Source: Bolinopsis microptera (Eukaryota > Ctenophora > Tentaculata > Lobata > Bolinopsidae). From it: a stretch of DNA of 64,000 nt. The position numbers and the translations under genes were made by a program. The notes under the pieces are model-generated. The model saw only the letters and a program-made list of their open reading frames with translations. It had not been told where the DNA came from and searched no databases. The stretch covers positions 13,715,628 to 13,779,627 of the forward strand of contig NC_087075.1 in NCBI RefSeq assembly GCF_026151205.1, written 5' to 3'. The first letter of the stretch is position 1. Each line of letters starts with the position of its first letter. Positions 1 to 64,000 of the stretch are shown here, piece by piece.

Positions 1-1315
1 ACAGTACAGAGTTTTGTTATTAACAATAACTTAAAGTTATTTGCTGGTAGTTTTAGTTTAAAACTTTCACTATCAGCGTAGCTCACTGAATGAATTTTAT
101 TACAATTCCAATTTCTCTGCTTCTTAAGATTATCTGGCTTATCTTCGTTTTCCATGAATCAAGTAATTGCATGAATAAAGTATGACTAGATGTTAAATAT
201 TGTTGCCAATATTTTTGTGTGGGAAACAGTTGCTTCACTAGTTGTTACCAGCGTGTTCAATAGTATTACCCAGATGCCACTGTGTTACTGTGTACATAAA
301 ACTTCCTCACACATTGATTAGGTAAAAGAAAAGTAACATGTTTATAGCTTTATAGGCCACCAGCTGCATGTGAACATGATATTGTTTGAATCAAGGGGCA
401 TAACATACATAAAATCTGCATTCTGCATTTAACATTTGAAAGAAATGAAATTAGCGGGCCAGCAATCCTGCATGTTTGTCTAGCACTCTCTGGGAAGCTA
501 TCACAACTCATTAGCAGAGAATGCATATATAATATATATAATGGATCTCCAGCACAGCAAGCAAATTAATCTGTATAATAAATAATGACGTCATGGTTTT
601 CATAACCTGTGCAGCATGTTGTAACAGCTTGCTTATTTAAAACGTGTTAGAATCGCATATTGGACACCATTAAATGGGGTATCCAAAATTCTGATAGATT
701 TAGATTTTAGAGAAATGTTTTGGCACACCTCTGAATGAACCAGTTCTGTGGAAATTTAACATTATTTGTTATAATCGTTTTAATTTGACGCCAATTTAAC
801 CACAGTTCCTATAGTGTGTAAGTTACAATCAGTATGCACTTAACCTACCTAATATCATATTCTCTAGCATAAAATATGCGTTGCATGCAAGAGCTACCTA
901 TTCTATACTTGTTTAAATTCATGCACGATAGATTTGTCGAACTTCGCAAATCTGCATCCTCTGTACACTTTGCGATCGTGTGTTTTGCTTGCCTTCAGTC
1001 AGTTGCAGCTGTTCAACATAAATCTTTATCTTTCTGTTGTTCAACATCATAAAATGTTCATGGGCTGCTTTTTTGTTCACATAGGTACCCTTAAAAAGTT
1101 GATGTAGATTAATGACTTCTGTTAATCTCATACCACAACACAAGCCCTTTCTCAACGAAAACTCAACCCTTAAAAGCTCAAAGGCCTCTGAAAAAAGTTG
1201 ATTTTTTGGTTTAAAAGTTCTTGGAAAGGTACAAAAGACACACTACACAGAATCTAGTGTTTTCATCGCTAGAACAGTACATTTAGTCAATCTTATAAAT
1301 CATCATACTAGTAAA
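1..1315. other. Intergenic AT-rich DNA, no gene seen
   Basis: No reading frame with coding character and no exon-like block with splice sites was found here. The first exon of the DNAI7 gene that begins at 3,179 must lie somewhere upstream, in this stretch or beyond the window, but I could not identify it. Confidence 0.5.
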
Positions 1316-2999
1316 GGATCTGACGACATTCCCGTCTATATAACTTCCGCCCCGGGGTTTGAGACTTGGAATACCTCAAGGGACCCATTAGAAACAAATT
1401 TGGCTTGGGTAGAAATTTTGGCTATGGGGCAGTTTTGCGCAATTGACCACGCCCTTTTTTGGCGCTTTTGCAACTTTAGAATCAAAATAACTCCGCTTCT
1501 AATTGGAATTAGAAGCTCAGCTTGGCTTTGAAGTTGTTCAGAATCATCACATTTAGGGGGGTAGAGCATAATTTTAAAGTCAACAGACATCGGGTTGTTG
1601 AGTTATGTGACCACACCCTTATTTACCCTCGCGAGTCGTGATTTTCACACTAAATACGAGATATCTCGGCTTCTGATTGAGCTACATGCTCATCCTGGGC
1701 ATTAAAATGCTCAGAATCATCACATTGAGTAGGGTAGACCACAATTTTAAAGTCCTCAGATGTCAGGTTGTTGAGTTATTAGGCCCCAACCTGTTTTTAC
1801 GCTCTTGCGGGTAGCGATTGCAGCGCTTAAAATCAAAATAACTCAGCCTCCAATTGAGGTTAGGAGCAAAACACGGGCAGCAAAATGTTCACAATCATCA
1901 CATTGAGTGGGGTAGAACGTAGTTTCAAAGTCCTCAGACGTCAGGTTGTTGAGTTATTAGGCGGAACCCTATTTTTACGCTCTTGCGAGTCAACACTTAA
2001 AATCAAGATAACTCGGTTCCTGATTAGAGTTAGGAACAAAACTTGGGCATTGAAATGTTCAGAATTATCACATTAAGTGGGGTAGAACTTGGTTTCAAAG
2101 TCTTCAGACGTCAGATTGTTAAGTTATTCGACGGAACCCTATTTTTACGCTCTCGCAAGTAGTGATTCTATGCTTAAAATCAAAATAACTCTGCTCCGGA
2201 TTAGAGTTAGGAATTAAACTTGGGCATGGAAATTTCCAGAATTGTGAACATTTTTATGCCCAAGTTTAGTTCCTAACTCTAATCAGAAGCCGAGATATTT
2301 TGACTTTAAGTGTCCACTCGCGACTTGCGAGAGAGTAAATATTATGGTGTGGGCCTAATAACTCAACAACCTGACGTCTGATGACTTTGAAACTACGTTC
2401 TATCCCACTCAATGTGATAATTGTGAACATTTTGCTGCCCGAGTTTTGCTCCTAACTTCAATTGGAGGCTGAGTTATTTTGATTTTAAGCGCTGCAATCG
2501 CTATCCGCGAGAGCGTAAAAACAGGTTGGGGCCTAATAACTCAACAACCTGACATCTGAGGACTTTGAAATTGTGGTCTACCCTACTCAATGTGATGATT
2601 CTGAACATTTTAATGCCCAGGATGAGCACGTAGCTCAATCAGAAGCCGAGATATTTCGTATTTAGTGTGAAAATCATGACTCGCGAGGGTAAATAAGGGT
2701 GTGGTCACATAACTCAACAACCCGATGTCTGTTGACTTTAAAATTATGCTCTACCCCCCTAAATGTGATGATTCTGAACAACTTTAAAGCCAAGCTGAGC
2801 TTCTAATTCCAATTAGAAGCGGAGTTATTTTGATTCTAAAGTTGCAAAAGCGCCAAAAAAGGGCGTGGTCAATTGCGCAAAACTGCCCCATAGCCAAAAT
2901 TTCTACCCAAGCCAAATTTGTTTCTAATGGGTCCCTTGAGGTATTCCAAGTCTCAAACCCCGGGGCGGAAGTTATATAGACGGGAATGTCGTCAGATCC
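1316..2999. mobile_element. Foldback (long inverted-repeat) element with internal ~175-bp subrepeats
   Basis: The left arm, starting GGATCTGACGACATTCC, is the reverse complement of the right arm ending at 2,999. Pairing continues inward to about 2,066 on the left and 2,240 on the right, leaving a loop of about 170 bases. Each arm is itself built from degenerate direct repeats of about 168-178 bp that share a gttgttgagttatt core (near 1,593, 1,770, 1,945 and 2,115; inverted near 2,357, 2,535 and 2,710). No transposase is present and I saw no clear target-site duplication. This looks like a non-autonomous foldback DNA transposon. Short open frames inside it are by-products. Confidence 0.8.
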
Positions 3000-3178
3000 A
3001 TGACTATACTGTCCTACTGCATCTATACTTATTTTACTAAGATTACGTAGCTAACCTTATCTAGTCACATACACTTAACAAGAATACAGTATCTGCAAGC
3101 GACTAGTAGAGAATATTACCATGATTTTATGGATAACCATTTTCAATCACCATTTCACTTTTCACTCATCACACTCAG

Positions 3179-5037
3179 GGGGGAGGGGGAAAGAAGAAGC
3201 AAAAGGGGCCTAAAAGTAAATTAGATCCCGAAGAGCTTGAGGCAAAACGAGGTGAAATTTATTTGATATTTACTACTTCGAAATTTTTGATCTGCCATAA
3301 TATGAAATTATGTAGTATTTCTTTTGGTCATGAAACATGATACCTACAATTTACGTGCACTCATATTTCAAATAAAAAGCCTCACTGTTGTTGTTGTGTC
3401 AGTTTATGAATAATTTTGCTGTATATTGCATTGTTCAGTTACTGAAATTTTTGATCTGCCATAATATGAAATTATGTAGTATTTTTTGTTGTGATACCTA
3501 CAATTCACATGCACTCATATTTTCGAATAAAAAGCCTCACTTTTGTTCTTGTGTGAGTTTATGAATAATTTTGCTGTATATTACATTGTTCAGTTACTAC
3601 TGAAATCGTATTGATGTGGCTTGCTCAACATACTCGATACCATTGCCAAATGTAACGTCATATCTCGCTGTTGTTAAATATTGAATCTGTAAATATTTTG
3701 AGCACATATTATATGACAATTTCATTGACAATTAAAGATTTCAAATGCTAATTTTATACCTTGATTTGATAACCAATTTATTCATCTGATTTTCAACAGT
3801 TTATGCGTTTTCATTCACCGTGTAAGTGTTTGCTCAAATTAAACACGTTGTAGTAACGTTATTGTAGGGAAAAAAAGCAGGAAAAAAAGCAGCCCCTCTC
3901 GGAGAAACTCCAGATAACATCGAAGAAGAGCAGAGATTAGGTCAGTTGAACACGTGACAATGAGATTGTGGTCATTCATTGGGATAGTGATCATTCATAA
4001 GAATGGTGCACTATGAAAATAAAGTTCACTTCAACAGAGTTCACTGCATTGCAGCAACACAAACACCATCTAATCTCATCACAAAGGAACATTATAACTC
4101 TTAAACCTCTAACTTTCTATGTCCACTTATAATTAATCATTGTGATCAACTACACTTCAGTCAAAAGATGTTATTTGAAGCACTTTACCAGAAGGGATTT
4201 ACTGTTACACAATGTGCATGTGTCATGAGTCACATTCCTTAACTTGTCTCTTCACATCTCCATTATTTGTGTTTATGTAACATCACTTTCAAATTAATTT
4301 TTATCTGGATGATCTCTGTAACATAATTCATAATATTATGTAATATAGTTCAAAGTGTTAATAATATGTTTGTTTTTTACTGGTTTATCCTAATCGGCTG
4401 AAGATTATCATATCTTTTTAATCTAGACAAAGAAGTGTTTCCCTAAATGGACATTAACTAACATTAATTTTATGGGATCCATAGTATTTTGATGGCCAGT
4501 CGTATATCAAGTTTAGTTATTTTGTTGATGATATTATTATAGGTTAGTTACTAAATAATATTTGCTTTAATAACTAAATCATTATTTCCCATCCAGCTGC
4601 TGAACGGGAAGCACAACGAATTGCACTTGAGCAGGAACAGGAGGCCAAAAGAGCAGAAAAAGAAGCCATGGAGGAAATGATGAAACAGGTATGTTATTTG
4701 AAAAAGAATTTTTTGTAAAAGTAGATTGGTTTAATGAGTTGACAACTTGACATAATATTTAGTATGTAGCGCTCAATTTTTTCATATGTGAATATTTTCA
4801 GCAGTGTAAATATTCTATTCGTCATTTTCTATGATCGCTCGATCTGAAAAGTTTCATAATATATAATTTATGTAACTTACATATTTCACATATTTCTTAT
4901 ATCAAATAGGAGGCGGAGCGGTTTGACACGGAGACACAAGTTCTACAGGAGATGTTGAATGAAAATAAGAGTTCATTGAAAGGTGAGAACCGTCGAATTT
5001 GGTACTAAAACTTTTTGTGTTTTAGTTATGGCTGTGA

Positions 5038-5098
<61 letters not shown>

Positions 5099-5099
5099 T

Positions 5100-5176
<77 letters not shown>

Positions 5177-8100
5177 TGTAATCAAGTATAAGTTTTACTT
5201 ATAATAATTTTCCTCGTCCTCTTCTGAACGATTTTCAGAAAACTTCAAAGGATATAATAAGTAAATTTGCTCATCAGATCTGAGAGAACAAGTGAGATCA
5301 CAGAAAATCTGGGACAGATTCCTGTTGTGTAACGGAACACCAGACCCTACCGTACAATCAGAACTCAACACTTTCACCTCACTTTCAATTGATGAGACCA
5401 AGAGCAGGTACTTAAACTTACAACTCACTATTGATTGAGTACATGTTTGGGCAATGTTTTATCTTAAGATGGTTTAGCATAGTTCGTCCGGTTCTCAAGG
5501 TCGAATATATAACATTTCTCGATATTATTGTGTATCATTAAACATGAATTTTGCTTGCTTGAAGATGTTAGAACCAAAAATCAATCGATCAAGAACCAAT
5601 CATGATAAGAAATGATCAATTAGTAGATAAGAAATGATTAATTAAATATCTAATTGATTAAATAATAGTACGAGTCAAGACGTGAGTGGTTGTTTGGGAG
5701 ATGTCGAGCAGGCTTTGGACCTCATCAATGAGCTGGAGGAGGTTATGACCTTGGACAAACAGCTGGAAATCAACGAGGGACACGACAAGTTTAAGGAGGT
5801 TAGCGTTTACCATAACTCCATAATAATTGTGTTGTTTGTTATTCAGCTATTTCACTATTTTAGTGCACAGGAATGTTCTTGTGGAAATCGTATCCTGCGG
5901 TTTTTCATCTAGAAATTGAACAAATTTGTAATTTCATTTCGTGCACATGGTGACAGCTATAGTGATATTACTAACAGCGCTATACTGCAACTATATTGCA
6001 ACTAAACCGCGACCGCGCTGTGTGCTGCCACTATAAAAAAATAGTTAGTTTTTGGGACATTCACAATGCAAGCGACTGTTTTAACTGATGAATTGCATGC
6101 AACAAGCAACTGCAGTTAAAACATGATAATCACATACTCCCATCAACTCATACTTCGTTTGCTACACAACACTAAAAAAGGGCAATAAAATAATAATGTT
6201 AAATTTAATTAGAATTATAATTAAAATTAAGTCAAGTTACAAATGATGTGTTTCAGGGAATAGACAGTCTTCAGGGTCTGATAGAAAATAAGGTTGATAA
6301 CGTTACCTTCAATGTCATGAGGACTGCTGAGAAGTTTGCCGATCCTGACTCGCAGAACTTACTCATCGAAAAGGAGTCACCCAGAGTCAAGTAATGTGAA
6401 AATTATTTTGTTAAGTTATCAACAAGATTATTTAGCCTGGCTTCATTATTCGTGTGAATATCTATTATTCTTATCGCGATAGGATATTAAAATGTAGATA
6501 GGATATTAAAATTCCAACCGGATATTATCCAACTATCAGTATCGACCTGGAGGGGGATATTTATTATTTAAAACATATAAGTGATACGAAAGATTTTTTT
6601 TATCAGTATCGATATTAAAATTATCTGAACAATTTAACCGATAATATTTTTTCTATTTTAATCGATATTTTAACTCTGTACTTTCCAGATTTTCCCTTTG
6701 GGGTAACCTCGCTAAGAATCCCCGTCAAAAAAGCTTCAAGCTGGACACGGACGAATTTCAGATGGAAATCCCTAAATCACTGGCAAACGCTGATGTTGCT
6801 GTGCGCCTGATTCACACTTCTTTTGACTTTTTGAGTCCAAAGGTAATTTATATCACGGGATAGTTAAAATTCGTGGTTCATCATTAATTGATTCAATGAT
6901 TGCACCATCCTTAACTTCGCTCTCCTCAAGATAGCATTTATCACAATTTTTTGTTTCAGTGCAAATCGTTCTTCTCTCAAAAGAAGAAAACACCAATGCC
7001 ATCCAGAGTACCGTCAGCTGCTCATGCTGGTGAACCAAACGAAAATGAAGGAGCAACCGCTAAACCTGCAGATCCCATTGCAGAGGAAACAGCTATTGAA
7101 AATGTAAGACAATAATTTAAGAGGAAAATTCATCTTAACCAAAATAATTGTATCAAGGAATGTACCGCCATACTTATTAGTCCAAATAGTTTCTGGAAAA
7201 TTCGCTGATATGTTACGATTTTCAGGTTCTTCAGGCAGTTGAAAATGAGAATTTGACGGAGAATCAAGATAATAGACCGGCAACTCCCTCCGATGTGGAT
7301 GAAATAGGTTTGATTATAATTAGTTCCTTAGTTGGGCTAAAGTAGATATGCTTCGAAATTTGATTGATTTTCATTACGCCGAGAATCCGTGACCTCTTTT
7401 TAAATATTCGGCAAAATTCCAAGTTCGCTTCAAATTCTATTCTATTATTTTTTATTCTATTTCATTCTATAAACAGGTAATAAGATTAGTTAGTTGGTGA
7501 ACACTTATCTCAATATAAAATTATTTCAGAGGACGAGGATGTAGTAGATCTGCGCGCAATGTCCACTGTGGGAGGAGTAATGTACCTGGACCTGCTCAAA
7601 CTGCCTCCCCAAGCTAAGAAAGTGGGCAACTGGGTCATTCAAGATAGTAAGTGTTTTCAACTCCCTTTTTGCTTTTATCAATGTTTCCTTGTGCCATTAT
7701 AATTGTTTTTGTAAATAAAAGCAGCTGAAACAACTTCCTTTCCACCTCACTAACAAACCCTTGGGCCTTGTCACAGTCACAGAAAATGCACTGGAGCGAA
7801 TACCGAACCCCACACCCGAGGACGAGAAAGAGGAGACAGCTAAGGAGGGAGAGGAGGGTGAGGAGGGCGGGGAGGCGGCTATAACCCAGCTAACTAAGGA
7901 GCTCACCTGGCCTCTTCTAAATATGAGCTTCACTGTGGCCAGCAATGTGAGTAATCTTTAACTAATTGGTTAATGGCTTAATTAATTGATCTGATCATAT
8001 TGTCATATTTTATAAATGTCAAAATATTGTCTTAAATGTAAGATTAATATTTAAAATATTCCACAATGGATATGCAGATAAAGAAAGGTTTCAACTAAGC

Positions 8101-11100
8101 CTAATGTTGCAGGCAGTGTTTACGGAGGAGCCCCAGCTAGCCAGGTGGGAGGATTCCCAGCAGTGCTGGAGGACTGATGGGTTTGAAGAGGTTAACTTTG
8201 ATGATATTAATGGGTCTATCTCCTTCAAGTCACAGTTTATTGGTCCCATCTGTACCTTCCAGGTGAGTTGGTAATTGGGAGGTAATTGGGAAGTAATTGA
8301 TATACATTCAATGATTAAAAATGATTGAGTTCCAATCATTGTCCAGTAATCAGGAAAGTTGTTTTCATAGCAATAATATTGGCAAATATTTCATGTTTCT
8401 CCTCTCTGGTGTACCACGAATATTGCTTTTAAAGCTGTCATTCTATCGAATCGCTTTCCAGTTTCATTTGGTTTGTCAACCACTTTAAATTAAAACCAAG
8501 TATATGTAACAATAGTTAATTATCTAATAATGTGGCTGGAGAGCAATTGAACAATCGTGGTTTTCGCATGTTCTTGACAAGTAACAACTGGCTTTTTTCT
8601 TTATATATCTCTGACATTATAATTTATCATGAATAGTAAGCTATGAACACGAAGTGCATCGCATCAATTTGAAGCGATTGTCGAATTTAAAGTTGCAATT
8701 ATAAAACTTCTTTTCCCTATACCAAACGCAAGGAAGTTATTCCATTAGGTCTAATTAAGCATTCATGGCATGGTCTTTAATTCATTGAAGTGTTAATATG
8801 CAAACAAGAGTCGATAAACATAGTATCTCTGTCGGAGAATGATGTTGTTTTCTTACTTTGACCACCAAAGTCACTCTTTCATAATATTTGTTCAGTAGCG
8901 CGCGAAAATACAAATTTAATAAAAGTATGTATTATTTTGCGCGTTGCTAGGGTAACCCATCTTTACATCTTGTCGATCGAAATTGTGGGATAATTTATTG
9001 CAAGGCTCAACCGATTAACAATTTTCAGAATTAATCATCACCTATAGACAGCATGAGAGTATGCCCTGCCATCTCGTCGTCTCGAAGTGATAATAACGAT
9101 TAACAAAACGTTAAGTTAAAAGTTCCCATCCCACATCGAGATTTCGGACGTTAGCCATAAGTGCAGGGTTTAGATAAGACCACCTGTGCAGTGATTATCA
9201 AAAAATGTAGTCGTACGAATCCGGTGATCTGGATTGGGGCTCCTATAAAAGTCTGGCAACTAAGCATAGTGTCAGCACTAAATTATTTGATGGTTGGCAA
9301 GCCATAGTTCTAGATAGACTAAAATCTAAGATTTTTTCTTCCAAAATATTTTGTAAACGGAATAAGACGGTTATTTCCACGGAGTCTGAGGACCTCAATG
9401 TCCTAAAAGAACATTTTATTATGACTAGCGTAGACAAAGCGAGTAATAATGTTTCCTTTGTCTGTAAGAAATATTATTTAGATAATTTACTGCATGAACT
9501 TTCTTCCACTAGTACTTATCAAGTTTCCACAGATTCTGAAGAAGATATTGTAAGAAGGCATGTGCAATTTTTCCTGAGGTTTAAGATTCCGGTAAATGAT
9601 CTTTCGGTACCATTTATGCACATGTTGCCGAAATTCCATAAACCGACCTTGGATTTCAGGTACATTGCTGCTGGGGTTAAATCTTCCACAAAAGTTCTTT
9701 CTAAGATCCTGAGTGTGGTATTTAAACTGCTTGGTACTACTTTAAAATACCAAGATAATTTTAATTTTAAGTTCTTAGACGCTTCTGGTTATTGGATTGT
9801 CAACAATAAAGACAAAGTGACATCTAACTTAAATTATCTTAATAATACCTGCTCAGCTAAGTCAGTATATTCGTTTGATTTTAAGAAACTTTACACCAAC
9901 CTTCCCCATGATAAACTTATTGAGAAGTTATCATCTTTGATTAAATTATGTTTTGAGGAAAAGAAACTTGATTTTATCAAAATCAACGACCAGTTTCGGG
10001 CAAGATGGTCGGGAGTTAATAAGACTAAGTGGTCTTTTACATGTAGTGACCTGATAGATATGTTTAAATTCTTAATGGATAATATTTATGTTAAGTTTCG
10101 AGGTGTGATCTACAGGCAGGTAATTGGTATCCCAATGGGATGTGATTGTGCCTCTCAGGTCGCTGACCTATTTCTATACTGGTACGAGCATGATTACATT
10201 ACATTGCAAGTTAAAAACAAGAACCCTGTGGTTCACACTTTGAAACATGCTAGTCGATATATTGATGATTTAACTACCCCTAATATCAGTCATAAGACTG
10301 TCGATATAATTTGCAAGGATATTTACCCAGTAGAGTTGAAGATTGTAGTCACAAACTCTAGCATTCTATCTACGACTTTTCTTGATTTAGACATTTATAT
10401 TACGAACAGTCGTTTCTACACTAAATTATATGACAAACGACGTGATTTCAGTTTTAAAGTCGTCACTTTTCCTAACCTTAAATCCAACGTACCTGTGAAA
10501 CCTTCATATGGAATATTTGTAGGTGAACTATATAGGATATGCAAATCCTCCTCTGCCCTCAGTAGTGAATGAATTTATTCATGAGGTTAAATTATTAATC
10601 GATAAACTGATCACCCAGAATTTTGAACGGAAAATCTTACATAGACATCTTAAATTATTTATTAACAGTCAACCAGCGTGCATCTTTAAACACTGGCACA
10701 ATTTCACAGTAAATGACTTCATGTAATTATATTGTGTGTGAGGCCAAACCTTGTAATTCCTTATGCATGTTACCTCGTCCGTGATCTATTCACTTCCCCC
10801 TTTGATCGTTTTGGAACAGTTTTATATCACGTTAACGATTCTTTGGCAGTTTATTATTTAGCTTTCTAGCAGTATATATTTTGTTTTCTATATTCTTTCA
10901 GACTTTTACTTAAGTCTAGTTATACATTACTTTATCATATTTTATCGAACTAAGGTGTAGTATTGCCAGATCCCAGTTCATTTTGTAACGGAGTTTTATA
11001 TTAACAGGAAACGATGTAACAGAGTCGATATATTTTAATGTTGCCATGGGGTGGCAAGTCCCCATACATCGTGGTCCGGTAGTTTCACTGCGTCTTAATA

Positions 11101-12936
11101 TATTTAGTATTCACCACATGAAAGGGGCCGCCAAAGGGCGTGCAATAAAAAGTACTTGTTTTCGGTGTGGACTGTCACATTTTTCACTCCAGCAGATAGC
11201 CATGCACTTTAACATGGCTCATGTATTGCTCCATGAGAACGTGCTTTACAAAAGTTTTTAATAAGGACTATTTTACCAACTAATCCGTCTAAATAACCTC
11301 ATATTGATACCAGAGGACATAAGGAATTAATACCCGATGTTTTTAGGACACATATAACAACATGCCCTTCCAATCCTGGGAAATCAGACCATACGGAGAG
11401 GGGTGTGTAATCTTCACTCTGATCGCTGCCAGCGTCGAACTGGAAATTTCCATCAAAGAAAACGCATGCTGTTTAAATTCTCCAGAAGATATGGAATTGG
11501 ATGGAATCAGGAATAAATGGCTTCCAGCCCACATTCTGATGCAGAAACTGGTGGCTGCAGGGATAAATGTATTCCCGAGTGAAGATGCAGATAAATATGT
11601 CAGCATCTCCGTCAAGGTTAGAAACATTTTAATTATTATTATTACGACCCTGAGTTCGATGGTTAAACTTCTAGCTGGGTCACCAAAATTTGTATCTTCA
11701 TCAATTAAGTTTAAAACAATACGTCTAATATGCATATCATGTTTACGTTAAATACCGCAAACTTCTAAGGAAAGCTTAAACAATTCAGGATGAGGAATTG
11801 GAATCCAGTGTGTATGAGCAGATGGCACTGGCTTCCTCCGCTTTTGCTTTTTCTTGGAGTCGCTGGAATGCTGACTGTGGTAAGATTTTGTTTGGATATT
11901 TTAATCTAATTTTAAGACGTTGTTTGGTGTATTATTGATGATTTAAAGGTTTTATCTGGTTTTATCTGGTTATATCTAGTTTATCAAAGAAGCCAGATAG
12001 ATAAGATGCTTTCGCACTATTTCTCTTTATTTCGATAAGAGTGCAAGTAAAAGCCGTGGAAGTTTTGATGGAAGTTTTGTAGAATGGGATTTTAACCGTC
12101 GACTGAACATTGTTTTAATATTAATTGAAGATATGATATTCAAGAGTTCGAGTAGAAGGTTGTAAAAACTGCTGATCTACCTTCAACATTATCTTCTTGC
12201 TTATAAAGTATTGTCTAATTAATCTATTAATTATTTAATTAATCTATTAATTAGGTGAGAAACGCCAGATCGTCCGAGCAGCGGAGAACTTAACCACGCA
12301 CCCTGTGGATGAAGACATGTGGAAAAATTACAGGTAATTACTTGTCAATTACATTGTCACTATGTAATTGTTTTCAATTTTGTCGGAAATGAAAAGTTAG
12401 ACCGAAATCGAGCAGATTATAATTGATATTTTAACCTATTTGTTTCAGTTGTGAACCGAGAAAAAGTTATGCTCTAAAATGCACTGATGATGACGACGAG
12501 ATGTTCGACGAGAAAGTTGAAGGAACACAGGTGAAGTAATTTATTAGTTTATTGTACACAAATACTGTAATAAAGTTGGTCAAAAAAATATGGAAAGTGG
12601 CTATAACCTGGAGATTCCAGATAAAACAAATAGTTATGATTTCATTGAAATCGAAATTAGTGCAACTAGTTCAAAGGTTGAATCCTTAAACCACATAACC
12701 CCTACAAATTATACATTATACATTATACATTATACATTATACATTATTCATTATATGTTATACATTATATGTTATATACTCACACCATTCCCCCTCAGTT
12801 CCACCCTGATATATTCCACTGTTTGAAAGAGGACGCCAGCTCAAAAGCTGTGGACATCCTATCAAATACCTCCTATACATTTGTGGATAACGTGTCAACT
12901 TGGCTTTTTGCCACCAAAGTGCTGACCTTTTCTTGA
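3179..12936 (+). CDS. DNAI7: DNAI7/CASC1, axonemal dynein intermediate-chain-like protein (18 exons, N-terminus missing)
   Basis: The product belongs to the CASC1/DNAI7 family, axonemal dynein-associated proteins of motile cilia. Exons read by eye: 3179-3251, 3881-3940, 4597-4688, 4910-4982, 5278-5407, 5687-5798, 6257-6390, 6689-6842, 6960-7103, 7226-7307, 7530-7646, 7777-7946, 8113-8262, 11347-11616, 11789-11879, 12255-12333, 12449-12530 and 12799-12936. They join in frame to 716 codons plus TGA, close to the usual family length. The N-terminal part is a Lys/Glu-rich coiled coil (e.g. AEREAQRIALEQEQEAKR). Family-typical stretches follow: QKIWDRFLLCNGTPDP, SLWGNLAKNPR, IPKSLANADVAVRLIHTS, and FQSWEIRPYGEGCVIFTL in the 270-bp exon. 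The first coding exon is not recognised. The least certain junctions are the starts of exons 2 and 6. The intron 8263-11346 holds a retroelement and intron 4983-5277 holds a hexanucleotide repeat. The splice frame is intact throughout, so the gene is probably functional. Confidence 0.88.
3280..3600. repeat. Tandem duplication, ~160-bp unit x2, in DNAI7 intron 1
   Basis: Two diverged adjacent copies, each containing gatctgccataatatgaaa, an aataaaaagcctcac block and atgaataattttgctgtata, occur at about 3,280-3,440 and 3,442-3,600. Confidence 0.75.
5037..5178. repeat. (GTGGTC)n hexanucleotide array in a DNAI7 intron
   Basis: Roughly 24 uninterrupted or near-uninterrupted copies of a GTGGTC unit lie just downstream of the 4,982 donor site. 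The poly-Val and poly-Thr frames on the two strands are artefacts of the period-6 repeat. Confidence 0.9.
9211..10726 (+). pseudogene. Penelope-like reverse transcriptase, frameshifted, inside a DNAI7 intron
   Basis: An open frame runs from after the stop at 9,208 to 10,572, with the first ATG at 9,421. Counted from that ATG, it carries MLPKFHKP (68-75), SFDFKKLYTNLPHDKL (151-166), QVIGIPMGCDCASQVADLF (233-251), SRYIDDL (278-284) and TTFLDLDI (318-325). This order and the LYTNLP, GIPMG and YIDD signatures fit Penelope-like elements better than LTR or LINE RTs. The frame ends at 10,572, but the adjacent frame from 10,523 continues the expected C-terminal helices to 10,726, so a one-base frameshift near 10,550-10,570 is likely. 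No GIY-YIG endonuclease was recognised. The element is in the same orientation as the host gene and is probably dead. Confidence 0.65.
11046..11261 (+). CDS. Short ORF with a single C2H2-like motif, 3' of the Penelope-like RT
   Basis: A 71-codon ATG frame contains CFRCGLSHFSLQQIAMHFNM followed by AH, which fits C-X2-C-X12-H-X4-H. It lies between the broken RT and the 11,347 DNAI7 exon. It may be the remnant of an additional retroelement domain, since zinc-finger motifs near the endonuclease have been described in some Penelope-like elements. It may equally be a chance ORF. There is no independent support for expression. Confidence 0.25.
   Translation: MGWQVPIHRGPVVSLRLNIFSIHHMKGAAKGRAIKSTCFRCGLSHFSLQQIAMHFNMAHVLLHENVLYKSF
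12708..12780. repeat. ATTATACAT-type microsatellite in the last DNAI7 intron
   Basis: About eight tandem copies of a 9-bp unit (attatacat and variants) lie directly upstream of the final acceptor at 12,798. Confidence 0.8.
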
Positions 12937-13271
12937 TTTTAGGGGTTGTTTTTTGGTTGAGTTAGTCGCTGTTAAGTGTTCAAAGCTGTGTGTCGACAAG
13001 AGATTTTCGTTTAAGTGTAGGATTGAATGTTTTGAAGAGAGTCAAGAGTTTTTGCATGCACTTTGGTCTTGCAACCACTTAAACCAGGCGATTTTTATTT
13101 TGAACAGAGAATGTACAGATTAATATCCTGTAAATATTTGTCGACAATTTTTCTCCGCAAATATTCTTGAATGGAAGTTGTACAGTTTTAATATGTAAAT
13201 CTCTTGCACATATGATAAGGATCAAGATCCGAAAGATGATTTATTTCAAATTGTGTTTTGCATTGTATAAT

Positions 13272-13277
13272 AATAAA
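13272..13277 (+). terminator. DNAI7 poly(A) signal
   Basis: An AATAAA lies 336 bp after the DNAI7 stop codon and is the first canonical signal downstream of the stop. Confidence 0.55.
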
Positions 13278-13289
13278 TACAATTTGTAC

Positions 13290-16200
13290 TGAAATATTTC
13301 TTTCATTTCTAAGTCAACCACAAAGTTTAACAAATCATGATATGGAAAATTGTCCGAAAATTGTTAACTTTAAATCAATCTAATATCCCTGGCCCCTGGT
13401 CATCTCTGCACAGCAGACATGTTAAAGATAATCACCAGCCCCTCCACCCCATACTATTCCTGATGGCACCTGTTTAATGTCTGGTACACAGCTAGCGGTA
13501 CTCAGTGGTACAAGGTGTTTAGTCGTTTAGTGTCTGGGGTCTAGTCAGTCATCCTCTACTGCCCCTGCCCCCCACTTGCACCGATATAATACTAAATTAA
13601 TAGACCTTTGTTTTAGCTGACCTAGCCTCGGAGGGTTCATAATATGGGATAAATATATTGGCTAGACACCGTTATCGTACTCATGGTCAAAATCTATTAT
13701 TAAGCTTAAGATTTAAATTCAATTCAATTATTATTGATTCCGTTAATATCTAAGAAATCTTAAATGGATCCAGTTAATATCTATGAAATCTTTAATGGAT
13801 CCAGTTGATATCTATGAAATCGTAAGTAAATCACGTTAACATATATGACATTGTATTTGTAAATGGATTCTGTATGCAGATATACCAACTGCAGTACAGT
13901 TGAGTTAAAAAATCAAGAATCAAAATCGTTCGCCGCACGTCATGAACGTAGTTTAGGATTTTAATTAAAATTTATCGATCTTGCTAAAATCTAGCAAATC
14001 GCTAATAAGAAATTTGGCTAAAGACTTTCTGTTAGATTCGATAAATAATCGAAATTGAAAATTAAGAAAATTAGCTAATAATTTAGCGATAGTAAAGGAT
14101 CTGTTTAAACTCTTGTGGATATATAAACTAACTTAGAGATGGTATTTTCGATGTGTTATCTCATTCATACCGACTCCTAAACACCTACCTATGAGTATGT
14201 CAAGTATGTCACGTATGTCAGGTATGTTGAGATTCGTTAAGCTTTAACAGAGCCATCACATTGTGTAACCACCCCAAAGAGAGGAGATCTCTCTGTCATT
14301 CCTCCAGCAAAGCAGTAAGTTTGAGTTCTGAGAATAAAAGTCTAACCGCTGATAGTGATATAGGTAGTGTTTCGGAAAGGAATAGCATGCACTAATGACT
14401 AAGTAAGCTCTGCGATTTAAATTGCTCCCAGTCGTCCCCAATTACCAATTCTTAAGTATTCTCGTGCTAGTGACTGCAAATTAATTATCACACAGTAACT
14501 GGTTTGCTACTGAGCTGTCCATCGTAACATCGTCTAGAAACAAGGCTACTGTGTCTGTACTTTATAGTTCATATTTTAGTTTACATTTTAGTTTAAGACG
14601 GTCGAAATATTGCTAATTAAAGCGCTAACTATTGCTAAATAAATAAAAACAAAGCAGACGGCTTGGAGCTTTCCATCCCACCCCCAGATATTTTTAATTT
14701 CAATGTTTTTCAATACATGTTTAATAACGGCCGTTACTAATTTGCAGAACTCATGTTCCTATATTTTATAATTAGGTTGTCCTCACGATCACACGTGCCA
14801 TCAACCAAGCTCATTACTCTGAGTTTTTAATTAAAATTTATTGAACTTGCGCAATAATAATTATAACAAGTCGTTCATGACTCTAAAACTAAATATGGCT
14901 GAAGACTTTCAGTTTCAATAATTATAATAGTAAGATTATCGCGATTTCAATAACACTAATTGCATACTTATCTTCTATTCGTGTTTATAAACACTAAGCC
15001 TAGATCCCCAGTTAATTGCATACAAAAAAGAAACTATATATAATTTGTTTGGGAGGAATTTTATATTGTGTTTCTGAAAAACATTAGTATAATCGAAAAT
15101 TATAAACTTATAATTGATAATTTGCGAATAAAAGGATCTGTTGAGAATTCTCGTGGATAATTTATACTGGTGATTGCCCTTTTGTATGGGTAATTTTATT
15201 TTTTATCTAATTCTATGCATTCTGCAAACGTGGCCGACCGGGCTCATAGATTTTTGATGATGCTGCAGGATTATTTTCGATTCAAACCGAAAGAAAAAGA
15301 ATTCATTCAAAAAGAACTGCGTTAAAAATGACATTCTTTCGATTGGAACATTACTGAAGGAATTTTACAGGCTTATAATTTACAAATAAAAGGATCTGTT
15401 GAGAATTATGCCCGTGGATAATTTATAAGTTTATACTGGTGATTGCCTTTTGTATGGGTAATTTTATTTTTAATCTATGCATACTGCAAACGTGGCCGAC
15501 CGGGCTCGTAGATTTTTGATGATACGGCATTATTTTCGATTCAATCAGAAAGGAAATAAATTCATTCAAAAACAATTATGCGTTAAAAATAGCATTTTAT
15601 CATGATGGCATTCGATCATAAAGGTATTTAATCATTATTAATTTCTTCAATAAGAGTAGTATATTGTTTAGTAAACCTTCTCCACTAAAATTATGGATGC
15701 CTTACTTATCAGCATTGTGTGATTTATAAGAAGCATGTGATAGCTGAATAATATCTAGACGCCTGCTTTATCGATTGCAACATTTCTGAGACTATAAAGT
15801 CGTCAGACTAATAAAATAACACCTTTGTATCACTTAAGTCACGCTGCATTAATAAGGTCATGTTTGACCGAGTATCTCATAGCATCACAATCTTTTATTC
15901 CGGATAGATAACGAACAATGCACTGGGGTTTGTCGCTAATTGAAAATTCTAGCGGACCTGTGTTTGTTAATTTATGCGGTATTTCTTAAACGTTTTTAAC
16001 CGATGTTTAATATTATCCATTGTTAATGGGATGAGTACCTCGTGCGCTATAATTCGCAAAGCTCTGCCTTGGGTCATTTTGAAAAAATATTAGACGCTAT
16101 TATCATGATCCGTCAATGTTCAATAAATTTGGATACTAGAGAGCTCGGTCCGGAAGTGCCCCATGTTTTCATTTGGAGCACATGATTTTGTGTAATAGTG

Positions 16201-16586
16201 AATATCTGAAAAATATCTCGTCGGTGAAAATTTTGATCATCTAAAATATAGTGAGGCGGTAAAATTGTTAATGCTTTAAATATTTACTAAAGAGCTAAAG
16301 ATATTGCCGCCGGCAAAATTAATAATCGCTGCAACCGCTACCAACTGAACGCATGTTTATTTTGCTGCCCAAATTAGCCAATAAGGTGGATATATTTTTG
16401 AAACTCCCTAATACGAATTGAATTCACGCTTGTAAAGCAATCATTTATTTGCTCTAGAACTTTCAATAACTGCAGCCAAATCCTACACTCCAATAACCTC
16501 AATATTTAGATATCATGGAAATCAGCATCTGCCGCGAACAATGTTAGAATGTTATCAAGCTAATTTCCTTGGCGTCGCCTAGAAGA
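13290..16586. other. Intergenic AT-rich DNA with tandem duplications
   Basis: No gene was seen. Repeats include a diverged ~37-bp unit at about 13,737-13,840 (aatggatccagttaatatct) and a ~210-bp block duplicated at 15,126-15,333 and 15,384-15,593. Both copies of the block hold tgcaaacgtggccgaccggg. The start of the same block (aaaggatctgtt) also occurs near 14,094. Confidence 0.6.
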
Positions 16587-17905
16587 CCCTGATTTTTTGT
16601 GAAACTTGGTTTCGAGATAGTAGTTGACCAACAAACTAGGACCAGTGACCGAACTTTTGAGGGGTCCCATACCCCAACCGCCAAACGGTGCCCGCGGGGC
16701 AGCCACGCCCATATTTGGTCCAAATTAGGCCCAATTTAGCCAATTACCCTCAACATGCCCAAAACCCAGATTTTAGGTGCTTTACTTGTAGCCTAGTGGT
16801 CCCCTGAACTCGTATATGAAGTTTCATCAAGATTGGACAAAAAATGACTGTGTTATGAGCCAAAAACCATATGCCCATATTTGGGTATACGCACCAAATT
16901 TGGTCTATTTTGGCCCATAAATTGGTCAAATATCAATATTTTAGAATGAAACCAACTTTATATGGAAGGTAAGCCTATATTACACATTCTCTATGATTAT
17001 CAGCTCAGTATCTACCTAACTGTGGATTCTGTGTTCAATTAATCGCAAAAAATGAACAAAATCGCCCTTATCTCAGTTCGCGATATTTGCGAAACTGATT
17101 TCGTTCAAAACAATAGAACTCAATAGGGTGTCAATATTTTTACATGAAATTTTCAGAATCAACGTAGAATCGCATTTCGACCTTAAGTTTTAAAATGGAA
17201 TTTTGAGTTAGGCCTTTAAAAAAATTTGGCGGCCAAATTCTGAAATTTGCCGGGCATTTTTTAGAATTTGGCCGCCAAATTTTTTTAAAATACGATTCTA
17301 CGTTGATTCTGAAAATTTCATGTAAAAATATTGAAACCCTATTGAGTTCTATTGTTTTGAACGAAATCAGTTTCGCAAATATCGCGAACTGAGATAAGGG
17401 CGATTTTGTTCATTTTTTGCGATTAATTGAACACAGAATCCACATTTAGGTAAATACTGAGCTGATAATCATAGAGAATGTGTAATATAGGCTTACCTTC
17501 CATATAAAGTTGGTTTCATTCAAAAATATTGATATTTGACCAATTTATGGGCCAAAATCGACCAAATTTGGTGCGTATACCCAAATATGGGCATATGGTT
17601 TTTGGCTCATAACACAGTCATTTTTTGTCCAATCTTGATGAAACTTCATATACGAGTTCAGGGGACCACTAGGCTACAAGTAAAGCACCTAAAATCTGGG
17701 TTTTGGGCATGTTGAGGGTATTTGGCTAAATTGGGCCTAATTTGGACCAAATATGGGCGTGGCTGCCCCGCGGGCACCGTTTGGCGGTTGGGGTCTGGGA
17801 CCCCCTCTAAAGTTCGGTCACTGGTCCTAGTTTGTTGGTCAACTACTATCTCGAAACCAAGTTTCACAAAAAAATCAGGGTGAACCCCCCCCCCCCCCCC
17901 CCCCC
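16587..17905. mobile_element. Foldback element, family 2, with terminal poly-C tract
   Basis: The outer ends are CCCTGATTTTTTGTGAAACT and its reverse complement. The arms pair over most of their ~640 bp around a centre near 17,235-17,260, where ggcggccaaatt faces aatttggccgcc. The right end continues into TGAA and 21 consecutive C. A second copy with the same ends and the same poly-C side lies at 41,973-42,908. There is no coding capacity; the 69-codon frame at 17,658-17,867 lies in an arm. Confidence 0.85.
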
Positions 17906-18887
17906 TTAAATACTTAAATACTTAAATATTTAATCATTTAATGGGACCCTGACAATCCAGTAAAGTTTAACAGCTTTACTTATTCTAGCACATATAACTT
18001 TAAGAACACCAGATATAACACCAGATATAACTTAAAGATTGCATAATTTTCTTCACAAGATCAAAAGAGCAAAAGTAATGTGTCCTCAAAGAACTCCCAT
18101 GATTTATTCATGATTGATATCTACGATATTCTTATGTTGATTTATGACTATTACTAGGTACAAAGTCACAGTCGGGTGTATTCTAAAGTCTTTGTAACTA
18201 TTGTATTTGCTCACATACATGGCTGAGTAACATAGCTAGTAGTTTAAAAACAGGTCTGACTGAGGTTTATGAAGTATTTTGTAAGTTGGATATCTAAACT
18301 TTGATTAATGATGCCATCCATCTCATTATGGTATTATAATATTTCTATTTCGTAATAAACCATAAATCATTGGGATTTTCGATCAGACTTATTTGTTTAA
18401 AACCATTATAATTGTTACGATAACGAAATATGCCAGGTTACAGTGCAGTGCTTTTCCTTTTTCTATTGTGCTAATATAAAACGTCATCAATACTCAATAG
18501 GCCAGCTAGAGGTAGAAGCTGAGGTGGTTATAGTATAGGACTACTGAATTTTCACATAGATAATTTCCTGATAATTTTCATCGATCCTTTCCCATTTCTC
18601 CCTTTCCCATCAGTTTTGATTATGACCAAAATTCCAGAAAATATGTATGCATTTTATCATAGACAAATTGTATTTGAAAATGCATTGAGTTAATGAAAAA
18701 ATTGTTATTCATAATCTTATACATATTCATTTAGACATGTTTTTATTTTCATTGGGTTTATCATCAGACATGTTTTTATTTTCATTGGTTTTATCATTAG
18801 ACATGTTTTTATTTTCATTGGGTTTATCATTAGAATGTATTGTTATGGTCGAGACTTAGCTAGCGACACAATTAAATTTAATCACTT
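17906..18887. other. Intergenic DNA with a 37-bp tandem repeat
   Basis: No gene was seen. Three copies of a 37-bp unit (agacatgtttttattttcat) lie at about 18,732-18,835. Confidence 0.6.
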
Positions 18888-18895
18888 GAGTAGAC

Positions 18896-19257
18896 CATAG
18901 TTGGTTCGTGCGTTACTTTTCCAGGAAAAGTGCGTTTAGTTCGTGAAGTTTTTTTCGTGCGTTTAAGTGCGGTAAAGTGCGTTACGTGCGTCTGCCTTTA
19001 AATTACGAGGTTTACGAATTAAAAAATGACAAAATTCTTCATTCCTGCATTTTATTAAGGTAGTGTAAACGAGAACTACCACGTGCAGCTGCACCAGTCG
19101 ATTTTCAGATGCACTGATATTGCGCACATTACGGTGGATATATACAAGTTTTTCTACATTTTCCGTGCCCATGCACTGTTTTGATAAAAGTGCGTTTTAA
19201 AAATTTTTTCGTGCGTTCGGTTTTAAAAGTGCGTTTAGTGTGCACGAACCAACTATG
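18896..19257. mobile_element. hAT-like MITE with perfect 8-bp TSD
   Basis: The terminal inverted repeats are CATAGTTGGTTCGTGC on the left and the exact complement on the right. They are flanked on both sides by GAGTAGAC (18,888-18,895 and 19,258-19,265), an 8-bp target-site duplication as expected for the hAT superfamily. The interior is rich in gtgcgtt motifs and non-coding. Right-end fragments of the same family occur near 54,240-54,285 and 55,660-55,741. Confidence 0.85.
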
Positions 19258-19265
19258 GAGTAGAC

Positions 19266-20780
19266 AGAGTACATAAATGATAAATAGGGTCACGTGATAT
19301 TTCCTTGCTTTCGTTTGAGATCGTCTAATTTTCTAATTCTATAATTATAGGTTTGGGGACTTTGATGCTTATCATTTCACGAGCGTGACTCAATCGAAGT
19401 ATTTTACTGTTTTAGCGTTATAACTAGACACCAGGCCGCGTTGGTTGCTGTTAAGAAAAGAATCTTAATGAAACTATGATCACAAATATCATGAATATGA
19501 GCATCAATATGATGGAACCCTTAAACTTTTTATCGACTAAGAGGCATTAATGGGACTTGTGAGCTCTCGACAAACTGGAACGAACAATTTATGTCGGTCC
19601 TAAATTGCTTTGACTATCATAATTGGGGGAACATAAAGTGATGAAATTATGACTAAATTATGATTTTAATGATTATTTAAAGTTTCGCAGACACTTTGTC
19701 GGTCTCGAAATGATACTTGTGGGACATAAAATAATGGTGCTATGGTTACAGCAATGGTCATAACATACTTAAATACTTTACATACCTTATCTCTGCTTGG
19801 AGTTTATATCCGCCTTAAGTCAAATAATTCATCATACCTAATCATGGACGCTGACCGCCCTAATTAGTAATTATCACCCTAATTAAGAGTAAGGCTTCAT
19901 TCCTTATAAGGTGGGGATAAATTTTGGTCACCAGTTTCATTTTGACAATTTTTAAAGAATTTCTAACCATCGTATATGATAAATTCCCCAATAAAATGGC
20001 GATATAAGCCGCATTTCTTTTGCTCTTTTCATTAAAGTGCAGGTATTTAACAGATATATTGTGTGCTCAAAGCACACTTTAAACTTCGGATCTTAGGGAT
20101 CATGGGCGAAAATTGCGCAAAATTTGACTATAGAACTATTGAATCAAGATAATTTTACAATTATTTCTCGACTCTCGAGCGTGATCATTCAGGTCAATTG
20201 AGATATTCTAGTCAAGAAAGATTAACACCTTTACAGTAACTGTTCGGCAATCAACAAAGGCACAATTTGCAATCGTTTATGTCACATAAGATCTAACAAT
20301 TTCAGAATTTATTACCTTAGTGATGGTCGTTATTCAGCGGCTACTAGTCGGTAAACAAGGCTTATTCATATCAACATGGCATTTTCCAGCAGATCTATGG
20401 TTCAATTCAGGTCATCTGTAAATATTTGATTATTTGGATCGTTTCGTGAAATGCAGATCCTGTCATATCCGTTAATTCCATCCACTTCTTTCGATGATCT
20501 GGCAATCCTTAAGTTTCCGAATCGTATGGTGATTGGTCAATTATTCCAGCAAGGTTTCAATTAAAATGTTAATTTGATGGGTAAATTATTTATCTGGATT
20601 CTGGATGCAATAAGAATAATAACTTGAGTATCTTTTGTCTTTTATTAGCATTGTAATATCAATAAAATTCTCTTGTTCTTATAGATTGTAATCAAATTTG
20701 CAGAGTGCTTTTCTGTCGAAGTATTTAAGTCAGTAGTATTTCAAGTTTAAGATATGAATATTAACTACTTCAGAACTAAG
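19266..20780. other. Intergenic DNA, nothing recognised
   Basis: No exon-like block, RNA gene or repeat of note was seen. Confidence 0.45.
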
Positions 20781-20785
20781 TTCAG

Positions 20786-20910
20786 GGTGGAGTCCAGGTT
20801 GGAGTCCAGGGTGGAGTCCAGGGTGGAGTCCAGGGTGGAGTCCAGGGTGGAGTCCAGAGTGGAGTCCAGAGTGGAGTCCAGGGTGGAGTCCAGGGTGGAG
20901 TCCAGGGTGG
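20786..20910. repeat. GTGGAGTCCAGG minisatellite (12-bp unit)
   Basis: About ten tandem copies of a 12-bp unit. The open frame through it (repeated VESR) results from the period being a multiple of three. Confidence 0.9.
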
Positions 20911-21252
20911 ATTTACGACCCGGTACTGCCATGCAGTAGCACTAGCACAATGAGATGTTTGTGGAACTGATGATGAAAACGTTCAGCAATATATCCCGAC
21001 CGCTAATAAGTCTATAACGAGGCCATGTTAATACAAATGATCGGAAGATGCACGCCACTATAATCACCATGGCAATTCCACTACGATTATATGACTGATC
21101 TGATCCGCGTGATACACATCCATCATTAAAGTATTAACATTAATCCTTAATTGTAGATTTTCCTTAGGCAGCCGTTTCCCGATGGTCAGCAGATTACTCC
21201 CCAGCCCAAGTAGTTATCTCATTATCCAGTTATCCCGAAAACCACTCCAAGC

Positions 21253-21435
21253 CACGTGATTAGTCACGTGATATTGCGTTTGTCTTATTACGCGTGCACG
21301 GAGCCATCATAGCCTGGTAACGTGTCACGTGGTTGTATCTGGTAAGTGCACGTGGGCGTCACGTAGGCGTCGTTATTAGCTTTTTCCTGAGATCAGTTTT
21401 CCGGCTATAAAATAATAAGCAAGCCCTCAGCTAGA
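21253..21435 (+). promoter_or_regulatory. E-box cluster plus TATA box: candidate promoter
   Basis: Four CACGTG motifs lie at 21,253, 21,265, 21,326 and 21,349, followed by TATAAAAT at 21,406. This spacing fits a TATA promoter with a start near 21,435, bound upstream by bHLH factors of the USF/TFE/MITF type. No coding exon is recognisable directly downstream: the first ATG at about 21,473 is followed at once by TAG. The transcript may be non-coding, or may begin with an untranslated exon. Confidence 0.4.
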
Positions 21436-21479
21436 TTATCCCGCACGGTGGTCCTCCAGAGTTCTGAGCACATGTAGTG

Positions 21480-24400
21480 CAGATATCATTACACCTAAAC
21501 CCCCGGTTTTGCGTCATTTGCGGACATTTCAGGGCAGCGAATGCAATTACGGTTTTATTTTTAGTGCGTTTTCAAATGTTTGACGATTTCTTCTGTCAGG
21601 AAATTTTAAAAGTGGCTCAACGATACCCACACAAAGATGAAAGAATATTTATTATCTGAAGCATTAACTATCTCTTGGTATGGAAAATAATATTCATTGT
21701 TTGGTCTAGATCAAGTATAAAATAGTAAATATAGTCATAGACAGTTTTCTCACATTCATGATACAATTACAATGTCCCGTGTCCGGAACAAATTTATAAA
21801 AATTCTTTTCATAATTAATATACAATTAATTAATTCACCTTCTGGATTCTTCATTTTTGGGAACAATATGCCAAATATTTTATGATTCTATTTGTTTTAA
21901 AAATATTTGTTGGTTCAATTTTCTTAGCCATTATCATGGACGCAGAAAATACGCGTACTGCTAGAGCGTACTCAAGCCGTTCCTACTTCTCCACTGGTAC
22001 CTTTTGTTCATAAAACTTTTGTCGAATCAGGGACTGTAACGTTCTGAACTAACCCCTCCGACCAATCGGAGAGCTTCTTTAGCTGGTCACGCGACCAGTA
22101 CCCACCAATAATTCAGCTCCCTTAGCTTCTCACGTGACTTTGTCTTGCCTACTTCCCCCAAACAAAAGGCCGAGCAGGGGTCTCATTCAATCCTCAATTA
22201 GTTTCTCTTGACTTTACGAATGGTCTGAGTTCTGACTGTTTATACCTAATTGAATGAGCCGATATAATGGCCGTACAATGGGTAGGAAGATGGAATCATT
22301 CCATGGAATGATGCTGACACAAAACAGGAATGTTGCCGATTGTACTACTACCTTTCTGCCAATGACATATTCGACAACCAACACATGAATCGCCACGATT
22401 GTCAATTTCGCAAACCGCACCAAACGCTTAATTGTGCCGGAAGAGCTGGATCAGACCGGGGTGACTTAGAGTATTAACTCATTTGCTGTCTCGTCTCATC
22501 TTATTCTTACTTTTCCAAACCCAGCTGGCACTTAAGCGTATCATTTTGACTCAATTTCAAGTCACTTTTTACACCATCCTCCACCATTCACTCTAATTTC
22601 ACCGGCAACCTTCCCCAGGGTTGCCACACCCCAGAGGTAGGCAAAGCATCTCAATGCTATCCTCTCGTGGGCTATCTTGGCCCAACCTCTATTTTTTTTA
22701 AAATACGCTTTAATTTACGCTTTGAAAGAAAAATTTGGGGCTTGGGAAATGTATGTTTTACTAAACAGATGTCAACAATGAATGCCCATTTTCATTTCTA
22801 CTGTGCCTCTTCTGATGAAACACTTATTTGGATAAATTTTATGATTTGTACTTCTCTACCAGTACCATCTTTGTGCGATAAATTTTACGAATTATTCGAA
22901 TTTTCTAGATTACTCTTTCATACTTTAAACTTTTTTCGTGTACGTGCATGGGCAGTGGGTGTTACAACACAAAGATCAAAGATGTTGACTTTTATAATTT
23001 GGGATTAGTTCGAACTATTACCAGATTACGAGAGCTCTATTAATAGACTTTATTGCTGGAAGTAAAATGGATGAGACGTTATATTTCGCTATAAAACTTA
23101 AAAACCTAAGAGAAACCCTGTCGTAGATTAAGATTTGAGATTTCCCCAGAAAAGCTTATAATGTTTCGCTGGGCGTAAAAAGGTGTGGCAAGTTTACATG
23201 ATGACTTTCTAAAACCAGGCTATGAGGTAACATGATTCTAGAGCTCGTATAAAAGATTTTGAAACCGGTGCTTTGGCTTACTTTCACTTTATTTGAGAAA
23301 GTTAATACTTAATTTTGTAGTTCCGAGGGTTTCACTAAGCCTAGATTTACTTTTTAATCATATTGCATTTTAGTTTTTGGGAGCCGTGTTGGAGAGCCAA
23401 TCTGGCCGGTGGATATTTTGTGACATAATTAACATAAACGTTTTGATATTTATATGAGTGGGATATAATTAATACTATAACTACTAATGATTTGATACTT
23501 TGTTCACTAGCTCTCCTAGCTATTGCTCAATATTGCTCAATATCGCTCTCAGCCCTCGCTTCCTCATGGAGATCAGTATTTTAAAATTGTCATATTTATA
23601 TAAAATATATCATCATTGAGATTGCAGTTCTCATTCCAATATTATGATTGATTGATGAGCTCTCTCTCACTTCTTTCTAGCTTTACTATTTTGAAGAAAA
23701 TCATGTCAACTCCTCAGCCGTTTAAACTTTATTCTTTCTTCTATATGTTACTTTTAATAGCCATTTTATTAAGTTATTAAGTTTTATTTGTGCTATAACT
23801 TTATCAAATTACATGGACGCCTCTTAGTCTAATTTGATTTATATCAATTTGTCATATATTGCTCATATCTAGGGTTTCTTATAGTGGTCACGATCAGCTG
23901 TAGTGGCCGATCACGATTTATTATTTAGCATGGTCATTGTTTTCGATCTTAACAATGGTACGTGCAATAGTCTGATTTCTTTTCATTTCTATCCGGGAAT
24001 GGTGGCAATTTTGACAAAGAATTTTAAAACAGAACTAATTTTGATTCATCCGGATAATTGATGAAACTATACGAGTTTAAGAATGAATTGAACATTGAAT
24101 GAGTCTCTTTTGACTTTTCATTTTTCAATCCGATTCATTGTACGGATATAATTTTGTGCGACTCTGCGGAGTGGTATCAATTATCGAACACTGTATTGGA
24201 GTTTGTCACTAATTCTTATAGTGTCGCTACAATGTTGTGCAATCTCTAAAATATCTCGTTCTCCGTTTAAATTGCTCATGTTTTATATATCTATAAAATC
24301 CCGATGTACTGCGCCCCGATTTACCGCAAACCCCGATATACCGCGGCCATCTCCTTTCCCCAAATAGGGCTTAACAATTAACATATATAATGTTCACAAA

Positions 24401-25288
24401 CAAAACCCCAATTTACCGCGAACCCCAATTTACTGCGGATGTTTCCTTTACCCCAAGCACCGCGGAAAATTTCTGTTTTACATATCTGGAAAACAAACCA
24501 CATCTGTTTTGACACGTGACGGTGAAATAAAGCTCGTGAAAATATGTACTACTACTAAGTTATTAATTGGTACTAACGCTGATGCTAAAAAGATGTACCG
24601 CATGACATCAACATTTAATTAACAACATCCTCGGTGTGGAAATCCCGGTTTGGGAATTCTGAAATGTCACGAAAAAGTAAAACCAATGGTTAGAATAAGA
24701 AAAGAGGGACAACAGATAGGGTAACAAATTAGAGACTATTATGGTTGGAATTCAAAACAAGCTTTTGTCCGACCGTTGCGATATATGATCACTAAGAAAA
24801 TTGCAATGCATATCTCTGACAACACTAAATAATATGCGTAACCCGACATTAAGTGCTAAACCATGTCTTTCGTTTAGATTGAAATACGAAGCCATGAAGT
24901 ATAAATGAGTAAGTCAGTAAGAGGGGCCTTTGCATAATTATGGGACAATTAATGGGTCGAAAAGTGAAATCTTTGAGTTTAGGGTGAAGACATAGCCTTA
25001 TTTTTGTAAATGTACCGTGTGCAGTACTCAGATAATTTCAAGTCATAATTTATACGAGATGACACGGCTTCAAGGGAGAATGCACCGCAACTTTGAGCTG
25101 GGTTATCGCTTAGAGTTAGATTAAACTTTTCAATACTTTGTATAAAGGTGGGATATCCCGGTTCAGTGCCTTAATTCTCGGTTATTTATTTAAAAAAAAT
25201 ATATATCATTTTTAAATGATGCTTCTTCTTATTTTACAACAGCATTTTTGGGAGAATTAGCTTTAACGTGCATATTATTAGTACTACT
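21480..25288. other. Intergenic AT-rich DNA
   Basis: No supported gene. The 113-codon frame at 22,667-23,008 starts with GTG and has no domain or splice context. A motif of the form CCCGATTTACCGC recurs with variations at about 24,300-24,475. One copy of a structured dispersed element is listed separately at 22,571. Confidence 0.5.
22571..22665. repeat. Structured ~95-bp dispersed element, copy 1
   Basis: This matches 30,634-30,730 over its whole length. Both copies can form GGCAACC-loop-GGTTGCC and then AGAGG-n-AGCAT-loop-ATGCT-AT-CCTCT, while the loops differ. It may be a short SINE or a small structured RNA family. No pol III box was identified with confidence. Confidence 0.6.
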
Positions 25289-25386
25289 AGCATCATCAAA
25301 TATTATTTGTGCTAATGTTGACAGAAACAGCTTCTATTAGTAGCTTTTTTTCTGTCAACATTAGCACAAATAAATTTGATGATGCT
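25289..25386. ncRNA. Near-perfect 38-bp stem hairpin (pre-miRNA-like or tiny MITE)
   Basis: The arm at 25,289-25,328 (agcatcatcaaat, then tttgtgctaatgttgacag) is complementary to the arm at 25,348-25,386, with about one bulge or mismatch. The loop is about 20 nt. Size and pairing suit a pre-miRNA. A short palindromic mobile element is the main alternative. Confidence 0.4.
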
Positions 25387-26058
25387 TATTATAGCTGTAG
25401 CAGTTCTGTTAACGGCCTATGGTATAAAACAACTTAGATTATTAGTTATCAACTTTCAGTTACTAGTTATTGGACCCCTAAAAGTTTAAATATGTGTTCC
25501 AAAACGTTAGAAGAATGATATTATAAATATTCTATGAGGTCGTGATGTTGAAACATAATCTTTCCTAATTCCGGCACACCCCGCTCATCATGCTTTATAT
25601 TACTGTGATTTTAATACGCTCCGACCTTTAGTTATTTTGTTAATGAGTTGTACGTTGTTAATCACAGGAAAGTTATCAATATATTATTACAGTAGAACCG
25701 ACTGGAAAATCACTGATACTTTACATTGTTCCTTTTTATTAGTCTTATCCCAGACAGTCAGCTAAAGACAGCCACAAACTGCACAGACAATAATTGGAGG
25801 ATTTAATACAAAATCCAACCCAGTTTCAGATGAGATTATTGACAAGTCAAATTTTAAATAACCTCGAGAAATTCGTGAGGATCACTATTAGTGGATGCTC
25901 AGAAAATTACAGTAAATCGAAACTGGCACGGTCATTAACCGTAAAGTGAACCAATCTCAGCTTTCCATCACCATGTGGGTTTCCTCCAAACCTTTCTCAA
26001 CTCACTTTTATTATTTTCACGAGTCAATCTTCGTATTTTACTTGTCACCTGTCATACC

Positions 26059-26097
26059 CACGTGACCCTCACGTGACAACGCGCGCCTTATCACGTG
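26059..26097. promoter_or_regulatory. Triple CACGTG E-box cluster
   Basis: CACGTGAC-type motifs occur at 26,059, 26,070 and 26,092, three in 39 bp. The GTCACGTGAC-like context is the type bound by TFE/USF/MITF bHLH-zip factors. No transcript was recognised nearby. Confidence 0.35.
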
Positions 26098-26494
26098 ACA
26101 CATCCCGCAGCACAATTTACCGGACAACCGTTCTCTTCACCGAGATTTCAAATTCTAATTATAATCCGTTAATTGCTTAATGACATAAAGAGCTAACGAT
26201 TCCCGCCGTATTATTCCCTACAAGCCCTTATCACCCCGTCATTAGCTCGGTTTCTCTTTTTCTAGCTCATGTGGCGAGAGAGGGAGGTGACGTGGGGAGG
26301 AGAGCCGTCACACGGTCGGGGGAGTGGTCCTCCTCACTTTTACTTAACTATCTGCCCTGACCTTACTTTTACCATGCTACCCTCGCATACGTGTGTCTTA
26401 ATTCGGAGACATGATAGCTAGCTGCTCCAGTGTCTCCATTACTTCTTAGGATCGGGGTATCTTCAACAATCTTTTACCGATTGATATCCATGTA

Positions 26495-27990
26495 GCCTCG
26501 AAGACATGATATCATTGTAGCTGCCTCACTCGGAGACATGATATCTATGTAGCTGCCTCACTCGGAGACATGGTATCTATGTAGCTGCCTCACTCGGGGA
26601 CATGATATCTATGTAGATCAGTAGCTACCTCGCTCGAAGACATGATATCTATGTAGCTGCCTCATTCGGAGACATGTGGTATCTATGTAGCTGGCTCACT
26701 CGGAGACATTGTATCTATGTAGCTGCCTCACTCGGAGACATAATATCTTGTAGCTGCCTCACTCGGAGACATGATATCTTGTGGCTGGCTCACTTGGAGA
26801 CATGATATCTATGTAGCTGCCTCATTCGGAGACATGATATCTTGTAGCTGCCTCATTCGGAGACATGTGGTATCTATGTAGCTGGCTCACTCGGAAACAT
26901 GATATCAATGTAGCTGCCTCACTCGGAGACATAATATCTTGTAGCTGCCTCACTCGGAGACATGGTATCTATGTAGCTGGCTCACTTGGAGTCATGGTAT
27001 CTATGTAGCTGCCTCACTCGGATACATGATATCAATGTAGCTGCCTCACTCGGAGACACGGTATCTATGTAGATGCCTCACTCGGAGACATGATATCATT
27101 GTAGATGCCTCACTCGGAGACATGATATCAATGTAGCTGCCTCACTCGGAGACATGATATCTATGTAGCTGCCTCACTCGGGGACATGATATCTTGTAGC
27201 TGCCTCATTCGGAGACATGGTATCTATGTAGCTACCTCATTCGGAGACATGTTATATATGTAGCTGCCTCACTCGGAGACATGGTATCTATGCAGTGGCG
27301 TAACGTTGCCTGATGGCGCCCCCCCCCTCTGTTGGCACCCCCCTTAAAATTGAACAAATGTTGTGATTTTAGAGGGTACGCCGGTTAAATCTCTAAAAAA
27401 TGTGTTTCTTTAGACAAGTTTTTCAAAATTGTCCCACATTCAAACGACGATTTTGCGCCCCCCTAAGATGGCGCCCCCCCCCCCCCCCCGAACAGCGGGG
27501 TCAGCGGGGCCCTTCGTTACGCCACGGTATTTATGTAGCTGCCTCACTCGGAAACACGGTATTTATGTAGCTACCTCACTCGGAGACATGGTATCTATGT
27601 AGCTGCCTCACTCGGAAACACGGTATCTATGTAGCTGCCTCACTCAGAACCATAATACCTATATAGCTGCCTCACTCGGAGATATGATATCTATGTAGCT
27701 GCCTCACTCGGAGACATGGTATCTATGTAGCTGCCTCACTCGGAGACATGGTATCTATGTAGCTGCCTCACTCGGAGACATGGTATCTATGTAGCTGCCT
27801 CACTCGGAGACATGATATCTATGTAGCTGCCTCATTCGGAGACATGATATCTTGTAGCTGCCTCATTCGAAGACATGGTATCTATGTAGCTGCCTTATTC
27901 GGAGACATGGTATCAATGTAGCTGCCTCGCTCGGAGACATGATATCTATATAACTGCCTCACTCAGGGACATGATATTTGTATTATAGCT
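26495..27990. repeat. 32-bp minisatellite (about 45 units), interrupted by a MITE
   Basis: The unit is approximately gtagctgcctcactcggaga followed by catggtatctat. Variants include TAT or GGT deletions and an ATTCGG substitution. More degenerate copies begin near 26,400. The array is split at 27,293-27,527 by a hAT-like insertion. The units have no conserved dyad repeat with unique spacers, so this is not a CRISPR array. Confidence 0.9.
27293..27527. mobile_element. 235-bp hAT-like MITE inserted in the minisatellite
   Basis: The termini CAGTGGCGTAACG and CGTTACGCCACGG are inverted repeats. They are flanked by TATCTATG (27,285-27,292) and TATTTATG (27,528-27,535), an 8-bp duplication with one mismatch taken from the minisatellite unit itself. 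The interior carries runs of C and no coding sequence. Confidence 0.8.
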
Positions 27991-28395
27991 GGCATATTGT
28001 CTCCATACCATCTTAAGCTGGGGTCCCTTTACCCTCATATCCATTATATATCTCCAAATACTATTTGAAACAATGTTTAAACGAATGTTCTCTTTATCCA
28101 AAGATCCAGCAACGTATTCTAAAAGGTAATTAGCTGCATTTAACGGAAACGTACCCCTTTAAACTACTACCACTAGTTACCATTCCTGTCTTCATGTTTT
28201 AATACGATTCTGCAAACTCTCCAAAAGCCAAAATCGTATCGGTTCTAAGTTACATTTGTGGTTTGGTTGCTCTTACTCTCTTAGGCTCAGCAGTTAGCAG
28301 TTGTATCACTATATGAGATACCATGGCACGAGTGCCACCCGACATAAGGTTATAAACCAAAGGTTTATTTGTCTCACTATATTTCAGTGGGGCAA

Positions 28396-28579
28396 CCACT
28401 AACCAGGTAACCAGTTAACCAGGTAACCAGGTAACCAGGTAACCAGGTAACCAGGTAACCAGGTAACCAGGTAACCAGGTAACCAGGTAACCAGGTAACC
28501 AGGTAACCAGGTAACCAGGTAACCAGGTAACCAGGTAACCAGGTAACCAGGTAACCAGGTAACCAGGTAACCAGGTAAC
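28396..28579. repeat. AGGTAACC octamer array
   Basis: About 22 copies of an 8-bp unit. All three reverse-strand frames are open because 8 bp is not a multiple of three and the array has no stops, which gives spurious LVTWLPGY-type ORFs. Confidence 0.95.
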
Positions 28580-29150
28580 TTGAACAATTGTCGCATGGTT
28601 GGCTGACACTCAGACGCATTTTAGGCACAGTCTGACGCACAAAGTCTGTTAAAGTGTTAAGACACGGTCAACACACTGGGACCCTCCACTATAAAGTGCT
28701 TTGTTCCTATTTGTTTCACATCACCCCTTGTTAAACTTCACCTTTATAAGTATAACAGCAAACATGGTGAGCTCTTTACTGCAAGCGCAAGCGCTCTGGT
28801 TAGAGCAGGCTCACAATCAGGCTCACAATCAGTAAGATTAACACTCATTATCAGTGAATCTCACCCTCGTTATCTCCTTATAACCACACAACCCCGGAGC
28901 TGTGCTGGTAGTTACTTGTGCTATCCAGTAAATTACAATCTGACGTCTTTACAGACCCTCGGGTACCCAATCTCAGACAATTATTTGAACTAGTTCCCAT
29001 GATCCCAGACCCACTATTTGCAATAAATAGGTTTGCAAATATTCCCATCCCCTCGCTTCATATCTACTTGCTTCCGGAACCTAATCGCTAATTACTTTTG
29101 CCATCCAACAAGATGACAACTTGGTATTCCTGCTGTCCCAGCGCGTACAC
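28580..29150. other. Intergenic DNA, nothing recognised
   Basis: No exon-like block or repeat of note was seen. Confidence 0.4.
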
Positions 29151-29158
29151 AATCTAAA

Positions 29159-29310
29159 ACCAATAGCCGGGCGTTTTTAACCATGGTCCCGGGTCCAATG
29201 CCAATGTATTGGTTGCTGGAGTACCCAGCGGCTTGTTCCAATGCATTCATTGGTCAGCTGCACAGTTCCCTTAAGAGCTATATAAGGGAGCAGCAGTAAA
29301 GATGGGTTAG
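29159..29310 (+). promoter_or_regulatory. CCAAT/TATA promoter candidate
   Basis: CCAAT motifs in both orientations (about 29,160, 29,195, 29,201, 29,208, 29,238 and 29,249) precede TATATAAG at 29,279, which predicts a start near 29,308. About 75 bp further, a pyrimidine-rich tract ends in TTTTTATTGCAG at 29,386, a good splice acceptor. The downstream frame LWFYSLSLMFVGNWVFTAAR (from 29,388) resembles a signal peptide but lacks a convincing ATG, so the transcript's product is unresolved. Confidence 0.4.
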
Positions 29311-29399
29311 TTGGGGACTGCAGTTGTTAACCATGTGTAACCGCTAACATCCTGATCTTCTCTCCCCTGCCCCCCTTTTTATTGCAGTTGTGGTTCTAT

Positions 29400-31390
29400 A
29401 GCCTATCTTTAATGTTTGTCGGAAATTGGGTATTTACTGCTGCACGCGGGGACATAAACAAATCTATATACTTATATACAGTGCACGGTTCACACTATAT
29501 AGTGCATACTGACATTTTGTACCCTATGTTAATCAGCCATTGTTATGTTTTTGAGGCTCTTTCATATTGTGAGTAAGTTTTTTCGTTTGATTTTCTATAA
29601 AGCTTCAAATGCTCATTTGCAAACCTTAAATGCCCCCAGACAGGCATATTTGTTATTCCATATAAACAAGGAAATCCTTCACCTCTGTTTCACTGTTGCG
29701 TTTCCAAGTATATACAGTAATTACGGTACAGCGTATATTTAGTGGAAATTTAACATAGAATTTGGGGGAAATTTAATTGTATAGCGTAAATTTCCGTCTC
29801 TTTGGTCTGGGCGGACAAAATTATTAAATTTAATGAAGTGAATTTCAAAAGATTCCAAGAATCTCGTTGTTATTTTGGCATTGTGTATGTCTGTTATAGC
29901 TGCAGCCAGGGGGAAGAACTAAGCAACCTCCTTTTGCCACACAATCACAAAGATCATACTTCTAGCATACTTCTTGCCCATTCTTTTCATATCTCTCATT
30001 TTCCTCTCTTCACTCTTTTCTTCTTTCGTACTTTCGACTTGTCTAGCGTGAAACCAGCAGACATTGGACAAAAGCCATTTCAAATATTCCCACTCTCTTT
30101 TGTCACCCGATTTTAAGCACGATATATTCCGTCTGTTTGTTTGTTGTGTGGTACAACGCACGTGCAATTCAACGATACTGTCAGCCGTTCCGTAGATCAT
30201 TATGCAGCGTCATCAATTAACGGTAAACCATACAACAAAGAGCTGAGTGGTGTTGTAGTAGTTGACGACTACAGACCGGATCACAAGTAATTCTCACTAT
30301 TCAACTCCCTGCGAGCTCGTTAGTAATTAAAACTATTTAGATTATTTATACGAAATTAGTCCTGCATGCTCAACGGGTAGGGACAAGAATTATTTTGGTA
30401 TCCGGTGGAATAAATAATAATATTATTGTTGATTTGGAGGGCGAAGGCGTGGTTGCCGTAAACCACGCATGGTGAAGTATAGGTATAAAGCTATAAATAG
30501 TAGGTCACCTCGTTCTACCTAACTAAAAAGGAGGGACTTTATTCCTCCCTTATGAAGGTTAGGATTTAGTTTACCGATCTGTCCTAATCACAGCTGACAC
30601 TTTAGCGTTCCTTTATGACTCATCTCCCCTCCTAACACCATCCTCCACTATTCACTTTAACTTCTCTGGCAACCTCCACCAGGGTTGCCATACCCCAGAG
30701 GCAGGCAGAGCATCCCCATGCTATCCTCTTCATCCAGGCCCAGACTCTTAAAAAAAAGATTTAGTTCACCTCGGTCCTAATCACAGACCTCATATTGACT
30801 TAAGTGGCGCAAGATTTGCTAGCCAAATATTCGTGATAGCAGGCACGCTGCTATACTGCAGGTAAACAGGACAATAACTCCTAATTAGTTTCCCATTAAT
30901 AGCTTAAATTAACTAACGTTATTGGGATATAAGCGAGCAGTTTTACTGCAGTACTGGTGGTTCCCCAGTTCCTTATTACAGGAGAATTTAGTGATAATAG
31001 TGTTGTCTGGTAGTAAGATTACAACAACTAAATGCAAGTTGTAGTGCAATTAGTGGACTACACTAATTCTGTTGCACCCAGCTCTTTCTTAATTTCACGC
31101 TCCAGCACGCGCTGTAGAGCGTGATGTCTAGCCTAGCTCATAAGCGTGGCTCCCCCCAGCCAGCTCCCCCCAGCCAGCTCACTCCCCCGGCCAGCTCCCC
31201 CGGCCAGCTCCCTCCCCCACTGTCTTCACTTTCTTGGTCTCCGGATTTGCCGACTTGTTATAATCTATATCAAGACGCCTAAGGCAAAATCTATAGAGCA
31301 ACAGTAGCGTTACGTCTAACACCGCCATCTATAATGTTCCTCTCACAAAAGCACCGGCGACGCAAATAGCTGAACTTTACAGACTGAAGT
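29400..31390. other. Mostly unassigned DNA
   Basis: Short frames at 29,382-29,742 and 29,802-30,116 lack ATG starts or known domains. A TATA-like gctataaatag occurs near 30,490. A perfect 8-bp stem hairpin (GCGTGGTT/AACCACGC) lies at 30,447-30,468. Confidence 0.4.
30634..30730. repeat. Structured ~95-bp dispersed element, copy 2
   Basis: Second copy of the element at 22,571-22,665. Both hairpin stems are retained while the loops have changed. Confidence 0.6.
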
Positions 31391-31397
31391 CTCTTTA

Positions 31398-31477
31398 GTT
31401 ACTGGGCGGCGCTCAGCCTGTCATTCCGCCATATCTTCATATGTTTATGAATACAAATGCCTGAGGTCCCCAGGTTA
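31398..31477. repeat. ~80-bp imperfect palindromic element, copy A
   Basis: The first 32 bases (TTACTGGGCGGCGCTCAGCC and on) and the last 17 (GCCTGAGGTCCCCAGGT) are identical to those of the copy at 50,335-50,417, while the middle differs. The ends can pair (CTCAG/CTGAG, GGG/CCC). This is probably a miniature inverted-repeat element. Confidence 0.65.
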
Positions 31478-32002
31478 CTCTTCAGTTGTCCTATTCGTCC
31501 TAGGAGATTTGCCGCGCCCCGTTATGATAAATACGCTCAATAAATAGGGTTATTAATTGGGATGGTGAGACAATGTCCTGTTATCATGATATTATTGTTG
31601 GTATCAGCTCAATTGTTCGTAATTTATTGTACGGCCAGTAATGATATTGATGGTTGTTTAGACACCAAATTCATTAATTTGGGTATGAGTACGAGTACTT
31701 GAGTACTCGAAGCTGTCCTCAGTGCGTAGTGAGAGCTTGATTAGTTGTTGGAGCTCTCCTATCTGAGCGTCAAAAGTTTGGTGGCTGACTTTTGATTGTT
31801 GGTCAGATGCTGCCTTCTTTGAATGAATTGTTTTTACAAGTACCAACATCCCCAGCTGAGCTCGTGATTATAACCAGCTTCTGTTTTAAAAGTGGCAAAA
31901 ATGTTAATTAAAAACATTGTTCAATAATCTCTGTGACTAACATTTCTCTAACCTGCATAGCAAAAGACAAAAAGTTTTAACAAACAATAAAGACAGAGGA
32001 AG

Positions 32003-33197
32003 ATGAAGTGTTTTGTAGTTATGGTTACCCTGCTCGTTCTCTCACAGTCAGCTTCTCTCAACTCCAGAGGTTAGTTACGTTTAAACTTTCGGTAACTACT
32101 AGTAACCATGGTTACTTAGTGGTTACTTAGTGGTTACTTATTGGTTACTTAGTGGTTACTTAGTGGTCCAATATTAACAAATTTAATCGGGAAAATTTAA
32201 TTGCCAAAAATTTCTGAATCGATTCCACAAGTACACAATGACGAACGTCTCCAGCCGATATCAAACGCGAGTTGTTCATCACTGATATGAATATTGCCTC
32301 CTAGTCCTAATCTCCCAATAACTTTAATCTACTTCAGAGTCAATGGACGAAACGATAATGGAAAATGTTGAACAAGAGGTTGAAGCTGGAGAGGTTGCAG
32401 AGGAAGAGGCACGAGTTTACAAGGGATATAACGGTGGTAAGTCAACTGTCATCCTTATTACTTTATTAGTACATATTGAGTTTTTTTCTTTCTTAAACTG
32501 CGTGCAGTCTTTTCAAGATTTTTTTTTGCCTAAAATATTCCGGCGCGATAAAGTTCTCGCATTTCGCTAATTTTAGCTGGAAAGTTTAAAAGTTTCTTTT
32601 TGTAATCCCGAATCAGTTTGACATCATTAAGTATGAACTGTTAAATTATACGTAGAACATACTTTATACAAGTTGGATTTAACTTGGCTTTTTTCAGGAA
32701 ACCGTGTCTGGTACGGATAGAGAATAAGATGGCCGGTGTCAAAACCCTTCACCATGACATTGTCATGGTGATATCACCCGTCATCACGAGAACAATTTGA
32801 TGACAAAACTTGGTCCTTGCTTCCAACCCAACGCCACTGCTTTGAACGAGCGAGGAAATTTCTTTTTTTGATCTTGACTTCGAACAGTTTTAATTCTAGT
32901 TTATCAATTTGAGATGATTTCCTTAACAATTCAAGGACAGTGTCATAGCTAAGCTTGGACAAAGACGGTTTTTAAAATTTTTAATGTGTTTAATCGTTGA
33001 CCTTAAGGTAAAAGTCGTAACCTTTTTTTCGTGCAGGGCGTTCATCTTAAACACGATTAATACAATTTATCAAGTTTCATACAAGATGCAAGAGTATCGT
33101 TTCTTTTTTTCGAGATGTAAGCTAATTTGAAGTTATCAATTTTGCAGCATGTATCTGCAAGTGTGGAAAATTGATTCAAGCTAAATACCAGTATTGA
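32003..33197 (+). CDS. Small secreted peptide precursor with two alternative last exons
   Basis: Exon 1 (32,003-32,069) encodes a signal peptide, MKCFVVMVTLLVLSQSASLN. Exon 2 (32,338-32,436) encodes a very acidic segment (MENVEQEVEAGEVAEEEA) followed by RVYKGYNG. Its phase-1 donor can join a short exon at 32,698-32,720, ending GNRVWYG-stop (62 aa total), or an exon at 33,148-33,197, ending ACICKCGKLIQAKYQY-stop (71 aa). Both acceptors have good pyrimidine tracts. The layout of signal peptide, acidic spacer and short C-terminal peptide with a terminal Gly fits a neuropeptide precursor with C-terminal amidation. An acidic-pro/cationic-mature antimicrobial peptide is the other option. I do not recognise the family. 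A poly(A) signal at 33,384 suits the second form. Intron 1 has a small ggttacttagt tandem repeat near 32,110-32,165. Confidence 0.6.
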
Positions 33198-33383
33198 GAA
33201 GTCGACCTGTAAATGTGACAAGTTTTTTCTTCTTCATGTTTGGTAAAAATGAATTTTCATCAGTACTAAATTATAAAAATGGAAAAGAAAGTAAAAATTA
33301 CAGCCATAATGTTGACAATTTATGTTGGAATAATTTATAAAATGTAATATTAAGAAAGTAAACCGAATACTTGAAGTGTTGCC

Positions 33384-33389
33384 AATAAA
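33384..33389 (+). terminator. Poly(A) signal of the peptide gene
   Basis: AATAAA lies 187 bp after the stop of the distal last exon. No AATAAA was seen between the proximal last exon and this point. Confidence 0.5.
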
Positions 33390-33583
33390 ATACTAATTAT
33401 TAATTAAAATGATATGATACGAGTGCCTACGTGGTGAAACTAAAAATTTCAGCAGAAATTTAAGAAGTAATTAATAGAACAGAATAAAATAAAAGCCTTT
33501 AAATTGTAGCTTATACTCTTATAATAGTTGACATGACCTGCAGTCCTACGGTATTATTCCTTGTATTCCACGCATTCCCCTCG

Positions 33584-36500
33584 AAACGAAACGAAACGAA
33601 ACACAGTACTTACTACCCCACTTCTATGCGACAAAGATGTTAAATAAAATATAACTATATATATAAACAAAAGCTCTAAGAAACAGATAGTGAACAAAGT
33701 AAACATTTCTGTCCCCTAATCTTTCTCACACAAAAGTCATGCGATTTGCATACTTCTCCATTTAACTCTATTTTGAGCGATTAAAGTTAAATAGTTTAAA
33801 TCACATAAATTATTTAACGATAATTTTCGAACACTAAGGTCGTGTAGAATCAGTGAGAAAAGGTTTGACTGCGGTCTTCCACGCCGCCCTTGGAGCTGTA
33901 AGGTGTTAACAGCAAAAACAAGCGACGAATAGGCTGGACCATCTGTAGGCCCACGCAGTACATGTCCGAGCATCCTCCAACGACTACGAGCCACTTTAGC
34001 TGACAATGGTTCGCTATTGCAGCGTTTATACAAGTTCTTGTTGGAAATGATGTGAGGGTATTTGTAATTCAAAATTGATCGCAGATGACGTCTGTGAGCA
34101 ATATCTAGTTTTTCCAATACTGATTTAGGGGCAGCCCAGCAAGATGAATTGTACATTAAAACGGATACTACCAGAGCCTCATACAACAGAAGCCTCTTGC
34201 TCAGAGGGATCTTATGGTTCCAAGCTTTCTTGTATTTGTTAAACGCGGCATATCCCAGACATATCCTTCTAGAGATGTCCTCCTTACTACAAAGCATGGA
34301 GCCAAGCGTGATACTCTTTCTCCAGAGCTCGTTCCCTGCAATTGGCTTACCCTGATCGTCTTTAGCTCCCTTTTCAGCTAAGTACACATGAGTGAAATCA
34401 GTTTTGTCTTCGTTAACGAAGAGATTCCAATCTTTAAGGACTTCTGTTGCAATAGGCAACAGCTCCCTCAAATTGTCTTCATCTTCATCATTGAAGTCGA
34501 TATCATCAGCATACTCACTGTCAAGTGGAAGACCAATATCGGTGATAGGTGGGTTAGGCCTATTCATTGCAGTTTCAAGCCTGTTACGGAGGTCACGCAA
34601 GGCACCCGCTAAGACAAGTGTGAACAAACATCCAGACAGACAGTCACCTTGGAATGCACCGAGAAAACTCTGGAATTCAGCAGACAGTGTACCGTTGATG
34701 TTGACTTTGAGCTTGGTGTTGGAAAGCAAAAGTCTTACCAAACGGACTTCGTCATCATCACAGCCACACTCAACAAGAAGATCGAGGATGGTAGATCGTC
34801 GTATAGTGTCAAAGGCACTAGACATATCGATCCCCATACGATGGTATTCCCACCTCTTCCTCTGGACAACTGATAACATCACACGCTGGCACCATACAAT
34901 GTCAGCACATGATCTACCCTGCTTGTAAGCACATTGCCATGGACCAGTGAAGGCATTGACTTTATTCTCAATTCTCTTCAAGGTTGCCATTGAAAGAATC
35001 TTTCTAACAGCATTTGAGAGAGTGAGGGGTCGTAGATTCTTCACTGGACCAATGGGCTTATTTGGCTTCTGTAAGGGGGTAATGTTTGCCTGTCCAATGG
35101 GGTCAAGGTAGGAATTGGTCTCGAAGCTTCTATTGATAATGTCTGCAAAACGTCTGTGTACTGATCCAGTAGAATACTTGAGAAGCTCGTTAGGAATTTC
35201 ATCTGGGCCGTTAGCTCGACCATTTTTGAGACTTCTGGCAGCTGATCCGATTTCTTCACTAGTGAATGGCTTAACTAGTGGGCGAGGAGGTCCTACAAAA
35301 GGTTCTAAAGGTGCTTCATCACGAGTAAGTTGTTGCTCAAGGTACTTAGCAACTACGGCAGCTTTACCAGTGTCTGTTGCAATATTGCACCCTTTCTCAT
35401 CATGAACACCAATACTAGAAGGGGCTTTAGGTAAGTTCAGGGTTCGAACAGCTTCAAACATTTTCTTACTATCTGTTGTTGAACTGATGGTATTACAGAT
35501 AGCATCAGCAGCAGCTGATCGTATGTTAGAAAGTCTCTGCTTGATCTGATTGGTGAGGCAGTTAATAGATGATCTAAGTGAGGTTCTGTCTAAAGACTGG
35601 TTATCATTAAGCTGCTGTCTCAACAAGTAACGCTGGCTAGATAAGTTTTTCACCTCATCATCGTCGCTGCGATTACGTTTCCTGTGTCTGATGACACCAA
35701 TTGACGATTTTGCAGCATCCTTTATGGACTCAAGTAAGCCATTCAAGTCTGAATTTGGATCCAGAGCAGAAACAGTGTTACTTAAGTTATCATCTAAGGA
35801 TTGACGATATTTCACCTGAATGGTGGGGTTCGAGGTGAGTTCAGAGGTGTTGAACTTTAAGGATGACTTGGAGTGGCGTTTATAGCAAAGACAGATGTCC
35901 TTAAAGTCTACTCTAGTGACAACAAATCTGTGATCAGAGTATGTCAAAGTGCCTGCATAAGATCTAGAATCTTGTAGCATTGGCTTCGGCCTACTCCGAC
36001 ACAGGATGAAATCGATCTGAGAATAGACCGGGATCGTCTTTTTACTATTTCGCCCGGCACTCCAGTCCTTCCTCCAGCCAGTGTAGGTGGTCGTATGTCG
36101 AGCAGGATGATAAAAACCAGTGTTGGAGGCAAAGAGGTCAAATTCTGATAACAAGTCTAACAAGTTTTCCCCCATATCGTTGCGCAAACCCATACCATGT
36201 TTACCCATGAAACGACCAAAACCAAAGTCCTTATCTGAAGTAGTCATTTTTCCCAAATTTGAATTAAAATCCCCCAAAACAAATATCTCAACATTAGCAG
36301 GGACGTTTAGAGCGTCCCTAACTTGGCCGTAGAAATTAATCAACAGTTGTTGATCATTTTCTGCAAGTTTCTTGTGTGGCCCATATACATTGACCACCCT
36401 ACATTTGATAAATTTTCTTGATTTTGTAGGGAGTTCTAGGTCCAAAAGGCTTACTCTATCACTGATACTGTTCCAGCATACCACATAGTCAATAAATCGG

Positions 36501-36890
36501 GGACTGATAACAAAACCGAGTCCATAGTGCCGGCCATTTTTCTGCTCAAACAATAAGAGTTTGTATCCGTTGCTAAGACTGCAAGAATCCGGTTTTACAA
36601 CCTTAGTCTCCTGAATAGCGCAGATATCTATGCCGTACCGTACACAATCGGTACCCAGTTGCTCCCGTTTGCTGTGGATGTCGTCTGGATCATCACAAGA
36701 ACCGAGGCCACGTATGTTAAAGGTGGCGAAGCTGATGAGGAGTGTAGCAAACAGGGATCGTCCTGTAGCTGAGGTAAACATTACGGAGGGCGATGTTGTC
36801 GTCTCTCCGCCGCTGGCGTTACCCATACGGTCCATCTAAATATAACTAAATAATTTAAACAACACGGTGCCCATGTCTAAGCGCGCGGCT
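33584..36890 (-). mobile_element. APE-type LINE with intact single ORF and (GTTTC)n tail
   Basis: The unit contains the ORF at 33,737-36,835 and a ~150-bp 3' UTR. On the + strand its 3' end is the repeat cgaaacgaaacgaaac at 33,584-33,602, i.e. a (GTTTC)n tail in element orientation. Short pentanucleotide tails are typical of CR1/L2/RTE-like LINEs rather than poly-A LINEs. The 5' end is uncertain. No target-site duplication was resolved. Confidence 0.75.
33737..36835 (-). CDS. LINE endonuclease/reverse transcriptase, 1,032 aa, intact
   Basis: The N-terminal apurinic endonuclease domain shows SFATFNIRGLGS (35-46), IQETKV (74-79), VLGDFNSN (186-193), IDFILCR (274-280) and TYSDHRFVV (298-306). 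The reverse transcriptase follows: NGRANGPDEIPNELL (538-552), GIDMSSAFDTIR (668-679), GAFQGDCLSGCLF (726-738) and SEYADDIDF (773-781) with the catalytic YADD. The C-terminal region (RWRMLGHVLR) is typical of APE LINEs. The start ATG at 36,835 leads directly into the endonuclease, so this is a one-ORF element or an ORF2. It has no stop or frameshift over 3.1 kb, implying a young insertion. The clade is not assigned. It lies antisense to the neighbouring host genes. Confidence 0.85.
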   Translation of the reverse strand: MDRMGNASGGETTTSPSVMFTSATGRSLFATLLISFATFNIRGLGSCDDPDDIHSKREQLGTDCVRYGIDICAIQETKVVKPDSCSLSNGYKLLLFEQKNGRHYGLGFVISPRFIDYVVCWNSISDRVSLLDLELPTKSRKFIKCRVVNVYGPHKKLAENDQQLLINFYGQVRDALNVPANVEIFVLGDFNSNLGKMTTSDKDFGFGRFMGKHGMGLRNDMGENLLDLLSEFDLFASNTGFYHPARHTTTYTGWRKDWSAGRNSKKTIPVYSQIDFILCRSRPKPMLQDSRSYAGTLTYSDHRFVVTRVDFKDICLCYKRHSKSSLKFNTSELTSNPTIQVKYRQSLDDNLSNTVSALDPNSDLNGLLESIKDAAKSSIGVIRHRKRNRSDDDEVKNLSSQRYLLRQQLNDNQSLDRTSLRSSINCLTNQIKQRLSNIRSAAADAICNTISSTTDSKKMFEAVRTLNLPKAPSSIGVHDEKGCNIATDTGKAAVVAKYLEQQLTRDEAPLEPFVGPPRPLVKPFTSEEIGSAARSLKNGRANGPDEIPNELLKYSTGSVHRRFADIINRSFETNSYLDPIGQANITPLQKPNKPIGPVKNLRPLTLSNAVRKILSMATLKRIENKVNAFTGPWQCAYKQGRSCADIVWCQRVMLSVVQRKRWEYHRMGIDMSSAFDTIRRSTILDLLVECGCDDDEVRLVRLLLSNTKLKVNINGTLSAEFQSFLGAFQGDCLSGCLFTLVLAGALRDLRNRLETAMNRPNPPITDIGLPLDSEYADDIDFNDEDEDNLRELLPIATEVLKDWNLFVNEDKTDFTHVYLAEKGAKDDQGKPIAGNELWRKSITLGSMLCSKEDISRRICLGYAAFNKYKKAWNHKIPLSKRLLLYEALVVSVLMYNSSCWAAPKSVLEKLDIAHRRHLRSILNYKYPHIISNKNLYKRCNSEPLSAKVARSRWRMLGHVLRGPTDGPAYSSLVFAVNTLQLQGRRGRPQSNLFSLILHDLSVRKLSLNNLCDLNYLTLIAQNRVKWRSMQIA

Positions 36891-37145
36891 CTCCTCGAAG
36901 ATACTTTCTCCGTCATCGGAGCAGAAAGTTAAAACAAACACCTGCTTTACATGCAACCAAAAAGAAGTGTAGATATTCCACCAGTTATATTACCGCTTAG
37001 GAGCATGGCTGTTGCACCTACCAGTATAAACTTCGAGAAGCATCATTGTACCCCAGCGGTATATTGCTTCAGTACCGGTAATCCTTACTGCTTTACTGTG
37101 CATTCCTATATATTTGGATAATCTCCAAACTTAAAAATAATGCGC

Positions 37146-38290
37146 AAAATGTTTCTTATCATTGCTACAGATAACATGCTACTATTATAATAATAGGGTC
37201 TCATATCTCAAGTTGTCATTGCTACAGATAACTTGCTACTATAGGGTCCCATTTCTTAAGTTATCATTGCTACAGATAGCTTGCCCCTAGCAATAATCTG
37301 TTACCCGACTTTTGTGCCAAAATCGATCACAGCTGCTGGTCAGCTCTAGCACCGCGGAGATCTGTACTTGGTCCTGTATCTGCCTTACATTATTTTATAG
37401 GTAAACATCGTACTAATTTCTGTTAAACAGAGGCAATTATAACTACCCAATATCACACGCCTGTTCACTTATAATTACAGGAAGGCTTTCTAAGTTATAA
37501 TTGTTATTGTAAAATTGTCTGCTACCCTGAGTAACTAGTACTTAAGTATTAAAGCTATAACTTACAATTTCTCCTCCAGATCCAGTCTTGACCTTAAATT
37601 GGACATAACTCAGTAGCTGAACTAGCTCTGATAGTCCGATTAGAACATGTAACACCATGGCCTCCAGCTCGCCATTTTTGTGATTCAAGCAAATCGAGGA
37701 TTTCCAAAAGTTCAAAAAGGGTGCAGGATGTTCAGTTCGGCAAAATATCGATGGAAAATATTTCGTAGGCCCTAAATTGATCACTCCTCCAGATCCAGTC
37801 TTAACCTTGGATTTGACATAACTCACTATAGCTGAAGTAGCTCTGATACGTCAGAACAAAACCTGTAAGATTGGCCTTTAGCTCGCCATTTTCGAGATTC
37901 AAGTTAATCGAGGATGTTCAAAGCTTATTAAGATGAGAAGATGATTAAACATCAGCAATTATTAATTATTGCAAATCTTCCAGATTTCAAAAAGGAAAAT
38001 CGCATGCAGTAGTTTGCTTTTTTAAAAACAATTTTAAACCAATTTGAAATCAATTTTAAAGCAATTTTAAACCGTTTTTAACAAATTGTAAACAAATTTT
38101 AAATCAATATTAATCATGGAGGTGTTCACTTTTCATGCCACGTGATATTTTTACCGGACAATGACATTTCGTAAATGGACACAATTTTGAACGGACAATA
38201 AAATGAATGCTATAAGGGCCTCAAGCGTCCGATTAATCCGTTCAAACTTCAAATAAAGTCCGATAAGGTACATATGCAAGTTATATTGAG
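37146..38290. repeat. Repeat-rich spacer between LINE units
   Basis: Three ~50-60-bp repeats with cattgctacagata lie at about 37,155-37,290. A ~220-bp unit is duplicated at 37,566-37,720 and 37,785-37,925, sharing ctccagatccagtctt. At 38,110-38,290 there is an inverted copy of the MITE family also found at 45,681-45,893. Confidence 0.6.
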
Positions 38291-38732
38291 TGATCTTAAC
38301 AAGCGGACGGCTATGCTTCGTTCCTGATTTTTGTCAGTTCTCAGTCATAGTTATCACTCATTCATGCATGTTCCTTTAATTTTTATCAACATTGTGAAAA
38401 TATGGACTAGTACATTTCAACTAACAAGTTCGTCATGATAAGTCAGATAGAAATAATTGTATAATTATAAAACAATTCACTTCAAGTGCATGGTCTCGTC
38501 CAATGTGAGATTGTCCCATTTGTTAATCGTAACACTAACACATTACAGCAGCAAAACATTGCTTAGTTTTAAAAATCGACTATCACAAAATAGTGCTTGT
38601 CAAGCTGTTCGTGCATTTGCAGTCGTTTTGTGAGCTTTGATTTGAGTTTTATCGTTAAGATTTCGATGGAGAACGGTAGCGAGGAAAAAGAAAATCTTCA
38701 GAAACCCTTTGTTAATAGGTTTGAAGCATATA

Positions 38733-40110
38733 TTTGATTTGATTTGATTTGAAACTTTTACAAAATAGCAAGTATACAAATGTACAGCAATTCGAACAAA
38801 CATATAAAATGGGCCGAAATGTATAAATGCTAAAAAGCGTGGGTCAGTGAAACAAGTACAGAGGACAACTTTCAGAACAGGAGTTTTTTGGCCGCCCAAA
38901 GTCTCAATAACATCACCTCCACCTAGTAATAAAATTATGAAACGTGAAAAGTGTGAAACAATCAAATAATAATGTATTTATATAATATAATTGTCTCTCA
39001 AATACAGATAACGTCCGTAAACTCTTAAAATACCCCTACAAGTACATATTATACTGATTGGTGTCCGAGAAACATGAATTACGTCATCATGGTGCCTTCT
39101 TAACCCGGCTACAGACCTTCCCGTTACGGATGTAGTGGTCGAGATGAGTCTGTTCAGCCCTCTTCTTCTTCAGGTCAGTTACCACGTTCTTCCTTGCTGC
39201 ACGCTCTTCACTGGATCTATCAGGACAGATCCATACATCTTTGTGTGCATCAGCCATCCTCAGTCTCCCTGTTTTCATCAGAATCTGATGAACTGCTGTT
39301 GAGCTTGGGACGGTGATCTTGACTGGTCGGATAGCCGTGATACCTGGCCTCTTCCAGCCGACTCTAGTCGCTTCAAAATGAGGTTTCTCCCCGATCTCCT
39401 CCAATAGTGCGGTTACCAGAGCTGGAAGCTGTTCTTCATCATCTTCTTTCAGTCCAAACACTATCAGATTCTTGCTCCTGTCCTCCTCTGCAGCCACACT
39501 CTTTATTACATTCTTCAGAATTTTACTGTTGCAGACGGCGCCATTTATGCTGTTCTTTTGTACAGCGGCACTGTAGCTCTTAATCCCTGTCTCCACCGTT
39601 GTTTGTACTGTCTCTTCAACTGACGTCTTAAACAACTGTAGTTGTTCGTCCTTCTGCACTAGCAACTGGTCCTGCAACCTGACCATCTTTTCCTTGTCTG
39701 CTAGTGCTTCCGTCTTGAGGCACTCAACGATTTCCATCATAGCGCTCATCTGACTACTCTGCCGTCGTACGAGGTCTGCTGCTTGCATAACCCAGTTTGC
39801 CATATACCTTTTATAGATAGACGGAGACATGAGTATTTCTTGGTCCATATCTCCACGAATTTCGAAGTTTTCTAGTTTCAGTTCTCTTGCCATCGAAGTG
39901 AACCATCTATCAGCACAGCCCTCTACATCTTCCTTTTCTTCATAGTTGAAATCCTTGAGTTTCTTCTGAGATCGGGTCAACTGTAAATCATCCTCCGTGA
40001 TGTACATTGTATAGTAATGTACAAGTATACACACGCAAAGGCTTACTACGCGGTAGCAGCAAACTGAACTTATCGCAAAGTTACAAAAGATAAGGGAGCT
40101 CGATAATTGC
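38733..40110 (-). mobile_element. LINE unit reduced to ORF1, with (AAATC)n tail
   Basis: In - orientation, ORF1 (40,007-39,087) is followed by ~330 bp of non-coding sequence and then a tandem caaatcaaatcaaatc tail at 38,733-38,752, like a LINE 3' end. No ORF2 lies between ORF1 and the tail. This could be an internal deletion of a two-ORF LINE or a lineage of ORF1-only parasites analogous to mammalian HAL1. Confidence 0.6.
39087..40007 (-). CDS. LINE ORF1 protein (coiled coil + RRM-like RNA-binding)
   Basis: The likely start is the ATG at 40,007 (MYITEDDLQLTRSQKK), giving 306 aa; the frame extends further only through non-ATG codons. A coiled coil covers about residues 75-150 (MVRLQDQLLVQKDEQLQLFK). 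An RRM-like core begins at RSKNLIVFGLKEDD (177-190), followed by the basic C-terminal region of LINE ORF1 proteins (ERAARKNVVTDLKKKRA). Such proteins bind retrotransposon RNA as chaperones. The frame is intact. It does not appear to pair with the LINE ORF at 33.7-36.8 kb, which has its own tail and lies 2.2 kb away. Confidence 0.75.
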   Translation of the reverse strand: MYITEDDLQLTRSQKKLKDFNYEEKEDVEGCADRWFTSMARELKLENFEIRGDMDQEILMSPSIYKRYMANWVMQAADLVRRQSSQMSAMMEIVECLKTEALADKEKMVRLQDQLLVQKDEQLQLFKTSVEETVQTTVETGIKSYSAAVQKNSINGAVCNSKILKNVIKSVAAEEDRSKNLIVFGLKEDDEEQLPALVTALLEEIGEKPHFEATRVGWKRPGITAIRPVKITVPSSTAVHQILMKTGRLRMADAHKDVWICPDRSSEERAARKNVVTDLKKKRAEQTHLDHYIRNGKVCSRVKKAP

Positions 40111-40633
40111 AACGTAAGCTACACACACTACACACGAATGGTGTAAAAATGTATATATTAAAATATATTTAAAATATATGTTTTAATTTAAAAATAAACT
40201 TGGTGTTACTAGGACAATTGATAAATTAACTGTTTTAACCATTTTTAACTTTTCCAACTTGATACATGCATGGAACATCGTCGATTTGTCAAAAAATTTG
40301 AATCGAAAAAGCTGTAAATCCCATAGACAGTATTTAAGGGAGAAGCGAGAGTTTCCAGCGGCTAAGTTAGGCCATACTTCTTCAGTTTCACTTTGCAATA
40401 CTCAAATATACAAATATCTAATTAAATATTTGAAAATAAGTGCTCATCATTATTTTGTGAATTAGACTATTAGAGTTTTTCTTAATTAATTTTAATTTAT
40501 TTGAGTACTAATCATAATTTATTATGTACTGATGATGAAAAAAATATTTTACTTATGCTACAAAGAAGTTTATTGGAAGTTTAACAATTATTACTCATTC
40601 GTAGTCTGATCGCAGAAAATATTGAATAATTAC

Positions 40634-40744
40634 CACTCATTACAGTGAAGTGTTACTAACATTAAAACCCCACTCATTACAGTGAAGTGTTACTAACATT
40701 AAAACCCCACTCATTACAGTGAAGTGTTACTAACGTTAAAACCC
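40634..40744 (+). repeat. 37-bp repeat x3 carrying branch point and acceptor sequence
   Basis: Three near-identical 37-bp units (40,634, 40,671 and 40,708) each contain TTACTAAC followed by a pyrimidine/A stretch, and the next unit starts cactcattacag. They lie just upstream of the zinc-finger gene exon at 40,764, so the 3' end of an intron has been amplified. Confidence 0.8.
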
Positions 40745-40763
40745 TACTACGGTCTCATACCAG

Positions 40764-43700
40764 TGGACCACCCGGACACTTTATCTCCTTATCCCTGCTT
40801 ACAGTGCAGACGGCGCTGCAACACTATTGAGGAACTTGAATTGTGAGTTTGTTTTATTACATTATGAATTATCTAAAACTATAATTCGAAAGATTCTATT
40901 TGTTTGTTTGTCTTTCTTAAACTTGAATCATAGGTTTATTTTGTTACATTATTGATAATTGTATTATATAATTGCTGAACGATTACTGTGTAATATACAT
41001 TTACGTTTGCACATTGACTTGTGGCCCACCCTGTATTAAAACTTTAAAAGGCGAATTATAGGGATTGTCGTGGAGAATGTTTGACGAATATAAAACGTTT
41101 GGGCTTATAACATTTATATATATTACACAGTAATCGTTCAACAATTATATAGTAAATTATCTTTATTATGATATTATCATATAATTCATGTAATCATTAA
41201 TTTTACTGTGAAACTTTTCAGACACCGACGCTGGCATCGCCGAGAGTATGAGTGTTCTATTTGTGATAAAACCTTCACAACTTTTGAGATCTTCAAGTCT
41301 CACGTTAGAAAACATTATGTTGATGCAACAAAGGTGACTATAATGATTATAGGTCAACAATTATTCCAATAATTACTACCCTGATCCACTGTCAATGTCA
41401 TGGCCTATTTTGCTGTTTTCTGACAAAAGTCTTAATCAGACCACAAAAATTCGAGGTTTTTTGTCAGAAAACGCTAAAACGGCAAAATTGTATCATCTCA
41501 AAATCATTAGCGTGATGATTATACGCTGATAAAGGAGTTAATTGAGATTATATTTCTCTTCATCTCTTTTCTAGGTAGATACTTTAAATCCGATCAAACT
41601 TATCTAAATCCCGTTATTTAACCACAGGATTTTAGCGTGAACAACAAAATTAGAGAGACACCAGTGACGTGTAAATATTGTGAAGAGAAGTTCAGTACAC
41701 TCCGTGATCTGCACCAGCATACTAGTCTCTACTCTGGTTTATATGAACATTATCTAATTATCTAGAAATTATTTGGTTATTATTAAGAAATTATCTAGAA
41801 ATAATTATCTAGAAATTATCTAGAAATTATCTGGAAATTATCTAGAAATTATCTAAAACTCAGTATCCATACGTTAGCCTTAATAGTTCAGTCACAAGTC
41901 ACAAGTCACAAGTCACTGAGTGCCCAATTGAAATTATTCTTTTTGGTTTGGCTTACTACCACCACTAGTTCACCCTGATTTTTTGTGAAACTTGGTTTCG
42001 AGATAGCAGTTGAGCAACAAACTAGGACCAGTGACCGAACTTTCGAGGGGGTCCCGGACCCCAACCGCCAAACGGTGCCCGCGGGGCAGCCACGCCTATA
42101 TTTGATCAAAATTAGGCCCAATTTAGCCAAATACCCTGAACATGCCCAAGAACCAGATTTCAGGTGCTCTACTTGTAGCTAGTGGTCCCAGCCTTGAACT
42201 CGTATATGAATTTTCATCAAGATTGGACAAAAAATGACTGAGTTATAAGCCAAAAACCATATGACCATATTTGGGCATACGCACCAAATTTGATTGATTT
42301 TGGCCCATAAATTGGTCAAATATCAATATTTTTGAATGAAACTATGGAAGGTAAGCCTATACTACACATTCTCTATGATTATCAGCGCAGTATCTACCTA
42401 ACTGCGGATTCTGTGTTCAAATAATCGTAAAAAATGAACAAAATCGCCCATATCTCAGTTCGCGATATTTGCGAACTGATTTCGCTCAAAACAATAGAAC
42501 TCAATAGGGTTTTAATATTAAAGGCCTAACTCAAAATTCCAATACAAAACTTAAGGTCGAAATTCGATTCTACGTTGATTCTGAAAATTTCATGTAAAAA
42601 TATTAAAACCCTATTGAGTTTTATTGTTTTGATGAAAATTCATATTCGAGTTCAAGGGACCACTATAGCTACAAGTAGTGCACCTGAAATCTGGTTTTTG
42701 GGCATGTTCAGGGTATTTGACTAAATTGGGCCTAATTTGGACCAAATATGGGCGTGGCTGCCCTGCGGGCACCGTTTGGCGGTTGGGGCCCGGGACCCCC
42801 TCAAAAGTTCGGTCACTGGTACGTCCTAGTTTGTTGGTCAATTGCTATCTCGAAACCAAGTTTCACAAAAAAATCAGGGTGAACTCCCCCCCCCCCCCCC
42901 CCCCCCCCCTAATCCGTTTTGCCTCATGTTTTCAGATCAGATGCAACATTTAATAATCTACCGTATCTGAAAAAAAAATTAGGCGTTCAGTATGTTTAAC
43001 GAGAAAAATGTAGATTTTTTAATATTGAATGGGCATGGTCCAAAATATCCGAATTTTCATATTTTAGGGACGGAATCCTTGAACATTATGGTACAGTATG
43101 CCATCTGCAAAGCAACAACTCTCAAATATAAAACACGGCCACGGCAGTGGTGAGTTAAGACCCAACGTATGGATACTGACTTTTGCCCCCCCCCCCCCCC
43201 CCCTGCATATTACTGTATTAGTAAATTTAATCCGCGCTGGCTGACCTCTCATGTAGAAACACTTTTCTGATCAAGTGCAAGTGTCACCATGTTCATTAAT
43301 TATGGTTATTATGGCTTTAATTATACTTCTTGAATACATTTTTTTAAAACTCTAATTTAAATGTACATTTGTAAGAGCAACGCTGCTTGCAAATCCATTG
43401 ATCCATTCGCCAATTTATCAACCTCGAATAGATCTTATTTTCAGTTTTAAATAATTTATATCTGTTAGTTAAGCTTCTTGAAGAGATCATGTCTGATCAG
43501 TTATCAGTGCGTGGTGTGATATTCTCTGTTATAAAAAGAGACAAGCATAATATGATAGAGAGATTATAGAAAACCACCATCACTTATATAAGCTTTAAAA
43601 CTCATATAAGCTTTAACTACCAAATGTTACAATATTAAACTCACTCGACATATCATACAAAATCACAGAACTTTTAAAGTATGCATTGTATGATGATATT

Positions 43701-45379
43701 TGTATAGCTTCAGCCAGATTGTACAAAGCAATGTCGTTGAAGAATAAAACCTTGAAACACTGCGTTTTTAGCTTCAAACTTTGATAAACTGCTTCTTCTA
43801 AACTGCTTCTAAACGGTTTCTTCTAAACAGCTTCTAAACGGCTTCTAAACAGTTTCTAAACGGCTTCCAAACGGTTTCTAAACGGTTTCTAAACGGCTTC
43901 CAAACGGTTTCTAAACGGTTTCTAAACAATCTTCTTTCTGTGACTCAGACGACTACACGAGGTGTGAGCAGTGTGACCAGTTCCTGCCAGCTTGTCACGT
44001 TCACTTGGTCGGAGTGGACGCTCTGGAGGTCGGAGAGGAGATGATGAAGAGGTACAACCTGAACAAACTCAGGGAGGAAACCTATCTGGAAACATCGTGA
44101 GTTTGAGGAATTGTTTTGTGTGCAGCCATGCGGGTACATTCTTTTTCCTTAATTAATCAATTTTATAATTATTTTAAGTTTAAAACCAAAATATTCCATT
44201 TTTATTGATTGACGATGCTGTTCTCGGAACACTAACCACTGTTCTTCTGTCTCTTGTTGTGTAATTCCAACCCCTTTGTTAATACCTTAGATGTGTGCTG
44301 GACGGTATACCTAAGATCCACAGTAGTGTGTCAACCTACAACCATCACGTCAGAAAGGAACCGTCTTATAGGCCCTTCAATGTGACATTTGTAAAACAAG
44401 GTGATGTCAGTTCATTTTATACTTTTTATAAGCTGTTTATACAAGGTGATCTCAGTTCATTTTATACTTTTTATAAGCTGTTTATACAAGGTGATCTCAG
44501 TTCATTTTATACTTTTTATAAGCTGTTTATACAAGGTGATCTCAGTTCATTTTATACTTTTTATAAGCTGTTTATACAAGGTGATCTCAGTTCATTTTAT
44601 ACTTTTTATAAGCTGTTTATACAAGGTGATCTCAGTTCATTTTATACTTTTTATAAGCTGTTTATACAAGGTGATCTCAGTTCATTTTATACTTTTTATA
44701 AGCTGTTTATACAAGGTGATCTCAGTTCATTTTATACTTTTTATAAGCTGTTTATACAAGGTGATCTCAGTTCATTTTATACTTTTTATAAGCTGTTTAT
44801 ACAAGGTGATCTCAGTTCATTTTATACTTTTTATAAGCTGTTTATACAAGGTGATCTCAGTTCATTTTATACTTTTTATAAGCTGTTTATACAAGGTGAT
44901 CTCAGTTCATTTTATACTTTTTATAAGCTGTTTATACAAGGTGATCTCAGTTCATTTTATACTTTTTATAAGCTGTTTATACAAGGTGATCTCAGTTCAT
45001 TTTATACTTTTTATAAGCTGTTTATACAAGGTGATCTCAGTTCATTTTATACTTTTTATAAGCTGTTTATACAAGGTTTGTTCCTTTGGTAATTAATGTG
45101 AAGTACTCGTTATTACAGATTAGTGAAGATATATAATGAGTTTTGAGATGAGCTTATAGTTAGCCAAACTCAACTTTTTGCAAGCAGAGCTTATAAAAAA
45201 AGCAAGTTTACTGTAAATATTTCAGGATCGGGGACAGAAAATCGCTGGAACAACATCTGAACAATCATTTCACGGAACACAATCTCCTGTACGACTCCTC
45301 CGCATCTTTCCCAAGCAAAAACAGGGTTACAATTCGAGAAAACGGAGCTGATTCTCATTCGTACAATCTTATATCGTGA
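40764..45379 (+). CDS. C2H2 zinc-finger protein gene with degenerate fingers (5' exons missing)
   Basis: Exons: 40764-40842, 41222-41333, 41628-41736, 43949-44096, 44291-44400 and 45226-45379. Finger 1 spans the first intron (CLQCRRRCNTIEELELHRRW followed by H). Finger 2 is CSICDKTFTTFEIFKSHVRK followed by H. Both are exact C-X2-C-X12-H-X3-H. Finger 3 (CKYCEEKFSTLRDLHQHTSL, then Y) has lost its last His. The fourth exon has a CEQC pair. In the last two exons the finger is split as FNVTFVKQ and DRKSLEQHLNNHF, with both Cys replaced by Val. The exon 44,400 donor is phase 1, but the frame with finger-like sequence in the last exon needs phase 2, so the join is one base out; as read it gives a short tail ending at a stop near 45,260. 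The gene could be a pseudogene, or could use unseen splicing. Upstream exons are not identified. Confidence 0.55.
40959..41160. mobile_element. ~200-bp MITE in a zinc-finger gene intron
   Basis: The terminal ~36 bp (tataattgctgaacgattac and on) at 40,963-41,000 is inverted at 41,117-41,155 (gtaatcgttcaacaattata). No coding sequence. Confidence 0.7.
41405..41495. repeat. Imperfect inverted repeat in a zinc-finger gene intron
   Basis: attttgctgttttctgacaa is facing ttgtcagaaaacg and aaaacggcaaaat. It is a short hairpin, possibly a relic MITE. Confidence 0.45.
41969..42908. mobile_element. Foldback element, family 2, second copy (internally deleted), with poly-C end
   Basis: The ends AGTTCACCCTGATTTTTTGT are inverted at 42,860-42,885, and sequence is shared with 16,587-17,880 over both arms. 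The right arm is shorter here. It is followed by 24 C, matching the poly-C side of the other copy. It sits in the 2.2 kb intron between zinc-finger gene exons 41,628-41,736 and 43,949-44,096. Confidence 0.85.
43787..43925. repeat. TTCTAAACGG-type short tandem repeat before an exon
   Basis: About a dozen degenerate 11-13-bp units (ttctaaacggc, ttccaaacggt) end 20 bp before the acceptor of the 43,949 exon. Confidence 0.8.
44401..45075 (+). repeat. 45-bp tandem array, 15 copies, each with a splice-donor consensus
   Basis: The array starts exactly at the GT of the 44,400 donor and comprises 15 units of 45 bp (gtgatctcagttcattttat and on, to gctgtttatacaag). Every junction reads CAAG|GTGAT, and the last reads CAAG|GTTTG. 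The copies are essentially identical except for the first (gtgatg). Because 45 is a multiple of three and the unit has no stop, the exon frame stays open through the array (repeated GDLSSFYTFYKLFIQ) to a TAA at 45,090. The array is most simply intronic. Confidence 0.9.
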
Positions 45380-45380
45380 T

Positions 45381-47864
45381 AATATGTGGAACCAAGATAT
45401 GCAAATTGCAGATGAATGATCCAATGATCAATTGTCAAACTGTCAAACAAATACGCTTACCCAAAAATATTTGGATTTTTCTTTTGATTTTATGTATTTA
45501 TGTTTGAAGAAACCTGCACTGTGCGGCTGCAAGATTGTTGAGCTTTTTTGGAAGATTTATGCATGACCTATGATTTGGTTTAATACTAGATTCCGATATT
45601 GTAAAAGTGCACTTTTGTATGATTGTGTTACACTACGTTACTTACTTACTTAGTATCGCGAAATAGTTGAATGTAAAATGATATACCTTATCGGATTTTA
45701 TTTGAACGGACATTAATTGGATGCTGGAAGCCCTAGCGTTAATTTTAATGTACTCCGTTCAAATAAGGTCTGACAAGGAACCTAGTTAAATTAAATACAT
45801 TTGAAAAATGCCTTGGAGTGTTCATTTTAATATCCCTTCAAAATTATGTCCGTTCATGCAATGTCTGGTCGAATAACGTCCGATAATGTATATTTAATTG
45901 ATCAGACAAAAAATCACAACATTTTATATTTAACATCAGTCAATAATCCTGGTATCATTTAAATTTTCAATCATGATTACGTATGGATAGTCATTGCCTT
46001 CAATGAAACGAGTTGATTTCATGAAACAATTATATAATGATAATCAGGTAACCCTACAGTATATCCAATATTTCCAAAGCTAGTTAACCAAAGCAAAGCC
46101 ATAATACGGACTTCAGCTCATTGAGTAATGGCCCATGAATTCCCCTCCTTGAATTGCCGACCCCTATAATTCTAATTGTAATTCTTAATCAAGTCCACGT
46201 CAGCTTTTTTACAAGTTCAGCAAATAAGAAATAAAGTATTTTATTTCGAGGACGAAGCACTACGAGACCGACTTGCGACTATCAAGTATAAAAGATGTAA
46301 ATTGGATAAGTAAGACGAAGGAAAAAAAAAACTTAGACTGGTTATCAATTTACTCACAGACTGACCTGAGATCTAGCATCTTTTATAAAGGCCCAATGCT
46401 CGCTATTTCATAGCATAACACTCGCATTACATGCCCATCCAGTATATTTTCTATCAACATAATATATAAGAATTCGTCAAAAAAAGTACTACTAGACTTG
46501 CAAAGTGCTGGCTGCAACGACGAATGGCCACCATTTTTACTCCACAACCTACCTGGATTACGTAAATCACAAAGAACATAGTCAATAATCACTCAAAACC
46601 AAACTCATACAGCTCAAATTAAACAATCTGAATCAGGACAACATTTCAAACCACCTGCCATTCTAACAACACATTCCTTATTTCACTGCCACATAGCGCA
46701 TATCTACACTGATAACACACCTAATTGCGGTGAGGCAGCATCATAAAGTTACCAATATCAAATATGTTTGCAGATCAGGGCTAGTCGACTCGACCAATAA
46801 AATTTTAATCGAATAGTTTTAACAGATAACATCACAATTATAATCTGCGTGCCCCTTGGGGATGAATATTTAACTTATTTCAATTATATATTACTTTTGA
46901 GTAAACATTGGCTGGTACTACGGACCAGTCCCCCAATCAGGAGGATAAGGAGGTCGAGCCAAACAAAAATCGCACTAAATCGCAAGATTTTCGAAGCCAT
47001 TGTAGAGACAGGACAGGATCAGGGTCGAAATTTTACATCTCAGCTTATAATTTTATAAAATACAGAATTTTGTTAATGATTAACGAACACTTTTCACATT
47101 GAAATTAATTGAATTTGTTATATTTTCCTCCTAGAAGCTCCAGCTGCTAATACAATTAACATGTATGAATACTAATGTCTGAATATTAATGTCTGAATAT
47201 TAATGTCTGAATACTAATGTTCCATTATATTCGTCTGCTAGCTCAACTTTTAACCAGGACTGCAAAAATTAAGTAGATTGACATAACTTCTCGAGCGCTG
47301 ATTATATTTTTAGCACAAACGCTGAGCTTAATTTACTGTATAATAATATAATAATAGTATAATAATGAATAATAAATTATAATAAATGATCGTGTTGATG
47401 TGAGATTTCTACAAACCCGAGACAAATAGAATTACGGGTATGGGCTGAAGGAAGCACGTGATCACTGATGCTGAGACTGGAGAGGCTGTATATATATCAG
47501 CTTGCAAATCAAACCAATCTCACTTCCAAGATTGCGTTTTACTGTTATAGTAAGATAGTACTAGGTCGGAGCCAAGTGCGATTTATGCTAGATAAATTAT
47601 CCGTATCACATCGCTGTCCAGCATGGCTCATGAGGGCTATCACGTCCTTTTTAGAGTTTGTTCAACTTACCTTCTGTAACATATAAAATAATCTGGACTC
47701 GGTTGGCTTGTTGTGCTCTATCCTACCACGTATAATACTATTACTATAATAGCTTCACTTAAGGCAATATATCACTGATTATAGTTATCGTCTCCTATAC
47801 TTCATATCACCACCTCTAGTATCACTTGTTTGAATCAAATTTATTTGAATATAGTTTTACCAGG
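45381..47864. other. Intergenic DNA with one MITE and a 15-bp repeat
   Basis: No gene was seen. A MITE is listed at 45,681. Four ~15-bp repeats (tgtctgaatattaa) lie at about 47,169-47,225. A TATATATA sequence near 47,487 could be a distal promoter for the gene at 47,865. Confidence 0.5.
45681..45893. mobile_element. 213-bp MITE (TIR ATATACcTTATCGGA)
   Basis: The left end atataccttatcgga is inverted at the right end (tccgataatgtatat). Internal sequence includes several CCGTTCAAA-type motifs. A related copy in the opposite orientation lies at about 38,110-38,290. Confidence 0.6.
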
Positions 47865-50333
47865 ATGAAATTTTCTCTGAATATCGTTGTGATTACTACT
47901 TTGGCGCTTTTGGCAGCCAAAGCAGTTTCTGAAAAAGGTAGGAAAAGATCCAGATAATGCTTACATATTGAAACTTTGATAATACATTATTGGGAATTAG
48001 AGTTTTCAGCGCATATCAAAACGTTACTAACCCAATCTTATCAAGTTGCTTGCTTTTGTCATTAATTATTCATGGCCTTTACTCCTTGAAAAGTCAAATG
48101 GCACTTAATTTATCACATGGTTTTTCAATTTTTGGAAATTTCATAATATTCAAAAGCATTCCATTCCAGCTTGGAGAGAAGATAGGAGATGTGGAGAAAA
48201 CTTCCCCCTCGCTGACGGTACCCCTGCTCAGTGTAATCCTGACAGCGAATATCGAGATACTGATAGATGCTGTACACCGTCTGGGTGGTGCCGCGGCGTC
48301 GGTTCATACTGGCACATGCAATGCGATTGTGAAGATTGCATTGACTACAGCAAGGAACTGAACAGTGAGTCTTTCTCAACTATAATTGATAAATAATCCA
48401 TACAAAAATCCCCTGATCGGTTTCAAATCCCCTCAGTGTTGCTCGATATAATGATATTGTTATACTTATAACTTTTAATATTGATATGTGCCGCTGTCCT
48501 TATGTAAAAGTACACATTGTCATTGACTCATCCCTTTACTTGTAATGACCTTCATTATTATAGCTTTAAGCACTTTTTACGGGTTTGAGGTTAACGTTTA
48601 TCCAGAAATATGTTCTTTATAGCCACACAGTTAATTTCATTTTACTTTCACAGGTAATGGTATAAGTGAGTGGAAGCCTTTTACCTATAGTAATAGATTG
48701 GAAATTCCCACCGACAGCTACTCCAGAAAGGTGGAAAGGTACTTCGTCAGGCAACCTTGTGTAGCCGGAGGAGATATGAAAGAGTTTCTTCTTGTCCTCC
48801 GAAGTCAGAGTGCGTCAGCGATTGGTAGCAGGGGAATCAATTCGATAGTCAGGCTTTCTACTAAGGTGCGTTTTCCAGCTATGATAAAGTTAATGTGGCT
48901 CATGTTATGTGTTTTTCATCCGGTCACTTAGTGTGCAACTTATTATATCGCAATGCCAACTTTACCATTCGTTGTACATCCAAATAATGTCAGTGTAATT
49001 TCAAATTTGGCATGGCTGAAATGTAACACTTGATTCTTATTTTATGTACCTATAATAATTAATTGGATTTTCAACAAAAAAATGGCCAAAATATTTTTCA
49101 GTTTGGTTAAAATTTAGTGGAATCAGTTGAAATCTGCTTTGTTCTTGGGTACACAAGCGAAACCCATAGCTGTTTTTATCTCTTTATTAAATTTAACGAG
49201 CGTGCTAAACTTAGATGAGAAATATGGACCCGTACGTATTAAATACGTAAATTAAACAGCTGGCGACTATATAATAAGTACCACGTACTTTTTGGTACCG
49301 AAATTTTATAAAAATTTCATATTACAAAAAATTCAAGTTTTACAAATAAGACTTGAATTTTTTGTAATATGAAATATTGGACGCAATATTTTAAAACTTC
49401 TAGTCTTTAGCCAATGAACCAATCAAAACTCGTTATTTTTCAATGTAAATATTTAAGTACTTATACTACTAAACAATCAGGATAAAAATAAAAGTCAACT
49501 TATTTCTACTTTAAAAGATTCCTATATCTATTTTCAAACAGTCATGACTCATATTTCAAAATATTTATCTCGTGCATGGTTTTTGGGACAGTACTTTTCA
49601 ATACAAACTTAAAAATACACATGACACCGTCGAATTGTAAAGTAGGTACGATTAGTCCGTACTTTTCATTTTAGGTGCTAAATCACCTTAATGTAGAGTT
49701 ATTTATCATTATCCCTTACTCCCTTAGTGATTAGTTAACGAAAACAAAAAATACAACATATCCTCCAGGGAAGAGGGTACATTTGGTGTGTTGATATTCG
49801 TGGTGCACATCATAAAGGACTTGATACTTGGTTTGACTTGAATGAAGATGCTATAAAATGTGAACCTGATGGAAGATACATTATCTTTGTGTGAGTTTGG
49901 AATGGTGACCTTCAACATTGCTATAGAGTCACAGAAATTAAGATGTTTTTTATGATGTCAGCAAAATCCATTTGATTTTGACGGCTATCAAATAATATAT
50001 ATTTATTGAAGACGTTTTAAATTTTCGGAACGTTTGCATATTATAAATACTACAATTTAGTTGTTAGTTCCTAAATAAATTAAATGTTCCTGTAATAAAT
50101 CAATAATTATTATTAGAGTGGAGAAAACAGCAGGCAGAGTCACCATCAAGAACGAAAGAAAAGTTTTGTACAGCCTGCACTTTGATACTGAAAAGTACGG
50201 AAAATGCAGCGAGGAGACAAACTTTGTCGAACCTCAAGAACCACATGAGACCAAGGGAGAAGGGTTGGCTATTGGTTTCTACTCCCATCCAAGTAAGTTC
50301 GCGGACATCCAGTTCCACTATAAGTATAAGTAG
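47865..50333 (+). CDS. Secreted protein with hevein-like cysteine motif, 272 aa
   Basis: Five exons join in frame: 47865-47937, 48170-48364, 48654-48865, 49769-49890 and 50117-50333 (TAG). Exon 1 is a signal peptide (MKFSLNIVVITTLALLAAKA). Exon 2 carries a compact Cys-rich module: RRCGENFPLADGTPAQC, then DRCCTPSGWCRGVG, then a Cys-x-Cys-x2-Cys end. The order CG, C, CC, GWC, C, C, C resembles hevein-type chitin-binding domains. Exons 3-5 encode an all-beta-looking segment (KEFLLVLRSQS, GRGYIWCVDIRG, GRVTIKNERKVLYSLHF, GEGLAIGFYSHPSKF) that I do not recognise. The protein is probably exported and may bind glycans, by inference from the hevein-like motif. An AATAAA at 50,416 could end the transcript. 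Confidence 0.7.
49314..49375. ncRNA. Perfect 25-bp stem hairpin in an intron
   Basis: atttcatattacaaaaaatt plus caagt pairs without mismatch to 49,351-49,375 across a 12-nt loop. It lies in the intron 48,866-49,768 of the hevein-like gene. It could be a mirtron-like or pre-miRNA hairpin, or a tiny palindromic insertion; the stem is short for a pre-miRNA. Confidence 0.35.
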
Positions 50334-50334
50334 A

Positions 50335-50417
50335 TTACTGGGCGGCGCTCAGCCTGTCATTCCGCCGAATCTCTATGTTTATCATTATGAACATGATAGC
50401 CTGAGGTCCCCAGGTAA
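50335..50417. repeat. ~80-bp imperfect palindromic element, copy B, in a 3' UTR
   Basis: It matches the copy at 31,398-31,477 at both ends. It begins one base after the TAG of the hevein-like gene, and its right end abuts the AATAAA at 50,416, so it may supply the poly(A) signal. Confidence 0.65.
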
Positions 50418-50464
50418 TAAATAGAGGGGAGGGGTGTTCTGTAAAACGTTTCAGTTCCTCTCTT

Positions 50465-51025
50465 ATCCAGGAGGTGACCGGGATTCCCGGTACCGGGATT
50501 GGCAATTTTGAGCTATCCCGGTCCCGGTCCCGGTCCCGGTCGAATGCTGATTTATTTATTTATGATCCCGGTCCCGGTCCCGGTCCCGGTTAATTCGGGA
50601 TTCTTGGTCCCGGTCCCGGTCAATCACTCAAATTTGCCGGGATTTTGACCGGGATCTTTTACATAATTTCATTCACTGTGATTTAAGTTTTTGTGAATTT
50701 CATCTTTAAACATCCTCTGAGCCAAATACAACAATGTTTACAATTTCTAAACAAGTTTGAGTAATAAATTATGATCATGAATTAACCAGTATTCGACCGG
50801 AATTCCCGGTACCGGGAATCCCGGTACCGGGAATCCCGGTACCGGGATTGGTAATTTTGAGCTATCCCGGTCACGGTCCCGGTCCCGGTAAATTGATAAT
50901 CTCAGCGGATCTCAGTCCCGGTCCCGGTCCCGGTCCCGGTCCCGGTCCTGGTCCCGGTCAAGTCACATTTTGTATCCCGGTCCCGGTCCCGGTTCCGGTC
51001 CCGGTCAGGCCTGAAATCATGTCCC
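50465..51025. repeat. CCCGGT hexanucleotide field with palindromic CCCGGTACCGGG motifs
   Basis: Several (CCCGGT)n blocks at about 50,518-50,540, 50,565-50,590, 50,607-50,620, 50,866-50,890 and 50,914-51,006 alternate with AT-rich spacers. The palindrome tcccggtaccggga recurs near 50,485 and 50,803-50,846. The PGPGPG frame at 50,848-51,078 is a by-product. Confidence 0.85.
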
Positions 51026-51029
51026 GGTC

Positions 51030-51988
51030 ACCTCCTGCTCTTATCATATTATCGTCATTCATGTCAGAATCTTTTTAAATTTCAGGGATTACAAATATGG
51101 GCCAGATTCCCTGAAAGTTTTGTAAAATTTCGTCGATTACAGTAATTGATGTGGCGTGCCATTTCCTTTCTTCAACTATTTTCGTCACAAAGTTAGAACA
51201 CAATGAGCGAAGAGCTGATATACCTCAGGTAAAAGAAAGAAAGTAAAACATAGGTAAAGTTAGCGGGTATGCTATATTCCATAATCGAGGCCCGATTACT
51301 GCAAATGAGTTTGCGTACAGCGTTTGACTTTGACCACGCTGACTCCTGGACTTGGCTAGACTCGGGACAACTCAGCTCCTTTTTGGGGATGTCTGAGTGT
51401 CTCTGAGAACTGAATGTTGACATCATTTGGGTATCCAGGCATCTGCCATGTAGGATTTTCCATACATGAATGATCATGTACAGTTCTCGTTTTCTGTGAA
51501 AACGAGGCTTTTTATAGTTTCTGCCAATAGTCGAGGTGTTGGACGCTGTGGATCCTCGATGTTAATGTGCGCTGAGACCCCCCCCCCCCCTCCCGGCCAG
51601 TTTCTGGATATCTGCATTTTTGCAAGGGTTCCATAGGGGGCAGCAGTATTAGCGATAGCTCCTGACAAGAAATTTATAAATGGTCATCACTAGTGTGACT
51701 TCATTTCCGCAATTTGAAAAAGTGGATTATCTTCACGACATCAATTTTCGCGATTTTAAATGCAATTTGATAAAAAGAATAAGTTCACGACACATTAAAT
51801 ATTTTGGTATTTTAAATTAATCACCAAAACAATTCTTCGCACAAGTGAATGGTACTTACTTAAAGACCCCAGCGGAGTGATAGGAGGATGTACAATGTAC
51901 ATTGATACTGTTGTCCTGAAGCGATCCCAGCCAAACCTACTCAAAGTACTCGAAGTACTAAGTACTTTAACAATAATGTTTGTTACAG
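51030..51988. other. Spacer upstream of the GCC2/GCC3 gene
   Basis: One or more 5' exons must lie here or further upstream. An open stretch at about 51,850-51,920 (EWYLLKDPSGVIGGCTMYID) may be an exon, but its donor is not clear. A poly-C run of 11 lies near 51,580. Confidence 0.3.
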
Positions 51989-54726
51989 ATCCCTCATGCT
52001 CGGCTGGAAGTTTCATTAGGGGAAGTGGATGTATGCAATGTAGAAAGAACACTTTCAGTGCTGCTGGAGCTTCTTCATGTTCTGATTGTCCTGAGGACAA
52101 GGTCTCAGCTGCCGGATCTACAAAGATTGACGACTGCGTTTATGGTAAGAAAGATACTATCTTCCTTATAAACACATAATGATATAGTGATGCGATGTGA
52201 ACAACTAATCAATCATTCTTTGAATTCAATTTAAGCAGTGAAATTGTGATAATCATTTTAGATTATCATTTAAATAGCGTTAGGTTCTTTTTACACTGCT
52301 AATGGTATTTGTTACAGCTCCCTGCTCGGCTGGAAGCTACATGACGGGAAGTGGATGTAAGCAATGTAGAAAGAACACTTTCAGTGCTGTTGGTGCTTCT
52401 TCGTGTTCTGATTGTCCTGAGGACAAGGTCTCAGCTGCCGGTTCTACAAAGTTTGACGACTGCGTTTATGGTAAGAAAGATACTATCTTCCTTATAAACA
52501 CATAGTGAATAGTGATATAGTGATGCGATGTGAACAATTTAACAATCATTCCTTGAATTCAATTTAAGCAGTGCAATTGTGAGAATCTTTTTAGATTATC
52601 ATTTAAATAGCGTTAGGTTCTTTTTACACTGCTAATGGTATTTGTTACAGCTCCCTGCTCGGCTGGAAGCTACATGACGGGAAGTGGATGTAAGCAATGT
52701 AGAAAGAACACTTTCAGTGCTGTTGGTGCTTCTTCGTGTTCTGATTGTCCTGAGGACAAGGTCTCAGCTGCCGGTTCTACAAAGTTTGACGACTGCGTTT
52801 ATGGTAAGAAAGATACTATCTTCCTTATAAACACATAGTGAATAGTGATATAGTGATGCGATGTGAACAATTTAACAATCATTCCTTGAATTCAATTTAA
52901 GCAGTGCAATTGTGAGAATCTTTTTAGATTATCATTTAAATAGCGTTAGGTTCTTTTTGCACTGCTAATGGTATTTGTTACAGCTCCCTGCTCGGCTGGA
53001 AGCTACATGACGGGAAGTGGATGTAAGCAATGTAGAAAGAACACTTTCAAATTTGCTGGAGCTTCTTTCTGTTTTGATTGTCCTGAGGACAAGGTCTCAG
53101 CTGCCGGATCTACAAAGATTGACGACTGCGTTTATGGTAAGAAAGATACTATCTTCCTTATAAACACATAGTGATATAGTGATGCGATGTGAACAGCTAA
53201 TCAATCATTCTTTGAATTCAATTTAAGCAGTGCAATTGTGAGAATCTTTTTAGATTATCATTTAAATAGCGTTAGGTTCTTTTTACACTGCTAATGGTAT
53301 TTGTTACAGCTCCCTGCTCGGCTGGAAGCTACATGACGGGAAGTGGATGTCAGCAATGTGGAGAGAACACTTTCAGTGCTGCTGGAGTTTCTTCATGTTC
53401 TGATTGTCCTGAGGACAAGGTCTCAGCTGCCGGATCTACAAAGATTGACGACTGCATAGGTAAGAAAAATACTATCTTCCTTATAAACCTCACCACTCCG
53501 AAGCTACTACTCTACTAACTGTGAGGATTGTTACTGATGGGGAGGGATGGATGAATCAACCCACCCCCAGTATGATAAGGGTTAACAAAGAAGTTCGATA
53601 ACGAAATTCCGCTATAATGGTGTCAGTCTTCTTGATTACTACCCAAAGGAGAACAGTAAGAACAATCTTATCTAATAAATTTTAGATTAAAAATTGGCGT
53701 ATAAGATTTACCAAGTACTCAAAAATTACAGCTAGTTCTTTTTGATAAGAAAATTTTGCAGAGTACCTAGCCCCAAGCTGCTTCACAATGGGCTTACGAA
53801 CATCCGGGACTGTATTAAGAGAAGTTAATTACTCCTCGGAAGAAAACTGCATGAACCTTTGTATAAAAACGGCGGGGTATGTTTCGATCATTTTACATAC
53901 TTTAACAGTCGAACAAATCTAACTGCTATCTTTCAATGTCTAACTGCATCTTCAGTCTTTATAGTGCACACTATTTGATTTAATTTTGTGTCTGCTGTTT
54001 GAATCTCACAATCCAAAGAGAATAACGATCTTTCAATAATTTGTATCATTGATATTAATTGCAGCTGTATGGCAGCGGTTACTAGTCCGTTATCTTGGCG
54101 TAAATCCTCATGTTACGCTATCGGAGACTACACTCTGTCCAGGGGCGGAGGTTGGGCCACAGCTGGAAGAAAATGCTTCGACACAACTTCAACCGGCCTT
54201 GCTTCTGGTAATAAGGGGGAGGGACAGGGAGAGGGACAGGGAAATCATAACGCACTTTACGCAATTTTCGACTCACGGACCAACTATTATTATTGCACCG
54301 CCCTATTACTAAATTAATAACCGTGCATCAGAATTGTGAAAACTTATTTGAATGGTACTCCATGGGTTGTGAGAAGTTATAAATATATTTATTTGAAGGA
54401 ATTATTTGGACAAAGAAATTAGGCAAATTTCTGAGCCGTTACAGTGCTGGAACCGCCAAGTACAGTACTCTTTTGGTGGCTCAGGACGAATGTCTCAAAC
54501 GATCTGGTGAGTTCATACTTGCGGTTATATATTATATTAATCATATCGATTAGATAATTTATTAGGCAGAATTTCTCTGGTAAGAGATAACCTTGTCATA
54601 AATACAATATTCTCCCACTAGATTGTGGAGGTATAACATACGAATCCTTCTCCAAAAAGTACTCTCTACGAAAAGGAACCGAATTCAAGGATAGTCCCTC
54701 CGGCCTCGAAATCTCCTGGATACATG
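51989..54726 (+). CDS. Extracellular protein: five GCC2/GCC3 (ephrin-receptor-like) repeats plus PAN/Apple-like region, partial
   Basis: Five phase-1/phase-1 exons (51989-52144, 52318-52470, 52651-52803, 52984-53136 and 53310-53459) each encode one ~50-residue module: CSAGSYMTGSGCKQC, then TFSAVGASSCSDCPEDKVSA, then DDC. Six cysteines and the C-x2-C spacing match GCC2/GCC3 (ephrin-receptor-like) modules. They join in frame to 53762-53876 (EENCMNLCIKTAG), 54065-54207 (CMAAVTSPLSWRKSSCYAIG), 54423-54506 (AQDECLKRS) and 54622-54726 (CGGITYESFSKKYSLRKG). These carry the paired-Cys pattern of PAN/Apple domains. The N-terminus, any signal peptide and the C-terminus are not found. Such modules are typical of secreted or cell-surface adhesive proteins. 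Symmetric exon phases explain the easy repeat expansion. Confidence 0.7.
52145..53309 (+). repeat. Tandem exon-intron duplication, ~333-bp unit
   Basis: The units starting at 52,318 and 52,651 are 333 bp long and differ by about one base over exon and intron together. The flanking units (51,989, 52,984 and 53,310) are slightly more diverged. A stretch of the same intron, without an exon, recurs at about 55,505-55,585. Confidence 0.9.
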
Positions 54727-54821
54727 GTGAATATCTTGGAGTTAGTTATATATTGATAAACTAACTCAGCTAAGTTTTGGACATTTAACTTAAAATTTGT
54801 GCACAAGTTTACATTAACATA
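54231..54821 (+). repeat. Segmental duplication, copy 1
   Basis: The segment with the two PAN-like exons (54,423 and 54,622) is repeated at 55,689-56,290 at high identity. Copy 1 continues after a 550-bp insertion, from 55,372 to about 55,500. Confidence 0.85.
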
Positions 54822-55371
54822 GTCAGTGTAATAAGCGCCAAGCGCGAGCACAGAACTTACTTTTTATCTCCAATTTCGATAAATTTGGTACCAAAAGTTG
54901 CCTAAAAATGTGAATGAAATAAATCCACCGTGTAGCAATTTTCACTAAAAGAAAAATGCTACACGGCGCTTGTTCGCCACGCGTGCTTTTTTTTCGCGCA
55001 AATTTTTAGTTTTTGGCCTATAACTTTTACAATTTCAGTTATACTCATTATCACATAATTATTATGGCATAATAATCAGCTCATCGAAAGTTGCGTCTTC
55101 CTAAGCTCATTAAGATCCTGTAAGAATTATATTTCAAAATATTCAATATTTTAGGAGTTATAGGCAGTTTAACTTTAAGCAATAAATTACCCATTTTTCG
55201 TCCTTTGTGCACTCTTGCAATGCACAGGAGGCCCACATACAGCTCGACGTTATCGTGCTACACGGTGAATTTTCATTATTCACAGTTAGAGGCAACTTTT
55301 GGTACCAAATTTATCAAAATCAGAGACAACAAATTCTGTGCCAACTCATGGCGCTTACTACATAAACTGAC
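54822..55371. mobile_element. 550-bp inverted-repeat element inside duplication copy 1
   Basis: The left end gtcagtgtaataagcgcca is inverted imperfectly at the right end (tggcgcttac, then actgac). Inner complementary blocks include ttggtaccaaaagttgcc and ggcaacttttggtaccaa. The corresponding position in copy 2 (near 56,268) has no insertion, so that copy is a natural empty site. Confidence 0.8.
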
Positions 55372-55688
55372 ACTTATCTGAAGTTCAATGCATAAGATCC
55401 AATTTTACTAGAAATCGAAAGCCCGTAGTTACAGGGAGGAAGGTAATTGTATTCTTTGGTAGTGAGTTTTTATCGCATCAAAAACATCCGTAAGAACTGG
55501 ACAACGATTCCTTGAATCCAATTTAAGCAGTGTAATTGTGATATTCATTTATAATCATTTAAATAACGTTTAGTTCTTTTGCCAGTGAACAGCTTATTAA
55601 GGTTGGATAATTTTTATCCAAACCTAGGATCACTCGCAAGATTTAAGGCAAACGCACTTTAACGCTCTTAAATCACTTTAACGCACGA

Positions 55689-56410
55689 AAAAAATCATAA
55701 CGCACTTCACGCACTTTTCGACTCACGAACCAACTATGCTGTCTATCGCGCCCGCCCTATTATAACTAATAATAATAACCGTGCATCAGAATTGTGACAA
55801 CTTATTTGAATGGTACTCTTGGTTGTGAGAAGTTATAAATATATTTATTTGAAGGAATTATTTGGAGAAAGAAATTTGGAAAATTTCTGAGCCAATACAG
55901 TGCTGGAACCGCCAAGTACAGTACTCTTTTGGTGGCTCAGGACGAATGTCTCAAACGATCTGGTGAGTTCATACTTGCGGTTATATATTACATTAATCAT
56001 ATCGATTAGATAATTTATTAGGCAGAATTTCTCTGGTAAGAGTCAACCTTGTCATAAATACAATATTCTCCCACTAGATTGTGGAGGTATAACATACGAA
56101 TCCTTCTCCAAAAAGTACTCTCTACGAAAAGGAACCGAATTCAAGGATAGTCCCTCCGGCCTCGAAATGTCCTGGATACATGAAGGTGAATATCATAGAG
56201 TTAGTTATATATTGATTAACTAACTCAGCTAAGTTTTAGACATTAAACTTAAGATTTGTGCACAAGTTTACAGTTATCTAACCGAAGTTCAATGCTTAAG
56301 ATCCAATTTTATTTGCTTACTAGAAAGCCCGTAGTCACAGGGATGAAGGTAATAGTATTCTATAGAAGTAAGTTTTGATCGCATCAAAAATATCCGTAAG
56401 AACCGAAGAT
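55689..56410 (+). pseudogene. Segmental duplication, copy 2, with duplicated PAN-like exons
   Basis: Exon equivalents lie at about 55,880-55,962 and 56,078-56,185. The first has lost its acceptor: the AG at 54,421-54,422 in copy 1 is GG in copy 2 (gaaatttgga). The second keeps both splice sites and has three extra bases before the donor. Skipping the first and using the second would keep phase 1, so part of this copy may still be transcribed. The start includes a right-end fragment of the hAT-like MITE family. Confidence 0.65.
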
Positions 56411-56911
56411 ACAGTCGATTTAAATGCTTAAATGTAAAACACTCTAATAGTCTAAACACAACGTAAACTGGAATTAAACTGGAATTAAACTGGAATTAAA
56501 CTTAAATAGTCAAAGGGAACACTAACGGACCCGTCGTGACAATACATCAATGAAATAAATAAGATAATTATAAGAAAATCATAAATAAGACCCAAAACAC
56601 GTAAAAAAATTAACTTCACTACAATCTGTACGAAAAAGAAACAAGATCAAATATAATAATTTAACCGGATAAAAGTGAATAATGCACCGATAAGGTAATA
56701 AATTATGCAGGAGAGGTTCATAAAATTCACAAAGTTACTCCAAAAGTCAAAAATACACTATCAAGAAAGATTACACACAAACTCAAAGACGGGCGTAAAT
56801 TATGCAACTGTAACTCCGAATGAAAACAGTTCGAACACTCATTTAAGGGACACTGGGGTAGTTAGAATGTCCTTAAGACAGTGACTCGGAATCATTACCG
56901 GATGTGTTAGA

Positions 56912-59900
56912 TCAAGTGGAAGACGATGTTGGTGTCTTTTTCGGATTTCTGATGCGATGACAGCTGCTGAGAAACTTGCCCAGTTCTTCTATGTGGGCTG
57001 AATCCATCATGTCTTTGTAGTTCCTTTGAAGTAAAAGCCCTTTGAGGTCATCTGAGAGAGAAGATCGTACTGAGTGGTACATGGGGCACTCAGTAAGGCA
57101 GTGTTCCTCGTCTTCAATAATCGTGCCTTCAAAGAAGGGAAGGTATTCGAAGCCGAGAACGTGATCCCTATCGCAGCAGAATCTGCATGCTCTTGGCCAT
57201 ACTCCGGCCTCCTTCGTGTAACGCCCTCGTTCTATCATCAGGTCGTGGCTGCTTGAGCGGATTTTAGCTGTATTCGTTCGGAATTGCCTGCTCTTCAGAT
57301 TGAGGTACTGCTCTTCTCCAAATTCCTCCTTGATTTGGTTGTAGAACTGCATCTTGGTTTGCGATCCCAGATCCACCCTCCAGTCACTGATAAAGACATC
57401 CCTCATGGTGCCATGAGCTGCTTCTGTTTCATAATGAGCCACAGAGCTAAGTTTCTCGTACCAGGAGAGGTTAAGATTTTTCTGTTCCTGAAACGCTTGA
57501 GATACTAAAAAATTTACACTGTTCATCTCAGAAGAAGCTCTGGAAAGTCTTCCAAAGTATCTGAGGCATTGTGGCAGAACTGAGAGGGCCCAGGGCATCC
57601 TTCCGGTATCCCCGTAACAGAAGTTGTTGTTAGTTTTCTTGTGCACACCCAGTACCCATTTCAGCATTTTGAGGTGTGTTGTCTCAAGACTGTCTTTTGC
57701 TGCAACTTTTGATAGGTTGTGTCTTTGGCTGGGTTCACGCGCCATTTCTTTCATGAGGTGAGTCGAGGGTAGCCATATCTGACAGGCGTAAGTTGCTACC
57801 GGTTTCACCAGACAGTCAATTAGCTTTAGCATGGTTTTGGTGGTCAGAGCTCTGGTGTCTACCATGCGTTTTATCGAAAAGAATGCTCGAAGCGCCTTCT
57901 TCCTAAGTTCGTTCATGGCGCATTTAAAAGATCCATTGAGACTGAGCTGGATACCTAGATAGCAGTAGGACCTTGTTGGAGAGATGTCGAGCTGTCCAAG
58001 CTTGAACCCGTACGAGCAGTTTAGCACCCGCGAGCTTGAGTTGAAGACCATTATTTTAGTCTTATCAATGTTGATAGATAGCTCCCATTTGCTTGCAAAT
58101 TCATTTAGGCAGTCAAGCTCTTTCTGAAGGCTTTGGTGGTCGAGAGCTAAAAGGATGAGATCGTCGGCCCAGAGCAGGTGGTTGACCGGGAAGCCATTAA
58201 GTTCAGGGACAGAGAGATCTTCTAGGGCTGCTAGATAGATGGAGAGGTCGTAGATGTATATTTTAAACAATTCAGGAGACATTGGATGCCCTTGCTCTGT
58301 TCCAATGGTGACATCAATGGTCTCCGATAGTTTTTGGATCAGTTTGATGCGGGTCACCGAGTTGCTGTACATGTTCTTAAGGCAAGCGAAGAAGTTCCCT
58401 CCGATACCAAGGTGATTGAGTTTATACATGAGTGCTTCTCTGCACACCGTATCGAACGCTTTCCGGTAGTCAACAAAACAAGCAAACACTCTCTTTTTGA
58501 GCTTTTTCGTGTATTTCTCAATGATTGTGGTAATTGTAAGGATGTGATCCGAGCACTGTGCACCAGCTCTGAAGCCAAGTTGGTGGGGGAAATCGGGGCA
58601 GATAACTTTGCGGAAGTCGATAAGTCTTTCAAGGAGAAGAGAAGCAAATAGCTTCCCTAGACAGCTTCCAACAGTTATTGCCCTATAGTTGTCAGGGTTC
58701 TGTTTGTCGCCCTTCTTGTGGAGAGGGGTGGTTATCGAACAATTCCATGGGTAAGTCCCCTGTTCCAGGCAGCCGTTGAACAACTTGAGAAGAACTTTCC
58801 TTAGGCAAAGTTTGGAGTTCTTGAGCATCTCGTTCGATATTAGGTCCAGTGATACGCTCTTGTTGTTTTTGAGTTTGTTGATCACCTTTTCAAGCTCTTG
58901 TAGAGTGAACTCCATGTTAAGATTTTCCACTTCAGTTGGTAGGTCAGGGTGGCTGCTCCCATCATTGCTTGCGTTGTGGGCTTGAAGTTCACGGTGGGAT
59001 GGATCCTTGCACTTTTGGTTGTAGAGGTCGTTGAAGAATTTGTGAAAAGCAAATAGGTCGTACAGATCGAACGTCTCAGGATCTCTACAGGAGGACGAGA
59101 GATCTTTCAGAGCAGACCAGTTGATGTCATTGCCATTGTTTATTTTCTCGTTCAGTTGAAAGAGATATGCGCCTTTTTTAGATCGAACTTGAACCCTGTA
59201 TTCCTTTTTTCGGAGGTAAAACTTAGCCCGAGTAGGTTCCACTAGCATGGGATCAATGTAGGGGTTGTTCTTTACTCTTTCGATCTTGCAAACTTGACGT
59301 TTTGCCTTTCTGCAGTCCCAATCGAACCATTTGTTTTTGTTAGTGTGAAGACGGCCACTTTTTTGGGTAGTGACCTGGCTGGCTAGGTTAATGTAGGTTG
59401 TAATCACAGAGTCATTGTATTTTCGAATGTCTTCGGGGCAGGTGATGTCATTTGCTAGGAGCGATTCGACCTTCTGCATGAATTGGGCATCATTCTGGGC
59501 CGACTTGAACTTTTCTGATGTACCAAACCCAGTGCTAGTGTCTTTGGTCCACTTGAAGGGCTTCGGCACTGGTGCTAGTTTCCGTTCACGTTCTTTATAG
59601 AGGTTGTCATCAAGAAGATTCACCCCATGGTTTGTGGTGAGGGCGGTTGATATCGGTCTGTGGTCTGAGTAAGGTGTGATATCGCCCACATGGAAGAACC
59701 TAACCCGATGGTGGATATCTCGTGAGACACAGATGTAATCAACAGTGCTGGCTCCGTGACGTTGAATGCATGTATGGCTACCGAAAATGTCTCCAATAGT
59801 CCTTCCATTAAGAATTATCATCCCTGCTGTTTGGAGAAGCTCAATGAACGGTTTGCCATTCGAATTCAAAGTTCGGTCCTGATTGTTTCTTGGTGTCAAG

Positions 59901-60607
59901 GCTGTTATGAATTGAGGAGGGTCGAGATCGACATGTATATTCCTAGATTCGCAGGGAATAAGAAAATCTTTCAGAGTACCGGTCCGTGCGTTCATATCTC
60001 CAAGTATGGCGGCATCTTCTGTGTCGGGAATCCTGGATAGGCACTCCTCAAGTTGTTCGCAGGTAGTGATGTATTCCTCGGTATTCGAACGTATACGTTT
60101 TTTATACGAACCGTGTGCTGGCGAGTCGTATACATTGATAAGGTTTAGGTCCTTGTCAAGATTAAAGTATTTGGCTCTTAGCTTGACGATGAGTATGTCG
60201 TCACAATCTGGAACGTGGACTCTAACAGCTCCAGCTGCTAGGTGTTTATGAATCGCCGTACATACACCGCCTGAGTTTGTTCCTGTCCTGTTAGCATTGA
60301 AGCATTTGAAGTCACGTAAAGAAACTTGCCCTTTAGTTTCTTGCAAGCAGATAACGTCGTGACTGTTAAGGAGCTTCTGAACTTCATCGATTTCAAATTT
60401 GATACCTTCAAACTTGTCACGCTGATGGTTGATGTTCCAGCTCATCAGCCTAAGGCAATTGCTTGTGTCCCGGTTTTTACTCATCTTTGAAACGGTTCGA
60501 GCTGCGTTTTTGACGAGGATTTCCATCGTGGCTCTGGTGAGGAATGCGCATCGTCTTCTTAAGTCCTTCACGAAGGCTGACGTAGAGCATTTTTTCGCCT
60601 CTGTCAT
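56912..60607 (-). CDS. LINE ORF2: endonuclease/reverse transcriptase, 1,231 aa
   Basis: The start ATG at 60,607 lies inside ORF1, in another frame. The endonuclease domain shows LMSWNIN (54-60), CLQETKG (87-93), ILGDMNART (201-209) and YSDHRPIS (313-320). The RT shows NNKSVSLDLISNEML (581-595), CFVDYRKAFDTV (710-721), GTEQGHPMSPELF (769-781) and LLWADDLILL (811-820), with catalytic ADD. The C-terminus (about 1,130-1,175) has a Cys/His cluster: CRFCCDRDH, then EEHCLTECPMYHSVR. The frame is complete. The protein would nick target DNA and copy the element RNA in place. It lies antisense to the GCC2/GCC3 gene immediately upstream on the + strand. Confidence 0.88.
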   Translation of the reverse strand: MTEAKKCSTSAFVKDLRRRCAFLTRATMEILVKNAARTVSKMSKNRDTSNCLRLMSWNINHQRDKFEGIKFEIDEVQKLLNSHDVICLQETKGQVSLRDFKCFNANRTGTNSGGVCTAIHKHLAAGAVRVHVPDCDDILIVKLRAKYFNLDKDLNLINVYDSPAHGSYKKRIRSNTEEYITTCEQLEECLSRIPDTEDAAILGDMNARTGTLKDFLIPCESRNIHVDLDPPQFITALTPRNNQDRTLNSNGKPFIELLQTAGMIILNGRTIGDIFGSHTCIQRHGASTVDYICVSRDIHHRVRFFHVGDITPYSDHRPISTALTTNHGVNLLDDNLYKERERKLAPVPKPFKWTKDTSTGFGTSEKFKSAQNDAQFMQKVESLLANDITCPEDIRKYNDSVITTYINLASQVTTQKSGRLHTNKNKWFDWDCRKAKRQVCKIERVKNNPYIDPMLVEPTRAKFYLRKKEYRVQVRSKKGAYLFQLNEKINNGNDINWSALKDLSSSCRDPETFDLYDLFAFHKFFNDLYNQKCKDPSHRELQAHNASNDGSSHPDLPTEVENLNMEFTLQELEKVINKLKNNKSVSLDLISNEMLKNSKLCLRKVLLKLFNGCLEQGTYPWNCSITTPLHKKGDKQNPDNYRAITVGSCLGKLFASLLLERLIDFRKVICPDFPHQLGFRAGAQCSDHILTITTIIEKYTKKLKKRVFACFVDYRKAFDTVCREALMYKLNHLGIGGNFFACLKNMYSNSVTRIKLIQKLSETIDVTIGTEQGHPMSPELFKIYIYDLSIYLAALEDLSVPELNGFPVNHLLWADDLILLALDHQSLQKELDCLNEFASKWELSINIDKTKIMVFNSSSRVLNCSYGFKLGQLDISPTRSYCYLGIQLSLNGSFKCAMNELRKKALRAFFSIKRMVDTRALTTKTMLKLIDCLVKPVATYACQIWLPSTHLMKEMAREPSQRHNLSKVAAKDSLETTHLKMLKWVLGVHKKTNNNFCYGDTGRMPWALSVLPQCLRYFGRLSRASSEMNSVNFLVSQAFQEQKNLNLSWYEKLSSVAHYETEAAHGTMRDVFISDWRVDLGSQTKMQFYNQIKEEFGEEQYLNLKSRQFRTNTAKIRSSSHDLMIERGRYTKEAGVWPRACRFCCDRDHVLGFEYLPFFEGTIIEDEEHCLTECPMYHSVRSSLSDDLKGLLLQRNYKDMMDSAHIEELGKFLSSCHRIRNPKKTPTSSST

Positions 60608-61958
60608 TTAGGGTGAATCCAGTGTTGATTGAATAAATGTTCTGGTTGCCGACCAGGTCGTTAGCAAACGTGAATATGCGTGAACGAGCGGTTTCGCTTT
60701 GTCTGTGGAACCAGCTAACATTGCTTTTAATTTCGTTGTTAACAGCTTTGATTCGCTCGTTCATTTTCTTGTCATTAGAGGTTGGAATGAAAAGTGAAAA
60801 ACATATCTGAGCTTTGCAGGTCTCCAGGAGATACTCTGCGAGTTCGTGGATAGCTCCAGATGGGATACATTTCCTCTTCGTAAGGTCGTTGATACCCAGG
60901 TGAACGTAAATACAGTCTGGTCGTAGCTTATTCAACTTCTCGTTGAGCTGTTTTCGTTTCTTTGCTAGGTTTTCGAGACTTGATGCCCCGAATTGGTGCA
61001 CATTGAATTGAGAACTGAAACTACGTGGATTGAACTTGTCAAAGTTACTATCGTGTATGAGAAGTACCGTGTGCCTACGATAGATATGAGAGTTCCTGGT
61101 TCCAGTTCCTGTGCCTGGTCCGACTTCCCGAGATTGTGAAGTTGAGGATGGTACATGATTTTCACGCCGATGAGGCATGCGGCTATCATTTAGAGAATTG
61201 TCTGGGCGCTCTTCTTGAGCTTGTTCGTTCTGGACAGTTGTCATGCGGCCACCATTTTGAGACCCGTCTCGTCCCCCAACAGTGGGTGAGTTGGTGCGTT
61301 TATTGCCTCTGCTGCCGTTCTGTAGCCGCTCACTTTGGCTCGGTTTTCTCTCACGGTGGTTTTTGTTGTTACGTTTGTCTGCTTTTGTAAACGGATTTCC
61401 GCTGTTAGCTGCCGATATTGAGGCCCAGGTAGGGGTTCCTGTTGCATTCGGACCATTACTTTGAACGTCCCGGGTAGCAGTGTCAGGTTTGCTTATATGC
61501 GTTACAACGGGCTGTACGTCATTTGCAAGGACAATTGCTACATTCTCATGGTTGGTCTCAAGGGCCTCAATTCTTGTCCTGTTAGATGAGCTTACAGTGT
61601 CAAGTGACTGAAAAGCGTTGTTGAACTCGTTCCTAAGCGAATCGATTGAGGCGATCGTTTCATTCTTAGCAGAACTTACCGTGCTTCTAAGAGCTTTCTT
61701 CAGTTTATCTTGCTCGAGCTCTAGATCTTCAAATCGCCTCTTGGAGGTGCTACTCGCTTTTTCGAACGTTTTGACGCTGTCTGCGACCTCGGCTCTAACT
61801 TCCTGTAGTGATTGAATCTCTCTGTTGGCTATGATCTCGAGAGTTCTATTTTGTTCATCAACTGCATCCCTGAGCAAATTGAGGTCAACCCTAAGTTGTC
61901 TCACTTTGTTCTCCAACGGGCTAACCTTGCAACGTATAATTACCAAAAAACCGATCAA
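60477..61958 (-). CDS. LINE ORF1: coiled coil plus SGNH-hydrolase-like domain
   Basis: The frame opens after a TGA just upstream and has no ATG before its conserved part (61,958 is a TTG), so the start codon is missing or non-canonical. Residues 15-145 (counted from that TTG) are a long coiled coil. Residues 155-290 are a polar low-complexity linker. Residues 296-470 look like an SGNH/GDSL esterase: block I VLLIHDSN (298-305), block III HLGINDL (353-359) and block V TGFTLNDRG (446-454). In block V the usual Asp and His appear replaced by Thr446 and Thr449. Esterase-type ORF1 domains are known from CR1/L2-like LINEs. ORF1 ends 131 bp inside ORF2. Confidence 0.75.
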   Translation of the reverse strand: MIGFLVIIRCKVSPLENKVRQLRVDLNLLRDAVDEQNRTLEIIANREIQSLQEVRAEVADSVKTFEKASSTSKRRFEDLELEQDKLKKALRSTVSSAKNETIASIDSLRNEFNNAFQSLDTVSSSNRTRIEALETNHENVAIVLANDVQPVVTHISKPDTATRDVQSNGPNATGTPTWASISAANSGNPFTKADKRNNKNHRERKPSQSERLQNGSRGNKRTNSPTVGGRDGSQNGGRMTTVQNEQAQEERPDNSLNDSRMPHRRENHVPSSTSQSREVGPGTGTGTRNSHIYRRHTVLLIHDSNFDKFNPRSFSSQFNVHQFGASSLENLAKKRKQLNEKLNKLRPDCIYVHLGINDLTKRKCIPSGAIHELAEYLLETCKAQICFSLFIPTSNDKKMNERIKAVNNEIKSNVSWFHRQSETARSRIFTFANDLVGNQNIYSINTGFTLNDRGEKMLYVSLREGLKKTMRIPHQSHDGNPRQKRSSNRFKDE

Positions 61959-62002
61959 TATGCCGTTCCAACAATCTTTTCACGTGCATGTGCGCACCCC
62001 AA

Positions 62003-63485
62003 CCAAGGATGCTAATTACCTATGTAGCGTATCTTATAACTTTATAAACGTACGGCACACGAATACCGTACGTATTTCTCAAAAGTGTTTATATGCGACA
62101 TGCGTACTTCGTTCAAATCTTTCATTTCGACCATCGATTCATTAAATATGAGCATTTAGCAGTAACACGCTAAAAACGCGAGTTTATAGATATAAATAAT
62201 ATGTTACTGTAGTACAAGACCTCGTGGCTTAGTCGATTGGGGCGTCACTTTTAATCTGCAGCACCCGGGTTCTGGGCCTGCCGAAGTTTTATTTTAACTT
62301 TTTGTTGGCAATTATGAGTAGCTAACGAATAACTAATAATACCTCAGTAATATAATCAAACGTATTCCACGTATTTTTTAGAATTTTAACAAACGGCTTA
62401 TTTTCGACCGGTTTTTCGGCTTACTTAACAACGATGACTCCAAAACTGTTCGTATGCAACTTTTTGCTTTTACCTAACTTCCTATTTATATTTTTCATCT
62501 AATTTGCACGTGGGTGGTCGACGGTCGTACATACAAACATAATCTTTCGAATTATATTATAAACTAGAAAGCCCGTGGTCGCAGGGATCAGGAAGCTAAT
62601 AGTATATTTTGAAAGTTGCAGTTTTTATAGCATCAAAAATATCCTAAACACCCTAAACGTATAACGTAATAATCACAAAATCGATCAAAATTTCGGTACA
62701 ATAATCATTGCAAGTGCACTTTCCCTCCTCGTTACTATGGTTCCTATACAATGTACACCCTTTGCTTTTATCTGATTTACACATGGGCGGTCGTACAGAC
62801 AAAAAGAATAAATGTATTAAGCTACAATATGTTGAATTTTTAAGTAATTATAATGAATGTTTTGGTAACATCCTTTACTTCAGAGAATTAGACTAGAAGA
62901 ATGATGGAAGCAGGTATAATTTGGAGTTTGGACAGCTGTTCGTCGAGAGATGATTACTATATTAGATCTGGATTTCGGGAGGGACATGAACAATTATATT
63001 TATATTTAAATCTAATTTCAGTTTGACTCGTGACAGTTATTTTAAGTTTTCATAAGTAAACGCTTATAAGTGAAACTTTATTCAAAAGCTCAAAGTTCGT
63101 ATCGAATGTTCAAGTTGTTAGTTTGTTATAGCGATTTCAATTACTATTTCAGAAAACCTTGTCTCACTTGTTTTACAATTAGTCTAAAAGCATTCGCATT
63201 CATTAGAAAAGTTTACAAAATTTAAAGTTCCCTATTATATACAGTTCCATGTTATACAGGTCACTAAATTTAGCAATATTATGGCTAAACAGTAAACAGT
63301 AAACATTAAGACATTATAGTTTTGAAGTCACAAACTGCTGTAATACTACTGTACTGATGTTTACTGTTGACACGCAAAAGAATTTAGTGTTTATATCATT
63401 ATGCACCCATGCCCACTGCAAAATCAAATGTAAGATGACGTCATGATCTTACTGCTTACACAATACACAGCATGGATATACAGTT
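62003..63485. other. Spacer with a dispersed-repeat fragment
   Basis: No gene was seen. At 62,563-62,660 a block starting ctagaaagcccgtggtcgca matches those near 55,415 and 56,319, just outside the other end of the LINE. A tRNA-like relic is listed separately. Confidence 0.5.
62217..62287 (+). tRNA. Degenerate tRNA-like sequence (tRNA-Lys-like), pseudogene or SINE head
   Basis: The box A-like tggcttagtcgattgggg, the anticodon-loop-like cttttaatct (as in tRNA-Lys UUU) and the box B-like gggttctgggcc occur in the right order and spacing. Seven-base ends gacctcg/cgaagtt pair at six positions. The anticodon stem does not pair and box B departs from consensus, so a functional tRNA is unlikely. 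Confidence 0.4.
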
Positions 63486-63487
63486 AC

Positions 63488-63745
63488 TAAATTATCCAGC
63501 ATATTCGCTAATTAATCCAGCATATTTGCTAATTAATCCAGCATATTTGCTAATAAACCAGCATATTTGCTAATAAACCAGCATATTCGCCAATTAACCC
63601 AGCACATTTGCTAAATAACCCAGCATATTTGCTAATAAACCAGCATTTTTTTAATAAACTCAGCATATTTGCTAAATAACCCAGCATATTCGCTAATTAA
63701 CCCAGCACAGTTGCTAAATAATCCAACATATTTCTAATTAATTAA
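63488..63745. repeat. ~21-bp minisatellite (CCAGCATATTTGCTAATAAA)
   Basis: About twelve degenerate copies of a 20-22-bp unit (variants ttcgc, aattaac, cacattt). Confidence 0.85.
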
Positions 63746-64000
63746 TCACCATATTTCTAATCAACCATGTATGTTCTTATGATACCGTTATTCATGTGGC
63801 CATATGAGGAGATGTATAACCTTATATAGATGTATAACCTTACATACTAAAATAGTCGTATTATATATAAATCGAATGTCTAGTTTGGTAGAAATCGAAT
63901 GACATGGTAATTGTATAACATGTGTTCGTGCTATTTCGTGTCGTCGGTGTTTGACTTAGAAAGTTAGAAATGGTGACTTTCCTTTCATAATTCATAGCTT
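63746..64000. other. Unassigned AT-rich end of window
   Basis: Only a short duplicated gatgtataacctta near 63,813-63,845 was noted. Confidence 0.4.

Follow-up and report, generated by a model that had tools for sequence, protein, structure and literature searches.

We found that the gene at positions 32003 to 32720 of the window (the whole 64,000-nucleotide stretch of DNA analyzed here; C4:13715628-13779627) almost certainly encodes, judging from the letters of its product, the already published ctenophore neuropeptide VWYamide (VWYa), and that it is the counterpart of ML02736a of Mnemiopsis leidyi. It was found once in the genome. The initial annotation had called the gene unrecognised, whereas its product corresponds to the published VWYa peptide; the gene is thus already known, and the alternative terminal exon that had been proposed for it is unsupported. 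A ctenophore neuropeptide that was identified by mass spectrometry is now placed on a genome, and its coding sequence is split in such a way that the last splice junction falls inside the mature peptide, as in the NPWa gene of the same genome.

The VWYamide precursor gene

Four segments with GT/AG borders and compatible phase can be read at the locus, namely 32003-32069 and 32338-32436, followed by either 32698-32720 or 33148-33197. Their coordinates were correctly given by the initial annotation. The features are as follows.

32003..32069, + strand: coding part of exon 1, with the signal peptide region MKCFVVMVTLLVLSQSASLNSR (putative signal peptide, judged by eye); donor GAG/GTTAGT
32338..32436, + strand: exon 2, with the acidic spacer up to EEE and then ARVYKGYNG, which are mature residues 1-9; donor GTG/GTAAGT, phase 1
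32698..32720, + strand: coding part of exon 3, which supplies the GNRVWY end, the amide-donor Gly, and the TAG stop; acceptor score 14
33148..33197, + strand: proposed alternative tail, ACICKCGKLIQAKYQY-stop, readable in phase; acceptor score 11
33384..33389, + strand: possible poly(A) signal, the earliest AATAAA downstream of the exon 3 stop

When exons 1, 2, and 3 are joined, they give a 62-aa precursor, MKCFVVMVTLLVLSQSASLNSRESMDETIMENVEQEVEAGEVAEEEARVYKGYNGGNRVWYG. Its N-terminus is hydrophobic (MKCFVVMVTLLVLSQSAS, by eye), as expected of a signal peptide, and is followed by the spacer segment ESMDETIMENVEQEVEAGEVAEEE, in which 11 of the 24 residues are acidic and none is basic. The run EEE immediately precedes ARVYKG, where an acidic cleavage site would be placed. 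The precursor closes with ARVYKGYNGGNRVWY, a Gly, and the stop, and these letters are identical, in 15/15 residues across the exon 2/3 junction, to those of VWYa of Bolinopsis mikado (ARVYKGYNGGNRVWYa), a peptide whose mass-spectrometric identification included fragment spectra for its endogenous and synthetic forms (Hayakawa et al. 2022, PMC9525235). Exon 2 encodes the first nine residues of the mature peptide, and the intron interrupts codon 10. Because the published peptide crosses the boundary between exon 2 and exon 3, it supports the 32436-to-32698 splice. Furthermore, the donors of exons 1 and 2 each agree with the consensus MAG/GTRAGT at 7/9 positions.

The likeness to VWYa of B. mikado and to ML02736a takes in the 15 mature residues, the Gly as the amide donor, the acidic residues ahead of the peptide, and the signal peptide; no difference from B. 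mikado VWYa was seen, in a comparison that covers the mature peptide only. The B. mikado study names ML02736a of Mnemiopsis as the VWYa gene and reports that the major cleavage sites in B. mikado are acidic residues (PMC9525235), which fits the EEE ahead of the mature peptide. The prediction of a secreted preprohormone with an acidic spacer, a Gly serving as the amide donor, and an amidated peptide ending in Tyr is borne out by this identity with the B. mikado peptide.

In B. mikado, neurons are reported to be stained for VWYa, and in larvae the peptide is reported to expand the oral epithelium and raise the body volume (PMC9525235). The nerve net of Vallicula multiformis is likewise described as containing VWYa (PMC10826244), and an antibody against ML02736a labels neurites of the Mnemiopsis nerve net (PMC7617566; mentioned too in PMC10730927). 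For this antibody, PMC7617566 cites Sachkova et al. 2021.

In the animal studied here, the signal peptide would take the VWYa precursor into the secretory pathway, and a cut after the acidic run EEE would free ARVYKGYNGGNRVWYG. The terminal Gly would then be converted to the amide, yielding ARVYKGYNGGNRVWYamide, and VWYamide may be released by neurons of the subepithelial nerve net. Other authors demonstrated the amidation, neuronal presence, and larval effect in B. mikado, and the identity of the peptide suggests that they apply here as well.

Could the gene instead encode an antimicrobial peptide with an acidic pro-piece? An acidic pro-piece and a cationic end resemble the way in which some antimicrobial precursors are built. 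However, we give practically no credence to this reading: the mature form does not differ from a neuronal peptide whose effects on larvae were tested (PMC9525235), and the neuronal staining reported for B. mikado (PMC9525235) and V. multiformis (PMC10826244) contradicts it.

An NPWamide-type gene in the same genome

The second B. mikado peptide considered here, NPWa, has the sequence IGSDIKLVPGAGGNPWa (PMC9525235). When searched in the genome, it gave one match, on contig C13, with an E value of 0.2, which is weak owing to the short query.

Contig C13, around 11682749-11682793, - strand: NPWa-type neuropeptide precursor with a three-part exon layout as in the VWYa gene

The locus can be joined to a full precursor, MKQSMALLLTILGVIVLAQSKSILVESEDVLLGGAEELEADNSVDLEEELIGSDIKLAPGGGNPWGRK, from a signal exon, an acidic exon, and a last exon. 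The acidic exon ends with EEELI plus one base, the last exon reads GSDIKLAPGGGNPWGRK-stop, the borders are GT/AG, and the last intron is in phase 1. The two genes have in common the signal exon, the acidic exon, and a short last exon that carries the amidated end behind a phase-1 intron, and in both, the last junction falls within the mature peptide. On the other hand, they differ in the peptide sequence, in the phase of the first intron (2 in the NPWa gene and 1 in the VWYa gene), and in the RK that follows the Gly in NPWa. Compared with IGSDIKLVPGAGGNPW of B. mikado, the NPWa found here, IGSDIKLAPGGGNPW, can be aligned with one residue exchanged and one lacking. This divergence suggests a relative, and the presence of an NPWa-type precursor with this layout indicates that the animal is a ctenophore, probably a Bolinopsis.

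The proposed second tail at 33148-33197

Could the same acidic precursor also receive a second end by splicing? The initial annotation had proposed mutually exclusive C-terminal exons from which one gene would make two unrelated short peptides. In this arrangement, some transcripts would lack exon 3 and have exon 2 joined to 33148 (exon 4), which would lead to a second secreted product ending in ARVYKGYNGACICKCGKLIQAKYQY. Exons 1 and 2 joined to 33148-33197 give a 71-aa product that ends in ...RVYKGYNGACICKCGKLIQAKYQY. The phase fits, the acceptor (TTTTGCAG) is usable, three Cys lie within 5 residues of the tail, and an AATAAA follows 187 bases downstream of the tail stop. Nevertheless, we regard this skipping of exon 3 as very unlikely. 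The tail carries no amidation Gly, and the number of its Cys residues is odd. If cut at the same place, both products would start with the ARVYKGYNG of exon 2 and would hence not be unrelated.

The acceptor of the second tail is also the weakest of the three that were scored. On a hand-made consensus scale, not trained on this species, that considers pyrimidines, a C or T before the AG, the lack of a close AG, and a G after it, exon 2 scores 12 and exon 3 scores 14, compared with 11 for the 33148 segment. When the AGs in 32460-34000 were scored in the same manner, 12 sites reached at least the exon 4 score, and 4 of the 12 (32470, 32888, 33148, and 33528) gave phase-matched tails that were 16 or more residues long. 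Because 32470 lies only 33 bases past the donor, an intron ending there is unlikely.

Tails of this length are expected by chance. In random stretches of 2 kb, with the acceptor search limited to the first 1 kb, a tail of 16-60 residues stood behind an equally good acceptor in 1856/2000 cases. Tails with at least three Cys were uncommon (238/2000), which favors the second tail, and those that had, in addition, a poly(A) signal no more than 250 bases away numbered 143/2000. The stretches were taken window-wide from both strands, could overlap, and took in coding sequence and repeats; 2000 were drawn afresh for each setting, and the counts are therefore a rough yardstick. The Cys-bearing tail, about which the question was asked post hoc, is mildly unusual only (7-12%).

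The NPWa locus served as a control. Within the roughly 1.8 kb of the locus that follow its acidic exon, there were 18 acceptors of this quality, 1 of which was that of the true exon. Behind six others lay closed tails 16 residues or longer, and another tail was still open where the scan ended. Thus, tails of such length, but without the three Cys, also follow the NPWa acidic exon. The six closed tails match exon 4 in length but not in Cys content, as none of them (0/6) has more than one Cys, a point that speaks for the second tail. Taken against the random stretches and this control, a second terminal exon did not do better than chance. Consequently, of the two tails, the one ending in NRVWYG exceeds chance, as its joined product agrees with a peptide sequence obtained from a relative, whereas the CICKCG tail amounts to a readable frame after an AG, and the proposal of mutually exclusive exons rests on an open frame of chance length.

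Neither the Pfam nor the PDB search was informative. No Pfam family matched the 71-aa product, and for the 62-aa product, Pfam returned only KdpA, with an E value of 0.14, below the cut-off. The PDB search, carried out for the 71-aa product only, gave three matches (E 0.43, 2.1, and 2.1). A literature search with four short pieces of the products returned PMC9525235 and a paper on scorpion venom (in which AKYQY occurs once); it gave no relevant paper with the letters of the second tail. Our literature search found no work on alternative splicing of Mnemiopsis neuropeptide precursors, and the strings "splic" and "isoform" are absent from the main text of PMC9525235. If true, the second tail would show that splicing diversifies peptides in a nervous system that branched off early; it is not clearly favored over chance here. 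A further, Cys-bearing isoform of the VWYa gene, made by joining exon 2 to 33148 and allowing the ctenophore nerve net to exchange the amidated end for ACICKCGKLIQAKYQY, is highly improbable.

Since neither AATAAA nor ATTAAA occurs downstream of the VWYa stop (32720) until 33384, the segment 33148-33197 is probably part of the transcript's 3' UTR rather than a coding exon. The simplest VWYa transcript would end shortly past 33384, with exon 4 within its 3' UTR. Similarly, the first poly(A) signal of the NPWa gene lies 788 bases after the stop. Alternatively, exon 4 might be a real exon of the 3' UTR, in which case exon 3 would extend to a donor after 33007 (AAG/GTAAAA) and be joined to 33148, with VWYa still being the product. 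This donor agrees with the consensus at 7/9 positions, the same as the donors of exons 1 and 2, and the intron would measure 140 bases. We nonetheless consider a spliced UTR unlikely, because a continuous 3' UTR accounts for the sequence in fewer steps.

Genome-wide matches and other features of the window

Among the best-scoring candidates, neither protein nor DNA searches of the genome revealed a convincing second copy of the VWYa gene. The sole protein match outside the gene had an E value of 4.2, was located on contig C8, and covered residues 2-35 only. The second tail and the DNA of 32700-33420 each matched one place in the genome, again among the best-scoring candidates. When the gene itself was searched against the genome, 72 non-self matches were obtained, all within query positions 67-175, which correspond to intron 1 with its minisatellite. 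This minisatellite (32109-32167) consists of 5.4 copies of the 11-base unit TGGTTACTTAG, relatives of which are widespread on C4 and other contigs.

Long open frames with Exo_endo_phos and RVT_1 domains were observed at 33737-36835 (- strand) and 56912-60607 (- strand) and represent LINE-type elements, the former of which has its 3' end about 350 bases past the possible VWYa poly(A) signal, on the opposite strand. A 453-aa open frame at 9211-10572 (+ strand) matched RVT_1 with an E value of 3.2e-5, below the curated cut-off, and no endonuclease match was found in this frame.

The window also contains two further tandem arrays. At 51979-53488, a 333-base unit is present in 4.6 copies at 94%, and a Cys-rich open frame (51799-52179) covers the start of this repeat and has weak matches to Ephrin_rec_like/TNFR that stay below the cut-off; the 333-base repeat possibly represents tandemly duplicated exons. 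At 44396-45077, a 45-base satellite is present in 15.2 copies at 99%, and two + strand frames are open through it simultaneously.
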